Source: Actinomycetota bacterium
Lineage (GTDB): Bacteria; Actinomycetota; Acidimicrobiia; Acidimicrobiales; JAJPHE01
DNA: 64,000 nucleotides
Reading direction: 5' to 3'
NCBI GenBank assembly: GCA_021325435.1
Contig: JAJPHE010000071.1
Span: forward strand, 1 to 64,000
In this document: positions 1-64,000 of the stretch, piece after piece
Layout of the letters: each line of letters starts with the position of its first letter
Position numbering within the stretch: position 1 is the stretch's first letter
Program-made: the position numbers and the translations under genes
The notes under the pieces: model-generated
The model's input: the letters and a program-made list of their open reading frames with translations, nothing else
Databases searched by the model: none
What the model was told of the DNA's origin: nothing

Positions 1-543
1 CCCACAGCTCGAACCCCGGCTTCGGTAGTCGAAGACGTGGTGCGGATCGACGATGATCACAGCTCGATAGCCGGGCGTCGGCGCCGGAACGGTGGTGGTC
101 GTTGGCCCCGCGGGCGCGGTCATGGCCGGACAGCTGGTGGCACCGCCCCACACCAGCCCGAGCCACGCCGGGGTGTTGCTGGCCTGCACCTCCAGGCTCG
201 GTTGGACACTGACGATGCCGTAGGCGAGCAGCTGACCAGCACTTGAGCCCCTGATCGACTCGTCAGAGCCGAACAGAACGCTGGCCTCCTGCCGACTGAC
301 TTCCGGCTCGGCGCTGCCAGCAGCTGGCGACATTTTCAGAGCGCCGTCGTCGAGCTCCGCTGAACGGACGAAGCGCCCGGCTACCACATCACCTTGCGAA
401 GGTGGCTGGTCGACGACCTGTCCTCGAGCCGGTGCGGGCGGGGCCTGTGTTGACAAGGAAGCGGCCGAACCGCATGCAGATAGGCCCGTGGCTGCGAGGG
501 CGGCCAGAAGCAAGTGGCGCCCCAGACTCGTTCGGTGCTTCAC
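1..543 (-). CDS. Putative lipoprotein, 3' end outside window
   Basis: Partial gene running off the left edge. From a GTG at 543 the protein begins VKHRTSLGRHLLLAALAA and reaches a lipobox-like LSAC followed by GSAAS, so it should be exported and lipid-anchored. The rest is Pro/Thr/Ala-rich and I recognise no domain. The GTG overlaps the TGA of the upstream lipoprotein gene as GTGA, so the two are probably translationally coupled. Codon use is like the rest of the element. Function unknown. Confidence 0.65.
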   Translation of the reverse strand, partial: MKHRTSLGRHLLLAALAATGLSACGSAASLSTQAPPAPARGQVVDQPPSQGDVVAGRFVRSAELDDGALKMSPAAGSAEPEVSRQEASVLFGSDESIRGSSAGQLLAYGIVSVQPSLEVQASNTPAWLGLVWGGATSCPAMTAPAGPTTTTVPAPTPGYRAVIIVDPHHVFDYRSRGSSCG

Positions 544-1748
544 AGACCACCCACCCGCCAGATGAGGGGCTGGCCGTCCTCGAGGTACCAGATGGCGTTG
601 CCTAGGGCGGCGAGGGCGCCGATTCGGGTGTGGCAGATCTGGGTGGTTGTCGTCGTCGGCATGGTCGAGGCCGTGGGGCCCGGTCCGATGGGGATTCCTC
701 CGGATACCCCGCCGGCCCCGGTAGGGCACGGGCGCAGGGCCAGGGTGATCGACCGGGCAGGCTGTCCGTTGGCCATGTCCGTGAGGCCGTCATAACCCCG
801 GGCGACCTCGGCGACGTGGCCGTTTAGCAGCGGCCAAGCCGGGTGAGAGGAGGCGTAGGCGATCCATTGCTGGCCGGGAATAGCGGTCGGTCCGGGTTTG
901 GTCGCCCCGTCGGGGTAGACCCAGTAGAGCCCGACCTGGCCGGCCAGGAAGCGATCCCCGGCGGGCATCACGAAGCCGGCTTCGACGCCGGTGGCCAGCT
1001 TGGTACGACCCGACGGGTCGACCAGCAGCACGGCACCGTTCTCCTGAGGGCCCGTGGGGGGCTCGAGGCCCACCGCCAGGGTGCCGTCGGCCAGGTAGGC
1101 GACGTCGGTGGCACCGAAGCCGCTCGGCAGGACCAGCCGGCGGAAGCTGTTGCTGGCCGGGTCGTAGATGGGAATCGCCGTCGATCCCGCTGTGGCCAGG
1201 GCCACCTGGCCGCCCTCGCCGACCGCCACCCCGGCGATCGGGTGGAGGTTGGCGGTCTGGGGTGGACCCTGTGGCTGGGACGGCTGTTGTGGAGCCATGA
1301 CTGGCACGTCGATGACCCTGACGGCTCCGGTGGCGGTGTCGAGGCGCGCCAGCTTGAGGTTGGTGCCGACCCAGACCACCCCCGACGGCGCGACGGCGAT
1401 CCCGTACTGGATGCCGCTCTCGAGCCCGTCGACCTCGGCATCGCCTAGCCGCCAGCTCGCCAGCCGGTGGTCGGCGGTGGAGAACCGGTACACCCGCGCC
1501 TGGCGATCCTCGCCCACCGCCCACCACCACACCGCGTCGCCGCTCGGGCCGGCCACCATCTTGCCGGGCTGGCCCGCCGGCACGGGGCTCGTCACCGCGA
1601 ACGACTTCAGGGTCGTCGAGGAAGGGCCGGTCGCCTCGCCGCTGGACCGGGTGGCCACATGTACGGAGCCTGATCCGCACCCGTCGAGGAGTGTGGCCGC
1701 GGCGAGCAACGTCACGCCAGACCGCCGCCAAGCCGCTGACTTCCTCAC
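540..1748 (-). CDS. Lipoprotein with beta-propeller-like repeats
   Basis: The GTG at 1748 is preferred because it places a signal peptide (VRKSAAWRRSGVTLLAAATL) directly before the lipobox LLDGC. An upstream in-frame start would bury it. The mature part has repeated blades such as GIAVAPSGVVWVGTN, VAVGEGGQVALAT and DVAYLADGTLAVGL, as in NHL/virginiamycin B lyase-type propellers. I see no catalytic motif. It is probably a surface-exposed binding or sensor lipoprotein. It is coupled by GTGA to a second lipoprotein gene downstream, so the pair may act together at the cell surface. Confidence 0.7.
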   Translation of the reverse strand: MRKSAAWRRSGVTLLAAATLLDGCGSGSVHVATRSSGEATGPSSTTLKSFAVTSPVPAGQPGKMVAGPSGDAVWWWAVGEDRQARVYRFSTADHRLASWRLGDAEVDGLESGIQYGIAVAPSGVVWVGTNLKLARLDTATGAVRVIDVPVMAPQQPSQPQGPPQTANLHPIAGVAVGEGGQVALATAGSTAIPIYDPASNSFRRLVLPSGFGATDVAYLADGTLAVGLEPPTGPQENGAVLLVDPSGRTKLATGVEAGFVMPAGDRFLAGQVGLYWVYPDGATKPGPTAIPGQQWIAYASSHPAWPLLNGHVAEVARGYDGLTDMANGQPARSITLALRPCPTGAGGVSGGIPIGPGPTASTMPTTTTTQICHTRIGALAALGNAIWYLEDGQPLIWRVGGL

Positions 1749-2105
1749 GACACCAGATTCGTGGCCGGAGTATCCGCAGATCAACCGATGGAAGGAACTG
1801 CCACCGAGCACGACCGACGCTTGGCTGGGGCTTTCTTGGTCGTCCAATCCCTGCATGGGCTTGGGTCCTCATCCCCTCGGCTCGGCGCGGCCTGGTCCGA
1901 CGCCTCACAGCACTACCCTCCGCTTGAGGCACAAATGAGGCACGAGGAGGAGGTAGGCGACGAAAGCGGCCTCGCCAGAGGTGCTCCGAGCTGGGCAGAC
2001 GGCTCCAGCCGGTACCTCGGCGAGGGGCTTCCAGGCAGCACACCTGATGCACAAGGGTGCCCGCACGTCTGCGGACGTCGGCGGATGGGGCACCACTGCC
2101 GTCCG
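1749..2105. other. Intergenic region, no convincing gene
   Basis: This 357-bp stretch lies between the start of the propeller lipoprotein gene and the end of the integrase gene. Only short ORFs without recognisable features occur. An 11-bp-spaced direct repeat TGAGGCAC is present at 1925-1932 and 1936-1943. The promoter of the lipoprotein pair should lie at the left side of the region, but I cannot point to clear -35/-10 boxes. Confidence 0.4.
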
Positions 2106-3260
2106 TCATTGCTCGCCGGCGTCCGACGCTCCCCGCAGGATCTTGTCCATCGCCTCGGCCGCGTCGCGCACGAGGACGGGCATGACGTGGCTGTAGGTAT
2201 CCATGGTGAGGGCGAAGGACGAGTGCCCGAGGACCTCCATGACCACACGGGGGTGCACGTTCTGGGCAAGCAACAGGCTCGCTGCGGTATGCCGGCAGTC
2301 GTACAGACGGTGGTGAGGAACGCCCGCCTCCTTCTGGAGCCGGGCGAACCGGTGTGACACGACCGTCCGGCTGATCGGTCCTCCGGTAGGTGTCGCGAAG
2401 ACCAGATCCCGGTCCTCCCAGAGAGGGCCGGCCAACAGCCGTTCCTCGAGCTGGCGCCGACGATGCACCCGGAGAGCATCGAGGCAGACCGACGGCAGGG
2501 CCACCGTCCTCCGGCTCGTCCTCGACTTCGGCTCCTTGAGCACGAACTGACCGTCTCGGCGCTCGAGGGCGTGGCGGACTCGAAGGACACCGGCGTCCAG
2601 GTCCAGGTCCTCCCAGCGGAGCCCGAGAGCCTCGCTCGGCCGCAACCCGACGGCTACGGCCACCGCGTAGAAGGCGCCGAGGCGATCCCGCGCAGCCGCC
2701 TCCAACAGTCGGCGCGCCTCCTCGACGGTCAGAGGCACCACCGGCTCGCGTTGCAGCGTCACCGGTTCGACCAGGGTTGCGACGTTGCGGCTGACGTAGC
2801 CCCACCGCAGGGCGATCGTCAATGCCCGCCGAAGGGTTGCATGGACGTACTGCACCGTCCGAGGCGCCAGGCCCTCCTGCCGCTTGAGATTGAGGAAGGC
2901 CTGGACGTCGGGCGGGCTGAGCCGGGCCAGAGGGACATGGCCCAGCACGGGCTTGATGTGGAGCCTGACGTTGGCCTCGTAACCGTGGAAGGTGGCCTGT
3001 TGCCGGGTCGGGCGGACGACCTCCTCCAGCCACAGGTCGAGGAAGGTCCCGAGCCGGGTCCGTTCGTCTATCAGGGGCAGTCCGGCATCCACGTTGGCCT
3101 GGGCCGACCGAAGGTTGGCCACGACATCCGCCCGCGTCCGGCCGTAGACGTACTTGCGGCGCCGGCGTCCGCCGAGGGCGCCGATCTCGACGGTCGCCTC
3201 CCAGCGGCCGTCAGGGCGCAGACGCACCCCACCATCGCCGGCGCCGCGCCGGCCGGTCAT
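2106..3260 (-). CDS. int: Tyrosine recombinase / integrase (element A)
   Basis: Phage-type site-specific integrase of 384 residues, full length for the family. The N-terminal part has an AP2-like arm-binding region (DGRWEATVEIGALGGRRRRK) and a core-binding SAM-like domain (TRQQATFHGYEANVRLHIKP). The catalytic domain shows the box I arginine in GLRPSEALGLRW, YDCRHTAASLL in place of the usual HxxRH, and LGHSSFALTMDTYSH with the nucleophilic tyrosine. It lies 44 bp after the excisionase gene and about 0.7 kb from the tRNA-Ser fragment, as expected for an integrase acting at that site. It is clearly related to the second integrase at 16981-18177. Confidence 0.93.
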   Translation of the reverse strand: MTGRRGAGDGGVRLRPDGRWEATVEIGALGGRRRRKYVYGRTRADVVANLRSAQANVDAGLPLIDERTRLGTFLDLWLEEVVRPTRQQATFHGYEANVRLHIKPVLGHVPLARLSPPDVQAFLNLKRQEGLAPRTVQYVHATLRRALTIALRWGYVSRNVATLVEPVTLQREPVVPLTVEEARRLLEAAARDRLGAFYAVAVAVGLRPSEALGLRWEDLDLDAGVLRVRHALERRDGQFVLKEPKSRTSRRTVALPSVCLDALRVHRRRQLEERLLAGPLWEDRDLVFATPTGGPISRTVVSHRFARLQKEAGVPHHRLYDCRHTAASLLLAQNVHPRVVMEVLGHSSFALTMDTYSHVMPVLVRDAAEAMDKILRGASDAGEQ

Positions 3261-3303
3261 CGCGATCCCTCAGCCCGGCGCGAGCCAGCGGCCCACGGCA
3301 CCA

Positions 3304-3594
3304 TCAGCCTGCTCGGAGCCGCTCCACGAAGATGTCCAGAGAGTCGGCCGGAACCCGGCAGGACCGGCCGATGTGGACGGCCTCCAACTGACCCGTGGCG
3401 ATCAACTCGTAGATCTTCGTCCTGCCAATTCCGAGGGCTGCGGCGACCTCCGGGATTGGAAGCAACAGCGCCGCCAAGCGCGGTGCGGCGTCGGGCTCGG
3501 GGGCCCCTTCCGTTGCGGGGGGCGGGTCTGACGGTCGGGGGATCGTGCGGGTGGCCGCCGTCGGACGTCGTTGGTTGCTGCGGTGTCTGGACAT
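3304..3594 (-). CDS. xis: Excisionase-like helix-turn-helix protein (element A)
   Basis: Small DNA-binding protein with a MerR/excisionase-type winged helix: LLPIPEVAAALGIGRTKIYE, then a wing ending in GRSCRVPADSLDIFVERL. The start chosen is the ATG at 3594 (MSRHRSNQ), which leaves a basic Pro-rich N-terminal extension of about 50 residues; a longer frame to 3792 is open but runs through the iteron region. Its position just upstream of the integrase supports a role as recombination directionality factor. Confidence 0.8.
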   Translation of the reverse strand: MSRHRSNQRRPTAATRTIPRPSDPPPATEGAPEPDAAPRLAALLLPIPEVAAALGIGRTKIYELIATGQLEAVHIGRSCRVPADSLDIFVERLRAG

Positions 3595-3613
3595 CGGTCG
3601 AGCATGCGACGGC

Positions 3614-3745
3614 GGTCTCACCTCGCTTCTCACCCCGGAGCTCACCTCGGCGGGAATTCTCGGGACGCGAGACCGCCCAGGACGCCCGAGCGGCACGGGG
3701 CTCCACTCGCAGCTCACCCCGCTTCTCACCTCCGTTATCACCTCC
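3614..3745. repeat. Two clusters of 12-bp iterons
   Basis: Three contiguous 12-mers at 3614-3649 and three more at 3710-3745 share a TCACCYC core (read on the other strand, GAGGTGA). The cluster starts are 96 bp apart, exactly eight 12-bp units, so both sets fall in one register. They lie upstream of the excisionase gene and inside the att arm of element A. They could be binding sites for the excisionase, a repressor or the transfer/replication machinery. Confidence 0.6.
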
Positions 3746-3898
3746 GCCCCCGCCCAACCGTCGAGCGCCGGCCGCGGTGATGAGGACGGCATGAATGGCG
3801 GGCACGACAGCGGAGCCAGCCGCGCTCAAAGGACGGCAGCCACGGAGAGCGCTCGGCCAGCTGGGCCCGGGCCGGCGCCAACGACGGGCACCGGAGCG

Positions 3899-3922
3899 CT
3901 TGGCGGTCAACTTGGCGGTCAA
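3899..3922. repeat. Arm-type direct repeat pair, element A side
   Basis: Two perfect tandem copies of cttggcggtcaa (3899-3910, 3911-3922), 69 bp left of the att core. Element B has the near-identical form cttggtggtcaa on both of its inner flanks, so this is best read as an integrase arm-binding site. Confidence 0.6.
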
Positions 3923-3991
3923 GGGCCGCGACGCCGACCCGCGCCGAAGGCTCAGCCGGCGCGCCGCACCGCCCGTGACCTGCGGAATCTC

Positions 3992-4046
3992 AGCGGAGAG
4001 GGTGGGATTTGAACCCACGGTCCCTTGCGGGACACACGATTTCCAA
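3992..4046 (-). other. att site: tRNA-Ser(GGA) 3'-half fragment
   Basis: This 55-bp segment is identical to 22964-23018, the anticodon-to-3'-end part of the intact tRNA-Ser. Identity stops right at the anticodon loop; beyond it the sequence (gcctatgg) cannot complete a tRNA. It is therefore a displaced tRNA 3' end marking the junction between element A and element B. Confidence 0.9.
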
Positions 4047-4150
4047 GCCTATGGGGCGGACACTTCCGGCCTGGTAGGTCGGCACACTTCCCTGGTCGGC
4101 AGCTCAGCCGTGTCCATCGCTGTGGGCCGGCGTCGCTCCGAGTCCGGCGG

Positions 4151-4174
4151 CTTGGTGGTCAACTTGGTGGTCAG
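4151..4174. repeat. Arm-type direct repeat pair, left inner flank of element B
   Basis: cttggtggtcaa (4151-4162) followed by cttggtggtcag (4163-4174), 104 bp inside the left att core of element B. It matches the pair at 22858-22881 and is a likely integrase arm site. Confidence 0.6.
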
Positions 4175-4271
4175 GCGGGCCAGAATCATTCGTGCCGGGG
4201 GGGCCCTGGCCTGCCCCGGACCTTGTCACAGGGCCGCCTTACCGGTTCCGTGACGCGCAAGGAGGTCGTAA

Positions 4272-4436
4272 ATGAAGGTTGCTCCGTACCACACGATCGT
4301 CCCCGAATACGGCGGAGAGCGAGACGTGTACCACGACCAAAGTGAGTGCCCCGCGGGGAAGCGCATCAAGCCCGAGCATCGAACCCCTGGGACTGCCGGC
4401 CGGCCGAAGTGCAAGGACTGCCAGCGCATCGGTTAG
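4272..4436 (+). CDS. Small Cys/His protein, uncharacterised
   Basis: A 54-residue protein starting at ATG 4272 with a strong aaggaggtcg ribosome binding site. It contains VYHDQSECPAGKRIKPEHR and ends with RPKCKDCQRIG. One Cys in ECPAG, a His in PEHR and a CxxC near the end could form a small metal-binding knuckle. I have seen short proteins of this pattern (VYHD..C..G..I....R) in varied bacteria but know no function. It is the first gene inside element B. Confidence 0.65.
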   Translation: MKVAPYHTIVPEYGGERDVYHDQSECPAGKRIKPEHRTPGTAGRPKCKDCQRIG

Positions 4437-4653
4437 GACCTCCAGCGTCCGTCGGAAGCGCCTGGGCTGGTCCTCCCGGGGCGGGGGGGGAGCCGGCGTC
4501 CGAGCGTGGGACGCGCGAGCGGCCCCTGGAGCCTCCGCTGGTGTGACCATCGGCCCGTGATCCTCACTCCGGGTCGAAGGTCCACGCCAGCTGGGGAGCC
4601 GGCCTATACCGTCCGAGGGGTGGCTGTCGCTGCCTTCCCGTACCGTCCAGAGG

Positions 4654-4667
4654 CGAACACACGTTCT
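4654..4667. promoter_or_regulatory. LexA (SOS) box-like palindrome before the R-M operon
   Basis: The sequence cgaacacacgttct contains GAAC-N4-GTTC, matching the core of the actinobacterial SOS box (CGAAC-N4-GTTCG) except for the last base. It ends 17 bp before the methylase ATG and would overlap a -10 region such as tctact at 4665-4670. Binding by LexA is inference. Confidence 0.45.
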
Positions 4668-4684
4668 ACTCTGGGGAGGTCCCA

Positions 4685-6373
4685 ATGGGAGGGTTGCAGT
4701 TGAGCCTGCGGCTGGAAGCCGACGCGCAAGCATCGCCTGTTGACGTACAGACACTCGGGGAGGTCTTCACCCGCCGTTGGGTCGTGGACCTGATCCTGGA
4801 TCTGATCGGTTACACGGCTGAGCGAGATCTAACGGAGATGCTGGCGGTGGAGCCCGCCTGCGGCACCGGAGCGTTCCTGGGCCCCATGGTCGAGCGCCTG
4901 GTTAGGTCTGCTCGTACTCATGGGCGGGACCTGTCCGAGCATCTCCGCGCCGTCCGGGCGTTCGATCTCCAACCGGAGAATGTCGAGCGGGCGAGAAAAC
5001 TGGTGGCGTCGGAACTGGCCGGGGCCGGCGTATCCCAGCGCCGGGCCGAGCGACTAGCGAATGTGTGGGTTCAGCAGGCTGACTTCCTCCTTGATGTGGC
5101 GGAAGACATGACCGCTGACTTTGTAATCGGCAATCCCCCGTACATCCGCCTCGAGGACGTTCCAGCCGGCCGAACGGATGCTTACCGCCGGGCGTGCCCC
5201 ACGATGAAGGGCCGCTCGGATGTCTATGTCGGCTTCATCGAGCGCGGTCTGCGCATGTTGGCTGATGGAGGAGTTCTCGGTTTCATCGTTGCTGATCGTT
5301 GGATGCACAACCAATATGGCGCCGAGCTCCGCCGCCTAGTTTCGGAGAGCTTCAGCGTCGAGGTGATCCTTGAGATGCACGACGCGGACGCGTTCGAGGA
5401 ACTGGTCTCCGCCTATCCGGCGATAACGGTGATCCGCAGGAGGTCTCAACAGAAGCCGGTAGTAGCAAGTGCTGATAAGGCTTTCGGACCAGTAGGGGCC
5501 TCGGCGTTTGGGCAGTGGGCAACTCGATCCAAGCTGCCCACGCGACGTGGGAGAGGCTTCTCGGCGGCGCGTCTTTCTGACTGGTTTTCCGGCTCGGAGC
5601 TCTGGCCCTCAGGTGATCCGGAGGCCGTGGCGCTTGTCCGATCGCTAGAGAGCCGGTTTCCACCTCTCGAAGATCCGCGGACAGGTAGCCGGGTGGGCAT
5701 CGGCGTTGCAACAGGAGCCGACGACGCGTTCCTGACTACAGATCCCAAGCTGGTTGAGCCAAGCCGCTTACTACCTGTCGCCATGAGCGAGGACATCAGT
5801 TCGGGAGAGGTCCGCTGGTCTGGGACTCATCTCGTCAATCCATGGGATGACGACGGCCTCGTTGACCTGAACAAGTTCCCTCAGCTCAAGGTCTATCTAC
5901 AGAGGCACCGGCGGGCGCTGGCCAATCGGCACATCGCGAAAGTACGGCCACATACGTGGTACCGAACCATTGACCGGGTATGGCCGCACTTGCAGACAAC
6001 GCCCAAACTCCTTCTTCCGGATATGAAGGCATCGATTCATCCAGTCCTCGAACCCGGTTACCTCTACCCCCATCACAACCTGTACTTCGTCACCTCGTCC
6101 GAGTGGGATCTCGAGGTGCTCGGTGGCCTTCTGCTGTCCGATATCGCCAACCTATTCGTTGGGACCTACTGCGTGAAGATGCGCGGGGGCTGTTACCGGT
6201 TCCAAGCCCAGTACCTGCGCAAGATTCGAGTCCCAGCGCGGCAGTCACTCTCCGCTCTGGACTGCAAGGAACTTCGCAAGTCCTTCAATGAGCGTGACCG
6301 CGACAGAGCCACCGACGTATCCCGGCGCGTCTTTGGCATCTCTGAACTCCCGTCATCTCTGCAGAAGAAGTAG
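4685..6373 (+). CDS. N6-adenine DNA methyltransferase (Eco57I/TaqI type)
   Basis: 562-residue DNA methylase. The SAM-binding motif I is [12 protein letters not shown] (near residue 56) and catalytic motif IV is NPPY in [14 protein letters not shown], so it methylates adenine N6. The C-terminal third resembles the TaqI-like target recognition domain, with the typical [15 protein letters not shown] near the end. It starts the operon 4685-9789, has a ggggaggt ribosome binding site, and is followed after 6 bp by a putative nuclease, so it is most likely the modification enzyme of a type II restriction-modification system. A fused nuclease domain (type IIG) is not evident. Confidence 0.92.
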
Positions 6374-6379
6374 GCCGTC

Positions 6380-7327
6380 ATGCCTCCGGCAAGTGTCTCG
6401 CCTCGTCAACCTCGATCTGTAAGCGGACGGACGCTCCGGACCAATCCGCATTGCCGCCCGTTGAGGGAGTTCTACGATTCTCTCTCGCAGAGGAGGGTCA
6501 CTAGCTGGAATCAGGTAGAAGAGGACTTCCTCGCTGTAATGTCCGCTTTTGATTCGAGTCTGCCACAGTCATGGGAAGGCGACTCGACTGCAAAGGAGAA
6601 GAGCAGAGCACTTAGTGCCGCACTTCAGAACGGCAAGGGCGATTGGTTTAACGACCTTCTCGCCCTCCTGCTGATTCAGTGTTCAGAGGTGGAGTCCCTG
6701 TACGTGCGCACTGGCGTTCCAGGGCTCATCGTGCCTACGCACAACCTGGATGGCGTCTACCCAGGAGATCCTGGTCGTGAGATCGAGTTTCTTCTAGAGG
6801 CCAAGATGATGGGCACACCCAAGCACGCTAATTCTCCTGGGGAGCGAGCTCAGGGCCGTCCCGGCTCCATGGACGCTAAGAAGCGAGTCACCGAGCTCGC
6901 CTTCAAGTCAATAGACCTCAAGGGAGAAGCCGCTCGGCGGTTGACGATGGTCGGGCAATCTCCGACGCTCGGCGGCGCCGGAGGCGGTGACCTGTCAACA
7001 TGGCTGCACGCAAGCCGGCCGAAGATCTTCTTCTTCATGGGCGTCAGAGTCCTCGGTGATAGAGACTTTGCAGCGGTTGTCCGATGGGCCGAGACGGCCG
7101 CTCAGGTCGTGGATGCGGTCGGTCTCTACTGCTACGAGCCAACGGATTCGTTCACTCGCTACCAACGACGCGCCGGAGTTCCCACTGCCTACGAGCTGGA
7201 ACGTGTCTTATACCGTGCATGTGTTGAACTGCAGGGTCTGCGGGAGGCTCCGCCTCCCCCCATACCAGTTGATGTCCCGCCTAGTCCCGCCTCAGCAGCT
7301 GGCGAGATATCTCCGGAAGCAGACTAG
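6380..7327 (+). CDS. Putative restriction endonuclease (PD-(D/E)XK-like)
   Basis: 315-residue protein directly downstream of the methylase. I do not recognise a named family. A plausible PD-(D/E)XK site is D124 in NLDGVYPGD with E140-A-K142 in EIEFLLEAKMMG, the spacing and hydrophobic strand being right for such nucleases. The C-terminal tail is Pro-rich. Position, length and the following RAMA gene all fit a cognate type II restriction enzyme. The recognition sequence cannot be inferred. Confidence 0.65.
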   Translation: MPPASVSPRQPRSVSGRTLRTNPHCRPLREFYDSLSQRRVTSWNQVEEDFLAVMSAFDSSLPQSWEGDSTAKEKSRALSAALQNGKGDWFNDLLALLLIQCSEVESLYVRTGVPGLIVPTHNLDGVYPGDPGREIEFLLEAKMMGTPKHANSPGERAQGRPGSMDAKKRVTELAFKSIDLKGEAARRLTMVGQSPTLGGAGGGDLSTWLHASRPKIFFFMGVRVLGDRDFAAVVRWAETAAQVVDAVGLYCYEPTDSFTRYQRRAGVPTAYELERVLYRACVELQGLREAPPPPIPVDVPPSPASAAGEISPEAD

Positions 7328-7336
7328 GAGGTCCTG

Positions 7337-7633
7337 ATGCAACGCGGACGTTCTCTCGTTTCATTAAGCGAACTCGTCGACGCAGGTCTTCTCCAACCCG
7401 GAGACGAGTTGTCATTCCGTCAATCCGACGACCTCGTAGCGACCATCACGGAGTCCGGCACACTGCGATTCCAGGGGGCCGAGTACCGGAGTCCTTCGAC
7501 GGCCGGCAGGGCGGCCACAGCCGGAAGAGCTGTAAACGGCTGGGTCGCCTGGTCCGTCACTTCCGGAGACCGTGCATCCCTGGCTCAGCTCCGAGCGCGA
7601 TATGTGGAAATGTCCAGATCAAACGCGGAGTAA
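7337..7633 (+). CDS. RAMA-domain protein
   Basis: 98 residues, almost all one RAMA (restriction enzyme adenine methylase-associated) domain: LSELVDAGLLQPGDELSF, then TITESGTLRFQGAEYRSPST and GRAVNGWVAW. RAMA domains are known next to or fused with adenine methylases and are proposed to read or bind modified DNA. Here it is a stand-alone gene 9 bp after the nuclease, so it probably assists target recognition or sensing of methylation by this system. Confidence 0.8.
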   Translation: MQRGRSLVSLSELVDAGLLQPGDELSFRQSDDLVATITESGTLRFQGAEYRSPSTAGRAATAGRAVNGWVAWSVTSGDRASLAQLRARYVEMSRSNAE

Positions 7634-7641
7634 GTAGCGGC

Positions 7642-7854
7642 ATGCATCCACCTCACCGCGTCATACGCGACCGCGGCGAGCACGGCGAGCCCCGCAGAGG
7701 TCGCCTCATCCTCTACGACGTGGCAGAGCTGATCGACGGGGAGGAGGATCTAGGGGTGCTGGTCGCCATCAGACACCCTTACGATCAGACCCGGGACCTC
7801 AACCGCGAGCTACTCCGCGAAATGGCCTGGCTTCCTGCCGCAACGGCACCATGA
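7642..7854 (+). CDS. Small uncharacterised protein in R-M operon
   Basis: 70 residues, 8 bp after the RAMA gene and overlapping the next gene by ATGA. The N-terminal 20 residues are basic and His/Arg-rich; the middle, LILYDVAELIDGEEDLGVLV, looks like a short alpha/beta fold. I recognise no family. Tight coupling on both sides suggests it works with its neighbours. Confidence 0.6.
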   Translation: MHPPHRVIRDRGEHGEPRRGRLILYDVAELIDGEEDLGVLVAIRHPYDQTRDLNRELLREMAWLPAATAP

Positions 7855-8504
7855 GCGGCCTGACACCGGCGGAGGTCGAGCAGGCCCTGCAGACGGTGGC
7901 CAGCGTGGGCGGCTTCTTGTACAACGTCCTGTCGACCAGGCGCGGTGCCCGTCCGCAGGAGTTCTCCGAGTTGATCGATGAGCTCGTCAAGCGCACGGTC
8001 GAGGAGGTAGGCAAGCGCTTGCTAGAGGACGACCGTGCGCTGCAGGTTGTCGAGGCAGCTTTGGACGGTGCTGCCCGAACGGGCAACCGGGACAAGCGCC
8101 GGCTTCTAGCTCAGGTGGCGGCAGCGGCCCTCGAGGACGACGCCGATATCGACCTACTCGGCGTCATGATAGGTACCGTCGACCGGGTCGATCCGATCCA
8201 CATCCGTGTGTTGGTTCTGCTTGCCAATCCCGATCGGCCCGGAGCCGGACAGATGCGGGGCTATCGGAACGTCGGACCGTGGCACAGGCGCGAGATTGAG
8301 CAACGCTGGCCAGGCGACCCGGTTGGCCTCGATCCCGTCCTGTCTCGGCTGCAACAAGAGGGCCTGGTCCGCCGAGGTGGGGTTCGCACAGGCATGGTCT
8401 TCAGCATCGGTGACGAACCAGAGGACACTTGGGCAGTCACCGGGTACGGCGAGAAGTTCCTGCGACATCTGCCCGACGATGCCGCCTGGGGCTCCGGGCC
8501 ATGA
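7851..8504 (+). CDS. Uncharacterised protein with C-terminal winged-helix-like region
   Basis: 217 residues, starting at an ATGA overlap. The first 100 residues are predicted helical (FSELIDELVKRTVEEVGKRL, then RRLLAQVAAAALEDD). The C-terminal half, with LDPVLSRLQQEGLVRRGGV and WAVTGYGEKFLRHL, looks like a winged helix ending in a strand-turn. I do not recognise the family. It might be a DNA-binding or adaptor component of the operon; this is inference from context. Confidence 0.6.
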   Translation: MSGLTPAEVEQALQTVASVGGFLYNVLSTRRGARPQEFSELIDELVKRTVEEVGKRLLEDDRALQVVEAALDGAARTGNRDKRRLLAQVAAAALEDDADIDLLGVMIGTVDRVDPIHIRVLVLLANPDRPGAGQMRGYRNVGPWHRREIEQRWPGDPVGLDPVLSRLQQEGLVRRGGVRTGMVFSIGDEPEDTWAVTGYGEKFLRHLPDDAAWGSGP

Positions 8505-9031
8505 GCGGGACTGTCAATCCTCTCACCCTCCCGGCCGAGCTCTCGGGCCCTCTTGGCGCGTGGCATCACGGGGTCGCACGACAGGCGGAGCGGGTACACG
8601 CTGCAACCAACGGGGTCGAGCGCTTCGTCGACGCCTATCTCTTCGTGATCGCCCTCCGCCAGGTCCTGCGGGGGGCCCAAGCCATGCTTCGAGCCACGAG
8701 CTCCGGCGGCCAAACCGACAAGCCCCTCCGCGAGGCCCTGGCGACGTTCAAGGGAGCGGTGGGGGACGCGACCAAGATCCGTGATGTGCTGACGCATTTC
8801 GACGCTTACCACGAAGGCGCCGGGAACCTTCAGAAGGCCGGGAAGATGGGTCCGCTCGAGATCCATTCTGAGAGGGGTCACGAGACCTACTGGCTGGTCG
8901 TGTCGGGGTTTCGCGTCGAAATCGGGGCCGCAGCCCTGGCCGCATCTGACCTCGTCGACGAGGCGCTCAACGCTCAGCTACGCCATCAACACGCGATCGC
9001 GAGCGGCCGGCACCGCAACGTTGGGTCATGA
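8501..9031 (+). CDS. Helical protein with HEPN-like Rx4H motif
   Basis: 176 residues, start ATG 8501 overlapping the previous stop (ATGA). It is mostly helical. TKIRDVLTHFDAYHEG contains R94-x4-H99, which fits the Rx4-6H signature of HEPN ribonucleases, placed in a late helix as usual in that superfamily. The preceding helices (RFVDAYLFVIALRQVLRGAQ) could form the HEPN bundle. No named family is recognised. The next gene carries a similar motif, so the two might form a heteromeric nuclease or a pair of toxins. HEPN assignment is a hypothesis. Confidence 0.5.
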   Translation: MSGTVNPLTLPAELSGPLGAWHHGVARQAERVHAATNGVERFVDAYLFVIALRQVLRGAQAMLRATSSGGQTDKPLREALATFKGAVGDATKIRDVLTHFDAYHEGAGNLQKAGKMGPLEIHSERGHETYWLVVSGFRVEIGAAALAASDLVDEALNAQLRHQHAIASGRHRNVGS

Positions 9032-9789
9032 GCATCAAGGAGATCCGGACGAAGATCGACCGGGCCCGCGAACACCTCGGGGTGTTGGCGGCTGAGGTGG
9101 ACGCGTGGGCGGCCGGCGACCCCGTGATCTATATCGCAGCTCGGTGGCATCGTTACCAGTGGCTCCGGGGCCCACCGCTGAGGTGGGCTGCCATCTTTGG
9201 CGATTGTGTTCACAACCTCCGATCGGCGCTCGATCACATGATTTGGGACCTCTCTGGAGGGACTGGAAATGCGCCTCCCCGCTCCGAGTTCCCCATCTTC
9301 GACGACCAGACCAAGTACCTGGAGCGAGGCAAGAACGGCAAGCCGGTCCATGGGAGCGGCCTGGCCAAGATCGAGGGCGTGAAGGACCTCGACGCCAGGC
9401 GGGTGATCCGTAACCTTCAGCCATTCAAGGCGTCCGAGCCCCACCGTCACCCGCTGTGGGTACTGCATGAGCTCGACCGAGTCGACAAGCACCGGGCCCT
9501 CCATCCCGTCCTCGGATGGCCATACGGCGAGCCATGGCGCCTCGACATCCACGACGACGAGACGCTCCGGCCGGGCTTCCGGCAGATCCGAGCGCTTGAG
9601 GGAAGGGACTATCCGGAGACCGGCCTCAGGACCCGGACGAAGCGTCGGGCTGACCTGGTTATCGAGCTCATCCTTCCCGGTGGCACGGTCGAATGGACCG
9701 ACAACGTCGACGTCCTTCTCAGCAAACTGGTGGACTACGTCGAAAGGGAGGCGTTTCGGGGCCTTGAGCCTTGGCTCGAATATCCGTGA
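9028..9789 (+). CDS. HEPN-like protein with HNLRSALDH motif
   Basis: 253 residues, coupled by ATGA to the gene before. Near residue 58 is FGDCVHNLRSALDHMIWDL, a pattern I know from many uncharacterised bacterial proteins; R65-x4-H70 matches the HEPN Rx4-6H motif. The preceding helix with WHRYQWLRGPPLRWAAIFGD and a C-terminal beta-rich part follow. Last gene of the operon. Role unknown; context suggests defence. Confidence 0.6.
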   Translation: MSIKEIRTKIDRAREHLGVLAAEVDAWAAGDPVIYIAARWHRYQWLRGPPLRWAAIFGDCVHNLRSALDHMIWDLSGGTGNAPPRSEFPIFDDQTKYLERGKNGKPVHGSGLAKIEGVKDLDARRVIRNLQPFKASEPHRHPLWVLHELDRVDKHRALHPVLGWPYGEPWRLDIHDDETLRPGFRQIRALEGRDYPETGLRTRTKRRADLVIELILPGGTVEWTDNVDVLLSKLVDYVEREAFRGLEPWLEYP

Positions 9790-9870
9790 TCAGTGCTCGA
9801 TTCGCCCGGGCACGCCCCTTGAACCCGTGAAGGAAGTTGTCACACGCGGGCTCGGCTCCTCTCCGGACAG

Positions 9871-9900
9871 CCGGGCCGGCGCCGAAGGCGCCGGGCCCGG
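9871..9900. terminator. Strong GC hairpin after the R-M operon
   Basis: ccgggccggcgcc, a GAA loop, then ggcgccgggcccgg form a stem of about 13 bp with one bulged base. It lies 82 bp after the last operon gene. There is no U-run, so it may be a factor-dependent pause site rather than a classical terminator. The rest of 9790-10069 shows nothing I recognise. Confidence 0.45.
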
Positions 9901-10069
9901 AGATTGATCCGAAGAAGATCCAAGCCTCCTTGGCATCGATCGGCAGTCGGATGCTGGAGCTGGCTGCCATCGGAGCTGGTGCCCGTCTACCGAGGTTGAC
10001 GAGCTGACCGTCGTGCGGCGTTGCGAGAGGCCGGGCTGCAGTTGGAGTGGCCAGCAGGCAGGCTGAGGT

Positions 10070-10702
10070 GTGCGCCAGTGGCTCCGCGGTAGGCGTCTGC
10101 TCATGGTGCTAACCGTGGCCGTCGGGCTGACGGCCGTGGTTGTGGCGCTCGTCCTGGGTCTGTTCGGAAGCTCGACCCGGCCGGCCGCCGCCCCTTGCCA
10201 TCCGATCGGGGGCCCCATCAGGGTGGGCGAGTCGATCCGGGCGACGTACGTCCCCACTCACCTGGTCCTGGTGTCCGGCAGCGAGACCAACCCCCGGGCC
10301 GCACCGGTCATCTACGGCCTGCCCGCCTCTGCCAAGACCGAGCTCGGCCCGGTCGTGACAGTCCGGGTCCTCCCCGCCGTTCCCTTGGCGTCAATGGTCC
10401 CGACCGGCCTCGTAAGCAAACAGGTGACCATCCAAGGCCACCCCGCCCTCCTGGCCACTACACCCCCAGTCGTCCCCAACCAGCTCACCTCCGAGATCGG
10501 CCGGGTCCACATCTACTGGCAGCGCACCGCCGACAGCGTCATCTCCCTCGCCACATCCGAAATGGCCGAGAGCCTGGCAATCGCCATCGCCAACGGCATC
10601 AGCTATGTCCCAGGCCAGTGGATGAATCAGTACTACCCCGGCGAGCTTAGGAAGGTCTCGGGATCACCCCCTTCCGGCTGCCCCGGCCCGGCCGGCGGCT
10701 AA
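10070..10702 (+). CDS. Membrane-anchored exported protein, unknown
   Basis: 210 residues from a GTG at 10070. A basic N-terminus (MRQWLRGRRLLM) is followed by one transmembrane helix or uncleaved signal, VLTVAVGLTAVVVALVLGLF, and then an extracytoplasmic domain with no known motif. It ends Pro/Gly-rich with one Cys. Located between the defence-like operon and the transfer module of element B; it could be accessory to conjugation or surface exclusion, but nothing in the sequence proves this. Confidence 0.55.
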   Translation: MRQWLRGRRLLMVLTVAVGLTAVVVALVLGLFGSSTRPAAAPCHPIGGPIRVGESIRATYVPTHLVLVSGSETNPRAAPVIYGLPASAKTELGPVVTVRVLPAVPLASMVPTGLVSKQVTIQGHPALLATTPPVVPNQLTSEIGRVHIYWQRTADSVISLATSEMAESLAIAIANGISYVPGQWMNQYYPGELRKVSGSPPSGCPGPAGG

Positions 10703-10925
10703 AGACGGGCCCCAGGTCGGACCCTCGGCCGGTCGGCTCCGTCCGACCGGCCTGAGAGCGCCTTTGCTCGGGAGGGACGCAGGGTCAAGGGGCCAAGGGA
10801 GCCGGCAGCAGACCGGGCGCCAGCAGCACCGGGAGGAGGTGCGACCGGGCCTTGACACTGCGGCCCTCCCGAGCCACGGCCGGCGCCCCATGGATGCCTT
10901 TCGGGCGAAAATTCTTTCCCGAGGT

Positions 10926-11058
10926 GAGTTCCCAACGGAGTTCCCAATGGCGCGTCGCGCCCGCCTTGACCTGGGGATTCGTGCCTGCACGGCCCGCTCG
11001 GCGCCCGCCGCGATTTCTGCCAGTTGGGAAGTCGGCTGGGAGGGTGGTTGGGAACGCC
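10926..11058. repeat. Inverted clusters of 12-bp iterons (candidate origin or clt)
   Basis: Two contiguous 12-mers gagttcccaaYg (10926-10949) face three contiguous 12-mers of the opposite orientation, gttgggaagtcg, gctgggagggtg and gttgggaacgcc (11023-11058). The common core is TTGGGAA. They lie in the convergent gap 10703-11110, where a promoter is not expected. A rolling-circle origin or the clt locus bound by the TraB-type translocase is plausible. Confidence 0.6.
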
Positions 11059-11110
11059 GGGGCGCACGCTCATCCCCGTGCGACTCGATCCTGGTGCCGC
11101 CTCCCAGGCC

Positions 11111-13207
11111 CTACGCCGGCTCCTCCGGCCGCGCTGGCCCCGCCTCCTCGAGCAGGCCGAACAGCTCCCCGAGCGCGGCCCGGGCCGCCGAGCGCACCTG
11201 TTCGTAGGGGACAGGCCCTCCCGCCTTGGCGATGCGCAGGCGCTCATCCCAGAGCTGAATCGACAACTTGTAGCCCCGCAGCCCTGCCCGCAGGGCGCGA
11301 TCCGCCCCGGCCAGGTCCTTGTCGGCGCGCCGCCACGCGGCCAGCTCGGCCGCCGTTCGCTCGATGACCGCGTCCAGGCGGTTGCGCTCCTCCACGGCGA
11401 AGTTCCAGGTGCCGAAGGCGACCAGCGGCACGCCCCGCACCAGGTCGAGAGCCTCAGCCAACAGCTCCGCCCGGGGGGCCCCCGCCAGCCCCGAGGCGCG
11501 CTTCAGGACGCGGTCGAACTCGACCACGTCGACGCGCAGCGCGTCGGTGAGCCGGTAGCCCGCCTTCTTGTCGAAGCGGGGAATGGCACCGGGCGGAAGC
11601 AGAGAACGCAGGTCCGAGATGTAGTTCTCGATGGTCTTGGTGCCGGGCTCCTTGAGGTCCGTGCCGTAGAGGCTGCGGATCAGCTCCTCATCGAGGGGCC
11701 GGTCCCCGCCGCCGGCCAGGGCGATGATCACGAGCACCCGCAGGTGGCGTTCGTCGAGGTCCCCGAGCCGCCCGACCGCCCCGACGCCGGTCCGCATGAG
11801 GTAAAGGGCAGCGCCGTCCGGACCCTCGGCCAGGTCGGGGGCCGTGCCGTCCTCCTCAGCGCCGGTGGGCGCCGTGACCACCGCGTCGGGCTCCCGCAGG
11901 TCGACCACGTCCACGGGCACCTCGGCGACGACGGGAGCCTCGGGCTGTGGAGGCTCCCCCGTCGGCACGAGCTTGGCGCCCTCTTCGCCTTCGACGATGA
12001 CGAAGACCCGCACCGGCCGAGCGATGTCGGCCCGCTCGGACGCGAAGGCCAGGGTGCCGGCCACCAGGAAGCCGACCAGCAGGGCGAAGCGCAGGAGCCA
12101 GACGAGGTCGGACCCGCCGGGCACCGGGGGATGGGCCGCGGCCTGGGCGTCGATGCTCGGCGGCGGAGCCCCCGAAGCCGGGAAGTCGAGGCTCAGGGTG
12201 GCCGGTGCGGTCATGTGCAAGTTCCAACCGCCCGTCTGGTCCGGACCGAAGCTGGCCGGCTCGAAGCGCACCTGGGCGTGGCGCAGGTCGGCCGGGACCG
12301 TCCAGTAGTAGACGTCCTGGGCCACGCCCATCCACCAGTTGTCTACGTGGCCGGCGCCGATCGGTTGGTGGCCGGGCACGAGGAGCTGGAGCCGGTCGGC
12401 GGGCCAGGTGACCTGGATCCCGTAGTCCGACGGCCCGTACACGCGGCAACGCAGAAGCAGGAAGGCCTGGCCGGGCCCGGGGTGCTCGCTGGGCGCGTGG
12501 GGCCCGTACCAGGCGAGCTGCGCGCCGTCGATCTGGAACGTGGCGCTGGCCGAGGGGTTGTCGAACGAGGGATCAGTCGGGTCGGCGACGGATGCCGGAG
12601 CGGTTGCGCTCGTCACCGGGGCGGCGTCGACCACAGCGCTGCTGGACGAGCGGTACGACACGGCGGGGACCGGGGCGACGAGGCGGGCGTAGTTGACCGA
12701 GTAGTCGGTCAGCGCCCCGCCGTCGTTCAGCTGGAAGAGGACCGGGGCGCCTTTGGGCACGGCCTGGGCCCACATGAAGCTGGCGCTGGTGATCCAAGAG
12801 GACAGATCGAGGGGCCAAGACCTGCCGGCCACGACCATGGCGGCGCTCAGCCTCGGGCCGGAGTTGTCCAGCGCCGCCGCCAGGGCGTTGGAGTCGAGCG
12901 TCCCTGCGAATTCGACCACGGCGATCAGGTCCCCGGATGGCGCGACTACCCGGTCCGAGCCGGAGCCGATGGCGGAGAACAGCCCCGATCCGGTGATCTG
13001 GCCCGTGAAATAGAGGCCCTGCACCCGAGGGTCCGACGGGTGGGTGAGGACCACGCCCGGATCGGCGTTGAGGACATGGGGCCCGGTCCCGGGATCAAGC
13101 AAGTTGCCCGACGGTCCGGGGTGGACGAAGAACGTGGCCACCAGGACCACGAGAGCGACCAGCGCTGCTCCGGTCGCCGCCCGGGTTCTCAGGGAACGCC
13201 CCAGCAT
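11111..13207 (-). CDS. Membrane protein with cytoplasmic SARP-like wHTH-BTAD regulator domain
   Basis: 698 residues. TM1 is ATGAALVALVVLVATFFV (about 11-28), followed by a 335-residue extracytoplasmic part, TM2 DLVWLLRFALLVGFLVAGTL (about 367-386), an acidic linker, an OmpR/SARP-like winged helix (about 485-555, ending RFDKKAGYRLTD) and a bacterial transcriptional activator (BTAD) helical domain to the end. The architecture is that of a one-component transmembrane regulator: external sensing, DNA binding inside. It is divergent from the transfer genes at 13357, so it may control them. No protease or kinase motif is seen. The external domain is unrecognised. Confidence 0.7.
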   Translation of the reverse strand: MLGRSLRTRAATGAALVALVVLVATFFVHPGPSGNLLDPGTGPHVLNADPGVVLTHPSDPRVQGLYFTGQITGSGLFSAIGSGSDRVVAPSGDLIAVVEFAGTLDSNALAAALDNSGPRLSAAMVVAGRSWPLDLSSWITSASFMWAQAVPKGAPVLFQLNDGGALTDYSVNYARLVAPVPAVSYRSSSSAVVDAAPVTSATAPASVADPTDPSFDNPSASATFQIDGAQLAWYGPHAPSEHPGPGQAFLLLRCRVYGPSDYGIQVTWPADRLQLLVPGHQPIGAGHVDNWWMGVAQDVYYWTVPADLRHAQVRFEPASFGPDQTGGWNLHMTAPATLSLDFPASGAPPPSIDAQAAAHPPVPGGSDLVWLLRFALLVGFLVAGTLAFASERADIARPVRVFVIVEGEEGAKLVPTGEPPQPEAPVVAEVPVDVVDLREPDAVVTAPTGAEEDGTAPDLAEGPDGAALYLMRTGVGAVGRLGDLDERHLRVLVIIALAGGGDRPLDEELIRSLYGTDLKEPGTKTIENYISDLRSLLPPGAIPRFDKKAGYRLTDALRVDVVEFDRVLKRASGLAGAPRAELLAEALDLVRGVPLVAFGTWNFAVEERNRLDAVIERTAAELAAWRRADKDLAGADRALRAGLRGYKLSIQLWDERLRIAKAGGPVPYEQVRSAARAALGELFGLLEEAGPARPEEPA

Positions 13208-13356
13208 CCCCCCACCTCCTGCTCCCCCAGCTCTTCCTCCAGAGCTTTGTCCGATTCGCGCCCCACCGCCAGTGGTTGGTGGAGCAACCGGTGTGGCCCG
13301 GGAGGTCCCCGGGTCACCGACCCCGGGCCCAGGCCCGGAGAAAGGGGACAGCTCCC

Positions 13357-13695
13357 ATGAAGCTGCCCATCGATCCCGCCGGCGTCGTGTTCACCTGCGC
13401 CGGTGCCCCCGAGGCGGTCATGGACTGGGACGACCGCACCAAGCCCGAGACGGACGAGGCAGGTCGGCCTGTGTTCCGGGTCTCCTTGCTCGCTATTGCC
13501 GAAGGCCCCGGTGAGGTCATCCCGGTGAAGGTGGCCGGGGAGCCCCAGGGCCTGGTGACCAACACCCAGGCCAAGGTGACCGGGCTGTCGATCGAGCCCT
13601 GGACCAGCAGGCGCTCCGGACGCTCCGGGGTGACCTACTGGGCCAAGGCGATCGAGCCCGTGGCTGCTGCCCGCCCCGAGCGGGCGGCGTCGTGA
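13357..13695 (+). CDS. Small conserved-looking AICE transfer-region protein
   Basis: 112 residues from ATG 13357 behind ggagaaagggg. The sequence MKLPIDPAGVVFTCAGAPE through VKVAGEPQGL resembles the short proteins that precede the translocase gene in Streptomyces AICEs and plasmids, where they have no assigned activity. Overlaps the next gene by GTGA. First gene of a seven-gene transfer/replication/integration operon. Confidence 0.65.
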   Translation: MKLPIDPAGVVFTCAGAPEAVMDWDDRTKPETDEAGRPVFRVSLLAIAEGPGEVIPVKVAGEPQGLVTNTQAKVTGLSIEPWTSRRSGRSGVTYWAKAIEPVAAARPERAAS

Positions 13696-13838
13696 TCGGG
13701 CGGATGGCCGCTGCCGCCGGGAGCTTCGTGCTCCTGGCGGTGGCGCTCACCTCCGACGCGCTGACCACGTTTCTCGCCACGGTGTGGCTCCTCGCCATCG
13801 TGGCCAAGAGAGCCGAGGCCCGCCATGCCCGCCGCTAG
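13692..13838 (+). CDS. Small membrane protein
   Basis: 48 residues, too short for usual gene calls. GTG 13692 overlaps the previous stop as GTGA, and the stop lies inside the next gene. It consists of two hydrophobic stretches (AAAAGSFVLLAVAL, TTFLATVWLLAIVA) and a basic tail KRAEARHARR. Similar tiny membrane proteins sit before the translocase in actinobacterial conjugative elements and may help spread DNA; that link is inference. Confidence 0.6.
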   Translation: MIGRMAAAAGSFVLLAVALTSDALTTFLATVWLLAIVAKRAEARHARR

Positions 13839-15117
13839 AAACCACCCGCTCCGCTGGCGGGGCTTTACCCGACGGTGGCGAACCGAGCTCGGCCTGGCCG
13901 GCGCCTTCGTCGCCCTGCGCATCGTGCTTGGCGCCGTCGGGGGGCCGAGCCTGTTGCTCATCGGCAGCGTGGCCGTCGTGGCCGTGGCCGCCTTCGTGCG
14001 CGCCGCCCGACAGGCGCTGCTCGAGCGCCTGCTCGACTCCCGCCGGCTCCGGCGCTGGGAGCACAACCTGGCGTTGGTCGCGCCGGAGCGCACGCCGGTG
14101 CCGCTCGAGGTCGAGGCTTATGGCTTCGGCGAGCGGGGGGCGCTGCGGGTGGCCGGCGGGGCCACGGTGACGGAGCTGGCCAAGTGCTCCGAGGCCCTGG
14201 CCGCCTGCTTCGGCGCCAAGGCCGTCCGCGTGGGCCGCCATCCAGACCACGCCGGCGTCGCTTTGGTGTCGGTGCTGATGAGCGATCCGCTGGCCCGCCC
14301 GGCGCCGGACTGGCCGTGGCTTCGTCGTCCGACGACGTCGTTGTGGGAGCCGGTGCCGCTGGGAGTCAGTGAAGGTGGCGCCCCGATCAGCATCAGCCTG
14401 CCCGAGCACAACCTGCTCTTGGGCGGCGAGCCCGGCGCCGGCAAGTCGGGGGCCATCAACCTCTTGGTGGCCGCCGCCGCCCTCGATCCCCTGGCCCAGC
14501 TTTGGTTGCTCGACGGCAAGCTGGTGGAGCTGGCCGCCTGGCGCAAGGCAGCCGTCGACTCGGCCGGGCTCGACGTGTGGGAAGCGGTGGAGCTCCTGCG
14601 TCGGGTCCAGTCGGTCATGGATTCCCGCTACCAGTTGCTGCTCGAGGCCGGCTTGCGCAAGGTGAAGGCGGGGAGCGGCCTGCACCTGGTGGTGGTAGAC
14701 GAGCTCGCCCACTACCTCACTGGTCCGGACAAGAAGGCCCGGGACGCCTTCATCGAGGTGCTCCGCGACCTTGTCTCTCGAGGACGGGCGGCGGGCATCG
14801 TCGTGGTGGTCGCCACCCAGAAGCCCGGCTCTGATGTCGTGCCCACCAGCCTGCGGGACCTGTTTGGCTACCGCCTGGCCATGCGCTGCTCGACGGCGGC
14901 GGCTTCGGACACGATCCTCGGCTCCGGTTGGGCCACCGAGGGCTACTCGGCGGCCAGCATCGACCCGGCGACGAGGGGCGTCGGCTATCTGCTGCACGAG
15001 TCGGGCGTGCCACAGCTCCTGCGCACCCACTGGCTCGACGACGACGCTGTGGACAGCCTCGCCACCCGGGCCGCGCGCCTCGGTCGCGAGTTCGAGGACG
15101 GGCAGGGCGATGAATGA
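13825..15117 (+). CDS. FtsK/SpoIIIE-type DNA translocase (TraB/TraSA-like)
   Basis: 430 residues. Two N-terminal hydrophobic segments (LGLAGAFVALRIVLGAVGG, LLLIGSVAVVAVAAFV) precede an FtsK motor domain with Walker A GGEPGAGKSG (about 200-209) and Walker B LHLVVVDELA (about 286-295). Membrane anchoring plus one motor fits the TraB/TraSA proteins that move double-stranded DNA between mycelial or neighbouring cells. The gene overlaps both neighbours, so it belongs to the transfer operon. A gamma-like DNA-reading domain is not obvious at the C-terminus. Confidence 0.88.
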   Translation: MPAARNHPLRWRGFTRRWRTELGLAGAFVALRIVLGAVGGPSLLLIGSVAVVAVAAFVRAARQALLERLLDSRRLRRWEHNLALVAPERTPVPLEVEAYGFGERGALRVAGGATVTELAKCSEALAACFGAKAVRVGRHPDHAGVALVSVLMSDPLARPAPDWPWLRRPTTSLWEPVPLGVSEGGAPISISLPEHNLLLGGEPGAGKSGAINLLVAAAALDPLAQLWLLDGKLVELAAWRKAAVDSAGLDVWEAVELLRRVQSVMDSRYQLLLEAGLRKVKAGSGLHLVVVDELAHYLTGPDKKARDAFIEVLRDLVSRGRAAGIVVVVATQKPGSDVVPTSLRDLFGYRLAMRCSTAAASDTILGSGWATEGYSAASIDPATRGVGYLLHESGVPQLLRTHWLDDDAVDSLATRAARLGREFEDGQGDE

Positions 15118-16447
15118 CCTGGCCATCTCCGAGGCGGTCGAGCGCATCGCGTCGCCGTCCTGGCCGGCCTTCGAGGCGCAGCTCTCCTCCTCCGGGGGCT
15201 GCGCCCGGCCGGTCCGGCTGGTGGGCAAGGTCGACGTCGTCGACTCGTCGTCGGGCGAGCTGCGCACCCGGTTCTCGACCGAAGGCGAACCCGACGGGGT
15301 GCTCCTGAAGGCCTGCGGGTCTCGCCGAACCACCCGATGCCGGCCCTGCTCGCAGCTCTACAAGGGCGACGCCCGCGTGCTGGTGGCCGCCGGCATGGCC
15401 GGGGGGCGAGGAACGGACGAATCCGTCACCGATCGGCCCACGGTCTTCGTCACGCTGACGGCGCCGAGCTTTGGCGCCGTGCATCGCCAGGCCGACAACG
15501 GTCCTTGTCATCCGGGACCTCAGGGCAGGTGCCGCCACGGACGACAACTCGCGTGTTGGGAACGTCACACCGGTGCCGACGACGTCGTAGGCAAACCCCT
15601 GTGCCCTGAGTGTTACGACTACGAAGCTGCTGTCATCTGGAACGCGCGGGTGACCGAGCTGTGGCGTCGGACGATGATCGCCACCGCCCGGGCCATGGCC
15701 CGGCAATCAGCGATGACCGTTCGGACCTTCGCCGCCAGCTATCGCATCAGCTTCGTGAAGGTGGTCGAGTACCAGCGGCGGGGCTCCATCCACGTCCACG
15801 CCGTGCTGCGGATCGACGCCCGGGATGGAGGCGAGGTGGATCTCGACGCCGCACGACTGGCGGACGCCGTGCACCTAGCCGCTGGACGGGTGCAGGCTCC
15901 GAGCCCACTGCGAGACGGACAACCGATCCGTTGGGGCTCTCAGCTCGACGTCGGCGTCGTCAGCGGCGCGGAGCGGCGGCGGGTGGCCAACTACCTGGCC
16001 AAGTACTCCACCAAGTCGGCCGATGACGCCGGCGCTCTCGACCACCGCATCACCGAGGCCGACATACCGGGGTTGGGCCTGCCTGATCACCTCGAGGCTC
16101 TGGTCCGTACGGCCTGGCGTCTCGGGGGCTCCGATGCACTGGCGCATCTGCGATTGCGAGCCTGGGCACACTGCCTCGGCTTCCGGGGCCACTGGATGAC
16201 CAAGAGTCGGGCCTACTCCACCACCTTCGGCCTGCTGCGATCCGCCCGGCACGAGTTCCGCAAGGCCGAAGCGCTGCGTATCGCCGGCGAGGAGATCGCC
16301 GTCGACGAGATCGAGGTCGGCTCATGGCGCTTCGCAGGGGTCGGCCACGCAACCGAGGGGGACGCCCTGCTCGCCCGCTGGCATGCGGAGTTGCGTGCCC
16401 GCCACCGCCAGCTCGCCCGGAAGGAGGAGGGGCCATGGGCAGCTTGA
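15110..16447 (+). CDS. Replication initiator, RepSA-like
   Basis: 445 residues from ATG 15110, overlapping the translocase gene by 8 bp. A zinc-finger-like Cys cluster (CGSRRTTRCRPC, later CRHG and CPEC) precedes a rolling-circle core: FVKVVEYQRRGSIHVHAVLR with HVH at 228-230 and candidate nucleophile tyrosines at 295 and 299 in NYLAKYSTKS. This is the pattern of RepSA initiators of pSAM2-like AICEs. It would nick a double-strand origin; the iterons at 10926-11058 are one candidate. Confidence 0.85.
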   Translation: MNDLAISEAVERIASPSWPAFEAQLSSSGGCARPVRLVGKVDVVDSSSGELRTRFSTEGEPDGVLLKACGSRRTTRCRPCSQLYKGDARVLVAAGMAGGRGTDESVTDRPTVFVTLTAPSFGAVHRQADNGPCHPGPQGRCRHGRQLACWERHTGADDVVGKPLCPECYDYEAAVIWNARVTELWRRTMIATARAMARQSAMTVRTFAASYRISFVKVVEYQRRGSIHVHAVLRIDARDGGEVDLDAARLADAVHLAAGRVQAPSPLRDGQPIRWGSQLDVGVVSGAERRRVANYLAKYSTKSADDAGALDHRITEADIPGLGLPDHLEALVRTAWRLGGSDALAHLRLRAWAHCLGFRGHWMTKSRAYSTTFGLLRSARHEFRKAEALRIAGEEIAVDEIEVGSWRFAGVGHATEGDALLARWHAELRARHRQLARKEEGPWAA

Positions 16448-16599
16448 CAACCAAGGTTGCTGACCTCGTCGGCTCGGCTTCCATCCACGTCGGGCAAGCC
16501 ACGAGCCAACGAGGTGGACTGGATGATGAGATGGTTGAGCGGCATCACACGACCCGCTCGGTCGCGGTGGTGGCAACCACCACGGAGGTTGAGCTGTGA
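16435..16599 (+). CDS. Small hypothetical protein between rep and xis
   Basis: 54 residues from ATG 16435 behind a very strong aaggaggagg, overlapping the end of rep and, by GTGA, the start of xis. Begins MGSLTTKVADLVGSASIHVG and is rich in Thr and Val near the end. No family recognised. The tight packing is the main evidence that it is real. Confidence 0.55.
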   Translation: MGSLTTKVADLVGSASIHVGQATSQRGGLDDEMVERHHTTRSVAVVATTTEVEL

Positions 16600-16787
16600 C
16601 GCCGGACGAGAAGTTACTGGTCACCCCTGCAGTAGCGGCGGAAAAGCTGTCAATCAGCCGCTCCAAGCTGTACGAACTGCTGGAGATGGGCATCCTTCGG
16701 TCGGTAAAGCTGGGTACCTGCCGGCGGATACCGGTAGAAGCTCTGGTTGAGTTGGTTGATCGCCTGAGCGAAGGTGCGACAGTATGA
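16596..16787 (+). CDS. xis: Excisionase (element B)
   Basis: 63 residues: a complete MerR/excisionase-type winged helix, LLVTPAVAAEKLSISRSKLY then GTCRRIPVEALVELVDRL. GTG start at 16596 overlaps the previous stop. It is homologous in layout to the excisionase of element A but lacks its N-terminal extension. Lies 193 bp before the integrase gene. Confidence 0.85.
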   Translation: MTPDEKLLVTPAVAAEKLSISRSKLYELLEMGILRSVKLGTCRRIPVEALVELVDRLSEGATV

Positions 16788-16984
16788 CCGCTGCCCTCGA
16801 AGCTGTCCCGGCCTGGAGCCGAGCCCACCGGCAGAGCGGGCTGCTCGCTACATCGTGGATGGCCGGCGGCCGACGGCCATCGTGGTGGCCGTCATCCGAG
16901 GTTGCCAGGAGTGGTCGAGCAGGGCTGTCGTCACAGCCTGTCGGTACCTTCGATGCCATGCCCTGCGAAGGAAGTGGTCCATGA
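16784..16984 (+). CDS. Possible coupling ORF between xis and int
   Basis: 66-codon frame that overlaps xis by ATGA and int by ATGA, so it would couple all three genes. The product (MTAALEAVPAWSRAHRQSGL...) has no recognisable domain and composition does not clearly separate it from a chance frame. Kept because of the double 4-base overlap. Confidence 0.3.
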   Translation: MTAALEAVPAWSRAHRQSGLLATSWMAGGRRPSWWPSSEVARSGRAGLSSQPVGTFDAMPCEGSGP

Positions 16985-18177
16985 CCTCCAACGTGAATCG
17001 CCGCAAACCTACGCGGTCCCGTCGGGGTCATGGCGAAGGAATGATCCGAAAGCGTGATGACGGCCGGTGGGAAGCGAGAGTCGATCTCGGATGGATCGAA
17101 GGAAAGCGCGTACGGCGTTCGTTCTACGGCACGACACGCGCAGAGGTGGCGGAGAAGCTGCGGAAGGCGCTCGAGCTCACTCATGGTCAAGCGCCTCTTC
17201 CTGATGCGAAGATCAGAGTCGGCCAATTTCTCGACCGATGGCTCGACGAGGTCATCAAGCCTACGCGCCAACGCGCTACCTGGATCGGCTACGAAGTTAA
17301 CGTCCGTCGTCACATTAAGCCCACCCTTGGCCACGTCCGCTTGGCGCAGCTCACCGCCGCACACGTCCAGGAGCTGGTCAACGCCAAAGCCGACCAGGGG
17401 CTCTCGCCTCGGACAGTGCAGTACATCCACGCCACCCTCCGTGCAGCTCTGTCTGTCGCGGTGAAATGGGGACTGGTCGTGCGCAATGTCGCGGTTCCCG
17501 TGAACATTGCAACCGTCGACCGCGAACCTGTCCGGCCCTTCTCGGCGACGGAAGCCCATCAGGTCCTCGCAGCCGCGGCCGACCATCGGTTGTCAGCATT
17601 CTTCACCGTAGCGATGGCCCTCGGCCTCCGTCCCAGCGAGGCACTCGGGCTCACGTGGGACGACGTCGACCTCGATGGGGGAGTGGTCTACATACGCAAG
17701 GCGCTGGAACGCCGACGCGCGACGGACTTCAAGTTCAAGGCTCCAAAGTCTCGAAAGAGCCGCCGGATCATCCCGTTGCCGGAGGTCTGCGTTCAGGCAC
17801 TCGTTCAGCATCGCCGGCGGCAGTCGGCTGAGCGATTGGCTGCCGGGCAGGGCTGGCATGACCACGATCTTGTCTTTACGACGCGGTTCGGCGGACCTCT
17901 GGACAGGACCCAGGTGTCCCGCCAGTTCACGCGGCTTCTCCGACGCGCGGGCGTTCCTCACCGTCGCCTGTACGACTGCCGTCACACAGCAGCCAGCTTG
18001 CTCCTCGCACAAGGTGTAGCCCCGCGGGTGGTCATGGAAACGCTGGGGCACTCATCGTACGCCCTGACCATGGAGACTTACACGCACGTTCTACCTGACG
18101 TCATGCGCGACGCCGCCCATGCGATGGATCGGGCGCTGATTCCGAAGCCCAGTCCTGGCCGCCAGACGGCCGGCTGA
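16981..18177 (+). CDS. int: Tyrosine recombinase / integrase (element B)
   Basis: 398 residues from ATG 16981 behind gaaggaag. The arm-binding region (DDGRWEARVDLGWIEGKRVR), core-binding domain (TRQRATWIGYEVNVRRHIKP) and catalytic domain are complete: R in GLRPSEALGLTW, YDCRHTAASLL, and LGHSSYALTMETYTH with the tyrosine. It is close to the element A enzyme throughout. It probably acts at the tRNA-Ser att sites, although about 4.8 kb of other genes lie between it and the right att, which is unusual for AICEs. Confidence 0.93.
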   Translation: MTSNVNRRKPTRSRRGHGEGMIRKRDDGRWEARVDLGWIEGKRVRRSFYGTTRAEVAEKLRKALELTHGQAPLPDAKIRVGQFLDRWLDEVIKPTRQRATWIGYEVNVRRHIKPTLGHVRLAQLTAAHVQELVNAKADQGLSPRTVQYIHATLRAALSVAVKWGLVVRNVAVPVNIATVDREPVRPFSATEAHQVLAAAADHRLSAFFTVAMALGLRPSEALGLTWDDVDLDGGVVYIRKALERRRATDFKFKAPKSRKSRRIIPLPEVCVQALVQHRRRQSAERLAAGQGWHDHDLVFTTRFGGPLDRTQVSRQFTRLLRRAGVPHRRLYDCRHTAASLLLAQGVAPRVVMETLGHSSYALTMETYTHVLPDVMRDAAHAMDRALIPKPSPGRQTAG

Positions 18178-18220
18178 GGAAGCCGGTCGGCTCCACTCCT
18201 ACCGGCTACAAGATCAATCA

Positions 18221-18253
18221 TGCCAGCACCGATCCACCTAAATGATGCTGGCA
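18221..18253. terminator. Inverted repeat between convergent genes
   Basis: tgccagca and tgctggca are perfect 8-bp arms around a 17-bp loop. It lies between the ends of int (18177) and the opposite-strand gene (18269), a position suited to a bidirectional terminator. A second stem, agccggt/accggct, occurs at 18181-18207. Confidence 0.4.
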
Positions 18254-18268
18254 ATCTCTGCGAATTGG

Positions 18269-19816
18269 CTAGTCGGGAATGTTCATGTCATCGTGAACAT
18301 TCACAGACGCGAACTCTACGGCACCTTCTGGCGTTACCCAGTAATGGAGGCGCCGAGCGCCAGGCGTACCCTGTTCGACGCAGCAACGACGAGCTTCAGC
18401 TCCGTCACGAGCACGCGTCCTGACCGCATCGTTGGCACCGTCGCCCGTCCTCAGCACGTGATCCTCCCGCCGGCCGAGGAGTGCTGGCGCCCCGAGAACG
18501 ACGTCAGCACAAGCCTTGATCACCTTTGGCCGGTATCGGGCTCCATGGGCCTCCAAGATCGGTGCGAATTGCGGTGCAACGGTGAAGGCTCGATGGCGAG
18601 CGCCATCGATGTCGCCGCGCATTTTGATCTCTTCTTCGATCTCCTGGACGACAGCTGCCTGCCCACCATCGAGCGATGGAGGTCCTCCGGTGCGGACTAC
18701 CTCACGTAGGCGATCGCACTCAGAGCGCAGGTAATCGCGCTCTCGCTCAGCCACGCCAGCCCGCACGCGCAGCTCATCATTCTCCCTGGCATATGCCTCA
18801 GCAAGACTCTCGGCTTCATCCCGCTCCGCCGTTAGCTTGGCCGCGAGGGCATTCTCCGCCTCCTCCAGCCGGATGCGTGCCTCCGTCGCGTCTGCAAGAC
18901 CATCCTGCGCAGCTGTTGATTGCGCATAACGGCCCCGCAACTCAGCGATCTCGTCGCGAAGGGCCTTGAGCTCCCGGTCGCGGGTGAGTCTTTCGAGACG
19001 TACAGTCCGAGGGTCGACGCGGGCGGCGGCGAGGCTGGCCTGGGCGACCATCTCGACCACCTCGTTACTCAGGCGGCGGGCAGAAACGTCGGCGGGCCAG
19101 AGTTTGTGATCCCAACGGTCCGAGGAGGGTGTGATTCCGGGCCACCAGATACGAACGGCGCCGCCGTACACGTTGAAGCCCGGAGGCAGGAGCCCGTCGA
19201 GCTGCCAGGTGGTTGCGGACCGGATGAGAGCGACATGGGCGATGCCGACGATCCGCCCCAGCAGAACCCCGCCATCCACGGCGTCGTCGTCTCTCGGAGT
19301 GAAGCCGACTATCGGCAGCCGGCGGGTCCGCGAGCGGACCAGCGCCGCGAGTTCAGCCGCCTCCGTTTCGCCGACTACCCAGACGTTGGTCGTCATTGTT
19401 CGACCGCCGTCTCTGGCCTCAACCGTGGCGGCGTCGAGAAGAGCCGGGATGCAGCCAGGTGGGGCAGGAGTCTCTCGGGGCAGACCAAGTGCCGAAGCGA
19501 TCCGAGTTCGGTCGAGGCGCACCCCGACTTCCGTCTTCACGTCCTGGAGAGCGGTCACCGTGACCGTCCAGAGGAAGCCTTGGTCACGTGGGTCAGGGTG
19601 GGACAGTTGGAGACGCCACCCGCGTAGCCCACGATCATCGGGGCCCAGAAGTTCGGTATGGACCCTGGCGCCCCGCCGTCCCTCATTGTCCGCTGTGGCC
19701 CAACCTGAGCCGATCCCGGCCCAGGTAGCAACAACCTCAGCAATCTCCTCGAGTGGCGCTGGTTCGGCCGGAGATCCCCGCCGGTTCATCTCCAAGCTGG
19801 CTGCGTAGACCAACAC
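18269..19816 (-). CDS. Coiled-coil protein of unknown function
   Basis: 515 residues if started at GTG 19816; ATG 19789 is an alternative, and a much longer open frame upstream looks non-coding. Residues 140-240 form an alpha/beta domain with LPIVGFTPRDDDAVD, GRIVGIAHVALIRS and NVYGGAVRIWWPG, a pattern I associate with uncharacterised large actinobacterial proteins. A long coiled coil follows (about 270-375), then a C-terminal domain ending RLHYWVTPEGAVEFASVNVH, which may be a small toxin-like or binding fold. It is divergent from the ParB-like gene. Function unknown; defence is a possibility from context. Confidence 0.65.
   Translation of the reverse strand: MLVYAASLEMNRRGSPAEPAPLEEIAEVVATWAGIGSGWATADNEGRRGARVHTELLGPDDRGLRGWRLQLSHPDPRDQGFLWTVTVTALQDVKTEVGVRLDRTRIASALGLPRETPAPPGCIPALLDAATVEARDGGRTMTTNVWVVGETEAAELAALVRSRTRRLPIVGFTPRDDDAVDGGVLLGRIVGIAHVALIRSATTWQLDGLLPPGFNVYGGAVRIWWPGITPSSDRWDHKLWPADVSARRLSNEVVEMVAQASLAAARVDPRTVRLERLTRDRELKALRDEIAELRGRYAQSTAAQDGLADATEARIRLEEAENALAAKLTAERDEAESLAEAYARENDELRVRAGVAERERDYLRSECDRLREVVRTGGPPSLDGGQAAVVQEIEEEIKMRGDIDGARHRAFTVAPQFAPILEAHGARYRPKVIKACADVVLGAPALLGRREDHVLRTGDGANDAVRTRARDGAEARRCCVEQGTPGARRLHYWVTPEGAVEFASVNVHDDMNIPD
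18277..18302. repeat. Perfect 9-bp inverted repeat inside the gene end
   Basis: gaatgttca, an 8-bp loop, and tgaacattc. It encodes the last residues of the coiled-coil protein (NVHDDMNIP). It could act as an operator or terminator stem, or be a codon coincidence. Confidence 0.4.
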
Positions 19817-20281
19817 CTCAGCGATGAAACCACAGGCGGGGCCGGGACGCTCGGGTGGAATCTGTGGCGGAAAGTCCCGCCCCGGGCGGAAGGCGGCATT
19901 TGTCGGGTGCCGGGACGTGAGCCCGTATCTCGTGAGGCACGCCCCCCGGTGCGCCACGGAGGTCGGGGGCCACGAGGGGTTCAACCTGCCGACTGGCGAG
20001 GGGCACCCTCGGCGCCGGCTTGACAGGAGCCGTATCATGTGTCTGCCACGTCGAGTGGTGCTGCACGGCCACGGCATCAGGGCTTGGGTTTCCCCCCTCC
20101 CCCTGATCCGGCGGTCCGAAGCTGCTGCTTCGGACCTCGGGCACGGCTCCCCACCCGATGTCGTCACGGGGCTACGCCCACCGTTCAGGGTGGGACCGTC
20201 TGCGTGGCGAGGCGCCCGAGGCTTCGGCGTCGGACACCTGGCTGAAAGGAGCAGTGTCCGACAACTGAAGAAGGAGGCGCC
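19817..20281. promoter_or_regulatory. Divergent promoter region
   Basis: 465 bp between the coiled-coil gene and the ParB-like gene. I see no credible gene. A ttgaca occurs at 20020-20025 but no well-spaced -10 box follows. The right end carries the inverted repeat described separately and an aagaaggaggcg ribosome binding site. Confidence 0.4.
20229..20262. promoter_or_regulatory. Perfect 9-bp inverted repeat in the leader of the ParB-like gene
   Basis: gtcggacac and gtgtccgac are separated by 16 bp, ending 19 bp before the TTG start. The site may be an operator for autoregulation by the ParB-like protein, or an RNA stem next to the ribosome binding site. Confidence 0.5.
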
Positions 20282-22408
20282 TTGCCTACCCCGTCATCCC
20301 CATCCGGGCGCGCCACGCCCAACGGCAGCACCGGCACTGCCGGTGCCCGCCGAATCATCAGGGTCCGTCGCAAGCGAATCGCGGAAGACGCCGTAACCCT
20401 GCCCGACCGGCCTATCACTCGGCCTCCGCTGATCGCGAAGGGCGTGGCCAGGGCCAAGTTGGCCGCGACCCTCGAGGAGGATCTCGGTCACGATCCCGTG
20501 GTGGCGCAGGCGATGGCTCGGGCCATCGCTAATCCCCAGGCCGCCCGAGCCTTGCTCGCCGCCCGGCAGGTCCTGCGGGTTCCGGGGGCCGAGCTGTATG
20601 CCATCACGACCCCGCTCTGGACGCCGGCCGTCCTGCCATCGCCGGTCAACCCCCGTGGTGCAGGTAACAGGTGGTTCCCGGCAGCCACATCTAACGACCC
20701 CGCCGCGCGAAAGATCCGGCCGCCCCTCGTGCGGGCTCTTTCCGCCAAGGGCGGGCTACCCCACCTGGGCCTGGAGGTCGAGGATCCCGACCACCTCGCC
20801 GACGCTCTGGGCCAGAGCATCAACTCCCTCATGGAGACGGCCGAGGCGCTCGAGGAGTCCATTCCCCTTCAGGGCGTGATGAAGCCGGTGGTCGCCGTCC
20901 CCGTGGTGATCAGCCACCGGGATGGCACACCTGATCTGGTCGTCGTGATGACCGCGGAGGGATCCACTCGGGCAGCGATCGCCCGGCGCGAGATTGGCTT
21001 CGATGACCCTACCGACGCGTATAAGACTGCCGACGACGGCCAGCTGGAGCGACTCGTTCGGAAGTGGCGCCGATTGACTGAGTCACCGGAGGCCAGCGTC
21101 ACCGCCAAGGACAAGGCGATGCTCAGGGTGGCAACGATCCCTGCCGAGGTCATCATCGGCTTCAGGCCCGACCCCGGCTCCGGCGTCACCTTCGCGGACG
21201 CCATCGACTCGTGGGTGGCGGGGATCCATATCGACCCGCCTCGTCACTGGCCGGGCTCCTCGGACCTGGATACCAAGGCCTCAGCCGTGGTCGGGTCCTT
21301 CGCCCGCCAGGCGAGCTGGGACTCGAGCTACATCGACTACATCTCCGGGCTCCTCAACCCGGCGGAGGCGACCGCAGCGGGGTTCTGGCCCTCACCTGAC
21401 CAGCGCGCTGTAGAGATCCTGGCCCGCCTCGGGGACGACGCGATGAAGCAGATCCTGAACGATGGTCTGCGCCAGCTGGCGACCCGCAACATCAAGCCCC
21501 GGCGGGACGAGCGCCTGAAGCCGCTCGTGGAGCTGATGATGCGAGGGCTCCGGACCATCCCCCGGACGGAGCTCGACGTCGCCCGCACGATCCTCGGGTC
21601 GCGCCTGATCGAGATGTCAGAATGGAACGCCACCGGATGGCGGCCGACCCACAAGACCCCAGCCGAGCTGGCGAAGGCTGCCAAGGGAGAGCTGGCGAAG
21701 GCCGGCGCGTCCGAGACAGTGGCGGACGATGGCGGCGAGCCTGTCGGCATGGCCACTCGGGAGCTCGCCTTTCTGGCCCTGTTTTGGCTGGCTAGGTGGG
21801 GTTCACTGCGCCGCCAGGTGAGGTCTACCGATCCTGGGGCGGACAACCGCGAGCCGTCCCAGGTCCTCCGGGAGATGATGCATTCGGACTACGGGATCGA
21901 CGTGCTCGCCCACATCGTGACGGAGAGCCGGTCGGGTCGGCGTCCTATGGCTCTCGACCGAGATGGATCCCCCGTGGTGGACGCCACCGGCGTGGCCATC
22001 GGGATCTCCCTCGACTGGCTGCGCACTGCATTTCCAACCCCGGACGGCAAGCAGGGCGACCCCACCCGGCGCCCGAACTTCGCCCGGGCCCTGAGGGAGA
22101 TGGACCGATCCGTGGCGGGCGTAGCGACCGCCCTCCGGTCTCTGGAGGCGATCCAGGATGGGAACGGGAACTCGGTGGTGAAGGTCCAGGGAATCTCCTT
22201 CGGGAAGGTCACCGAGTTGCGGGCTGAGCTGGACCGGATCGCGACCAAGCTGGCGATCTACGGGGTGACCTGGCAGGAGCACCACACCCCTGACCAGCTC
22301 GACGAGTTCGGGGATTTCCAGCAGGACGATCCCGACGCGGACGACGAGGGCCCAGACGAGGCGTACGAGGACTACGACGAGCCGGCTGAGGCTGAGGAGT
22401 CCGCGTGA
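20282..22408 (+). CDS. Large protein with ParB-like N-terminal domain
   Basis: 708 residues from a TTG start at 20282 with aagaaggaggcg before it. Residues about 175-240 look like a ParB/sulfiredoxin-like fold: ALEESIPLQGVMKPVVAVPV, then a strand LVVVMTAEGSTRAAIARREI in which EGSTRAA takes the place of the G-(E/N)RR-x-A element of ParB. The long middle is helical with no motif I know; the last 35 residues are extremely acidic (DDPDADDEGPDEAYEDYDEP). It overlaps the GIY-YIG gene by GTGA. It may bind DNA or nucleotides (ParB domains use CTP) and deliver the nuclease; this is inference. Confidence 0.6.
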   Translation: MPTPSSPSGRATPNGSTGTAGARRIIRVRRKRIAEDAVTLPDRPITRPPLIAKGVARAKLAATLEEDLGHDPVVAQAMARAIANPQAARALLAARQVLRVPGAELYAITTPLWTPAVLPSPVNPRGAGNRWFPAATSNDPAARKIRPPLVRALSAKGGLPHLGLEVEDPDHLADALGQSINSLMETAEALEESIPLQGVMKPVVAVPVVISHRDGTPDLVVVMTAEGSTRAAIARREIGFDDPTDAYKTADDGQLERLVRKWRRLTESPEASVTAKDKAMLRVATIPAEVIIGFRPDPGSGVTFADAIDSWVAGIHIDPPRHWPGSSDLDTKASAVVGSFARQASWDSSYIDYISGLLNPAEATAAGFWPSPDQRAVEILARLGDDAMKQILNDGLRQLATRNIKPRRDERLKPLVELMMRGLRTIPRTELDVARTILGSRLIEMSEWNATGWRPTHKTPAELAKAAKGELAKAGASETVADDGGEPVGMATRELAFLALFWLARWGSLRRQVRSTDPGADNREPSQVLREMMHSDYGIDVLAHIVTESRSGRRPMALDRDGSPVVDATGVAIGISLDWLRTAFPTPDGKQGDPTRRPNFARALREMDRSVAGVATALRSLEAIQDGNGNSVVKVQGISFGKVTELRAELDRIATKLAIYGVTWQEHHTPDQLDEFGDFQQDDPDADDEGPDEAYEDYDEPAEAEESA

Positions 22409-22782
22409 CCAAACACGAGTACGAGGTGCTGGCCGGCTACGCCGGCCGGCACCTCCTTCGGTCATACCCCTGGCCGATCCGCCTCGGCTTCCCGTTCCCG
22501 CTGCCTTGGGGCAGAGCGGTCTACGCCGTCTATGACGCTGAGGGAAACTGCCGAAATGTTGGCTCCGTAGCGCGGGCTAGCGGCGGACTGGCGTGTCGGT
22601 TGCGCGAACACCTGACGGATCCGGTTAAGCGCTCCACTTGGGCGGTGGTTTACGCCATCCCCCTGGAGGACAGCACCCCGGAGGCGGAGGTGCGGCGCCT
22701 CGAGGGCGTCATCGGCGCACATCTCCGGCCGCGAGACAACCGTTGGCTTCCCGCGGCGAGGCCCCCAATCCAAAGCGGGTGA
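22405..22782 (+). CDS. GIY-YIG-like nuclease domain protein
   Basis: 125 residues, GTG start coupled (GTGA) to the ParB-like gene. The fold signature is present but altered: VYAVYD (Y40) for GIY, NVGS for YIG so the second tyrosine is absent, R66 in CRLREHL, E100 in VRRLEGVIG and N112 in RDNRW. The Arg, Glu and Asn of the active site are retained, so catalysis is possible but uncertain. Last gene before the right att of element B. Confidence 0.65.
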   Translation: MTKHEYEVLAGYAGRHLLRSYPWPIRLGFPFPLPWGRAVYAVYDAEGNCRNVGSVARASGGLACRLREHLTDPVKRSTWAVVYAIPLEDSTPEAEVRRLEGVIGAHLRPRDNRWLPAARPPIQSG

Positions 22783-22836
22783 GGCTGTGGAGAATTGCCG
22801 GCTGAAGGGCTCTGTGCGGAGCAGTGCGCGATGTGA

Positions 22837-22860
22837 GCGCTCCTTTTGCGAGCGCATTTT
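22837..22860 (+). terminator. Hairpin followed by a T-run
   Basis: gcgctc, loop cttttgc, gagcgc, then atttt. It lies 55 bp after the GIY-YIG gene. The stem is only 6 bp, but the U-tract supports a weak intrinsic terminator. Confidence 0.45.
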
Positions 22861-22881
22861 GGTGGTCAACTTGGTGGTCAA
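22858..22881. repeat. Arm-type direct repeat pair, right inner flank of element B
   Basis: tttggtggtcaa (22858-22869) and cttggtggtcaa (22870-22881), 82 bp left of the att core in tRNA-Ser. It matches the pair at 4151-4174. Confidence 0.6.
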
Positions 22882-22963
22882 CGGCAGACGAGGACTCCCG
22901 TCGGGCTACCGGTCCACTGGCTAGCGGGGGACAGGCACCCCCGCTGACCAGGGACTTGACATG

Positions 22964-23018
22964 AGCGGAGAGGGTGGGATTTGAACCCACGGTCCCTTGC
23001 GGGACACACGATTTCCAA
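22964..23018 (-). other. att site within tRNA-Ser(GGA)
   Basis: The 55-bp sequence identical to 3992-4046. It runs from the anticodon loop to two bases past the tRNA 3' end, so integration restores a complete tRNA gene. Confidence 0.9.
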
Positions 23019-23050
23019 TCGTGCCGATTCGGCCGCTCTCGCACCCCTCC
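22966..23050 (-). tRNA. tRNA-Ser(GGA)
   Basis: 85-nt class II tRNA. The 7-bp acceptor stem GGAGGGG/CCTCTCC has one G-T pair and discriminator G. The anticodon arm is CACGA-TTGGAAA-TCGTG with anticodon GGA, the variable arm TGTCCCGCAAGGGACC, and the T arm GTGGGTTCAAATCCCAC. CCA is not encoded. It is the integration target of elements A and B and remains intact. Confidence 0.95.
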
Positions 23051-23084
23051 GAGGGACGTCTAGGCTAACCGGGCCGAACGAGCG

Positions 23085-23212
23085 GGTCGGCCGGTGCGGC
23101 GGCCGGGTCCTGCGCAACAGCGCCCCGTGAACCGAGTCAGGGCCGGAAGGCAGCAGCTCTCAGCGGAAGGCGCCGTGTGCCGCAGCCAGCCTGGCCGTCG
23201 CACCGGCCGACC
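23085..23212 (+). ncRNA. ffs: Small SRP RNA (4.5S RNA)
   Basis: The conserved hairpin tip is clear: gtgaac, then cagggccggaaggcagcagc. Long flanking arms pair (ggtcggccggtgcg with cgcaccggccgacc), giving the elongated rod of bacterial SRP RNA. It binds Ffh and targets membrane and exported proteins. Its place between tRNA-Ser and dnaX is the common actinobacterial order. Ends are set by the outer pairing and may be off by a few bases. Confidence 0.85.
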
Positions 23213-23299
23213 GGGCTCGCCGCCAGCCCCGCCGGAGCGAACCCGCAGCCCGCGGGAGGGGCCCGGAGCAGGCCCAGGGGGGCGGTAGTCTCGGCTTTC

Positions 23300-25087
23300 G
23301 TGGCGGAGCCCTACCAGTCCCTGTACCGCCGCTTCCGACCGCAGAAGTTCTCCGAGGTCAGGGGCCAGGACCACGTCACCCGGGCCCTGCGCAACTCGGC
23401 CCGTGACGCCACGGTCCATCACGCCTACCTGTTCAGCGGGCCGCGGGGGACGGGCAAGACCTCGACCGCCCGCATCCTGGCCAAGGCCCTCAACTGCACG
23501 GACGGGTCCGACGGGGAACCCTGCGGGGTCTGCGACTCCTGCGTGGCGGTGACCGCCGGCACCTCGCTCGACGTCCACGAGCTCGACGCCGCGTCGAACA
23601 ACGGCGTGGAGGCCATGCGCGACCTGGTGGCCCGGGCCGCCCTCGGCACCCCGGGGCGGTGGAAGGTGTACATCGTCGACGAGGTCCACATGCTGTCGGC
23701 GGCGGCGTCGAACGCCCTGCTGAAGACCCTCGAGGAGCCTCCCGGCCACGTGGTGTTCGTGCTGGCCACCACCGACCCCCAGAAGGTGCTCCCCACCATC
23801 CGCAGCCGCACCCAGCACTTCGAGTTCCGCCTGCTCGGGGGGGAGCTCCTCTCCGGTCTGCTGCGCGACGTCAGCTCCACCGCCGGTCTGGAGCTGCCCG
23901 ACCAGGCCATCGACCTGGCGGTGCGACGGGGCCACGGGTCGGCCCGCGACGCCCTGTCCGTGCTCGACCAGGTGGCGGCGGCCGGCTCCGTGGAGGAGGA
24001 GACCGAGGCCCTCGACCAGCTGGTGGAAGGCATCGTCGAGCGCGACGCCGCCCTGGTCCTGTCGGCGGTGGCCGAGGCCCACTCCAAGGGCCGCGACCCC
24101 CAGCGCCTGGCCACCGACCTGCTCGAGCAGCTGCGCAACGGGTTCCTCGCCACCATGGCCCCCGAGCTGGTGGGCCTGCCCGACGAGGCCCGCCAGCACC
24201 TGGCCGAGCAGGCCCGGCGGCTCGGCACCGCCGCCCTGGTGCGGGCCATGGAGGTGGTGGGCGCCGCCCTGGTCGACATTCGTGACGCCCTGGACCCCCG
24301 GGTCTGCCTCGAGGTGGCGTTGGTGCGCCTGGCCCGCCCCGAGGCCGATTCGTCGCCCGAGGCGCTGGTGGAGCGGATCGAGCGGCTCGAGCGGCGGCTG
24401 GCCGGGGAGGCCCCCCCGGCCGCACCCGTCGCCCGCCCGGCGGCGCCGACCCGGGCCGCCGAACCGCCGGCGCCCGAGGCACCGGTGGACCAGGCCGGCT
24501 CCGGTGAGGCACCCCCGTCCGGTGATCGCCCGGCCGCCGGCGCCCGGGCCGCGCTCGGCGCCGTGCGCAAGCAGTCCGGGGAATCGCGCCCGCCCGGCGG
24601 CCCGTCCCCGCGCCCGGGCCGGCCGCCTGCCCCCCCGAAGGCGCCGCCGGCCCCGACGTCGGCTCCGCCGTCAGCGGCGGCGCCCGCCGGTGGCGGGCAG
24701 CTGCCGGGGCGCGACGAGCTGGTGCAGGCCTGGGGCGACGCCGTACTGGCCAGCCTGAAGGGCAGGGCCAAGGCCCTCTACCGGGTGGGTCGCTTCGTAG
24801 AGGTGGAGGACGGCACCGCCGTGTTCGCCCTTCCCAACGAGCCCCACCGCAAGTTCAGCGAGGAGGTCCGCCCCGACGTGGAGGCCGCCCTCTCGTCGCA
24901 TTTCGGGGTGCGGGTGCCCCTGCGGCTGGTGGTGGAGGACGGACCCGGCTCGGGCTCCGGTGAGGTGACCCCGGACGACCACGTCGACATCGCCGACCTC
25001 ACCGACGCGCCGGTCGACGGGCCGGCCACCCCCGAGGAGCGCCTGCGCGAGGCCTTCCCGGGGGCGTCATGGGAGGCGGAGGCGTGA
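23300..25087 (+). CDS. dnaX: DNA polymerase III gamma/tau subunit
   Basis: 595 residues from GTG 23300 (VAEPYQSLYRRFRPQKFSEV, the classical DnaX start). Clamp-loader AAA+ domain with Walker A FSGPRGTGKTST, a zinc-binding Cys cluster CTDGSDGEPCGVCDSC, and Walker B VYIVDEVHMLS. The middle is a long Pro/Ala linker (about 380-490) and the C-terminal domain resembles tau domain V. It loads the sliding clamp and ties polymerase to helicase. The upstream in-frame region to 23177 overlaps SRP RNA and is not coding. Overlaps the next gene. Confidence 0.95.
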   Translation: MAEPYQSLYRRFRPQKFSEVRGQDHVTRALRNSARDATVHHAYLFSGPRGTGKTSTARILAKALNCTDGSDGEPCGVCDSCVAVTAGTSLDVHELDAASNNGVEAMRDLVARAALGTPGRWKVYIVDEVHMLSAAASNALLKTLEEPPGHVVFVLATTDPQKVLPTIRSRTQHFEFRLLGGELLSGLLRDVSSTAGLELPDQAIDLAVRRGHGSARDALSVLDQVAAAGSVEEETEALDQLVEGIVERDAALVLSAVAEAHSKGRDPQRLATDLLEQLRNGFLATMAPELVGLPDEARQHLAEQARRLGTAALVRAMEVVGAALVDIRDALDPRVCLEVALVRLARPEADSSPEALVERIERLERRLAGEAPPAAPVARPAAPTRAAEPPAPEAPVDQAGSGEAPPSGDRPAAGARAALGAVRKQSGESRPPGGPSPRPGRPPAPPKAPPAPTSAPPSAAAPAGGGQLPGRDELVQAWGDAVLASLKGRAKALYRVGRFVEVEDGTAVFALPNEPHRKFSEEVRPDVEAALSSHFGVRVPLRLVVEDGPGSGSGEVTPDDHVDIADLTDAPVDGPATPEERLREAFPGASWEAEA

Positions 25088-25506
25088 CCGAACAGGACCC
25101 GCTCTCCGCCTTGGGCGGCCTCGAGGGCCTCCTGCGCCAGGCCCAGCAGATCCAACAGCAGCTGGCCGACGCCCAGCACGAGGCGGCCGCCCACGTCGTT
25201 GAGGGCCACGCCGGCGGCGGTGCGGTGCGGGTCGCGGTCACCGGCGACTTCGAGTTCCGCTCGGTCCACATCGACCCCGGCGCCGTCGACCCGGCTGAGG
25301 TGGACATGCTCGAGGATCTGGTCTTGGCCGCCCTCCACGACGCCGTCAGTCAGGTCCGGGCCTTGAACCAGGAGGCGATGGGCGCCTTCGGCGACCTGGC
25401 CGGCGGGCTGGCGGGGGGACTGCCCGGGCTCGGGGGGATGCCGGGCCTGCCGGGGCCGGGGGAGGATCCCGAGCTGCCGGAGGGCGGCGGGCAGGGCCCC
25501 GCCTGA
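25084..25506 (+). CDS. ybaB: YbaB/EbfC nucleoid-associated protein
   Basis: 140 residues from GTG 25084 (GTGA overlap with dnaX); ATG 25069 is an alternative. Shows the helical start [20 protein letters not shown] and the family's [19 protein letters not shown] strand region. The Gly/Pro-rich tail is longer than usual. Homodimeric DNA-binding protein, often encoded between dnaX and recR as here, and linked to recombination or chromosome structure. Confidence 0.9.
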
Positions 25507-25510
25507 AGCG

Positions 25511-26110
25511 GTGTACGCCGGCCCGGTCCAGGAGCTGATCGACGAGCTGTCCCGTCTGCCGGGCGTCGGCCCGAAGTCGGCTCAGCGCATCGCCTTCCAC
25601 CTGCTGAAGCTGCCCCGCGAGGACGCCCTGCGCCTGGCCCGGGCCATCACCGAGGTGAAGGAGCGGATCTCGTTCTGCCGCCGGTGCTTCAACGTGGCCG
25701 AGGGGGAACTGTGCGGCATCTGCGCCGACGACCGGCGCGACCCGACGGTGGTGTGCGTCGTCGAAGAGCCCCGCGACATCGTCGCCGTCGAGAAGACCGG
25801 CGAGTTCCGGGGCCGCTACCACGTGCTCATGGGGGCGATAAACCCGATCGAAGGGATCGGGCCCGACCAGCTGCGGGTCAAAGAGCTGCTCGCCCGCCTC
25901 GACGGGGAGGGGATCACCGAGGTGATCCTGTGCACCAACCCCAACCTCGAGGGGGAGGCGACGGCCATGTACCTGGCCCGGCTGCTCCACCCCCTCGGCG
26001 TGAAGGTGACCCGCATCGCCAGCGGCCTTCCCGTCGGCGGCGACCTCGAGTACGCCGACGAGCTGACGCTCGGCCGGGCCCTCGAGGGCCGCCGCGAGGT
26101 GGATGTCTGA
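25511..26110 (+). CDS. recR: Recombination mediator RecR
   Basis: 199 residues, full length, GTG start. Helix-hairpin-helix [20 protein letters not shown], zinc finger [16 protein letters not shown], and Toprim domain ([20 protein letters not shown]). RecR helps load RecA at gaps through RecFOR. Third gene of the dnaX-ybaB-recR unit. Confidence 0.96.
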
Positions 26111-26127
26111 GCCGGCGGGCCGCCGGC
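26111..26127. terminator. GC hairpin between convergent recR and thiolase genes
   Basis: gccggc, loop gggcc, gccggc starts directly after the recR stop. No U-run. A bidirectional factor-dependent terminator is plausible. Confidence 0.35.
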
Positions 26128-26136
26128 CGCTAGGAG

Positions 26137-27321
26137 CTAGGCGATGGTGCGCAGCACGGCGGCGTCGCCCTGGCCGCCGCCGCCGCACAGGGCGGCGACA
26201 CCGGTGCCGCCTCCCCGCCGGCCCAGCTCGTAGAGCAGGGTGATGGCGAGGCGGGTGCCGGACATGCCGATGGGGTGGCCGAGGGAGATGGCCCCGCCGT
26301 TCACGTTCACGATGTCGTCGGAGATGCCGAGGTCGTCCATCGAGGCGATTCCGACGGCGGCGAAGGCCTCGTTGAATTCGAACAGGTCGACGTCGGAGAC
26401 CTTCTTGCCGGCCCGCTCGAGGGCCTGGCGGGTCGCCCGCGACGGCTGGGTGAGCAGCGACGGGTCGGGCCCGGCGACCTGGCCGTAGCCGACGATCTCG
26501 CCCAGCGGCGTGACGCCGAGCTGCTCGGCCCGGGCCTTGGACATGACCACCACGGCGGCGCCGCCGTCGGAGATCTGGCTGGCGTTGCCGGCGGTGATGG
26601 TGCCGTCGGCCTCGAAGGCGGGGCGCAGCTTGGCCAGGCTCTCGGTCGTGGTGCCGGGCCGGACCCCTTCGTCGGTGTCGACGACGATCGGGTCGCCCTT
26701 GCGCTGGGGCACCGACACCGGGGTGATCTCGTCAGCCAGCTTGCCGTCCTTCTGGGCGGCCGACGCCCGCTCGTGGGAGGCGGCGGCGAGGGCGTCCTGA
26801 CGCTCGCGGGCGATCTCGGCCGCCCGGCTGTAGCGCTCGGTGCCGGCGCCCATGGCGCACAGGTCGAAGGCGCAGAACAGCCCGTCGTACATCATCGAGT
26901 CGACGATCTTGTTGTCGCCCATGCGGTAGCCGGCCCGGGCTCCGGGCAGCAGGTAGGGGGAGTTGGTCATCGACTCCATGCCGCCGGCGACGATGATGTC
27001 GTACTCGCCCGAGGAGATCATCTGGTCGGCCAGGTAGATGGTGTTGAGGCCCGACAGGCACACCTTGTTGACCGTGGTGGCGGGGGTGGTCATGGGGATG
27101 CCCGCCTTGACCGCCGCCTGGCGGGCGGTGATCTGGCCGGCCCCGGCCTGGAGCACCTGGCCCATGAGCACGTACTGGACCTGGTCGGGGGTGACCCCGG
27201 CCCGCTCGAGGGCGGCGGCGATGGCGAAGCCGCCCAGGTCGACGGCGGCGAAGTCGGTGAAGGCGCCGGAGAGCTTGCCGATGGGCGTCCTGGCCCCCGA
27301 GACGATGACCGAACCAGGCAT
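26137..27321 (-). CDS. Acetyl-CoA acetyltransferase (thiolase)
   Basis: 394 residues from ATG 27321 with a ggaggt ribosome binding site. Thiolase fold with the acylated Cys in NKVCLSGLNT, the His in NVNGGAISLGHPIGMSG and the second Cys in AALCGGGGQGDA. Biosynthetic type (SGARTPIGKLSGAF start). It would condense two acetyl-CoA to acetoacetyl-CoA, the first step of polyhydroxybutyrate and of the ethylmalonyl-CoA pathway. Divergent from ccr, which uses a later intermediate. Confidence 0.92.
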   Translation of the reverse strand: MPGSVIVSGARTPIGKLSGAFTDFAAVDLGGFAIAAALERAGVTPDQVQYVLMGQVLQAGAGQITARQAAVKAGIPMTTPATTVNKVCLSGLNTIYLADQMISSGEYDIIVAGGMESMTNSPYLLPGARAGYRMGDNKIVDSMMYDGLFCAFDLCAMGAGTERYSRAAEIARERQDALAAASHERASAAQKDGKLADEITPVSVPQRKGDPIVVDTDEGVRPGTTTESLAKLRPAFEADGTITAGNASQISDGGAAVVVMSKARAEQLGVTPLGEIVGYGQVAGPDPSLLTQPSRATRQALERAGKKVSDVDLFEFNEAFAAVGIASMDDLGISDDIVNVNGGAISLGHPIGMSGTRLAITLLYELGRRGGGTGVAALCGGGGQGDAAVLRTIA

Positions 27322-27425
27322 GTCGTACCTCCCTAGTGAGGGGCCCAGTCTACGAACCCGCTGGTAGGGCCGGTCCAACCGGACCGTCGCCGTTGGAGCC
27401 CGACGGCGGGCGCCGGGTAGCTTCG

Positions 27426-28772
27426 GTGGCCGTGCAAGCGTTCCTGGAAGCCATTCAGAGCGGGGCGTCGGGCGAGGAGATCGCCGCCATCCCGCTGCCG
27501 GACACCTACCGGGCCGCCCTCGTCCGCAAGGAGGACGCGGGCATGTTCGAGGGCATCGCCTCTGGTGACAAGGATCCCCGCAAGTCGATCCGGGTCGAGC
27601 AGGTGCCGGTGCCCGAGCTGGCCCCCGACGAGGCCTACGTGGCCGTCATGGCGGCGGCCATCAACTTCAACACGGTGTGGACGTCGATCTTCGAGCCGCT
27701 GCCGACCTTCGGCTTCCTGTCGCGCCTCGGGCGCGAGAGCCGCTGGGGCGCCCGCCACGACCTGCCCTACCACGTGGTGGGCTCGGACGCGTCCGGTGTG
27801 GTGATTCGGGTGGGGTCGGCCGTGCGCAACTGGAAGCCGGGCGACCGGGTCACCATCCATTGCAACCACGTCGACGACCAGGACCCGACGGCCCACGACG
27901 ACTCGATGCTGGCCGCCAACCAGCGTATCTGGGGCTTCGAGACCAACTTTGGTGGCCTGGCCGACCTGGCGTTGGTGAAGGCCAACCAGCTGATGCCGAA
28001 GCCGGCCCACCTGTCGTGGGAGGAGGCGGCCTGCAACGCCCTCACCAACTCGACGTCGTACCGCATGCTGGTGAGCCCGAACGGGGCCGACATGAAGCAG
28101 GGCGACATCGTCCTCATCTGGGGGGCCAGCGGCGGCCTCGGCGGCTACGCCGTGCAGTACGTGCTCAACGGTGGCGGCATCCCGGTCGGGGTGGTGTCCT
28201 CGGCCGACAAGGTGAAGCTGCTCCAGGAGATGGGCTGCGAGCACGTCATCGACCGCAAGGCCAACGGCTACAAGTTCTGGTCGGACGAGCACACCCAGGA
28301 CGAGTCGGAGTGGCGCCGGTTCGGCAAGGACATCCGCGCCCTGGTCGGTGAGGACCCCAACATCGTGTTCGAGCACCCCGGCCGCCAGACCATGGGGGCC
28401 TCGGTGTTCGTCTGCGCCCGGGGCGGGATGGTCATCACCTGCGCGGCGACCAGCGGCTACATGATCGAGTACGACAACCGTCACCTCTGGATGAAGCTGA
28501 AGAGCATCAAGTCGAGCCACTTCGCCAACTACGCCGAGGCGTGGGACGCCAACCGGCTCATCGCCATGGGCAAGATCCAGCCCATCCTGTCGGCCGTCTA
28601 TCCGCTGGAGGAGACCGGCGAGGCGGCCTGGCAGATCCACAAGAACCTGCACGAGGGCAAGCTCGGCGTGCTCTGCCTCGCCCCCCAGGAAGGCCTCGGC
28701 ATCGACGACCCCGACTTCCGGGCCAAGGTCGGCGAGGACAAGATCACCCTGTTCCAGAGGCACGGCGCATGA
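27426..28772 (+). CDS. ccr: Crotonyl-CoA carboxylase/reductase
   Basis: 448 residues from GTG 27426 (GTG 27432 also possible). Zn-free MDR-family enoyl-thioester reductase. The CO2-binding residues known for this enzyme are all present: Asn82 (NFNTVW), Phe171-Glu172 (IWGFETNFGG) and His365 (SSHFANY). NADPH site at WGASGGLGGYAVQYV. It converts crotonyl-CoA, NADPH and CO2 to ethylmalonyl-CoA. Overlaps the epimerase gene by ATGA, forming an operon. Confidence 0.95.
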   Translation: MAVQAFLEAIQSGASGEEIAAIPLPDTYRAALVRKEDAGMFEGIASGDKDPRKSIRVEQVPVPELAPDEAYVAVMAAAINFNTVWTSIFEPLPTFGFLSRLGRESRWGARHDLPYHVVGSDASGVVIRVGSAVRNWKPGDRVTIHCNHVDDQDPTAHDDSMLAANQRIWGFETNFGGLADLALVKANQLMPKPAHLSWEEAACNALTNSTSYRMLVSPNGADMKQGDIVLIWGASGGLGGYAVQYVLNGGGIPVGVVSSADKVKLLQEMGCEHVIDRKANGYKFWSDEHTQDESEWRRFGKDIRALVGEDPNIVFEHPGRQTMGASVFVCARGGMVITCAATSGYMIEYDNRHLWMKLKSIKSSHFANYAEAWDANRLIAMGKIQPILSAVYPLEETGEAAWQIHKNLHEGKLGVLCLAPQEGLGIDDPDFRAKVGEDKITLFQRHGA

Positions 28773-29209
28773 CGACCGCGCCGGACCACGCCGCCGCGGG
28801 GGGCTCGGGGCTGCTCACCGAGATCGACCACGTGGCCATCGCCGTGTCCGACCTCGAGGCGGCCATCACCTACTACTCCGACACCTTCGGCGCCACCGTC
28901 GCCCACCGCGAGCGGATCGACTCCGACGGCGTGGAGGAGGCGCTCATCAAGGTGGCCGACTCCTACATCCAGCTTTTGACCCCGACCTCGGACAGCTCGC
29001 CGGTGGCCAAGTTCCTCTCCTCCAAGGGCGAGGGCATCCACCACGTCGGCTACCGGGTGGCCGACTGCGGCCGGGCCCTGCAGGCGGTGAAGGACTCCGG
29101 CGGGCGGGTGATCGACGAGGCCCCCCGCCCCGGATCGCGGGGCACCACCGTGGCCTTCGTCCACCCGAAGGCGGCCTTCGGAACCCTCATCGAGCTCGTC
29201 CAGGAATAG
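28769..29209 (+). CDS. mce: Methylmalonyl-CoA/ethylmalonyl-CoA epimerase
   Basis: 146 residues. Vicinal oxygen chelate fold with two metal sites: IDHVAIAVSDLEAAITYY and GIHHVGYRVADCGRAL, plus the C-terminal GTLIELVQE glutamate. It interconverts 2R/2S methylmalonyl- or ethylmalonyl-CoA so that the mutase can use them. Coupled to ccr by ATGA. Confidence 0.93.
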   Translation: MTTAPDHAAAGGSGLLTEIDHVAIAVSDLEAAITYYSDTFGATVAHRERIDSDGVEEALIKVADSYIQLLTPTSDSSPVAKFLSSKGEGIHHVGYRVADCGRALQAVKDSGGRVIDEAPRPGSRGTTVAFVHPKAAFGTLIELVQE

Positions 29210-29215
29210 CGCGGG

Positions 29216-30183
<968 letters not shown>

Positions 30184-30187
<4 letters not shown>

Positions 30188-30846
30188 GCTCGCTGCGTCA
30201 CCTGCCCCGCACGGCGCCGCTGCTGCCGGACCGGCCGGACGTCGCCGGCCCCGACCATCCCATGCGGGCCGTCACCCGCCAGGTCGCCTTCGAGCCCGGA
30301 GGCTGGACCCCCGAGCGGGCCGCCAAGGTCGCCGAGCTGTTCGACGGGCTGGCGCCGGACTGGAACGAGCGGGCCAACACCGCCCGCACCGAGCCGCTGG
30401 TCGACGCCCTGGAAAGGGGCGGACCGTTCCGCACGGGGGTCTGTCTGGAGCCGGGCTGCGGCACCGGACTGGCCACCGAGGTCCTCGCCGAGCGGTTCGA
30501 CACGGTGGTGGCCATCGACCTGTCGGCCGAGATGCTGGCCCGGGTCCCCCGCCAGCTCGGGGCTCGGCTGCGGGCCGACTGCGCCCACCTGCCGGTGCCG
30601 GCCGGCTCGGCCGACGTCGTCGTGGTGGTCAACTGCTTCCTGTTCCCGGCCGAGGTCGACCGGGTGCTGGCCCCCGACGGCGCCCTGGTGTGGATCAGCT
30701 CCCTGGCCGAGGCCACGCCGATCTGGCTGCCGGCCGACGACGTGTTAGCCGCCCTGCCCGGCGAGTGGGAGGCGGTGGCGTCCGAGGCCGGATGGGGCAG
30801 CTGGCTGGTCGCCCGCCGGGCGGGGAGGACGGCACCGGCGGCCTAG
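30184..30846 (+). CDS. Class I SAM-dependent methyltransferase
   Basis: 220 residues from TTG 30184 (overlap TTGA with the hydrolase stop); ATG 30262 is the alternative start. Motif I VCLEPGCGTGLATEVL, followed by VVAIDLSAEMLARV and ADVVVVVNCFLFPAE. Substrate not predictable. Part of the ccr operon by position. Confidence 0.82.
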
Positions 30847-30856
30847 CATCCCGCTG

Positions 30857-31678
30857 ATGGGAGGCATGGCCGCCATCTGCGCCGACCTGGCCGCCGAGCA
30901 CGACGAGCTCGACCGCCTCGTCGCTGCGCTCGACGAGTCTGGGTGGGACACCCCCACCCCCGCCGAGGGATGGGCGGTGCGCGACGAGATCAGCCACCTC
31001 GCATTCTTCGACGAGACGGCCAGGCTGGCCGCCACCGACGCCGACGGCTTCGCCGCCTCGGTCGCGGAAGCCATGGCCGACCCGGTGGGCTACAGCGACG
31101 CGCCGATCGAGCGGGGCCGGGCCATGTCGGGCGCCGAGGTTCTCGACTGGTGGCGCCGGGCCCGGGCTGACGTGCTCGAGGTGTTCGGGTCGCTCGACCC
31201 CGCCGCCCGCATCCCGTGGTACGGGCCGGCGATGAGCGCCATGAGCTTCGCCACCGCCCGGCTGATGGAGACCTGGGCCCACGGCCAGGACGTGTTCGAC
31301 GCCGTCGGCGCCGCCCGCCAGCCGAGCGACCGGCTGCGCCACGTGTGCCACATCGGCGTGCGGGCCATCAACTACAGCTTCACCGTCCACGGCCGGCCGG
31401 TGCCGACCACGCCGGTGCGGGTCGAGCTGGCCGGCCCGGCGGGCGACCAGTGGTCGTGGGGAGAGGAGTCGGCGCCCGACCGGGTCACCGGCGACGCCCT
31501 CGACTTCGCCCTGGTCGTCACCCAGCGCCGCCACCTCGCCGACACCGGCCTGTCGGTCGAGGGCCCGGTGGCCACCGAGTGGATGAGCATCGCCCAGGCC
31601 TTCGCCGGACCGGCCGGCACCGGGCGCCAGCCGGGCCAGTTCACCGGACGCCCGGTGGCCCGGGGGGGCGAACAGTGA
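30857..31678 (+). CDS. TIGR03084-type DinB-fold protein
   Basis: 273 residues. N-terminal mycothiol/DinB-like helical domain with LAAEHDELDRLVAALDESGW, a metal-binding DEISHLAFFDETA and METWAHGQDVFDAVG, followed by a second domain. Family members are limited to Actinobacteria and Chloroflexi-like genomes and occur near acyl-CoA genes; activity unknown. Overlaps AtuA by GTGA, so the two are coupled. Confidence 0.85.
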   Translation: MGGMAAICADLAAEHDELDRLVAALDESGWDTPTPAEGWAVRDEISHLAFFDETARLAATDADGFAASVAEAMADPVGYSDAPIERGRAMSGAEVLDWWRRARADVLEVFGSLDPAARIPWYGPAMSAMSFATARLMETWAHGQDVFDAVGAARQPSDRLRHVCHIGVRAINYSFTVHGRPVPTTPVRVELAGPAGDQWSWGEESAPDRVTGDALDFALVVTQRRHLADTGLSVEGPVATEWMSIAQAFAGPAGTGRQPGQFTGRPVARGGEQ

Positions 31679-33480
31679 GCGGGGCGCCGGGCCCGGGCCG
31701 GCCGGTGTTGCGCATCGCCAACTGCTCCGGCTTCTACGGCGACCGCCTGTCGGCGGCGCGGGAGATGGTCGAAGGCGGCCCCATCGACTTCCTCACCGGC
31801 GACTACCTGGCCGAGCTCACCATGCTCATCCTGTGGAAGACCAGCCAGCGCGACGCCGCCACCGGCTACGCCACCACCTACCTCCGCCAGATGGAGGAGG
31901 TGCTCGGCACCTGCGTCGACCGCGGCATCCGGGTGGTGACCAACGCCGGCGGGCTCAACCCCCGCGGTCTGGCCGAGAAGCTGCGCGAGTTGGCCGACCG
32001 TCTCGGGGTGACGGTCGACGTGGCCCACATCGAAGGCGACGACCTGCTGGGGCGGATGGAGGAGCTCACCGCCGCCGGCCACGACCTGGCCCACATGGAG
32101 ACGGGCCGGCCCCTGGCCGAGGCCCCGGCCAAGCCGGTGACGGCCAACGCCTACCTGGGCGCGTGGGGCATCGTGGAGGCGCTGTCGGGCGGCGCCGACG
32201 TGGTGGTATGCCCCCGGGTGACCGACGCCTCGCTGGTGGTGGGGCCGGCGGCGTGGAACTTCGGGTGGGCCCGCCAGGACTGGGACGCCCTGGCCGGGGC
32301 GGTGGTCGCCGGCCACATCCTCGAATGCGGCGCCCAGACCACCGGCGGCAACTACGCCTTCTTCTCCGAGGTGCCGGGCCTCACCCGCCCCGGCTTCCCG
32401 ATCGCCGAGATGCACCCGGACGGATCGGCGGTGATCACCAAGCACGAAGGCAGCGGCGGGCTGGTGTCGGTGGGCACGGTCACCGCCCAGCTCCTCTACG
32501 AGATCGGCGGCCCCGACTACGCCAACCCCGACGTGGTCGCCCGCTTCGACACCATCCGCCTGGACCAGGAGGGCCCCGACCGGGTGCGGGTGTCGGGGGT
32601 GCGGGGCCAGCCGGCGCCGGCCGACACCAAGGTCTGCATCAACTACGTGGGCGGGTTTCGCAACACCATGACGTTCGTGCTCACCGGCCTCGACATCGAG
32701 GCCAAGGCCGACCTGGCCCGCCGCACCCTGTTCGAGCTGGTCGGCGGGGAGGACCGCTTCGCCGAGGTGGACGTCCGCCTCATCCGCATGGACAAGCCCG
32801 ACGCCGATAGCAACGAGGAGGCCCAGGCCCACCTGCGGGTGACGGTGAAGGACCCCGACCCCACCAAGGTCGGGCGGCCCTTCTCGGCGGCGGCGGTGGA
32901 GATGGCCCTGGCCAGCTACCCCGGCTTCACCATGACCGGCGGTCCGTCGGGCGAGTCGGCCTACGGCGTCTACTGGCCGGCGCTGGTGCCCTCCGACGTC
33001 ATCGACCAGGTGGTGGTGCGGGCCGACGGCTCCACCGCCCACGTGGAGCCGACCCCGACGGCGCCGGCCCGCGACCTGCCGGCCGAACCACCGGCGGCGG
33101 CGACCCACCCCGTGCCGTCCGGGCCCACCCGCCGGCTGCCGCTCGGCACCGTGTTCGGCGCCCGGTCCGGGGACAAGGGCGGCAACGCCAACGTGGGCGT
33201 CTGGGCCCGCAGCGACGCCGGCTACGCCTGGCTGGCCGCCAACTTGACGGCGGCGCGGCTGGCCCAGCTGATCCCGGAGGCGGCCCCGCTCGAGATCCGC
33301 CGCTACGAGCTGCCCAACCTGCGGGCGCTGAACTTCGTGGTGGTGGGCATCCTCGGCGAGGGAGTCGCCGCCTCGGTACGACCCGACGCCCAGGCCAAGA
33401 GCCTCGGCGAGTTCCTGCGCTCCCGCGTGGTCGACCTGCCCGAGGAGCTGCTGGCCGACGCCCCCCGGCCGCCGACCTGA
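31675..33480 (+). CDS. AtuA-like acyclic terpene utilisation protein (DUF1446)
   Basis: 601 residues from GTG 31675 (GTGA overlap). Starts with LRIANCSGFYGDRLSAAREM, then TGDYLAELTMLIL, VVTNAGGLNPRGLAEKL and RVTDASLVVGPAAW, all typical of AtuA/DUF1446; the C-terminal 110 residues (GARSGDKGGNANVGVWAR) form the small AtuA C-terminal domain fused in many actinobacteria. Probably acts in acyl-CoA catabolism; exact reaction unknown. Confidence 0.9.
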   Translation: MSGAPGPGRPVLRIANCSGFYGDRLSAAREMVEGGPIDFLTGDYLAELTMLILWKTSQRDAATGYATTYLRQMEEVLGTCVDRGIRVVTNAGGLNPRGLAEKLRELADRLGVTVDVAHIEGDDLLGRMEELTAAGHDLAHMETGRPLAEAPAKPVTANAYLGAWGIVEALSGGADVVVCPRVTDASLVVGPAAWNFGWARQDWDALAGAVVAGHILECGAQTTGGNYAFFSEVPGLTRPGFPIAEMHPDGSAVITKHEGSGGLVSVGTVTAQLLYEIGGPDYANPDVVARFDTIRLDQEGPDRVRVSGVRGQPAPADTKVCINYVGGFRNTMTFVLTGLDIEAKADLARRTLFELVGGEDRFAEVDVRLIRMDKPDADSNEEAQAHLRVTVKDPDPTKVGRPFSAAAVEMALASYPGFTMTGGPSGESAYGVYWPALVPSDVIDQVVVRADGSTAHVEPTPTAPARDLPAEPPAAATHPVPSGPTRRLPLGTVFGARSGDKGGNANVGVWARSDAGYAWLAANLTAARLAQLIPEAAPLEIRRYELPNLRALNFVVVGILGEGVAASVRPDAQAKSLGEFLRSRVVDLPEELLADAPRPPT

Positions 33481-33501
33481 GCCGCCGGAAAGGGTGGCGG
33501 C
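33481..33501. terminator. Hairpin between convergent genes
   Basis: gccgcc, loop ggaaagggt, ggcggc directly after the AtuA stop and 23 bp from the end of the opposite gene. No U-run. Confidence 0.35.
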
Positions 33502-33523
33502 CCGGTCGGCGACGATCGGGTGG

Positions 33524-34561
33524 TCAGCCCAGCAGCCCGGGCACCAACCGGGCAGCCAGCTGGGTGACGGCGGCCCCCAGCGCCAGGAGGGCGGCGGCGA
33601 CGAGGGCGAGGAACTGCAGGGGAGCGCCGGTGAAGGGCAGCCGGCCCGAAGGCGTCACGGTCGTGGGCGCCGGAGCCAGCGCCGGGCTCGACGGCAGGGC
33701 GGCCGACACCGCCACCTTCGGGGTGCCACCGCCGCTGGCCGAGGCGGTCGACAGGTTCACGGGCAGCCCGTTGGGGCCGCCGATGGCGGCGGCGACGTCC
33801 TGGGCGAAGGAGTGGCCCGGACCCCCGTTGGTGGTGACGCAGTTGAGGCCGATCAGCCCCTGGATGTTCAGGTTCTTGCAGATCTGCTGCACCTGGTCGG
33901 CCGACAGGATCTGCTGACCGTTGACCGACACCAGATAGGCGTTCTGCGTCGGCGTCCCGTTGGCGCTGGTGCTGGCCTGGGAGTGGAGCACGTCGATCAC
34001 CAGGCCGTTGGGGCCGCCGGCGTCGATGATCGCCCCGTCGGTCGTGGTGTCACCGGTGCTGCTCGAATCGCCGTTCGAACTGGTGCTGTAGCTGCTCGAC
34101 GAGGTGGACTTCAACACGTCGACGGTCACCGAGCTGGCTCCGCTGCCGAGAGTGCCCTGGGCCGCCTCGGCGGTGGCGTCCGAGCTCGCCGTGGTGCCGC
34201 CCGTGGAATTGTCGGCCACCGTGCTGTCGGAGCTCCAGGGCGTCACCTGCACCCGGATGGGGGAGGCGCCGCCGAGGATGGCACTGGTGTCGAGGAGGGC
34301 GTCGTGGTCCTTGGCGCTGCCCTTGCCGGTCTGGCTGGTCTTGCCCCCGAAGTGGTGGTCGTTGAAAAGCGGCTGGCCCTGGACCTCCACCACGTTGGCG
34401 CTGGAAGAGCTGGTGCCGTTGCTGGACTTGGCGTGGGTGTGGGACAGGGCGGCGATGGGCTGAGAGGAGGGGCCGACCTGGACGACGTAGCCCTCACCTT
34501 CCCCGGGCGGGGCGGTGGAGCCCACCGTGGCGGCGATGGCCGCGGCCGGGGCCCCGATCAC
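33524..34561 (-). CDS. LPXTG-type surface protein, start region disrupted
   Basis: 345 residues from GTG 34561. C-terminal sorting signal GRLPFTGAPLQF followed by a transmembrane helix (LALVAAALLALGAAVTQLA) and a short tail, so a class-E-like sortase substrate is likely. The body is Ser/Thr/Asn-rich with VDVLKSTSSSSYSTSS and NLNIQGLIGLNCVTTN. The natural signal peptide seems to begin upstream: ATG 34606 has a good ribosome binding site and the frame reads M-R-stop-VKWLIAASGGALVIGAP, with TAG as codon 3. GTG 34561 leaves only part of the signal peptide. Either a nonsense mutation or a sequence error. Confidence 0.65.
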   Translation of the reverse strand: MIGAPAAAIAATVGSTAPPGEGEGYVVQVGPSSQPIAALSHTHAKSSNGTSSSSANVVEVQGQPLFNDHHFGGKTSQTGKGSAKDHDALLDTSAILGGASPIRVQVTPWSSDSTVADNSTGGTTASSDATAEAAQGTLGSGASSVTVDVLKSTSSSSYSTSSNGDSSSTGDTTTDGAIIDAGGPNGLVIDVLHSQASTSANGTPTQNAYLVSVNGQQILSADQVQQICKNLNIQGLIGLNCVTTNGGPGHSFAQDVAAAIGGPNGLPVNLSTASASGGGTPKVAVSAALPSSPALAPAPTTVTPSGRLPFTGAPLQFLALVAAALLALGAAVTQLAARLVPGLLG

Positions 34562-34606
34562 CAGTGCTCCTCCGGAGGCGGCAATCAGCCACTTGACCTA
34601 GCGCAT

Positions 34607-34832
34607 CTGTCGGCACCTTTCGCGCTGTCTTGGTCCGTCTTGGCACTTCTGACCCGCCGGACGGGCCGTTTACGTCAATGACGCAGATGGACTAGTCCGG
34701 TGACGGCGTTTTAGGTATTAGACAGAAATTTCAAACTTCCTACCCCAGCGGCGGGAAAAGTGCGATAGCCGTAGCGGATTTCCGGTCAGGACCGGCCGGC
34801 AGATCAACCGGCTGTTCGCCGGCTCGGGGGAA
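34607..34832. other. Intergenic region, relatively AT-rich
   Basis: 226 bp between two minus-strand genes and clearly lower in GC than the surroundings (for example ttaggtattagacagaaatttc). It probably holds the promoter of the LPFTG gene. No gene seen. Confidence 0.4.
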
Positions 34833-35432
34833 TCAGTCGCCGGCGAAGGTGACGTCGACGGCCCGGGCGGTGCGATCGGCGGCGCGGATGGACTGGTGGA
34901 CCCGGACGGCGGCCACCTCGCGGCCGGGGCCGTCGAGACCGGGGGCGAAGACCTGGGCCTGCAACCCGCCGGCCACCCGCCGCACCGCCACCCGGTCCTC
35001 CCCCGACCCGGGCCGGCTGGTAGCGGCCAGCCAGGAGCGCAGGGCCTCGGTCGCACTCTGGCTGAGGCCCCGGAGGGGGGCGCCGACCACCGCCTGGGCC
35101 GTTTCGGGGGTCAGCTCGCCTTCGATCTCGGTAGACCACTGCCGGTAGGGGTTGGCGGCGGTGACCCCGGTGACGACCAGGGGGATGTGGCTGCGGATGG
35201 CGCACACCACCCCGTCCTCCAGCAGCTCGCGGTAGGGGGTGGGGCGTTCGCGGACGGCCACGGCCAGGTCAACCTGGTCGTCGATGGGACAGGCTCGGCC
35301 CTGCAGGGCGGAGCACAGCAGTCCCCGGTCCGCCGGTTCGTGGCAGCGGACCACCTGGTGGCCGGCGGCGGAGAGCCGGTCGGCGATCTGGGCCGCCTCG
35401 GGCGCCGTGGTGGCGGACATGAGGATGCGCAT
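34833..35432 (-). CDS. Uncharacterised protein with response-regulator-like N-terminus
   Basis: 199 residues. Starts MRILMSATTAPEAAQIADRL, a Rossmann-like strand-helix, then VVRCHEPADRGLLCSALQGR and VDLAVAVRERP, resembling a degenerate receiver domain. The C-terminal half has a small alpha/beta domain (EVAAVRVHQSIRAADRTARA). No catalytic motif. Unknown role; probably monocistronic. Confidence 0.65.
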   Translation of the reverse strand: MRILMSATTAPEAAQIADRLSAAGHQVVRCHEPADRGLLCSALQGRACPIDDQVDLAVAVRERPTPYRELLEDGVVCAIRSHIPLVVTGVTAANPYRQWSTEIEGELTPETAQAVVGAPLRGLSQSATEALRSWLAATSRPGSGEDRVAVRRVAGGLQAQVFAPGLDGPGREVAAVRVHQSIRAADRTARAVDVTFAGD

Positions 35433-35465
35433 GCGGTGATCTTGGGCCGCCCCTGGCGGCGGCGG

Positions 35466-35981
35466 TTAGGGGCGAACGTCCCGTCCTGGCTCAGTCACCA
35501 GCTGAAGACTGTCTCCACCGGGAGACTCCTGGTCTCCACGTGGAGACTCGCTGGTGACTGACTTCGCCGAGGCGAGCCGGTCGCGACAGAAATCAACCGC
35601 CAGTTCCAGCTGCTCGATCGGCTCGCTGCGGGCGAAGTCGACCAGGAGCTGGTCGACCCGGTCGTCTCTGATGAGCAACCTGGTGATGATCCGCGCCTGC
35701 GAGTAGGAGATCTCTCCGGCGAACAGGGCCGCTCGGATGACCGGCCGTTGTCGCAGGGACCGGGCGACACGGACCTTCTCGAAGGCGGTGGCTCTGCTCA
35801 TGCCGAAGCGCCACTGGAGCCACCGGACGCACGAGCGTTGCCCATCGTCCGCCCAGCCCCGGCGGTCGTCGAAGAGTGCCAGGCCCAACAACCAACCGGC
35901 CTCCGACCGGTCGAGCTCAACCTGGACATCGGTGAGCCAGTCCCCGAGCCGGGAAGCTTGCTGCTCCTTGGTGAGTGTCAT
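35466..35981 (-). CDS. Truncated DUF222 protein lacking HNH domain
   Basis: 171 residues from ATG 35981 with ggtagga before it. Contains the DUF222 hallmark helices: RWLQWRFGMSRATAFEKVRV, LRQRPVIRAALFAGEISYSQ and ARIITRLLIRDDR. Full DUF222 proteins are 350-500 residues with a C-terminal HNH nuclease; here the frame ends soon after the N-terminal domain, in a palindrome. It is either a remnant or a short regulator. Confidence 0.7.
   Translation of the reverse strand: MTLTKEQQASRLGDWLTDVQVELDRSEAGWLLGLALFDDRRGWADDGQRSCVRWLQWRFGMSRATAFEKVRVARSLRQRPVIRAALFAGEISYSQARIITRLLIRDDRVDQLLVDFARSEPIEQLELAVDFCRDRLASAKSVTSESPRGDQESPGGDSLQLVTEPGRDVRP
35493..35559. repeat. 67-bp nested palindrome
   Basis: Outer 10-bp arms agtcaccagc and gctggtgact (perfect) enclose two inner stems: gtctccaccgggagac at 35511-35526 and the perfect gtctccacgtggagac at 35532-35547. 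It could fold into a three-way junction. It lies in the 3' end of the truncated DUF222 gene. Confidence 0.75.
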
Positions 35982-36063
35982 TCCTACCCCCATCTCGAAC
36001 AGACGTTCGATTTCCAAACGGTACAAGAGGGCTGTATCACCGCGATTGTCGTGACTGTTGTTG

Positions 36064-36822
36064 ATGAAGTTACTGTTGATGCTTATGAGGCGATCAGTGA
36101 CCCAGCACCCGAAGGCCCTGCTCGGGCGAGTCGGGCGTCGGAGGCCATCGGTGGGTCTCTCCCTTCTGGCTGCCGTCACCCTGGCCGCCACCGCCCTGCT
36201 CGAAGCGGCCGTGCCGGCGGGGGCGGCGACACCGACGCGCACCTACGTCATGGCCCGGGGGGACACCCTGTGGGGCGTCGCCCACCGGTTCCACGTGAGC
36301 GTGGCTGGGCTCGCTCGCGCCAACCACCTCCGTGACCCCGACCACGTCCGCTACGGCACCCGCTTGACCATCCCGCCGGCCGCCACCTCGGCGAGCACCG
36401 CTCACCCGGTGGGCGTGGCCGCCGCCGCCCTGCGCCCCCACTTCGTGCGGGCCGCCGGCGCGGCCGGCGTGCCGGTGTCGGTGCTCGAGGGTCTGGCCTG
36501 GCAGGAGTCGGGCTGGCAGGCGGCCGTCCGCTCGGATGCGGGGGCGATCGGCGTCGGGCAGCTGACCGCCGACACCATCGCCTTCGTCAATGCCGAGCTC
36601 CTCGGCAGTCGCCTCGACCCGACGCAGGCGGCCGACAACATCGTGATGAGCGCCACCTACCTGGCTTGGCTGCTCCACCAGACCAACGGCGACATGCGCC
36701 TGGCCGTCGCCGCCTACTACCAGGGCCTCGCCTCGGTGCGACGTGACGGGGTGAGCCCGGCGACCGCCCACTACGTCGACGACGTCATGGCGCTGTCGAA
36801 CCGTTTCTCGGCCTCCGGCTGA
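36064..36822 (+). CDS. LysM and lytic transglycosylase-like protein
   Basis: 252 residues; ATGs at 36064, 36079 and 36085 are all possible. Signal peptide SVGLSLLAAVTLAATALLEA, one LysM domain (TYVMARGDTLWGVAHRFHVS to YGTRLTIPP), then an SLT-type domain with the catalytic Glu in LEGLAWQESGWQAAV and GAIGVGQL. It should bind and cleave peptidoglycan outside the membrane. Divergent from DUF222 gene. Confidence 0.88.
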   Translation: MKLLLMLMRRSVTQHPKALLGRVGRRRPSVGLSLLAAVTLAATALLEAAVPAGAATPTRTYVMARGDTLWGVAHRFHVSVAGLARANHLRDPDHVRYGTRLTIPPAATSASTAHPVGVAAAALRPHFVRAAGAAGVPVSVLEGLAWQESGWQAAVRSDAGAIGVGQLTADTIAFVNAELLGSRLDPTQAADNIVMSATYLAWLLHQTNGDMRLAVAAYYQGLASVRRDGVSPATAHYVDDVMALSNRFSASG

Positions 36823-36865
36823 CCCCGCCGTGGGCGACACTGGGTGCTGACCCCGGAGGGCACCC

Positions 36866-37774
36866 ATGGCCGGCTTGCAGATCTACCTGATCGACGGGAC
36901 CTACGAGCTGTTCCGCCACCACTTCGGCCAGCCCGCCCTGCGCAAGGGGGGCACCGGCGGCGAGGTGTCGCGCCGGGCCGCCACCCGGGGGGTGCTCAAC
37001 ACGGTCGCCGGCCTGCTGGCCGACGGCGCCACCCACGTGGGGGTGGCGACCGACCACGTCATCGAGTCGTTCCGCAATGACCTGTGGCCGGCCTACAAGA
37101 GCAGCGCCGGCATGCCCGAGGAGCTGACCTGCCAGTTCCCCCTGCTGGAGGAGGCGCTCGAGTCGATGGGCGTCAAGGTGTGGCCCATGGTCGACCTGGA
37201 GGCGGACGACGCCCTGGCGTCGGCGGCCGAGGTGGCGGCCGAGGATCCCTCGGTCGAGCGGGTCCTCATCTGCACGCCCGACAAGGACCTCGGGCAGTGC
37301 GTCAGGGACGCCCGGGTGGTGCAGCTCGACCGCCGCACGGGCGCCGTCCTCGACGAGGAGGGCGTCCGGGCGAAGTTCGGGGTGGGCCCGGCCTCGGTGC
37401 CGGACTGGCTGGCCCTCGTCGGGGACAGCTCCGACGGCTACCCGGGCTTGAGCGGTTGGGGTCCCCGGTCAGCGGCCGAGGTGCTCGCCGTCTACGGGGA
37501 GATCGAGAAGATCCCCGACACCCCGGCCACGTGGGACCCGGGGGTCTTCCACCGCCTGCGGGGGACCGTCCGCCTGGCCGGCTCCCTCGCCGCCGCTCGC
37601 GACCAGGCCCTGCTGTTCAAGCGGCTGGCCACCCTGGTCGTCGACCGCTCCCTGCTGGGCTCGGTGGACGAGCTGCGCTGGGCCGGCCCTCGCCCCGATT
37701 TCGCCGCCACCTGCGAGCGTCTGGGGGCCGCCAGCCTCGCCGAGCGGGTCGCAGGACTGGGCGACCGGGCCTGA
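36866..37774 (+). CDS. 5'-3' exonuclease (flap endonuclease family)
   Basis: 302 residues. Starts with the metal-binding LIDGTYELFRHHF, then RNDLWPAYKSSAGMPEEL, VDLEADDALASAAEVAA and CTPDKDLGQCV, all acidic active-site motifs of the PIN-like FEN family, and a helix-hairpin-helix (DGYPGLSGWGPRSAAEVL). Stand-alone form of the Pol I exonuclease domain; removes RNA primers or flaps. Confidence 0.92.
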   Translation: MAGLQIYLIDGTYELFRHHFGQPALRKGGTGGEVSRRAATRGVLNTVAGLLADGATHVGVATDHVIESFRNDLWPAYKSSAGMPEELTCQFPLLEEALESMGVKVWPMVDLEADDALASAAEVAAEDPSVERVLICTPDKDLGQCVRDARVVQLDRRTGAVLDEEGVRAKFGVGPASVPDWLALVGDSSDGYPGLSGWGPRSAAEVLAVYGEIEKIPDTPATWDPGVFHRLRGTVRLAGSLAAARDQALLFKRLATLVVDRSLLGSVDELRWAGPRPDFAATCERLGAASLAERVAGLGDRA

Positions 37775-37789
37775 CGTAGCCTCCCGGCC

Positions 37790-39349
37790 ATGTCGGACCA
37801 TTCCATGAAGGAGCGCCTCGAGGAGCTCGCCCGCCGCCGGCACGAGGCCCTGCACGCCGGATCCGAGCGCTCCGTCGAGCGCCAGCACGCCAAGGGCAAG
37901 ATGACCGCCCGCGAGCGGATCGACTACCTGCTCGACGACGGCTCCTTCCAGGAGCTCGACATGCTGGCCCGCCACCGGGCCCACGGCATGGGCCTCGAGG
38001 AGACCAGGCCCTACACCGACGGCGTCATCACCGGGTTCGGCACCATCGACGGGCGCAAGGTGTGCGTGTTCAGCCAGGACTTCACCGTGTTCGGCGGGGC
38101 CCTGGGCGAGGTGTTCGCCGAGAAGATCCACAAGGTCATGGACCTGGCCGCCTCGGTCGGGGTGCCCATGATCGGCCTCAACGACGGGGCCGGCGCCCGC
38201 ATCCAGGAGGGGGTCGTCTCCCTCGCTTCCTACGGCGGCATCTTCCACCGCAACGTCAAAGCCTCAGGGGTGATCCCCCAGATCAGCGTCATCCTCGGCC
38301 CCTGCGCCGGAGGCGCCGTCTACAGCCCGGCCATGACCGACTTCATCTTCATGGTCCGGGAGACCAGCCACATGTTCATCACCGGGCCCGACGTGGTGAA
38401 GACCGTCACCGGCGAGGACGTCACTCTCGAGCAGCTGGGCGGGGCCGTCAGCCACTCCACCAAGTCCGGGGTCGCCACCTTCGTGTCGGGCGAGGAGAAG
38501 GACTGCCTGGACGACGTCCGGTACCTGCTGTCGTTCCTGCCCTCCAACAACCTGGAGGAGCCGCCGCTGGTCATGCCCAGCGACGACCCCGACCGGCTCA
38601 CCCCCGAGCTGTCGGAGATGATGCCGTCCAGCCCCAACCAGCCCTACGACATGAAGAAGGTCATCTCGGCCGTGGTGGACGACGGGGAGTACTTCGAGTA
38701 CTTCCCGAACTGGGCCATGAACCTGACCTGCGGGTTCGCCCGCCTGAACGGGCGACCGGTCGGGGTCGTGGGCAACCAGCCCCAGGTGCTGGCGGGCGTA
38801 CTCGACATCGACAGCTCCGAGAAGGGCGCCCGCTTCGTGCGGACCTGCGACGCCTTCAACATCCCCCTCATCACCTTCGTCGACGTACCCGGGTTCATGC
38901 CCGGCACCGACCAGGAGTACGGCGGCATCATCCGTCACGGGGCCAAGCTGCTCTACGCCTACTGCGAGTCGACCGTGCCCCGGATCCAGGTCATCACCCG
39001 CAAGGCCTACGGCGGCGCCTACGTCGTCATGAACTCCAAGTCGATCGGGGCCGACCTGGCCTACGCCTGGCCGTCGGCCGAGCTGGCGGTGATGGGGCCC
39101 CAGGGGGCGGTGGAGATCGTCTTCCGCCGCGAGATGGCCGAGGCGGCCGACCCCGAGGCGCGGCGCAACGAGCTGGTCGAGGAGTACATCGAGCGCTACG
39201 CCAACCCCTACATCGCCGCCGAGCGGGGATACGTGGACGACGTCATCGACCCGGCCGACACCAGGCGGGTGCTCATCCACAGCCTGGAAATCCTCAGCAC
39301 CAAGAAGGAAGAGCTCCCCCGGCGCAAGCACGGCAATGTCCCGCTCTGA
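37790..39349 (+). CDS. pccB: Acyl-CoA carboxylase beta subunit (carboxyltransferase)
   Basis: 519 residues, full length. Carboxyltransferase fold: [18 protein letters not shown], the oxyanion-hole region [12 protein letters not shown] and [16 protein letters not shown], and [20 protein letters not shown] with [16 protein letters not shown]. Likely propionyl-CoA carboxylase beta chain, making methylmalonyl-CoA for the mutase pathway; acetyl-CoA specificity cannot be excluded. The biotin alpha chain is not in the window. Overlaps the epsilon gene. Confidence 0.95.
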
Positions 39350-39539
39350 GCCGTCGCAGCCGGCGCCGCCGCCCGAGGTGGTGGCGGCGATAGCGGCGGC
39401 GGTCGAGACGTGCTGGCCCCGGCCGGTGGCGGCCGAGACGGGGGCGCCTCACGGCCGGCAGCCCTCGGCCTGGAGGAGGTCCGGGTGGTGGTGGTCCAGG
39501 CCGTTGCCGGCCCGGCGCCCCCGCCCCTGGCGCAGCTGA
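39336..39539 (+). CDS. accE: Acyl-CoA carboxylase epsilon subunit-like
   Basis: 67 residues, starting 14 bp inside the beta-subunit gene. [17 protein letters not shown] and the tail [20 protein letters not shown] match the short epsilon proteins that follow actinobacterial carboxylase beta genes and stimulate the complex. Easily missed because of its size and overlap. Confidence 0.75.
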
Positions 39540-39649
39540 ACCCGTTGGTTTCGGCCTGGAGCCCGCCGGACTGAAATCAACGGTCGCCCAACTCCGGCGA
39601 AGCACGCCGAGCGCTCATAGCGCACGGGGGAGTGCCGATCTAGGCCAGC

Positions 39650-40660
39650 GTGCGAGTGGGCCTACCCGGGGCCGGGATGATTGCCGCCGCCTTGCGTGGC
39701 TGGTATCGCCGCGCTCGAGCGTCCCGTGAGCAGGGGTTCACGGTGGTGGAGCTGACCATCGCCCTCGCCCTGATGGCCCTGGTCGTCGCCGCCATCGCCC
39801 CCTCCCTCTACGCCGCCTTCCGCAGCAGCTCCACGATGAACAGTCGCGAGGAGGCCAACTCCCTCGCCATCGAGGCCACCGAGAGCCTCCGCTCGCTCCC
39901 GTATTACGAAGTCGGGTACAGCGCCACGAACCCGAAGCCGTCGTCCTGCACCGGTCAATACCCGGTCACGGTGGCCACGTCGGGGCTCACGTCGGCGGTG
40001 CTGCCCTCGACCCAGACGGTCGGCCACCAGACCTTCACCGTCGTCGCCTGCGCCTACTGGGCCTCGGCCGGGGACGGCTCCTACCCCGGCGCCTACAAGG
40101 AGACGGTCGTCACCGTCACCTGGCACGACGAGGTGAGCCAGACGAACGCCAACGGGTTCAACACCGTCGTCGAAACCTCCGCTCTCTATCCGGGCGGTCA
40201 GACGGCTTACATGGCGTGCGCCAACTTCGACCCGGGTACCACGGCGACGACGATTGCCTGCCCGGTTCCGACCACCAGCAGCTCCACGTCGACGTCGTCG
40301 TCATCCACGTCGACCACATCTAGCTCGACCTCCACCACGAGCACCACCGTGGCCTCCACCACGACGACCACGACCGCCACGACGACCACCCTTCCCGCGC
40401 CGACGGTTACCTCGATCAATCCTTCGTCCATCAAGAAGAGCCAGACGACCACGCTCACCATCAGCGGCACCAACTTCGTCGCCACACCGACGGTCACGAT
40501 CTCGGGGGGTGGGGGGAGCGCGACTGTCACGTCTTTCAGCTCCACTACCCTGACGGTGCAGGTAACCGCCGGCTCCACTACCGGCACCTACAACGTCACG
40601 GTCACCAATCCGAGCGGACAATCCGTCACCGTCACCGGCGGGCTGACGGTCAAGAACTGA
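39650..40660 (+). CDS. Prepilin-like protein with Thr/Ser linker and IPT/TIG domain (cassette 1)
   Basis: 336 residues; GTG 39650 or ATG 39677. Type IV prepilin signal EQGFTVVELTIALALMALVV with Gly before the cleavage and Glu5. After about 190 residues a low-complexity Ser/Thr stretch (40262-40395) leads to an IPT/TIG-like Ig domain (PTVTSINPSSIKKSQTTTLT). Probably a minor pseudopilin with an adhesive tip domain. First gene of a three-gene cassette, overlapping the next by ATGA-like TGATG. Confidence 0.8.
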   Translation: MRVGLPGAGMIAAALRGWYRRARASREQGFTVVELTIALALMALVVAAIAPSLYAAFRSSSTMNSREEANSLAIEATESLRSLPYYEVGYSATNPKPSSCTGQYPVTVATSGLTSAVLPSTQTVGHQTFTVVACAYWASAGDGSYPGAYKETVVTVTWHDEVSQTNANGFNTVVETSALYPGGQTAYMACANFDPGTTATTIACPVPTTSSSTSTSSSSTSTTSSSTSTTSTTVASTTTTTTATTTTLPAPTVTSINPSSIKKSQTTTLTISGTNFVATPTVTISGGGGSATVTSFSSTTLTVQVTAGSTTGTYNVTVTNPSGQSVTVTGGLTVKN

Positions 40661-41517
40661 TGATGGCTCGGGCTCCCGTGACGCGCAGAGAGGGGATACA
40701 GGGCGTGGCTGAACGCCCAGCCGCCGACTCGGGCTTCACCCTCATCGAGGTGGCGATCGTCCTGCTGATCTTCAGCATCGTGCTGGTCGTCTTCGGCGAC
40801 GTGCTGATGTCGATCGTGAGGGCGGGCGACAAGGGCGAGGCCCTGGTGGCCAACCAGCAGCAGGTGGAGAACGTCCTCACCCAGCTGGGCCGTGATCTCC
40901 GCAGCGAGAGCGCCCTTCTGGTGGCGGACAGCAGCGAGCTGAAGATGACGTTGGTCAACAGCCCCGGCAACACCGCGTCAGCCCGAACGGTGACGGCAGC
41001 GATGACAAGTGGCACGGACCTGCTGTCGGCGTCCGCCGCCACGTTCTCCAGCTCGGATGTCGGCTCGCTGGCAGCCAGCGGCGGCTACCTGCCGGCCAAC
41101 ACCTTCATCGTCGGAGTCTCGACTGACGGCTCTCAGGCCACCATCAACAACTCGGCCATCCAGACCGGATCGGCCGTCGTCACCGTCACCCCCGGGGACA
41201 CGGCCGACTGGACCTGCTCGGGCTCGACCCTGAGCCGCACCCTCGGGGTCGGCGGCATCACCTCCACCAACAGCTTCAGCCTCACCGGGGTACAGTCATG
41301 CACCCCGTTCACCTTGTACAACTTGGGCGGGTCGGCTGCCACCCCGACGACGTCGTCAACCAGCTCGACCGGCTGCACGGCGAGGGTCGGTATCACGCTG
41401 AGTGCCGCACCGGTCTCCAACCTGCAGCCGTACTCGGTGAACGAGAACGTGGAGTTGAGGAACCAGCTGGCCGTCTTGCAGCCGGCCAACATAGCGGCGA
41501 ATGGAACCCAATGCTGA
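40660..41517 (+). CDS. Prepilin-like protein, PilW/PulJ type (cassette 1)
   Basis: 285 residues. Signal DSGFTLIEVAIVLLIFSIVL, followed by the region GDVLMSIVRAGDKGEALVAN and ENVLTQLGRDLRSES typical of PilW/PulJ minor pilins. Start overlaps the previous stop; its end overlaps the next gene by 7 bp, so the three genes are coupled. Confidence 0.8.
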   Translation: MMARAPVTRREGIQGVAERPAADSGFTLIEVAIVLLIFSIVLVVFGDVLMSIVRAGDKGEALVANQQQVENVLTQLGRDLRSESALLVADSSELKMTLVNSPGNTASARTVTAAMTSGTDLLSASAATFSSSDVGSLAASGGYLPANTFIVGVSTDGSQATINNSAIQTGSAVVTVTPGDTADWTCSGSTLSRTLGVGGITSTNSFSLTGVQSCTPFTLYNLGGSAATPTTSSTSSTGCTARVGITLSAAPVSNLQPYSVNENVELRNQLAVLQPANIAANGTQC

Positions 41518-42740
41518 AACGCAATCGGGGAGAAGAAGGCAACCTCATAATCGCCATCGCCATCATCATGATCATCATGGCGGCGGCCACGACCTTCACG
41601 GCCCGTGCCATAGCGAACAATCACACGACCGTGAGGGTGCAGAACTTCGCAGGGGCCCTCGGAGCGGCCGACCGGGGTCTGGCCGACGCCATGTTCCAGC
41701 TGGCCCAAGGCCAGACGTCGTCCTTCTGTGGTGGCGCGCCCGGGTGCACGGGCGGACAAACCGTCTCGGGCCTCGGGAACGTCAAGTACGAGGCCATCTT
41801 CAACGGCAACCACCAGTGGACCATCTATTCCGAGGGCGTGACACCCAACGCCACCGGAAACGTGCCGCACGCCATTCGGGCGGGGGTGAGCCTGGCCAGC
41901 GGCGCCTTCAAGTACGCCGCCTTCGGAGTGAACAACTTCACCCTCAACGGGACCGTCACCGGGTCCGACATCCGCAACTTCACCGAGGGTGGCACTTGGG
42001 TGTCGGGGAGCGTAGGAGTGGGTAGCGACGACGCCAACGGCGGCGGCGGGTTGGTTTGCAACGGCACCACCCTTCCGGTCAGCAACAGCTACAGCGGGGT
42101 CACCAGCACCCTGACCGGAACCGAGAGCAACGACCCGAGCTCCACCTGGAGCAGCTGTGGGGGATCGTCCACCACGGCCACGTCCTACAACCCGGTGATC
42201 GCGCTCAGCCCGCCCTCAGGCTCCACTGTCCTGGCCTGTCCCAGCACCGGCGTGTTCACCGGCCTCGTCGAGCCCGGGATCTACCAGTGCAACCAGGACG
42301 TCACCGTCGGCCCGCTGACCGTCGACTCGACCAGCACGGTAAACGGGGGAGTGGTCCAGCTCTACATTGACCAGCCGGCCAGCAACATCGTTTTCGCCGG
42401 GGACACCAACTTCACCTCCGGATCGTTGCCGTTCTCCTCCCGCTTCCAGATCTACTCGAATGTCACGGGCGCCATCGGAAACAGCAACGGAGCGAGCACG
42501 GCGTACTCCATGGCGGGCATCTTCTACGCCCCCTACGCCACCCTCACGGCCAACGGCTGCAAGGACTACTACTACGGGGCGCTGATCGTCGGGTCGTACA
42601 ACTGCAACGGCGGCCCCAACCTTCACCTGTACTACGACAGCAACCTGGGCAATATGGGAACTTCGTATGGCGTGTCGAGCTACACGGAGATAGGGACCAA
42701 TCAGCTGCCGTCGTCCAGCTTCTCTGGCTTTAGCTGGTAG
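41511..42740 (+). CDS. PilX-like pilus assembly/tip protein (cassette 1)
   Basis: 409 residues from ATG 41511. N-terminal hydrophobic helix EGNLIIAIAIIMIIMAAATT without the usual Gly-Phe cleavage signal, as in PilX-type proteins, then a Gly/Ser/Thr/Asn-rich beta region with several Cys (FCGGAPGCTGG, LACPSTG, CNGGPNLHL). Its C-terminal half, IGGIIDAP-like AGIFYAPYATLTANGCKDYY, closely parallels the protein at 44857. Confidence 0.75.
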   Translation: MLKRNRGEEGNLIIAIAIIMIIMAAATTFTARAIANNHTTVRVQNFAGALGAADRGLADAMFQLAQGQTSSFCGGAPGCTGGQTVSGLGNVKYEAIFNGNHQWTIYSEGVTPNATGNVPHAIRAGVSLASGAFKYAAFGVNNFTLNGTVTGSDIRNFTEGGTWVSGSVGVGSDDANGGGGLVCNGTTLPVSNSYSGVTSTLTGTESNDPSSTWSSCGGSSTTATSYNPVIALSPPSGSTVLACPSTGVFTGLVEPGIYQCNQDVTVGPLTVDSTSTVNGGVVQLYIDQPASNIVFAGDTNFTSGSLPFSSRFQIYSNVTGAIGNSNGASTAYSMAGIFYAPYATLTANGCKDYYYGALIVGSYNCNGGPNLHLYYDSNLGNMGTSYGVSSYTEIGTNQLPSSSFSGFSW

Positions 42741-42809
42741 ATCCCCCGCCCGGGGGGCCCAGGACACATAACTAAAGCGCCTAGTCGGGGCGCGCCGATA
42801 GCTCGCGAC

Positions 42810-44105
42810 GTGGGAGTTCGAGCCGGTGTCTCCGGCCTCGTCGCGCGCTGCAAGCGGACTCGGACAAACAGGGACGAGTCGGGCTTCACCGTGGTCGAGC
42901 TCATCATCGCCATCAGCCTGCTGGCTCTGGTGATGGTGAGTCTCGGGCCCGCGTTCTGGGGCTCCCTGCAGGCCACCACGACGAGCAACAACCGCACGAC
43001 CGCTGACGGGATCGCCGTCCAAGCGCTCGAGGAGCTACGCGGCGACCAGTATTACCAGGTCGGGTTCACCGGGGCGGCGGGCAACAACCCCGCCCCTTCG
43101 AACACGCAGTGCCCCGGCTCCAACCTGGTCAACAACGTGACCACGTCGGCGCTGGCGCCGGGAGGGGCCTCCACGGTTGGGCCCATCCGTGGCATCACCT
43201 TCAGCGTCCAGGTGTGCGTCTATTGGACCTCGGCCTACGTGAAAGGGACGCTCAAGCCGGGGGCCTACAAGGAGACGGTGGGCACCGTCACGTGGGCGGA
43301 CGCCGACGGGCCCCACACGGTGACGGAGACGTCGGCCCTCTACCCGGGTGGCGAGGGTGCCTACTCCGGTACCGGGCAGAACAACTACGACCCCCGCAAC
43401 ATCGACCTGGGCAGCGGCGGTGGCGGGTCCCCCGCCATCCCCAATCCCCCCCAATCAGCCTCGATCGCCGACGACTCGGTCAACCCCACCACGGCGGTGG
43501 ACGTCAGCTGGACGCCGCCCGTCACCACGCCGGTCCTCGTCACCGGGTGGACCATCCAGTTCACCGACGACACCAACGCCAACGGGTCGGGGTCGATGTT
43601 CGTCAGCAACTACCCGACCGCCTCCACGTCCGCCACGGTCATCAACCTCACCCCGGGCCACACCTACTCGTTCCAGGTCTCGGCCCAGTCGGCCTCCGTC
43701 TCGTCGACTCCGACGGCTACCACGCCGACCTCCATCACCCTGCCGACGACGCCTCCCTGCACCGTGTCCAGCGTCACGGTGACGCCCAGCACGGGGACGG
43801 TGGACTTCTCCGGGAACCTCACCAGCCCGTCCGGGGGATTCTCGATCACCGCCCAGGCCAACGGGACCTGCCAGGCGGGAGCGGTGCAGGTGCAGTACTC
43901 CACCCAGCCACCCGGCAAGAACACCACCTTCTACCTGGCCAACATGTCGGGTAGCGGCACGCTCACGGGGTCGGCCTACCAGTCCGGCAGCGTCTGGCAG
44001 GGTGGCACCATCCCCTTCACCGTCGTGGTCAACGGCACCGTCACCTCGGTCAGCCAGCCCGTCACCCTCTGCCAGCTCAAGAGGAACGGAACGGGGTGCC
44101 CCTGA
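42810..44105 (+). CDS. Prepilin-like protein with fibronectin III-like domain (cassette 2)
   Basis: 431 residues from GTG 42810. Signal ESGFTVVELIIAISLLALVM, a first domain paralogous to the protein at 39650 (ALEELRGDQYYQVGF; GAYKETVGTVTW), then a fibronectin III-like domain (PNPPQSASIADDS; TPGHTYSFQVSAQSA) instead of TIG. Stop overlaps the next start as TGATG. Confidence 0.8.
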   Translation: MGVRAGVSGLVARCKRTRTNRDESGFTVVELIIAISLLALVMVSLGPAFWGSLQATTTSNNRTTADGIAVQALEELRGDQYYQVGFTGAAGNNPAPSNTQCPGSNLVNNVTTSALAPGGASTVGPIRGITFSVQVCVYWTSAYVKGTLKPGAYKETVGTVTWADADGPHTVTETSALYPGGEGAYSGTGQNNYDPRNIDLGSGGGGSPAIPNPPQSASIADDSVNPTTAVDVSWTPPVTTPVLVTGWTIQFTDDTNANGSGSMFVSNYPTASTSATVINLTPGHTYSFQVSAQSASVSSTPTATTPTSITLPTTPPCTVSSVTVTPSTGTVDFSGNLTSPSGGFSITAQANGTCQAGAVQVQYSTQPPGKNTTFYLANMSGSGTLTGSAYQSGSVWQGGTIPFTVVVNGTVTSVSQPVTLCQLKRNGTGCP

Positions 44106-44866
44106 TGTGGGTCGCCCGCCTGATGCAGCGGTGCCGCGAGCAGGGCCGCCAGGACGACGCCGGCTTCACCCTGGTGGAGCTGGTGGTGGCCATGGGCATC
44201 TTCCTCGTGATCATCCTCATCATGGGCGACGTGCTGACCTCGCTGACCCGGGCGTCGGCGCGCGGTGACGCCCTGGTGACCAACGAGCAGCAGGAGATGT
44301 TCGCCGTCACCCAGATCGGCCGCGACCTCCGGGGTGCCGCCTACATAGTCACCGCCCCCACCACGACCGGCGGGCAGCCGACCCCCACGACCTGGTACTT
44401 CAACCAGCTGGTCATGAGCGAGGTGAACCCGACCGGGGGCGCCCAGACAACGGTCGGATGGGTCTTCAACCCGACATCGCAGGACCTCTGCCGCGACATC
44501 CTCTCCTCGCCGGCGGCGACCCTGCCGGCCTGTGACGGGACGACCTCGTCCAACCAGCGTTACGTGCTCACCAGCGTGAAGAACACCCCGTGCACCAGCA
44601 CGACGACCCTTTCCTCGTCGCCGCCCTGCCAGCCCCTGTTCAAGCTGTACGACCAGAACGCGGTGAGCGGGGCCGCCGACCTGGTCACCCAGAGCCAATC
44701 GAACAGCGCCGTAACGCTGGGGATCATCTCCCAGTGCACCGACCGGGTGGCGGTCACCGTGGTCAGCGCCATCAACCCCGGGCCCCAGCCCATCGAGGTG
44801 GACGAGGACTTCGAGCTTCCCAACCAGTTCTCCGGCCCGTTAGGGAACCAGATCCAATGCCCCTGA
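44105..44866 (+). CDS. Prepilin-like protein, PilW/PulJ type (cassette 2)
   Basis: 253 residues from ATG 44105. Signal DAGFTLVELVVAMGIFLVII and then GDVLTSLTRASARGDALVTN, QIGRDLRGAA, a clear paralogue of the protein at 40660. Overlaps the next gene by 10 bp. Confidence 0.8.
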   Translation: MWVARLMQRCREQGRQDDAGFTLVELVVAMGIFLVIILIMGDVLTSLTRASARGDALVTNEQQEMFAVTQIGRDLRGAAYIVTAPTTTGGQPTPTTWYFNQLVMSEVNPTGGAQTTVGWVFNPTSQDLCRDILSSPAATLPACDGTTSSNQRYVLTSVKNTPCTSTTTLSSSPPCQPLFKLYDQNAVSGAADLVTQSQSNSAVTLGIISQCTDRVAVTVVSAINPGPQPIEVDEDFELPNQFSGPLGNQIQCP

Positions 44867-46188
44867 AGCGCCTCCCCTCCAAGATCCGCCCCCGCGACGA
44901 GCGCGGGGACATGCTCATCGCCGTCGCCGTGCTGATGATCATCCTCATCATGGGCACCACGTTGATGGCCCGCACGGTGGCCAACGTGGACGTGGTCACC
45001 CATCAGGAGAACTTCTCCGGGGCGCTGGCCAATGCCGACGCCGGGCTGTCCGACGCCCTCTTCCAGCTGGATCAGGGCCGTTCCGCCAGCTTCTGCGTGG
45101 GTCCCCCTAGCGGGTGCGCCGAAGCGTCCGTTCCCGGCGCGGCCGGAGTCGAGTACCGGGCGATTCTGGTGAACAACAACCAGTGGAAGGTCCAGTCGCT
45201 GGGCTCGCTGCACGGGGTACCTCATGGCATCCAGTCCACCGTGAGCCGGGCCGCCCTGTTCCCCTTCGCCATGTTCGGCAAGAACCTTCTCGACTATCGA
45301 GGCAACATCAACCAGGCGACGTTCGACAGCTACACGCAGGGGTCCGGGCCGGTCAACCCGAGCGGTCAGGTCCAGGTGGGCTCGGACGGAACTCTGTACT
45401 GCAACGCCGGCGGGCTTCCCGCCAACGTGTCCGGCACGGTCTTCGAGGGCAACTCGGCCAGCACCACCGGCAACCAGTGCCCGGGGGCCACGACGGCCAC
45501 CGGGTCGTGGAACCCGCCACCGGTCTATCCCCCCGGCTATCCGAACAACAGCCTGAACGCCTACCAAGGGTGCCCCGACAGCGTCCTGGCGGGCGGCGTG
45601 TACCAGATGGGAACGCCCGGCCAGCTGACCTATGTCACGCCCGGCATCTACCTGTGTGACGCGCCGGTGCTGGTGGTGGGTGACCTGGCCCTCGGGTCGG
45701 GCAGCAACAACAACGGCGAGGTCCAGATCTACATCGACCTTCCCTCGACGCTCAACACCACCGCCACCACCGACTGGGACGCCCCCGGCCTCAACGTCAA
45801 CTACGAGCCGTCCGGCGGCTCTTTCCCGGCCAACCTGTACCCCGACGCCTACGACTTCCAGTGGTACTCGAACGGGGTGGGCAACTTCGGCAGCACCAGC
45901 GGCTCCAGCAACTCGTTCACCATCGGTGGGATCATCGACGCCCCGGGCGCCTACCTCATCGGAGACGGGTGCAAGAGCACCTACTACGGGGCCCTGATCA
46001 TCAACACGCTGAGCTGCAATGGCGGCCCGAACCTCACCATCAACTTCGACAGCAACCTCACCACTGACATGGGGCCGTGGGGCGTGTCCGCCTACACCGA
46101 GGTTGGTGCCTGCCAGGACACCAGCGGCGGGGCCTGGCTCACCCACTCGTCCTGGATGCCGGGCCAGAACACCAGCAGCGGCTGCTGA
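44857..46188 (+). CDS. PilX-like pilus assembly/tip protein (cassette 2)
   Basis: 443 residues from ATG 44857. N-terminal helix ERGDMLIAVAVLMIILIMGT, NADAGLSDALFQLDQGRSAS, and a C-terminal IGGIIDAPGAYLIGDGCKST with CNGGPNLTINFDSN, aligned with the protein at 41511. Several Cys could form disulfides outside the cell. Confidence 0.75.
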   Translation: MPLKRLPSKIRPRDERGDMLIAVAVLMIILIMGTTLMARTVANVDVVTHQENFSGALANADAGLSDALFQLDQGRSASFCVGPPSGCAEASVPGAAGVEYRAILVNNNQWKVQSLGSLHGVPHGIQSTVSRAALFPFAMFGKNLLDYRGNINQATFDSYTQGSGPVNPSGQVQVGSDGTLYCNAGGLPANVSGTVFEGNSASTTGNQCPGATTATGSWNPPPVYPPGYPNNSLNAYQGCPDSVLAGGVYQMGTPGQLTYVTPGIYLCDAPVLVVGDLALGSGSNNNGEVQIYIDLPSTLNTTATTDWDAPGLNVNYEPSGGSFPANLYPDAYDFQWYSNGVGNFGSTSGSSNSFTIGGIIDAPGAYLIGDGCKSTYYGALIINTLSCNGGPNLTINFDSNLTTDMGPWGVSAYTEVGACQDTSGGAWLTHSSWMPGQNTSSGC

Positions 46189-46196
46189 AGCCGACT

Positions 46197-46221
46197 CTGG
46201 CGGCGCCTTGGGGGCCGCCAG
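46197..46221 (+). terminator. Hairpin after the pilin cassettes
   Basis: ctggcggc, 9-nt loop, gccgccag: perfect 8-bp stem starting 8 bp after the last pilin-cassette gene. No U-run. Confidence 0.45.
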
Positions 46222-46257
46222 ATGGGAGCCCCCGGAGGGGGCCTACCCTTGCTGACC

Positions 46258-47358
46258 ATGCCGGACCGCTCCACCGTCGAGCACGCCCACCCGGCGCCGC
46301 CGCCCGACCCTCGCCTGCCCGAGGTGACCACGGTCGCCGAGGACGAGGCGGTCCTGCACTACCCCCCGTCATCCGGGCACCGGGGCCCGGCGGTGATCCA
46401 CATGGAGGGATTGCGGCCGGCCACGGAGTACTCGGCCCACGGGGTCGCCTTCCGCACCCTCGACCGGCCGCCGGGTGAGCTGCTGTGCCGGGTCGGCACC
46501 GTCAACGACCTCCACTTCGGCGAGACCCACGCCGGGCTGATCGAGGGCCTCCCGACCGGGCCGGTGCTGTCGTCCGGGCCGGGCGAGGACCCCTACCCGG
46601 AGACGATGAACGGGGCGGCGGCCGACGAGATGGAGGCGGCCGGCGTCGACCTGGTGGTGGCCAAGGGTGATCTGACCGATTCCGGCCGGTCCGAGGAGCT
46701 GGCCGCCTTCGTCGAGTGCTACGGGCGGTTCGGGCAGCGGCTGGCCGCCATCCCGGGGAACCACGACGTGGCGACCGGGCCGGCCGCCTACGGGGTGGCC
46801 CCCTTCACCCGCCGGCCCCCGTTCGCGGTGGAGCTGCCCGGCGCCATCGTCGCCCTGCTCGACACCACCATCGCCCGGCGGGCGACCGGTCGGGTGCCGG
46901 CCGAGCAGGTGGAGTGGCTCGACGAGCTGGCGGCCCGGGCCGACCGGCCCGTCCTGGTCATGGGCCACCACCACCCCTGGAGCCCGGACTACCAGCAGCG
47001 CCAGGCCGACTACTACGGGGTCCGTCCCGACGACTCCGAGCCCCTGGTGGAGGTCTTCGCCCGCCGGCCCCGGCTGGTCGGCTACCTGGCCGGCCACACC
47101 CACCGCAACCGGGTGCGGCGGTTCTCGGCCACCGGGCCGGTGGCGTGGGTGGAGGTGGCGAGCGTCAAGGAGTTCCCCGGCTGCTGGGCCGAGTACCGGG
47201 TCTACGAGGGCGGCGTCCTCCAGGTCATGCGGCGGATCTCTTCTCCCGCCGCCCTCGACTGGTCCGACCGGACCCGGGCCATGTTCGAAGGGGCTTTTGC
47301 CGCTTATTCCTTCGGCCGGCTCGAAGATCGCTGCTTCCGGCTCCCCCTTCGGGACTAG
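46258..47358 (+). CDS. Calcineurin-like metallophosphoesterase
   Basis: 366 residues from ATG 46258. All family metal motifs are present: TVNDLHFG, VVAKGDLTDSG, IPGNHD, VMGHHHPW and LAGHTHRN. No signal peptide, so cytoplasmic. The first 100 residues resemble a fibronectin-like domain as in purple acid phosphatase-type proteins. Substrate may be a cyclic nucleotide or phospholipid; not decidable. Confidence 0.88.
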   Translation: MPDRSTVEHAHPAPPPDPRLPEVTTVAEDEAVLHYPPSSGHRGPAVIHMEGLRPATEYSAHGVAFRTLDRPPGELLCRVGTVNDLHFGETHAGLIEGLPTGPVLSSGPGEDPYPETMNGAAADEMEAAGVDLVVAKGDLTDSGRSEELAAFVECYGRFGQRLAAIPGNHDVATGPAAYGVAPFTRRPPFAVELPGAIVALLDTTIARRATGRVPAEQVEWLDELAARADRPVLVMGHHHPWSPDYQQRQADYYGVRPDDSEPLVEVFARRPRLVGYLAGHTHRNRVRRFSATGPVAWVEVASVKEFPGCWAEYRVYEGGVLQVMRRISSPAALDWSDRTRAMFEGAFAAYSFGRLEDRCFRLPLRD

Positions 47359-47646
47359 CCCGTCAACCCCTGGGGAGAACCGCTGGGGATACGCGCCCCC
47401 GGCGGCGGGCCCCGGCCTGGTCGCCTCCGGTTTCAGCGCTGTTAAGCGGCCATTTGCGGATTCGCCCCGGCGTGACGTGGACATGTCCGCCAGGGAAACA
47501 ACAGATTTCCCCGGTTATCCGACGTCTGTGGAAAAGCCTGGGGAATACCGCCTGATAACCACAGCCGGGAACGGGGGCGTCGGTTGGCGGGTTCTGGCAG
47601 CGGGAGGGGCGCGGCCCCCGCCCCGGCGGTCTAGGTGCGCCCTGAA
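47359..47646. other. Convergent intergenic region with DnaA-box-like words
   Basis: 288 bp without a credible gene. Contains ttatcc (47515), tgtggaaaa (47527-47535, one mismatch to the DnaA box complement) and ataaccaca (47555-47563). Weak and probably chance. Confidence 0.35.
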
Positions 47647-49605
47647 TCAGGTAGTTCCGGACAGGACCGGCCGCCGCCGGGACCTGACGATCTCCGCCAT
47701 TTCCGTCATTATCCGGGTCAGCTGGAAGTCCTTCGGGGTGTACACGGCGGTCACGCCCATCTCGAGCAGCTTGGGCTGGTCGGCCTCGGGGATGATGCCG
47801 CCGACCACCAGGGCAGCGTCCACCCCCGCCTCCTGCAGCAGCCGGAGGACCTCGGGGACCAGCTCCAGGTGGCTGCCCGACAGGATCGACAGGCCGACGA
47901 TGTCGACGTCCTCGTCGCGGGCGGCCGCCGCGATCTGGGCCGGGGTGAGCCGGATGCCCGGGTAGACGACCTCGAAGCCGGCGTCGCGGGCGGCCACCGC
48001 CACCTGCTCGGCCCCGTTCGAGTGGCCGTCGAGGCCGGGCTTGGCCACCAGCAGCCGGGGGGGGCCGCCGGGGATCGAGCGGACGGCCTCGGCGACGGGC
48101 GCCATCTCGGCGCCCCGGTGGCCCACCGCCCCCGCCACGCCCGTGGGGGCCCGGTACTCGCCGAACACCTCCCGCAGGGCGGCGGCCCACTGGCCGGTGG
48201 TGCCCCCGGCGTGGGCCAGGGCGATGGTGGCCGGCATCACGTTGTCGCCCGACTCGGCCGCCCGGCGCAGGTCGTCGATGGCCCGGCGCACGGTGTCGCC
48301 GTCGTGCTCGGCCCGCCAGGCGGACACGTCCTCGCGCATCTGGGTCTCGACCGCCGGGTCGACCTTCAAGAAGTTCTCCTCGCCGGCGAGGGGGGAGGGG
48401 GCCGAGTCGGTGAAGCAGTTGACCCCCACCACCTTGAGCTCGCTGCTCTCGATGCGCCGGGCCCGCTCGGCCTGGGAGCGGACCAGGCGGCCCTTCAGCT
48501 CGTCGATGGCCTCGAAGGCGCCGCCCAGCTCGAGCACCTCGTCCAGCTCGGCCCGGGCCGCCTCCACCAGCTCGGCCGTCTTGGCCTCCACCACCTTGGA
48601 GCCGTCGAGGAGGTCCTCGTACTCGAGCAGGTCGGTCTCGAGGGCCAGCACCTGCTGGATGCGCAGCGACCACTGCTGGTCCCACGGGCGGGGCAGGCCG
48701 AGGGCCTCGTTCCACGCCGGCAGCTGGATGGCCCGGGCCCGGGCCCGCTTCGACAGGGTGACCCCGAGGGTCTCGAGGACGATGCGCTGGACGTTGTTCT
48801 CCGGCTGGGACTCGGTCAGCCCCAGCGAGTTCACCTGGACGCCGTAGCGGAAGCGGCGCAGCTTCGGATCGGCGACGCCGTAGCGCTCGGCGCAGATGCG
48901 GTCCCACAGGTCGGTGAAGGCCCGCATCTTGCAGGTCTCCTCCACGAAGCGGATGCCGGAGTTGACGAAGAACGAGATGCGCCCGACCACCTCGGGCAGC
49001 TCGTCGTCGGTGACCTGGCCGGAGCTGCGCACGGCGTCCAGCACCCCGATGGCGGTGGCCAGCGAGTAGGCCAGCTCCTGCACCGGCGTGGCCCCCGCCT
49101 CCTGCAGGTGGTAGCTGCACACGTTGATCGGGTTCCACTTGGGCACGTGGCGCACGGTGTAGGCGACCATGTCGACGATCAGCCGCCGGCTGGGCTCCGG
49201 CGGGAAGATGTAGGTGCCCCGCGACAGGTACTCCTTGACGATGTCGTTCTGGGTGGTGCCGGCCAGCACCTTGGGGTCGACGCCGCCGTCCTCGGCGTTG
49301 GCGATGTACAGGCCGAGCAGCCAGGCGGCGGTGGCGTTGATCGTCATGGAGGTGTTCATCTCCGCCACCGGGATGCCCTCCATCAGCTGCCTCATGTGGC
49401 CGAGATGGGCGACGGGCACCCCGACCTTGCCCACCTCGCCCGCCGCCGGGGCGGCGTCGGGGTCGTAGCCGGTCTGGGTGGGCAGGTCGAAGGCCACCGA
49501 CAGGCCGGTCTGGCCCCGCGACAGGTTGGTCCGGTACAGCTCGTTGGTGAGCCGGGGCGTCGAGTGCCCGGAGTAGGTGCGCATTACCCAGGGACGATCA
49601 GCCAT
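47647..49605 (-). CDS. ecm: Ethylmalonyl-CoA mutase / methylmalonyl-CoA mutase-like (MeaA)
   Basis: 652 residues from ATG 49605 (an ATG 12 codons upstream is possible). Single-chain B12 mutase: barrel domain with YRTNLSRGQTGLSVAFDLPT and NTSMTINATA, and a C-terminal cobalamin domain with the DxHxxG motif in GLDGHSNGAEQ and GLSILSGSH. Length and start match MeaA/ethylmalonyl-CoA mutase better than the two-subunit methylmalonyl-CoA mutase. Converts ethylmalonyl-CoA to methylsuccinyl-CoA, two steps after Ccr. Confidence 0.88.
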   Translation of the reverse strand: MADRPWVMRTYSGHSTPRLTNELYRTNLSRGQTGLSVAFDLPTQTGYDPDAAPAAGEVGKVGVPVAHLGHMRQLMEGIPVAEMNTSMTINATAAWLLGLYIANAEDGGVDPKVLAGTTQNDIVKEYLSRGTYIFPPEPSRRLIVDMVAYTVRHVPKWNPINVCSYHLQEAGATPVQELAYSLATAIGVLDAVRSSGQVTDDELPEVVGRISFFVNSGIRFVEETCKMRAFTDLWDRICAERYGVADPKLRRFRYGVQVNSLGLTESQPENNVQRIVLETLGVTLSKRARARAIQLPAWNEALGLPRPWDQQWSLRIQQVLALETDLLEYEDLLDGSKVVEAKTAELVEAARAELDEVLELGGAFEAIDELKGRLVRSQAERARRIESSELKVVGVNCFTDSAPSPLAGEENFLKVDPAVETQMREDVSAWRAEHDGDTVRRAIDDLRRAAESGDNVMPATIALAHAGGTTGQWAAALREVFGEYRAPTGVAGAVGHRGAEMAPVAEAVRSIPGGPPRLLVAKPGLDGHSNGAEQVAVAARDAGFEVVYPGIRLTPAQIAAAARDEDVDIVGLSILSGSHLELVPEVLRLLQEAGVDAALVVGGIIPEADQPKLLEMGVTAVYTPKDFQLTRIMTEMAEIVRSRRRPVLSGTT

Positions 49606-49674
49606 GACGCAATTCTCGTTCCCCGACCGGCGGGCTGTCATCCCACCGACGCCGCCCGGCGCCGGGGGAGCGCG

Positions 49675-50532
49675 CTACTTCTTCTTGTAGTCGTAGAAGC
49701 CGGCGCCGGTCTTGCGGCCCAGCTGCTCGGCGGCGACCATCCGGCGTAGCAGGGGCACGGCGGCGTAGTTGGGGTCGCGGAACTCGTTGTAGAGGGCGTC
49801 GAGGATGGCCAGGCTCACGTCCAGGCCCACCAGGTCGAGCAGGGCGAAGGGGCCCATGGGGAAGCCGCAGCCCCCCTTCATGGCCGTGTCGATGTCCTCC
49901 TTGGAGGCCACCCCGCCCTCGAGGAGGCGCACGGCGTTGTTGAGGTAGGGGAAGAGGAGGGCGTTGACGATGAACCCGGCCTGGTCCTTCACCTCGACCG
50001 GCTGCTTGCCGCAGCCCTCGGCGAAGCCCCGGGCGGCCGCCATGGTCTCTTCGCTGGCGGTGAGGGGCCGCACCAGCTCGACGAGGGCCATGGCCGGGGC
50101 GGGATTGAAGAAGTGGATGCCGCAGACCCGGTCGGGCCGGCCGGTCTCCATGGCCATCTCGATCACCGGCAGGGTCGAGGTGTTGGTGGCGAGGATGGCC
50201 CCGTCCTTGCAGATCCGGTCCAGCTCGTTGAACAGGTGCTTCTTGGTGGCCAGGTCCTCGACGATCGACTCGAGGACGAGGTCGCACTCGGCCAGCTCCC
50301 CGAGGTCGGAGGTGGTGCTGACCCGGCCGAGAGCGGCGTCGCGGTCCTTCTCCTCCATCCGGCCCTTCTCCACCGCCCGGCCCAGGGACTTCTCCAGGCC
50401 GGCCAGCATGGCGTCGGCGGTCGACTGCTGGCGCGAGCGGAGCACCACCTCGTAGCCGTTGACCGCCGCGCACTCGGCGATGCCCGATCCCATGGTTCCG
50501 GAGCCGACGATTCCCACCCGCTTGATCGACAT
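49675..50532 (-). CDS. 3-hydroxybutyryl-CoA dehydrogenase
   Basis: 285 residues. NAD-binding VGIVGSGTMGSGIAE, catalytic region CGIHFFNPAPAMALVELVRP (His-Asn) and C-terminal helical domain with GGCGFPMGPFALLDLVGLD. Ends KKK. It reduces acetoacetyl-CoA to 3-hydroxybutyryl-CoA or works in butanoate oxidation. 69 bp upstream of the mutase gene on the same strand, likely one operon. Confidence 0.93.
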   Translation of the reverse strand: MSIKRVGIVGSGTMGSGIAECAAVNGYEVVLRSRQQSTADAMLAGLEKSLGRAVEKGRMEEKDRDAALGRVSTTSDLGELAECDLVLESIVEDLATKKHLFNELDRICKDGAILATNTSTLPVIEMAMETGRPDRVCGIHFFNPAPAMALVELVRPLTASEETMAAARGFAEGCGKQPVEVKDQAGFIVNALLFPYLNNAVRLLEGGVASKEDIDTAMKGGCGFPMGPFALLDLVGLDVSLAILDALYNEFRDPNYAAVPLLRRMVAAEQLGRKTGAGFYDYKKK

Positions 50533-50591
50533 GGCCGGGGATGCTACCGACCGACCTCCGATCGGCTCCAGGTGGGTAGCGTGGGCCGGCC

Positions 50592-51260
50592 ATGAGCGAC
50601 CACCCCCTCTACGCCGCCCTGTACGACCGGATGTGCGCCCCGGCCGAGGCGGCGGGCCTGGCCGACCGGCGCCGGCGACTGCTGGCCCCCGCCACCGGCC
50701 GGGTCCTGGAGGTGGGGGCGGGCACCGGCCACAACCTGGCCCACTACCCGGCGGCGGTCACCGAGGTGGTCGCTCTCGAGCCGGACGGGGCCATGCGCCG
50801 GCGCCTCGAGCGCCGCCTCGGCGAGTGCGGCGCCCCCGTCCGGGTGGTGGCCGCCGGTATCGACGACGCCGATCTGGAGCCGGGCTCGTTCGACACGGCC
50901 GTGAGCACCCTGACCCTGTGCACCGTGCCCGACGCCGACTCGGCCGCCCGGCGCATCGCCGAGCTGCTCACCCCCCAGGGCCGGCTGCTCTTCCTCGAGC
51001 ACGTCCGGTCGCCGGGCCTGGCCGGCGTCGTGCAGCGGGGGCTGACCCCGGCGTGGAAGCGGCTGGTGCCCGGCTGCCACCTCGACCGCGACGTGACCAT
51101 GTCCATCCGGCGGGCCGGGCTCATGATCGGCGACGTCGAGCGCTTCCGCCTGCCGCTGGTGCGGGTGCTGGCCGACTACGGGGTGCAGGGCGAGGCCCGC
51201 CGCCCCCGGGTGGCGCCCCCGGTCGAGCCCGGCCACTACCCCCGCCGGGTGCCGGCGTGA
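50592..51260 (+). CDS. Class I SAM-dependent methyltransferase (UbiE-like)
   Basis: 222 residues. Motif I RVLEVGAGTGHNLAHYP, then EVVALEPDGAMRRRLERRL and FDTAVSTLTLCTVPD, GRLLFLEHVRSPG. Resembles small UbiE/phospholipid methyltransferase-like enzymes; substrate unknown. Overlaps the next gene by GTGA. Confidence 0.85.
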   Translation: MSDHPLYAALYDRMCAPAEAAGLADRRRRLLAPATGRVLEVGAGTGHNLAHYPAAVTEVVALEPDGAMRRRLERRLGECGAPVRVVAAGIDDADLEPGSFDTAVSTLTLCTVPDADSAARRIAELLTPQGRLLFLEHVRSPGLAGVVQRGLTPAWKRLVPGCHLDRDVTMSIRRAGLMIGDVERFRLPLVRVLADYGVQGEARRPRVAPPVEPGHYPRRVPA

Positions 51261-51925
51261 GCGGCACCGGCCCGCTTCTCCTCGTCGGGGGGGCGGAATG
51301 GCAGGAGGGTTGTGGCTTCGACGCCGAGCTGCTGGAGGAGGCCGGCCGGCCCGAGGTGCTGGTGCTGCCGACGGCCGCCGCCTACGAGCACCCGGACCGG
51401 GCGGTCGAGACGGCCCAGCGGTGGTTCGCCTCCATCGGGGGCCGGGCCCGGGGGCTTTCCGTGCTGCGCCGGCCCGACGCCGAGGACGAGGCCATGGCGG
51501 CCGAGGTGAGGGCGGCCCGGTTCATCTACCTCGGGGGAGGGTCCCCGCTGCACCTGCGCTCGGTGCTCAAGGACTCGCCGGTGTGGAACGCCCTGGTCGA
51601 AGCGTGGCAGGACGGGGCCATCGTCGCCGGCTCCTCGGCCGGGGCCATGGTGCTCACCGACCCGATGGTCGATCCCCGGGGCGGGGCCTTCACCGTCGGC
51701 CTCGGGCTGGTCGAGCAGGTGGCCGTCATCCCGCACTTCGACACCTGGTCCCACGAGAAGGTCACCCGCACCCTCGACCTGGCCCCGACCGGCCTGCCCC
51801 TCGTGGGGGTGGAGGAGCGCACCGGCATCATCCGCGGCACCAACGGGGCCTGGCGGGCCGCCGGGTCGGGCAAGGTGTCGGTGTTCGTCGACGGCGAGCC
51901 CGCCGGCCTCGACGTCCTTCCCTGA
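51257..51925 (+). CDS. Peptidase S51-family protein (cyanophycinase/dipeptidase E-like)
   Basis: 222 residues from GTG 51257. Nucleophile serine in VAGSSAGAMVL and the family's FIYLGGGSPLHLRSVL; class I glutamine amidotransferase-like fold. Aspartyl-dipeptidase or related hydrolase. Coupled to the methyltransferase. Confidence 0.85.
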   Translation: MSGTGPLLLVGGAEWQEGCGFDAELLEEAGRPEVLVLPTAAAYEHPDRAVETAQRWFASIGGRARGLSVLRRPDAEDEAMAAEVRAARFIYLGGGSPLHLRSVLKDSPVWNALVEAWQDGAIVAGSSAGAMVLTDPMVDPRGGAFTVGLGLVEQVAVIPHFDTWSHEKVTRTLDLAPTGLPLVGVEERTGIIRGTNGAWRAAGSGKVSVFVDGEPAGLDVLP

Positions 51926-52480
51926 TCAGTCCGACTCGGTGATGGTCACCGAGTCGATGGTCACCTTCTCCTTCGGCCGTCCCGAGCTGGTGCCGACCCC
52001 GTCGAGAGCGGCGACCACCTCCTGGCCGGCCACCACCTTGCCGAACAGCGAGTACTGCGGGGGCAGGCGCACCCCGTCGGGCCCGCTGATGATGAAGAAC
52101 TGGCTGCCGTTGGTGTTGGGTCCGGCGTTGGCCATGGCCAGCGAGCCGATCTCGTAGCGACCGGGCGAGGGCAGCTCGTCCTCGAAGCGGTAGCCCGGTC
52201 CGCCCCGACCCGAGCCTTCCGGGTCGCCGCCCTGCACCACGAAGCCGGGGATGATGCGGTGGAACACGATCCCGTCGAAGTAGTGGTAACGGGCGAGGAA
52301 GACAAAGTTGTTGACCGTCTTGGGCGCCGCCACCGGGTCCAGGGCGATGGTCAGCTCACCCTTCGAGGTCTGCATCTTCGCCGTGTAGCGCTTGGCCGGA
52401 TCGATGCACATGGGCGGCGGCCCGTCGAAGCTCTGGCGCTTCGGGCTGGAGCCGTCGGGGTTGGGGCAGTCGGTCGGCAT
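51926..52480 (-). CDS. Peptidyl-prolyl cis-trans isomerase, cyclophilin type
   Basis: 184 residues, cytoplasmic. Cyclophilin core with FDGIVFHRIIPGFVVQGGDP, GPNTNGSQFFI and YSLFGKVV. The N-terminal 30 residues (CPNPDGSSPKRQSF; PPPMCIDPAKRY) are shared with the membrane-anchored paralogue next door. Stop abuts the stop of the convergent S51 gene. Confidence 0.92.
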   Translation of the reverse strand: MPTDCPNPDGSSPKRQSFDGPPPMCIDPAKRYTAKMQTSKGELTIALDPVAAPKTVNNFVFLARYHYFDGIVFHRIIPGFVVQGGDPEGSGRGGPGYRFEDELPSPGRYEIGSLAMANAGPNTNGSQFFIISGPDGVRLPPQYSLFGKVVAGQEVVAALDGVGTSSGRPKEKVTIDSVTITESD

Positions 52481-52502
52481 GCCTTCTCCTTGCCTGTGAG
52501 GC

Positions 52503-53339
52503 TCAGGTGACGCTGATGGTGACTTTGACCATGTGGTGCTCGACCTTGGGCGTGCCCGAGGCGGCCCCGTCGGCCTCGATCTTCTTCACCACGTCCATAC
52601 CCGTGGTGACCTGACCGAACAACGAGTAGCTCGGCGGCAGCTGGACGCCTTGCTGGCCGGTGATGATGAAGAACTGGCTGCCGTTGGTGTTCGGCCCCGA
52701 GTTGGCCATGGCCACCGAGCCGATCTTGTAGGCGCCGGCCGGCGGCAGCTCGTCGGCGAACTTGTAGCCGGGCCCGCCCGTCCCCGTTCCGGTGGGGTCG
52801 CCTCCCTGCACCACGAACCCGGGAATGACCCGGTGGAAGACGATGCCGTCGTAGAAGTGGTACAGCGACAGGAACACGAAGTTGTTGGCCGTCTTCGGCG
52901 CCAGCTGCGACGCCAGGGTGATGTCGAACGAGCCGACGTCGGTCGTCACGTGGGCGACGTAGGTGGCCCCCGGGGCGATGCACATCGGCGGCGGCGACGT
53001 CCACGTGGTCGTCTTGGCCGAGCTGCCGTCGAGCTTGGGGCAGCCCGGTTTGGCGTCGGCGGCGGCCGCCGCCGCCTGGGCTGCCGCCGGGGCCAGGGTG
53101 GTCGTGGTGGTGGAGGACGTGGTGGTCGACGACGACGTGGTCGTGGTGGTTCCGGCTGCCTTCACCTTGGTCGAGTCGTGGCTGAAGCCGAACACGGCGG
53201 CCAGCACCCCGACCAGCACGACCACCACCCCGCCGAGGATCCCCTGGCGGATCCGCTTGGACCGGCGGCGGGCCGCGGCCAGCTGGGCCTGGCGGAGCTG
53301 GCGGCCTTCGCGCTTGCGCTGACGCTTCGGGGTCGGCAT
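52503..53339 (-). CDS. Membrane-anchored cyclophilin-type PPIase
   Basis: 278 residues. Very basic N-terminus (MPTPKRQRKREGRQLRQAQL), one transmembrane helix ILGGVVVVLVGVLAAVFGF, a Thr/Ser linker and an external cyclophilin domain (FYDGIVFHRVIPGFVVQGGD; GPNTNGSQFFI). A tandem paralogue of the gene downstream, 22 bp away, likely one operon. Helps folding of exported proteins. Confidence 0.92.
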   Translation of the reverse strand: MPTPKRQRKREGRQLRQAQLAAARRRSKRIRQGILGGVVVVLVGVLAAVFGFSHDSTKVKAAGTTTTTSSSTTTSSTTTTTLAPAAAQAAAAAADAKPGCPKLDGSSAKTTTWTSPPPMCIAPGATYVAHVTTDVGSFDITLASQLAPKTANNFVFLSLYHFYDGIVFHRVIPGFVVQGGDPTGTGTGGPGYKFADELPPAGAYKIGSVAMANSGPNTNGSQFFIITGQQGVQLPPSYSLFGQVTTGMDVVKKIEADGAASGTPKVEHHMVKVTISVT

Positions 53340-53410
53340 TGCCGGGTCAACCTAGTCGGGTCGCCGAAAGCCCGAAAAGGAGGCCCAACCCCGCTGCTAC
53401 CGTCGTCGTC

Positions 53411-55736
<2,326 letters not shown>

Positions 55737-55747
55737 TCCCTTTCGGC

Positions 55748-56029
55748 TCAGCGGCACCGGCAGGGGATCGACCCGCACTTCGGGCAGCCGCCGGAGTAGC
55801 GGCTCACCGCCTCCTCCAGGGACAGGCCCATCTGCGAGGCGAGCGACGCCAACCAGGCTAGGACGTCGCCCAGCTCGTGCAGCTGCTCGGCGCGGTCTCC
55901 CTTGCGCACGGCCCGGGCCAGCTCCCCGACCTCCTCGGTGAGCCACGCCACCGTCGCCGGCACCCCCCGGTGGCGGTCGCGCTCGCCGTAGGTGCGGCTC
56001 ATCAGCTCCTGCAGCTCGGCGAGGGTCAC
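55748..56029 (-). CDS. MazG-like nucleotide pyrophosphohydrolase
   Basis: 93 residues from GTG 56029. Single MazG helix bundle: TVAWLTEEVGELARAVR and the downstream ELGDVLAWLASLA supply the EExxE and ExxD metal ligands. C-terminal Cys motif CPKCGSIPCRC adds a likely zinc site. Overlaps the LLM gene by GTGA. Likely an NTP housecleaning enzyme. Confidence 0.85.
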   Translation of the reverse strand: MTLAELQELMSRTYGERDRHRGVPATVAWLTEEVGELARAVRKGDRAEQLHELGDVLAWLASLASQMGLSLEEAVSRYSGGCPKCGSIPCRCR

Positions 56030-57105
56030 GGCGCCGCCGCTTCGCGCACGGCCGGAACCACCTCGTTGACCAGTCGGGCCACCGAGGCCCGACCCTCGGC
56101 CCGGTCGGCGTCGGCCGCCGGCCCGATGATCACGAAGCGCCTGACCCCGGCGGCCGCCAGCTGGTTGAGGCGGGCCACGCAGTGGTCGACCGGGCCGAGG
56201 ATGGCGAAGCGGTGGGCGAAGTCGGCGTCGAGCGCCCCCGCCTGGGGGGAGCCGGCCATGGTGTGGCGGTTCATGTCGTAGGCGGAGTGGAGGCGTCTCA
56301 GGGCGGACGACTCGGCGTCGGAGACCGGGCCGGTGGGTGTGCCGTGCATGACCGAGAAGCGGGCGAAGGAGGCGAGGCCCCCGCTGGCCAGGCCCAGGGC
56401 GACGTCGGGGTCGGGATGGCATACCAGGTTCACGCAGGCGCCCACGTCGATCGCGTCCGGGTCCAGGCCGGCGTCGGTTCGGGCCCGCCGGACGGTGTCG
56501 CGGGCCCACACCACCCGCTCGGCCTCGGCCCCGACGGCGAAGGTGACCCGATCGGCCAGGCGACCGGCCACGCCCAGCACCTTGGGACCGGTGGCGAACA
56601 CGTCCACCGGCACCTTGGGCTGATCGGGTCGCAGCCAGTGCAGACGGCTGGCCGAGGGTTGCCCGGCCAGCCCGAGGGTGGACAGGGCCCGCCCCCCGGG
56701 CGACGGGGCCGCCCCGAACGGGAGCTCGTCGCCCCGTAGGTAGGCCTGCACGGCGGCGACGTGGGCCTCCAGCTCGGCCACCGACGCCGGGGCCAGGCCG
56801 AGGTGGGCAAGGGAGGAGTCGCCCCGGCCGATGCCGAGGACCGCCCGGCCGCCCGACTCCGCCTGCACGGTGGCGATGGCGCCGGCGGCGACGGCGGGAT
56901 GGCGGGTGACGGGGTTGGTGACCCCGGTGCCCAGGCCGATCCGCTCGGTCACCCGGGCGGCCATGGCGAGACCCACGTAGCAATCCCCGGCCAGGTTCTG
57001 TGAGTCCACCAGCAGGAGCCCGTCCCAACCGGCACCTTCGGCCGCTTCGGCCTGGCGGGCGGCGATCTTCGGCAGCCCCACTCCAAGGGTCCAGAACTCG
57101 GTCAC
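56026..57105 (-). CDS. LLM-class (F420-dependent-type) oxidoreductase
   Basis: 359 residues from GTG 57105. Luciferase-like barrel: AEAAEGAGWDGLLLVDSQN, IGLGTGVTNPVTRHPAV, LGIGRGDSSLAHLG and VPVDVFATGPKVL. F420 rather than FMN is expected for actinobacterial members but not proven. Coupled to the MazG gene. Confidence 0.85.
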   Translation of the reverse strand: MTEFWTLGVGLPKIAARQAEAAEGAGWDGLLLVDSQNLAGDCYVGLAMAARVTERIGLGTGVTNPVTRHPAVAAGAIATVQAESGGRAVLGIGRGDSSLAHLGLAPASVAELEAHVAAVQAYLRGDELPFGAAPSPGGRALSTLGLAGQPSASRLHWLRPDQPKVPVDVFATGPKVLGVAGRLADRVTFAVGAEAERVVWARDTVRRARTDAGLDPDAIDVGACVNLVCHPDPDVALGLASGGLASFARFSVMHGTPTGPVSDAESSALRRLHSAYDMNRHTMAGSPQAGALDADFAHRFAILGPVDHCVARLNQLAAAGVRRFVIIGPAADADRAEGRASVARLVNEVVPAVREAAAP

Positions 57106-57295
57106 AGCCAGAGCTTGGCATGAGCCGACCGCCGGCGAATCGCGGAGAACGTCCTCTTCAGGCCGGCCGGGAACGAGCCGATGTATTCGGTGGTCGCTTG
57201 GTGCCACTCAGGCGCCGTGGTCGAACCCCTAAAGGATGCGCTCGTTCAGCGCGCCCCGGCGGCGGTCGGCCTGCATCGGAGACCGAGGAGGAGCG

Positions 57296-59731
57296 GTGAC
57301 TAAGCGGTTTCGGGCGGTGGCGGTCGCAGCGTTGAGCTCGGTCGTCGCCACGGTCGGGATGGTGGCGGCCTCGGGCTCGCCTGCTTCCGCCGCGCCCGCT
57401 TCGGCCGCCGTCTCCTCGGCCGCTCCCGCTTCCGCCCACGCTCACGGTCTCATCCCCCGCGGTGGACCCCTGGCCGCCAGCCCCCGGGCGGTCAGCTCGG
57501 AGGCCAGCTCGGCCGCGGCCAGCTCGGCCTGCTCGGGGTGCACACCGCCCCTGCTCTACAACGGCGGACCGGTGATGGGAACCCAGACGGTCGGGGAGAA
57601 CACGATCTACGCCGTGTACTGGGAGCCCGCCGGACATACCTTTTCCTCCACGTTCACCAGCGTCGTCAACGGCTACCTCCAGAACGTGGCGGCGGCCAGC
57701 GGCACGCCGGGCAACGTCTTCGCCGTGGCGTCCCAGTACTACCAGACCACCAACGGCGCCAAGCAGTCGATCAGCTACCTGTCGCACTTCGGCGGCGAGA
57801 TCGACGTGACCGCCGCCTTCCCGTCGAGCGGGTGCCCGGTGGCCACGGGTTACTCGATCTGTCTGACCGACGCCCAGGTCCAGTCGGAGCTGCAGTCCCT
57901 CGTGACGTCCAAAGGGCTTCCGGCCGACCTCGGACACCTCTACGGGATCATGCTGCCCTCGGGGGTGGAGACCTGCATGGACTCCACCGCCAACACCTGC
58001 TCGTCGAATGTGTTCTGCGGATACCACTCCGGTGTCGGATCGGCGGGACGCGAGGCGCTCTATGCCAACCTCCCGTATCCCCCGTTGAACGGTTGTGGCA
58101 CCGGGCAGTCACCCAACGGCGACCAGCACGCCGACGCCCTGGTGAGCCTCCTGTCGCACGAGGCCAACGAGGCCATCACCGACCCGCTGGGCACGGCGTG
58201 GTTCGACAGCAACGGCTACGAGAACGGCGACGAGTGCGCCTGGACCTTCGGACCGAGCCTGGGCGGGTCGCCGGGCGCGCTCTACAACCAGGTCGTGGGC
58301 ACCGGGCACTACTACACGCAAGAGGAGTACAGCAACGCCGCCGGCGGGTGCGCGCAAGGGATGCAATCCCCGGTCGCCAGCGCCGCCCTGGCGACGGCGC
58401 AGCCGGTGGCCGGACAGGCGGCCTCGTTCAGCGGAGTCTCCTCCTCTGACCCGAACCCGGGCGGCGCCGTCACCGGGTGGTCGTGGAGCTTCGGCGACGG
58501 CACGACGGGCTCCGGCCAGGCGCCCAGCCACACCTATTCGCAAGCCGGCGCCTACACCGTGTCCCTCACGGTCGTGGACAACTACGGCTGGGACTCGCAG
58601 CCGGCCACCGTCGCCGTGCAGGTGGCGGCCCCGAGCACCACTTCGGGTGGGACCACCGGGGGCCCCAGCACGGGCGGGACCTCGGGCGGCACGACCGGCA
58701 CCACCTCGGGTGGCACCACGACCGGGACCACGTCGGGCGGAACGATCACGGGCGGATCCACGGGCGGCACCGTCGGCGGCATCACCGGCGGCACGACGGG
58801 TGGCACGACCGGCGGCATCGTCGGCGGTACGACGGGTGGGACAACAGGCGGGACGACCGGCGGCACCACTGGCGGCACGACGGGGGGCAGCACCGGTGGG
58901 ACGACCACAGGTGGCACGACGACTGGTGGGACCACCGGCCCGACCGGCGGTGCCCCTCAGACCAGCGGTGGCGGCAACGTCACCCCCGACGGTCACGGCT
59001 ACTGGCTGGTGGCCCAGGACGGCGGGATCTTCAGCTTCGGTGACGCCGCCTTCCACGGGTCGACCGGCGCCTTGAAGCTGGCGGCGCCCATCGTGGGCAT
59101 GGCGTCGACCCCCGACGGCGGCGGCTACTGGCTGGTCGCTGAGGACGGCGGCATCTTCAGCTTCGGTGACGCCGCCTTCCGCGGCTCGACCGGCGCCTTG
59201 AAGCTGGCGGCGCCCATCGTGGCCATGGCCTCCACCCCCGACGGCGGGGGCTACTGGCTGGTCGCCCGCGACGGCGGCATCTTCGCCTTCGGTGACGCCG
59301 CTTTCTACGGATCCACCGGAGCGCTGAAGCTGGCGGCGCCGATCGTGGGGATGGCGTCGACACCGGACGGTCACGGCTACTGGCTGGTCGCTCAGGACGG
59401 TGGCATTTTCAGCTTCGGTGACGCCGGCTTCCACGGCTCGACGGGGGCGTTGAAGCTGGCGGCGCCGATCGTGGGGATGGCGTCGACACCGGACGGTCAC
59501 GGCTACTGGCTGGTCGCTCAGGACGGTGGCATCTTCGCCTTCGGTGACGCCGGCTTCCACGGCTCGACCGGGGCGATGAAGCTGGCCCAGCCCATCGTGG
59601 GGGTGTCGGCCACCCCGGATGGCGGCGGCTACTGGCTGGTCGCCCGCGACGGCGGCATCTTCGCCTTCGGTGACGCCTCCTTCTACGGCTCCACCGGCGG
59701 GATGACCCTCGCCGCTCCCATCGTCGCCTGA
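57296..59731 (+). CDS. Secreted protein with PKD domain, Gly/Thr linker and six 42-residue repeats
   Basis: 811 residues from GTG 57296 behind gaggaggag. Signal peptide (VAALSSVVATVGMVAASGSP), an N-terminal domain of about 270 residues with LSHEANEAITDP that may bind metal (HEANE like some zinc proteases), a PKD domain (GWSWSFGDGTTGSGQAPSHT), an 80-residue Gly/Thr linker, and six repeats starting GYWLVAxDGGIFxFGDAxF, probably a beta-propeller or solenoid. The last repeat is truncated. Surface-exposed; function unknown, possibly adhesion or proteolysis. Confidence 0.8.
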   Translation: MTKRFRAVAVAALSSVVATVGMVAASGSPASAAPASAAVSSAAPASAHAHGLIPRGGPLAASPRAVSSEASSAAASSACSGCTPPLLYNGGPVMGTQTVGENTIYAVYWEPAGHTFSSTFTSVVNGYLQNVAAASGTPGNVFAVASQYYQTTNGAKQSISYLSHFGGEIDVTAAFPSSGCPVATGYSICLTDAQVQSELQSLVTSKGLPADLGHLYGIMLPSGVETCMDSTANTCSSNVFCGYHSGVGSAGREALYANLPYPPLNGCGTGQSPNGDQHADALVSLLSHEANEAITDPLGTAWFDSNGYENGDECAWTFGPSLGGSPGALYNQVVGTGHYYTQEEYSNAAGGCAQGMQSPVASAALATAQPVAGQAASFSGVSSSDPNPGGAVTGWSWSFGDGTTGSGQAPSHTYSQAGAYTVSLTVVDNYGWDSQPATVAVQVAAPSTTSGGTTGGPSTGGTSGGTTGTTSGGTTTGTTSGGTITGGSTGGTVGGITGGTTGGTTGGIVGGTTGGTTGGTTGGTTGGTTGGSTGGTTTGGTTTGGTTGPTGGAPQTSGGGNVTPDGHGYWLVAQDGGIFSFGDAAFHGSTGALKLAAPIVGMASTPDGGGYWLVAEDGGIFSFGDAAFRGSTGALKLAAPIVAMASTPDGGGYWLVARDGGIFAFGDAAFYGSTGALKLAAPIVGMASTPDGHGYWLVAQDGGIFSFGDAGFHGSTGALKLAAPIVGMASTPDGHGYWLVAQDGGIFAFGDAGFHGSTGAMKLAQPIVGVSATPDGGGYWLVARDGGIFAFGDASFYGSTGGMTLAAPIVA
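58640..58965 (+). repeat. Gly/Thr-coding short tandem repeats
   Basis: Imperfect tandem repeats of about 12 bp (ggcggcacgacg-like) encode a GGTTGGTT-type linker in the secreted protein. Liable to length change by slippage. Confidence 0.8.
58994..59728 (+). repeat. Six 126-bp tandem repeats
   Basis: Five full 42-codon units and a 35-codon last unit encode the GYWLVA...AAPIVGMASTPDG repeats. Some units are nearly identical at DNA level (for example the ones starting near 59372 and 59498), suggesting recent duplication or gene conversion. Confidence 0.9.
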
Positions 59732-59830
59732 CCGGCCCGCCGGCCCACCGCCGCACCGGCCAGGAACGGGCGACCGGTCCGCCGAATTAGTTTGCGGGCG
59801 GAGCCGCGTGGCTCCGTCGGGAAGCCAGGT

Positions 59831-61333
59831 GTGAAGCGCCTTCTTCGTGTCTCGGCCGCCATGGGCGGTTTCACCGTCGTCGACGTCTTCGTCGGGTTCG
59901 CCCGGGCCAAGAGCTCGGCGCTGCTGGTGGGCCCTCACGGTGTCGGCGTGCTGGCCCAGCTGGCCGCCGTGGTCGTGTTCATCGAGACGCTGTTCTCGCT
60001 CGGCGTGGGCACGCCCCTCGTGAAGAGGGTCGCCGAAGCCACTGCTGAAGGCGACCGCCGGGGCCTCGACGAGGCGCTGTCCTCCTCGCTGCGGCTGATC
60101 GTCGCCTCGGGGGCGGTGGCGTCGGTACTGATGCTCGCCCTCCTGCCCCAAGTGGCCGGAGGCATCATCGGGGACCGGCGGGTGACCCTGGCCCTGGTGG
60201 CGGTGGCGGTGACCATCGTTCCGGACCTGATCGCCCAGGCCCTGCTGCAGTCGGTGCAGCTCGGCGCCGGCCGCTACGGGCTCTACACCAAGGCGGCGGT
60301 GGCCTCGACCGTCCTCGGCTTCGTTCCCTATCTCGGCGGGATGTGGCTGGCCGGGGTGCCCGGAGCGGTGGTCGGAGTCGGCGCCGCCAACCTCATCCGC
60401 TTCGCCCTCTTCTGGCACTGGACCCGCCGGGCCCTGCCGTGGCGACCTTCGCTTCGACTGTCCCTGTCGCCGGCGGTCGTCAAGGCCATGCTCAGCTACG
60501 GCGCGGCGATGCTCGCCGTCAGCGCCCTGACGGAAGCGACCAATCTCGGCATCCGGACGATGGTGGTTCACCGCCTCGGGGACAGCGCCAACGGCCTGCT
60601 CCAGGTGCCGGTCGCCCTCAGCACCTACGCCAGCGTGCTCATCACCAACGTGCTGTGGGCCCAGACGCTGCCGTCCCTCAGCAAGCGCATCCCCCATGAC
60701 GAGCGTGAGCGCGAGATCAACGAGACGGTCCGCTTCGTCGCTCTCGGCTTCACCGTCGGCGGCTCCCTCCTGCTGGCGGTGTGGCACCCGCTCACTCTCG
60801 GGCTGTACTCGCACAAGTTCCTGCCGTCGGTCGGCCTCGCCCCGTGGTGGGTGCTGGGCGACGTCTTCTACTTCACCGCCCTCGCCTACAGCGTTTCGCT
60901 CCTCGCCCTTCCCCGCCTGGTCGCCTACCTCAGCCTCTGGGGCGGCTACTTCGCCGTCCGGCTGGTGCTCAGCTGGGCGCTGATCGGCCATCTGCGACTC
61001 ACCGGCGTGTCGGTCGCCTACACCGTGTCGGGCGCCGCCTTCCTCGTCGCCTGCGTGTGGCATCACCGGGTGGCGCTGAGCCTGCGCACCTCCGCCCGTA
61101 ACCTGACCGTCTTCCTCACCGGGGCCGCCGTTGTCGGAGCCCCGGCCCTGCTGAATCTGGGGTGGAAGACGGCGGCGGTGCTGCGCGTCGCCCTGCTCGC
61201 CCTCTGGCTGGCCGCCGTGCTGGAGTCGGGGGAGCGGCGGGGTGGGTTCGTCGCCGTGCGCCAGGGCTGGGAGGGACTGCGCCGGGTGACGGTGCCGGGT
61301 GACGCCGAGCTGCACGAGCCGGCCGGCCCCTGA
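59831..61333 (+). CDS. Polysaccharide/lipid flippase (MATE/Wzx-like)
   Basis: 500 residues from GTG 59831. About 12-14 transmembrane helices, including VGVLAQLAAVVVFIETLFSL and AMLAVSALTEATNLGIRTMV; no soluble domain. Resembles O-antigen/teichoic-acid-type Wzx flippases that move lipid-linked sugars across the membrane. No glycosyltransferase neighbours in the window. Confidence 0.8.
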   Translation: MKRLLRVSAAMGGFTVVDVFVGFARAKSSALLVGPHGVGVLAQLAAVVVFIETLFSLGVGTPLVKRVAEATAEGDRRGLDEALSSSLRLIVASGAVASVLMLALLPQVAGGIIGDRRVTLALVAVAVTIVPDLIAQALLQSVQLGAGRYGLYTKAAVASTVLGFVPYLGGMWLAGVPGAVVGVGAANLIRFALFWHWTRRALPWRPSLRLSLSPAVVKAMLSYGAAMLAVSALTEATNLGIRTMVVHRLGDSANGLLQVPVALSTYASVLITNVLWAQTLPSLSKRIPHDEREREINETVRFVALGFTVGGSLLLAVWHPLTLGLYSHKFLPSVGLAPWWVLGDVFYFTALAYSVSLLALPRLVAYLSLWGGYFAVRLVLSWALIGHLRLTGVSVAYTVSGAAFLVACVWHHRVALSLRTSARNLTVFLTGAAVVGAPALLNLGWKTAAVLRVALLALWLAAVLESGERRGGFVAVRQGWEGLRRVTVPGDAELHEPAGP

Positions 61334-61377
61334 TAATCGACCTGAAGGCCGAAGGGCGGACCTGAGAGACTGACGGT

Positions 61378-62220
61378 GTGGGGGATCTCGGTGTCGACAC
61401 TGCGGTCGAAGCGGTAGGGGAGGGTCGCTACCGGGCGACGCTCAGCAAGGAATGGGAGATCTGGGGGCCGATGGGCGGCTACGTCGCCGCCGTGGCCCTG
61501 CGGGCGGCCGGCGCCGAGAGTCCTTTCGATCGCCCCGCCAGCTTCTTCTGCCACTACCTGTCGGTCGCGGGTTTCGACACGGTCGACATCGAGGTGACCC
61601 TGCTGCGCCAGGCTCGCACCGCCTGCTCGCAGCGGGTGGTGATGACCCAGGGCGGCAAGACGGTGCTGGACTCCACGGTGTGGAGCGTGGGGCCGGTGGA
61701 GGGGCTGGAGCACCACCTGCCGGACCCCCCGGAGGTGGCCGGCCCGGACGAGCTCCGCCCGGTCGAGGAGCTGGTGCCGGAGGACGCCCCGCCGCCCTAC
61801 CCGTTCTGGAACAACCTCGAGTCCCGCCCCCTGGAGTTCCGCAAGGACTGGCCCCCGCCGGGGCCGCTGCCTCCCGAGTGGCGAACCTGGGCCCGCTTCC
61901 GCCCCACCGCCACCTTCGAGGACCCGTGGGTGGACGCCTGCCGGGCCGTGGTCCTGATCGACGTGCAGAGCTGGCCGTCGGCGACCGGGCCTCACGCCTG
62001 GCAGATGCCGCCGTTCATCGCCCCCAGCCTCGACCTGTACGTGGCCTTCCACGAGCCCTGCCCCGGTGAGCCGTGGCTGCTGGCCGATGGTCACGCCCCG
62101 GCGGCCGGCGACGGTCTCATCGGCTGGACCGGGCGGCTGTGGTCACCCGGCCGGCGACTGGTCGCCTCCGGCGGCGGCCAGGCCCTCTGCCGCCGGCTGC
62201 CGAGCCCCGCCGGCGGCTGA
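61378..62220 (+). CDS. Acyl-CoA thioesterase family protein (TesB-like)
   Basis: 280 residues from GTG 61378. Double hot-dog fold: WEIWGPMGGYVAAVALRAAG, FFCHYLSVAGFDTVDIEVTL, and second domain with AFHEPCPGEPWLLADGHAPA. Hydrolyses acyl-CoAs; chain length unknown. Convergent with the MFS gene. Confidence 0.85.
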   Translation: MGDLGVDTAVEAVGEGRYRATLSKEWEIWGPMGGYVAAVALRAAGAESPFDRPASFFCHYLSVAGFDTVDIEVTLLRQARTACSQRVVMTQGGKTVLDSTVWSVGPVEGLEHHLPDPPEVAGPDELRPVEELVPEDAPPPYPFWNNLESRPLEFRKDWPPPGPLPPEWRTWARFRPTATFEDPWVDACRAVVLIDVQSWPSATGPHAWQMPPFIAPSLDLYVAFHEPCPGEPWLLADGHAPAAGDGLIGWTGRLWSPGRRLVASGGGQALCRRLPSPAGG

Positions 62221-62261
62221 CCCCGCCGGCGGCCGCCGGGCGGCTGCGCCCTGCCCGGGCC

Positions 62262-63830
62262 TCAGCGGTGGGCGACCTCGGGCTCTTCCACCGTGCGCCG
62301 GTCGGACTCACCGGCGGCGGCGACGTCCGTCGCGTACCGGCGGCGGGCGAAGAGGAGGATCACCCCGCTGGCCGCCAGGGGCACCAGCATGAGAAGGAAG
62401 GTGTGCTGCAGGCCGAGCCCGGTCGCCCGGCTGACCCGGGCGTGGGCCGAGTTGATGCCGGCGCCCAGCCCCGACTGGCCGCCGCCCAAGGCGACCGACG
62501 CCACCCCGAACAACAAGGGGGCGGACGCCTGAAGGAGGGTCTGCACCACCGTGCGCACCGCCTCGGCCCGCCCCCACATGCGGGAGGGGATCACGTCGAG
62601 GCGGGCCGCGTTCAGCGGAGGGTTCGGGGCGGCCAGGGCGGCGGCGGCCAGCATGAACAGCGGCAGGGACAACGCCACCACGCCGCTCCAGAGGGCGGGC
62701 AGGAACACCAGGGACGCCACCATGTAGCCGACGGCCCCCACCACCAGGCGGGCGTCGATGCGGCCCCGCCGCAGCAGCCGGTCGGCGGTGCGCCCCCCGA
62801 CGAGGACGCCGGCCACCGCTCCCACGCCCATGAGGAGAAGGAGGAGGGTGCCGGTCGACTGGCTGAGCCCGTAGCGGCCCCGCAGGAAGATGAGGGCGAA
62901 GGTCTGCACGCCGGCGAAGAAGAAGTAGCCGAGCGAGGACGAGATGATGAGCGCCAGGTTGGTGCGGACCCGGAGCACGTAGAGGACCGCCCGCCAAAGG
63001 TTGAGGCGGTCCGGGTCCTCGTGCAGCACCACCTCCTCGTCCGCCTCGATGCCCGCCGCCTCCACCTCGCGCAGGACGAGGGCGTCGCCGCCTGACTCCT
63101 CGCACGCCTCGGGCTCGTAGTCCTCCGGGTGGGCGGCCACCTCCTCCTCCGACGGGATGACCTCGGCTCCGGGCTCGAGGCGGCTCTGGCCGCCCCGGGC
63201 CGGCTCCGGAAGGAGGTGATGAACGGCCCAGCTCAGCACCAGGCTGGGCACGGCCAGGGCGAAGAACGCCGCCCGCCAGCTGAGCAGGGCGGTCACCTCG
63301 CCGGCGACGAGGATGCCGGCGCCGGCGCCGATCAGCTCGCCGGTGAGGATGAACCCGTAGAGCCGGCCCCGTTCGCCGGCGGGGAAGAGGTCGCCGGTGA
63401 GCGAGGCGACCACCGGCCCCGCCGTGGCCGTCACCGCCCCGACGGCGACCCGGGTCAGAAGCAGCATCCCGAAGCTGACCGCCAGGCCGCTGGCCGCCTG
63501 GGCGATCCCCCAGGCGATGATGCTGATCCACAGCAGGCGGGTGCGCTTCGACCGGTCGGTGAGCACCCCGATGGGCAGGGTCATGACCGCGCCGATCAGG
63601 GTGGACACCGCCACCAGCAGTCCGACCTGGGTGTTGCCGATGTGCAGGGCCGGCTCCAGTTGGGCGGCCAGGGCGCCGATCGCTCCCTTGTCGGCGGTGT
63701 CGAGGGCCAGCACACAGGCGAGGATCACCACCACCCGGCGGCGGGCGACACCGCCGAGGTGCTCGGTCAGCCGCTCGATGCCCGCGTGGATGCCCTCCTC
63801 GATCCGCTCGCGGGGCGCCTCGGGCAGCAT
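62262..63830 (-). CDS. MFS transporter with long central cytosolic loop
   Basis: 522 residues, 12 predicted helices. MFS motif A-like GVLTDRSKRTRLLW between TM2 and TM3, and GGRTADRLLRRGR in the second half. The loop between TM6 and TM7 is long and strikingly acidic (IPSEEEVAAHPEDYEPEACE). Substrate unknown. Confidence 0.85.
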   Translation of the reverse strand: MLPEAPRERIEEGIHAGIERLTEHLGGVARRRVVVILACVLALDTADKGAIGALAAQLEPALHIGNTQVGLLVAVSTLIGAVMTLPIGVLTDRSKRTRLLWISIIAWGIAQAASGLAVSFGMLLLTRVAVGAVTATAGPVVASLTGDLFPAGERGRLYGFILTGELIGAGAGILVAGEVTALLSWRAAFFALAVPSLVLSWAVHHLLPEPARGGQSRLEPGAEVIPSEEEVAAHPEDYEPEACEESGGDALVLREVEAAGIEADEEVVLHEDPDRLNLWRAVLYVLRVRTNLALIISSSLGYFFFAGVQTFALIFLRGRYGLSQSTGTLLLLLMGVGAVAGVLVGGRTADRLLRRGRIDARLVVGAVGYMVASLVFLPALWSGVVALSLPLFMLAAAALAAPNPPLNAARLDVIPSRMWGRAEAVRTVVQTLLQASAPLLFGVASVALGGGQSGLGAGINSAHARVSRATGLGLQHTFLLMLVPLAASGVILLFARRRYATDVAAAGESDRRTVEEPEVAHR

Positions 63831-63872
63831 GCGGAGGGTGTTTCCCCCAGCGGGCGCCGGTAAAGCCCGGGC

Positions 63873-64000
63873 TCAGGCGGTGAGGGGCTCGGGCGTCGCC
63901 TCGCGCATGGTCTGCAGCGCCCGGGTGAGCACCCGGCTGACGTGCATCTGGCTCCGCCCGATCCGCTCGCCGATCTCGCGCTGGGTGAGGTCGTGGAAGA
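63873..64000 (-). CDS. RNA polymerase sigma factor, C-terminal end
   Basis: Partial gene entering from the right edge. The visible 42 residues read DLTQREIGERIGRSQMHVSR, the region 4 helix-turn-helix that binds -35 boxes, followed by VLTRALQTMREA. The form is typical of SigB/SigF-group sigma factors of actinobacteria. Confidence 0.85.
   Translation of the reverse strand, partial: FHDLTQREIGERIGRSQMHVSRVLTRALQTMREATPEPLTA

Follow-up and report, generated by a model that had tools for sequence, protein, structure and literature searches.

Paralogous minor-pilin triplets with different C-terminal modules in a genome of the order Acidimicrobiales

Two triplets and their V tails

The window analysed is a stretch of 64,000 nucleotides from a draft genome of the order Acidimicrobiales (160 contigs, 96% complete). 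It contains two triplets of genes, at 39677-42740 and 42810-46188, and we call the first, second and third gene of each triplet V, W and X. The interval 39650-46188 corresponds to six ORFs, all of them intact, and the same-strand ORFs between 39677 and 46188 leave no space for a gene beyond these six. The features are the following:

39677..40660, + strand: V1, modular minor prepilin, 327 aa (PF07963 5.6e-5, TIG 4.7e-10; 45% to V2)
40400..40624, + strand: TIG/IPT module of V1 (Pfam PF01833 4.7e-10, residues 242-316 of the 327-aa protein)
40660..41517, + strand: W1, minor prepilin, 285 aa (PF07963 8.1e-6; 27% to W2)
41511..42740, + strand: X1, protein in the PilX/GspK position, 409 aa, with DUF7305 (PF23981 2.3e-8; 37% to X2; no Glu5)
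42810..44105, + strand: V2, modular minor prepilin, 431 aa (PF07963 3.5e-5, fn3 2.7e-10)
43446..43718, + strand: fibronectin III (fn3) module of V2 (Pfam PF00041 2.7e-10, residues 213-303)
43752..44102, + strand: C-terminal stretch of V2 past fn3 (from tail comparison; boundary approximate, placed by eye)
44105..44866, + strand: W2, minor prepilin, 253 aa (PF07963 7.9e-7)
44857..46188, + strand: X2, protein in the PilX/GspK position, 443 aa (by paralogy to X1; no Glu5)

The start of V1 could be ATG 39677 instead of GTG 39650, from which the protein would have 336 aa, and GTG 44096 is a possible alternative to ATG 44105 as the start of W2. The V-W junction is TGATG, with a 1 nt overlap, in both triplets if W2 starts at ATG 44105. 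W and X overlap by 7 nt in one triplet and by 10 nt in the other. A sequence-only reading of this DNA had described the same order with the same overlaps: the order and the kind of overlap hold, but the W-X overlaps are not the same to the base.

The triplets are paralogous gene by gene, as the sequence-only reading requires. In single-comparison BLASTP, V1 and V2 show 45% identity over 190 aa (E 2e-40), W1 and W2 27% over 279 aa (E 2e-17), and X1 and X2 37% over 430 aa (E 5e-72). At the DNA level the triplets are similar in patches, mostly at 66-73%; a single patch of 21 bases reaches 95%. We therefore reject a recent tandem duplication. We have also considered a hairpin in the X1-V2 gap (42741-42809) as a terminator and rejected it: the 66-nt stretch has a z of 0.54, and 144 of 200 shuffles are as stable. 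In a terminator scan, each of the six sites listed was on the minus strand.

V1 and V2 have a common pilin core and unlike C-terminal ends. Pfam matches TIG in V1 and fn3 in V2, in agreement with the sequence-only reading, which had the first proteins differ in this way. A Ser/Thr-rich linker precedes the TIG module of V1. The tail behind fn3 in V2 has look-alikes behind fn3 in other V proteins and is missing from V1.

Prepilin features and distribution in the order

The Pfam prepilin motif N_methyl (PF07963) is found in V1, W1, V2 and W2, and does not match X1 or X2. V and W have a class III signal, with Gly at -1, Glu5 and a hydrophobic helix. We have compared 48 sets. Glu5 is present in all 48 V proteins, and also in 38 of 38 W proteins, a circular count as the motif used to select W itself includes that Glu; this selection yields no W in 10 of the 48 sets. 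X lacks Glu5 in all 48 sets, and in 47 of them it has Gly at -1, followed by a hydrophobic stretch. PilX and GspK are reported to lack Glu5 as well (PMC7541494), so that X is, by analogy, likely the tip-most subunit. With E values of up to 1 allowed, X1 and X2 match neither of the families PilX_N (PF14341) and GspK, and PilX_N is not among the Pfam matches of 12 X proteins scanned at 0.01. Judging from these searches, X is therefore PilX/GspK-like only, not a family member.

The minor-pilin set is spread across the order and keeps its V-W-X order in relatives. When cassettes and tip domains are compared among the 48 sets, it is the V tail that varies: 27 have fn3, nine have none, four have PKD, one has TIG and seven have other tails. 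The X tree requires a minimum of eight switches between tail types. Fn3 is the commonest tail in this sample, and the four nearest sets have it too. The history that needs least is therefore a single replacement: TIG in V1 would be a derived state, fn3 having been replaced once. The proposal of swapped adhesive tips thus stands as regards the replacement of modules, which agrees with the sequences, the trees and the spread of tails in the order. The tail counts suggest one TIG swap rather than two alternative specialisations, and the subunit likely to lie furthest out at the tip is X, not the first protein. Adhesion or ligand binding through the V tail is a putative function.

The same genome contains a third triplet, of the fn3 type, on another contig (C89), so that there are three full X copies and three strong V. 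Three V proteins combine a prepilin motif with a non-pilus domain, as modular pilins do: TIG in V1, fn3 in V2 and V3. The three copies group with G136 (L099) and G070 (L110) in the V tree (100/99), the W tree (100/98) and the X tree (99/94). In 200 bootstrap trees the copies of this genome form one clade in 22% (X), 15% (V) and 3% (W), and the AU test gives p values of 0.371 (X) and 0.443 (V) for such a clade. A single clade of the three copies is neither shown nor rejected by these values. The divergence of the triplets is old, as judged from the sequences. The right-hand neighbour of the C89 triplet has matches in two of ten genomes, neither of the same family.

On one side of the window triplets is a carboxyl-transferase gene accompanied by a small AccE-like ORF, on the other a metallophosphoesterase gene. 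These flanking genes lie about 0.2-1 kb apart in three relatives, one of them of the same family. In the latter (G002), exonuclease, carboxyl transferase, phosphoesterase and mutase are collinear with no cassette between them; in G271 and G009, transferase and phosphoesterase are close together, also without cassette. In the other same-family genome (G001) neither flank is closely matched, so one of the two is informative. The metabolic genes around them are otherwise conserved as a stretch, into which the two triplets seem to have been inserted; the empty site would reflect insertion rather than repeated loss.

As a separate observation, the 10-base word GGGCCTACCC occurs at 39658 and again at 46239, close to the two ends of the insert; about 0.1 would be expected by chance, by a rough hand estimate.

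Pilus machines elsewhere in the genome

The window contig (C81) has no match to T2SSE, T2SSF or Peptidase_A24, which bears out the remark that no pilus motor genes are nearby. Matches to these families are found on C85, C132, C78, C102 and C152, with one below cut-off on C76; Peptidase_A24, the prepilin peptidase, has a single match in the genome, on C152. There are two pilB/pilC machines, on C85 and C132, both off the window contig, against three triplets. The C85 machine consists of pilB, pilT, pilC, a pilM-pilN fusion and pilO, with no triplet there. These names are backed by the Pfam/NCBIfam families T2SSE, T2SSF, PilM_2, PilN and PilO, and the PilM and PilT references are above the NCBIfam cut-offs (TIGR01175, TIGR01420). 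A distant V-W-X-like set is also present on C132 itself, and its third protein shows a weak GspK match (8e-5, below cut-off). The genome has 15 prepilin-motif matches: the V and W proteins of the three triplets account for six, C132 has three, and the other six are major-pilin-like (C48, C112, C85).

In 20 of the 48 paired sets (20 of the 45 outside this genome) the fetched stretch includes a PilMN, PilO, PilB, PilC or PilT gene; it does not in 25 of the 45 outside sets, several of these stretches being short contigs. The cassette-linked machine genes are always closer to the C85 than to the C132 reference (14 of 14 PilC, 12 of 12 PilT, 8 of 8 PilB). Since the C85 machine is closest to those linked in relatives and has no triplet, and the other prepilins are accounted for, by elimination within this 96% complete draft we take it as the putative machine of the triplets.

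Alternative tip sets and competing explanations

The three-gene set probably builds alternative type IV pilus tips. Our best explanation, which we consider reasonably likely, is that the triplets supply a single pilus machine, whose genes lie elsewhere, with alternative tip-initiation sets. Each triplet would encode one such set of minor pilins, in which V and W are class III prepilins with Gly-1 and Glu5 and X is a Glu5-less subunit in the PilX/GspK position. The C152 peptidase would process V, W and X, which would form a priming complex and end at the pilus tip. There the C-terminal module of V would be displayed and would determine what the pilus contacts. All three triplets, the pair in the window and the one on C89, would serve the C85 machine as tip sets, either alternative or mixed. 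The window triplets would have entered as one block between the carboxyl-transferase/AccE-like and metallophosphoesterase genes, and the ancestral fn3 tail of V1 would have been replaced by TIG. We infer both the tip location of the products and the use of one machine by all three triplets. A broader version is more tentative: one machine with a repertoire of three interchangeable, scattered tip sets, the V module having been swapped repeatedly across the order.

The triplets might instead be tips of a competence pilus for DNA uptake, X being a ComZ-like pilin with a beta-solenoid, which we regard as unlikely. ComGE, ComGC and ComGF give weak matches, DUF7305 is found in 9 of the 12 X proteins scanned (X2 has no Pfam family at 0.01), and one X has a weak ice-binding-like adhesive match (0.0037); the ComZ solenoid of Thermus thermophilus is described as resembling an ice-binding protein (PMC6561018), and X would share with ComZ a large size, a pilin-like character and possibly such a beta domain. 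However, a PDB sequence search with the X profile, up to E 1, matched no pilin chain and showed no sequence relation to ComZ; two antibody light chains at E 0.25 were taken as chance. The AlphaFold model of X1 is unusable (mean pLDDT 38.3), as is that of V2 (45.0, with a helix-then-beta layout), both from three-row alignments. Fn3, PKD and TIG tails are not known to bind DNA, which we count against this explanation.

A pseudopilus like that of type II secretion, in which X would be GspK and V/W would be GspI/GspJ, is an improbable alternative to surface pili. X lacks Glu5 like GspK, and the GspI, GspJ, GspH and GspG models give weak matches to the window proteins, all below curated cut-offs. 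But V and W give equally weak matches with models of ComG, PilV and Hps, so these matches do not discriminate. In addition, the cassette-linked machines of relatives include PilT-type and PilM-type genes, and the C85 references for both pass the NCBIfam cut-offs. Finally, the extra triplets are very unlikely to be redundant or decaying duplicates without a separate role: at least two X matches over 140 bits are found, in our sample of the order, only in G009, G123 and this genome, as redundancy might suggest, but none of the nine ORFs is broken and their junctions overlap, despite the old divergence.

Alternative tip sets for one machine, the explanation we prefer, would resemble what is reported for Myxococcus xanthus. 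It has three minor-pilin/PilY1 clusters, and the authors suggest that several paralogous clusters serve one machine; cluster 1 or 3 alone is described as enough for pili, and cluster 2 proteins as not detected (PMC7541494). Both systems have multiple paralogous clusters with Glu5 missing, in PilX there and in X here. In M. xanthus, as described, the variable module is on a separate PilY1 and each cluster has a FimU, whereas here it is fused to V in a set of three genes. Streptococcus sanguinis PilB is reported as a modular pilin adhesin (PMC8179133), and PilB and PilC (PMC8179133, PMC9934059) also consist of a prepilin core to which a non-pilus domain has been grafted. Ligand binding is demonstrated for them, whereas for the triplet modules, which are fn3 (IPR003961), TIG or PKD, it is putative, and here whole sets have been multiplied. 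The 2021 survey of modular pilins gives 264 architectures, with IPR003961 among the 15 commonest (PMC8179133, PMC9934059). The likely order of roles and the Glu5-less third subunit are as in the GspI-GspJ-GspK and PilV-PilW-PilX tip complexes, but each of the six window proteins stays below the curated cut-offs of the Gsp and PilV models.

Type IV pili are reported in Rubrobacter and Actinoplanes (PMC8325347). A literature search, under a partly guessed clade name, gave nothing on V-W-X triplets in this order among the matches listed. What is new here is the third triplet, the order-wide V-W-X set, the variable V tail, the apparent insert and the Glu5-less X.

The V proteins offer a natural series, in which a V core with no module or with an fn3, PKD, TIG or other tail stands beside W and X of the same kind. 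What sets the specificity of a pilus tip thereby becomes open to test, through comparison as well as experiment. Tip sets can multiply and move off from their machine, and therefore be missed by cluster-based annotation. If the tip repertoire is true, the cell could change what its pili hold, while the pilus itself remains unchanged.

Paralogous minor-pilin cassettes and their copies

The window contains two triplets of minor-pilin-type genes, V, W and X. V and W code for prepilins with an N_methyl motif, X for a protein in the PilX/GspK position. All six genes are intact ORFs:

39677-40660, V1, triplet 1
40660-41517, W1, triplet 1
41511-42740, X1, triplet 1
42810-44105, V2, triplet 2
44105-44866, W2, triplet 2
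44857-46188, X2, triplet 2

The sequence-only reading described them as duplicated cassettes, and pairwise protein comparison bears this out: all three gene pairs align as paralogs, with identities of 45% over 190 aa for V (E 2e-40), 27% over 279 aa for W (2e-17) and 37% over 430 aa for X (5e-72). The likeness between V1 and V2 is confined to the pilin core and stops where the core stops. From there V1 continues into a Ser/Thr-rich linker followed by a TIG domain (4.7e-10), and V2 into an fn3 domain (2.7e-10) followed by an additional C-terminal stretch, so the first proteins do end in unlike domains. The overlaps, described as the same, are only partly so: the V-W junction is TGATG in both triplets, but W and X overlap by 7 nt in one and 10 nt in the other. 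These paralogous modular cassettes are real and well supported.

A third triplet is found in the source genome, on contig C89 (locus L010):

L010 11875-13143, V3, with an fn3 domain (3.4e-10)
L010 13140-13811, W3
L010 13796-15046, X3

In this genome the X profile gives three full matches (all 5 candidates scored) and the V profile three strong ones, the remainder being weak prepilin matches (all 30 candidates scored). In the order sample, with at most 4 candidates scored per genome, only the source genome has three X matches above 140 bits; G009 and G123 have two each.

Distribution and tail types in Acidimicrobiales

A three-row X profile matched 10 of 59 genomes including the source genome, that is, 9 of 58 relatives. 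Wider V-core and X profiles were searched against 397 genomes drawn from the order: V-core matched 162 at E 1e-5, with weak rows that include other prepilins, and X matched 78. More than one X match is found in 17 of these 78, many of the matches being weak or fragments of a single gene; up to 8 (V-core) or 4 (X) candidates were scored per genome, so the copy counts for relatives are minimum values. Genomes of the same family have distant relatives only: G002 has a V-W pair plus an ORF resembling X, and G001 a V-like protein.

We annotated 54 stretches: the window, L010, 12 from the first relatives search and 40 from the wider searches, hand-picked mainly from the strongest V and X rows, which makes the tail-type shares a biased census. 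They contain 52 V proteins above 60 bits, 48 of them paired with X (L104, L118, L137 and L138, with no matched X, were left out; L031, the same contig as L099 judging by its length of 45,286 bases and its V tail, was counted once). W was identified by motif in 38 paired sets.

Pfam matches at E 0.001 among the 52 V proteins are fn3 (26), PKD_4 (4) and TIG (2), the last being V1 and L138, which is just under the curated cut-off. Sorted with a local fn3 profile plus a rule based on length, and with PKD and TIG labels assigned by hand, the 48 paired V tails are fn3 (27), none (9), PKD (4), TIG (1) and other (7). Tail type changes at least 8 times on the X tree. Unlike V sets coexist in G123 (L108 fn3, L111 none) and G032 (L050 fn3, L058 other); both sets of G009 have an fn3 tail. 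The V proteins of L119, L120 and L122, all of family f40, have fn3 and tails that exceed those of most other fn3-type V proteins by about 200 residues. The module-free V proteins are those of L049, L111, L112, L114, L115, L121, L125, L127 and L136; five of the nine (L114, L115, L121, L125, L127) adjoin pilB, pilT and pilC.

In the 48 paired sets, position -1 of X is Gly in 47 and position +5 is never Glu, while V has Glu5 in all 48. PilX and GspK are described as lacking Glu5, and PilX is modelled at the tip of the pilin complex (PMC7541494). DUF7305 was matched in 9 of 12 X proteins, one of the 12 has a weak ice-binding-like adhesive match, and PilX_N had no match in those scanned. X is therefore PilX/GspK-like by sequence, and we claim no family membership.

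In maximum-likelihood trees the three source-genome copies group with L099 (G136) and L110 (G070), whose V-W-X sets adjoin pilMN (support 99/94 for X, 100/99 for V, 100/98 for W). The three copies form one clade in 22% (X), 15% (V) and 3% (W) of 200 bootstrap trees, and AU p-values for such a clade are 0.371 (X) and 0.443 (V). Four of the five V proteins in the group are fn3-type by the local profile, although that of L110 has no Pfam fn3 match at 0.01; TIG in V1 is thus most simply a derived state. The cassettes are ordinary in kind, their number and placement are unusual.

Probable insertion site of the window triplets

The carboxyl transferase upstream of the triplets is 88% identical to that of G002, from the same family. 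Both genomes share the order 5'-3' exonuclease, carboxyl transferase, small AccE-like ORF, metallophosphoesterase and methylmalonyl-CoA mutase (flank names assigned by Pfam). In the window, the small ORF is

39336-39539, which we take to be AccE-like from its position.

The transferase-phosphoesterase gap is about 0.3 kb in G002 versus 6.9 kb in the window, and the G002 stretch has no V, W or X match. The gap is about 0.2 kb in G271 (a partial contig) and about 1 kb in G009, with one different small gene in between; G070 has neither phosphoesterase nor cassette at the site. The site is uninformative in G136, where the transferase alone was found on the stretch, and in G001, with no close match to either flank. 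The simplest reading is an insertion in the source lineage. The 10-base word GGGCCTACCC is found near both ends of the two-triplet block (39658 and 46239), with about 0.1 such cases expected by chance in a rough hand estimate.

Pilus machines and a possible role

As the sequence-only reading noted, no motor genes lie beside the cassettes: machine genes are on other contigs. C85 has pilB, pilT, pilC, a pilM-pilN fusion and pilO, names supported by family searches. On C132 lie a further pilB and pilC, another T2SSE ATPase, a major-pilin-like gene and a distant V-W-X-like set of its own, with a Pfam N_methyl match in the second protein and no Pfam match in the first or third. This second machine, with its set and pilin gene, spans L011 6013-12437; the short set immediately follows pilC, and its third protein weakly matches GspK. 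The sole prepilin peptidase match in the genome is on C152.

There are 15 prepilin-motif matches in the source genome, 14 above the cut-off. The V and W genes of the triplets account for six, and three are on C132; the other six (three on C48, two on C112, one on C85) have a common major-pilin-like N-terminus. The C48 genes are in tandem (L009 6929-9292), with N-termini nearly identical to those at the C85 end (L012 8188-8733 and 8905-9387) and the C112 end (L013 1-967). The fragments at these two ends share sequence, so both contigs probably break within one repeat pilin gene.

Of the 48 paired sets, 20 have a PilMN, PilO, PilB, PilC or PilT gene in the fetched stretch; all 20 belong to the 45 from other genomes, and the number is a lower bound as contig ends cut some stretches. 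The C85 reference beats that of C132 for 14 of 14 PilC, 12 of 12 PilT and 8 of 8 PilB matches, the C85 PilB reference being the C-terminal 348 residues only. Machine linkage in relatives, together with elimination among the prepilins, singles out the C85 machine as the likely partner of the orphan triplets.

Among the literature matches listed, no paper treats V-W-X triplets. Myxococcus xanthus has three minor-pilin/PilY1 clusters; the authors suggest that one machine serves them, and speculate that multiple clusters give tips of different properties (PMC7541494). PilY1 diversity across Myxococcota is the subject of PMC13190605. Modular pilins are described as widespread, with 264 architectures (PMC8179133), and PilA, PilB and PilC of Streptococcus sanguinis have been modelled as a tip complex (PMC9934059). 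The source actinobacterium unites both ideas, multiple clusters of the M. xanthus type and modular pilins. Of the swapped adhesive tips first proposed, the unlike tail modules on paralogous V cores are observed, while tip location and adhesion are inferred.
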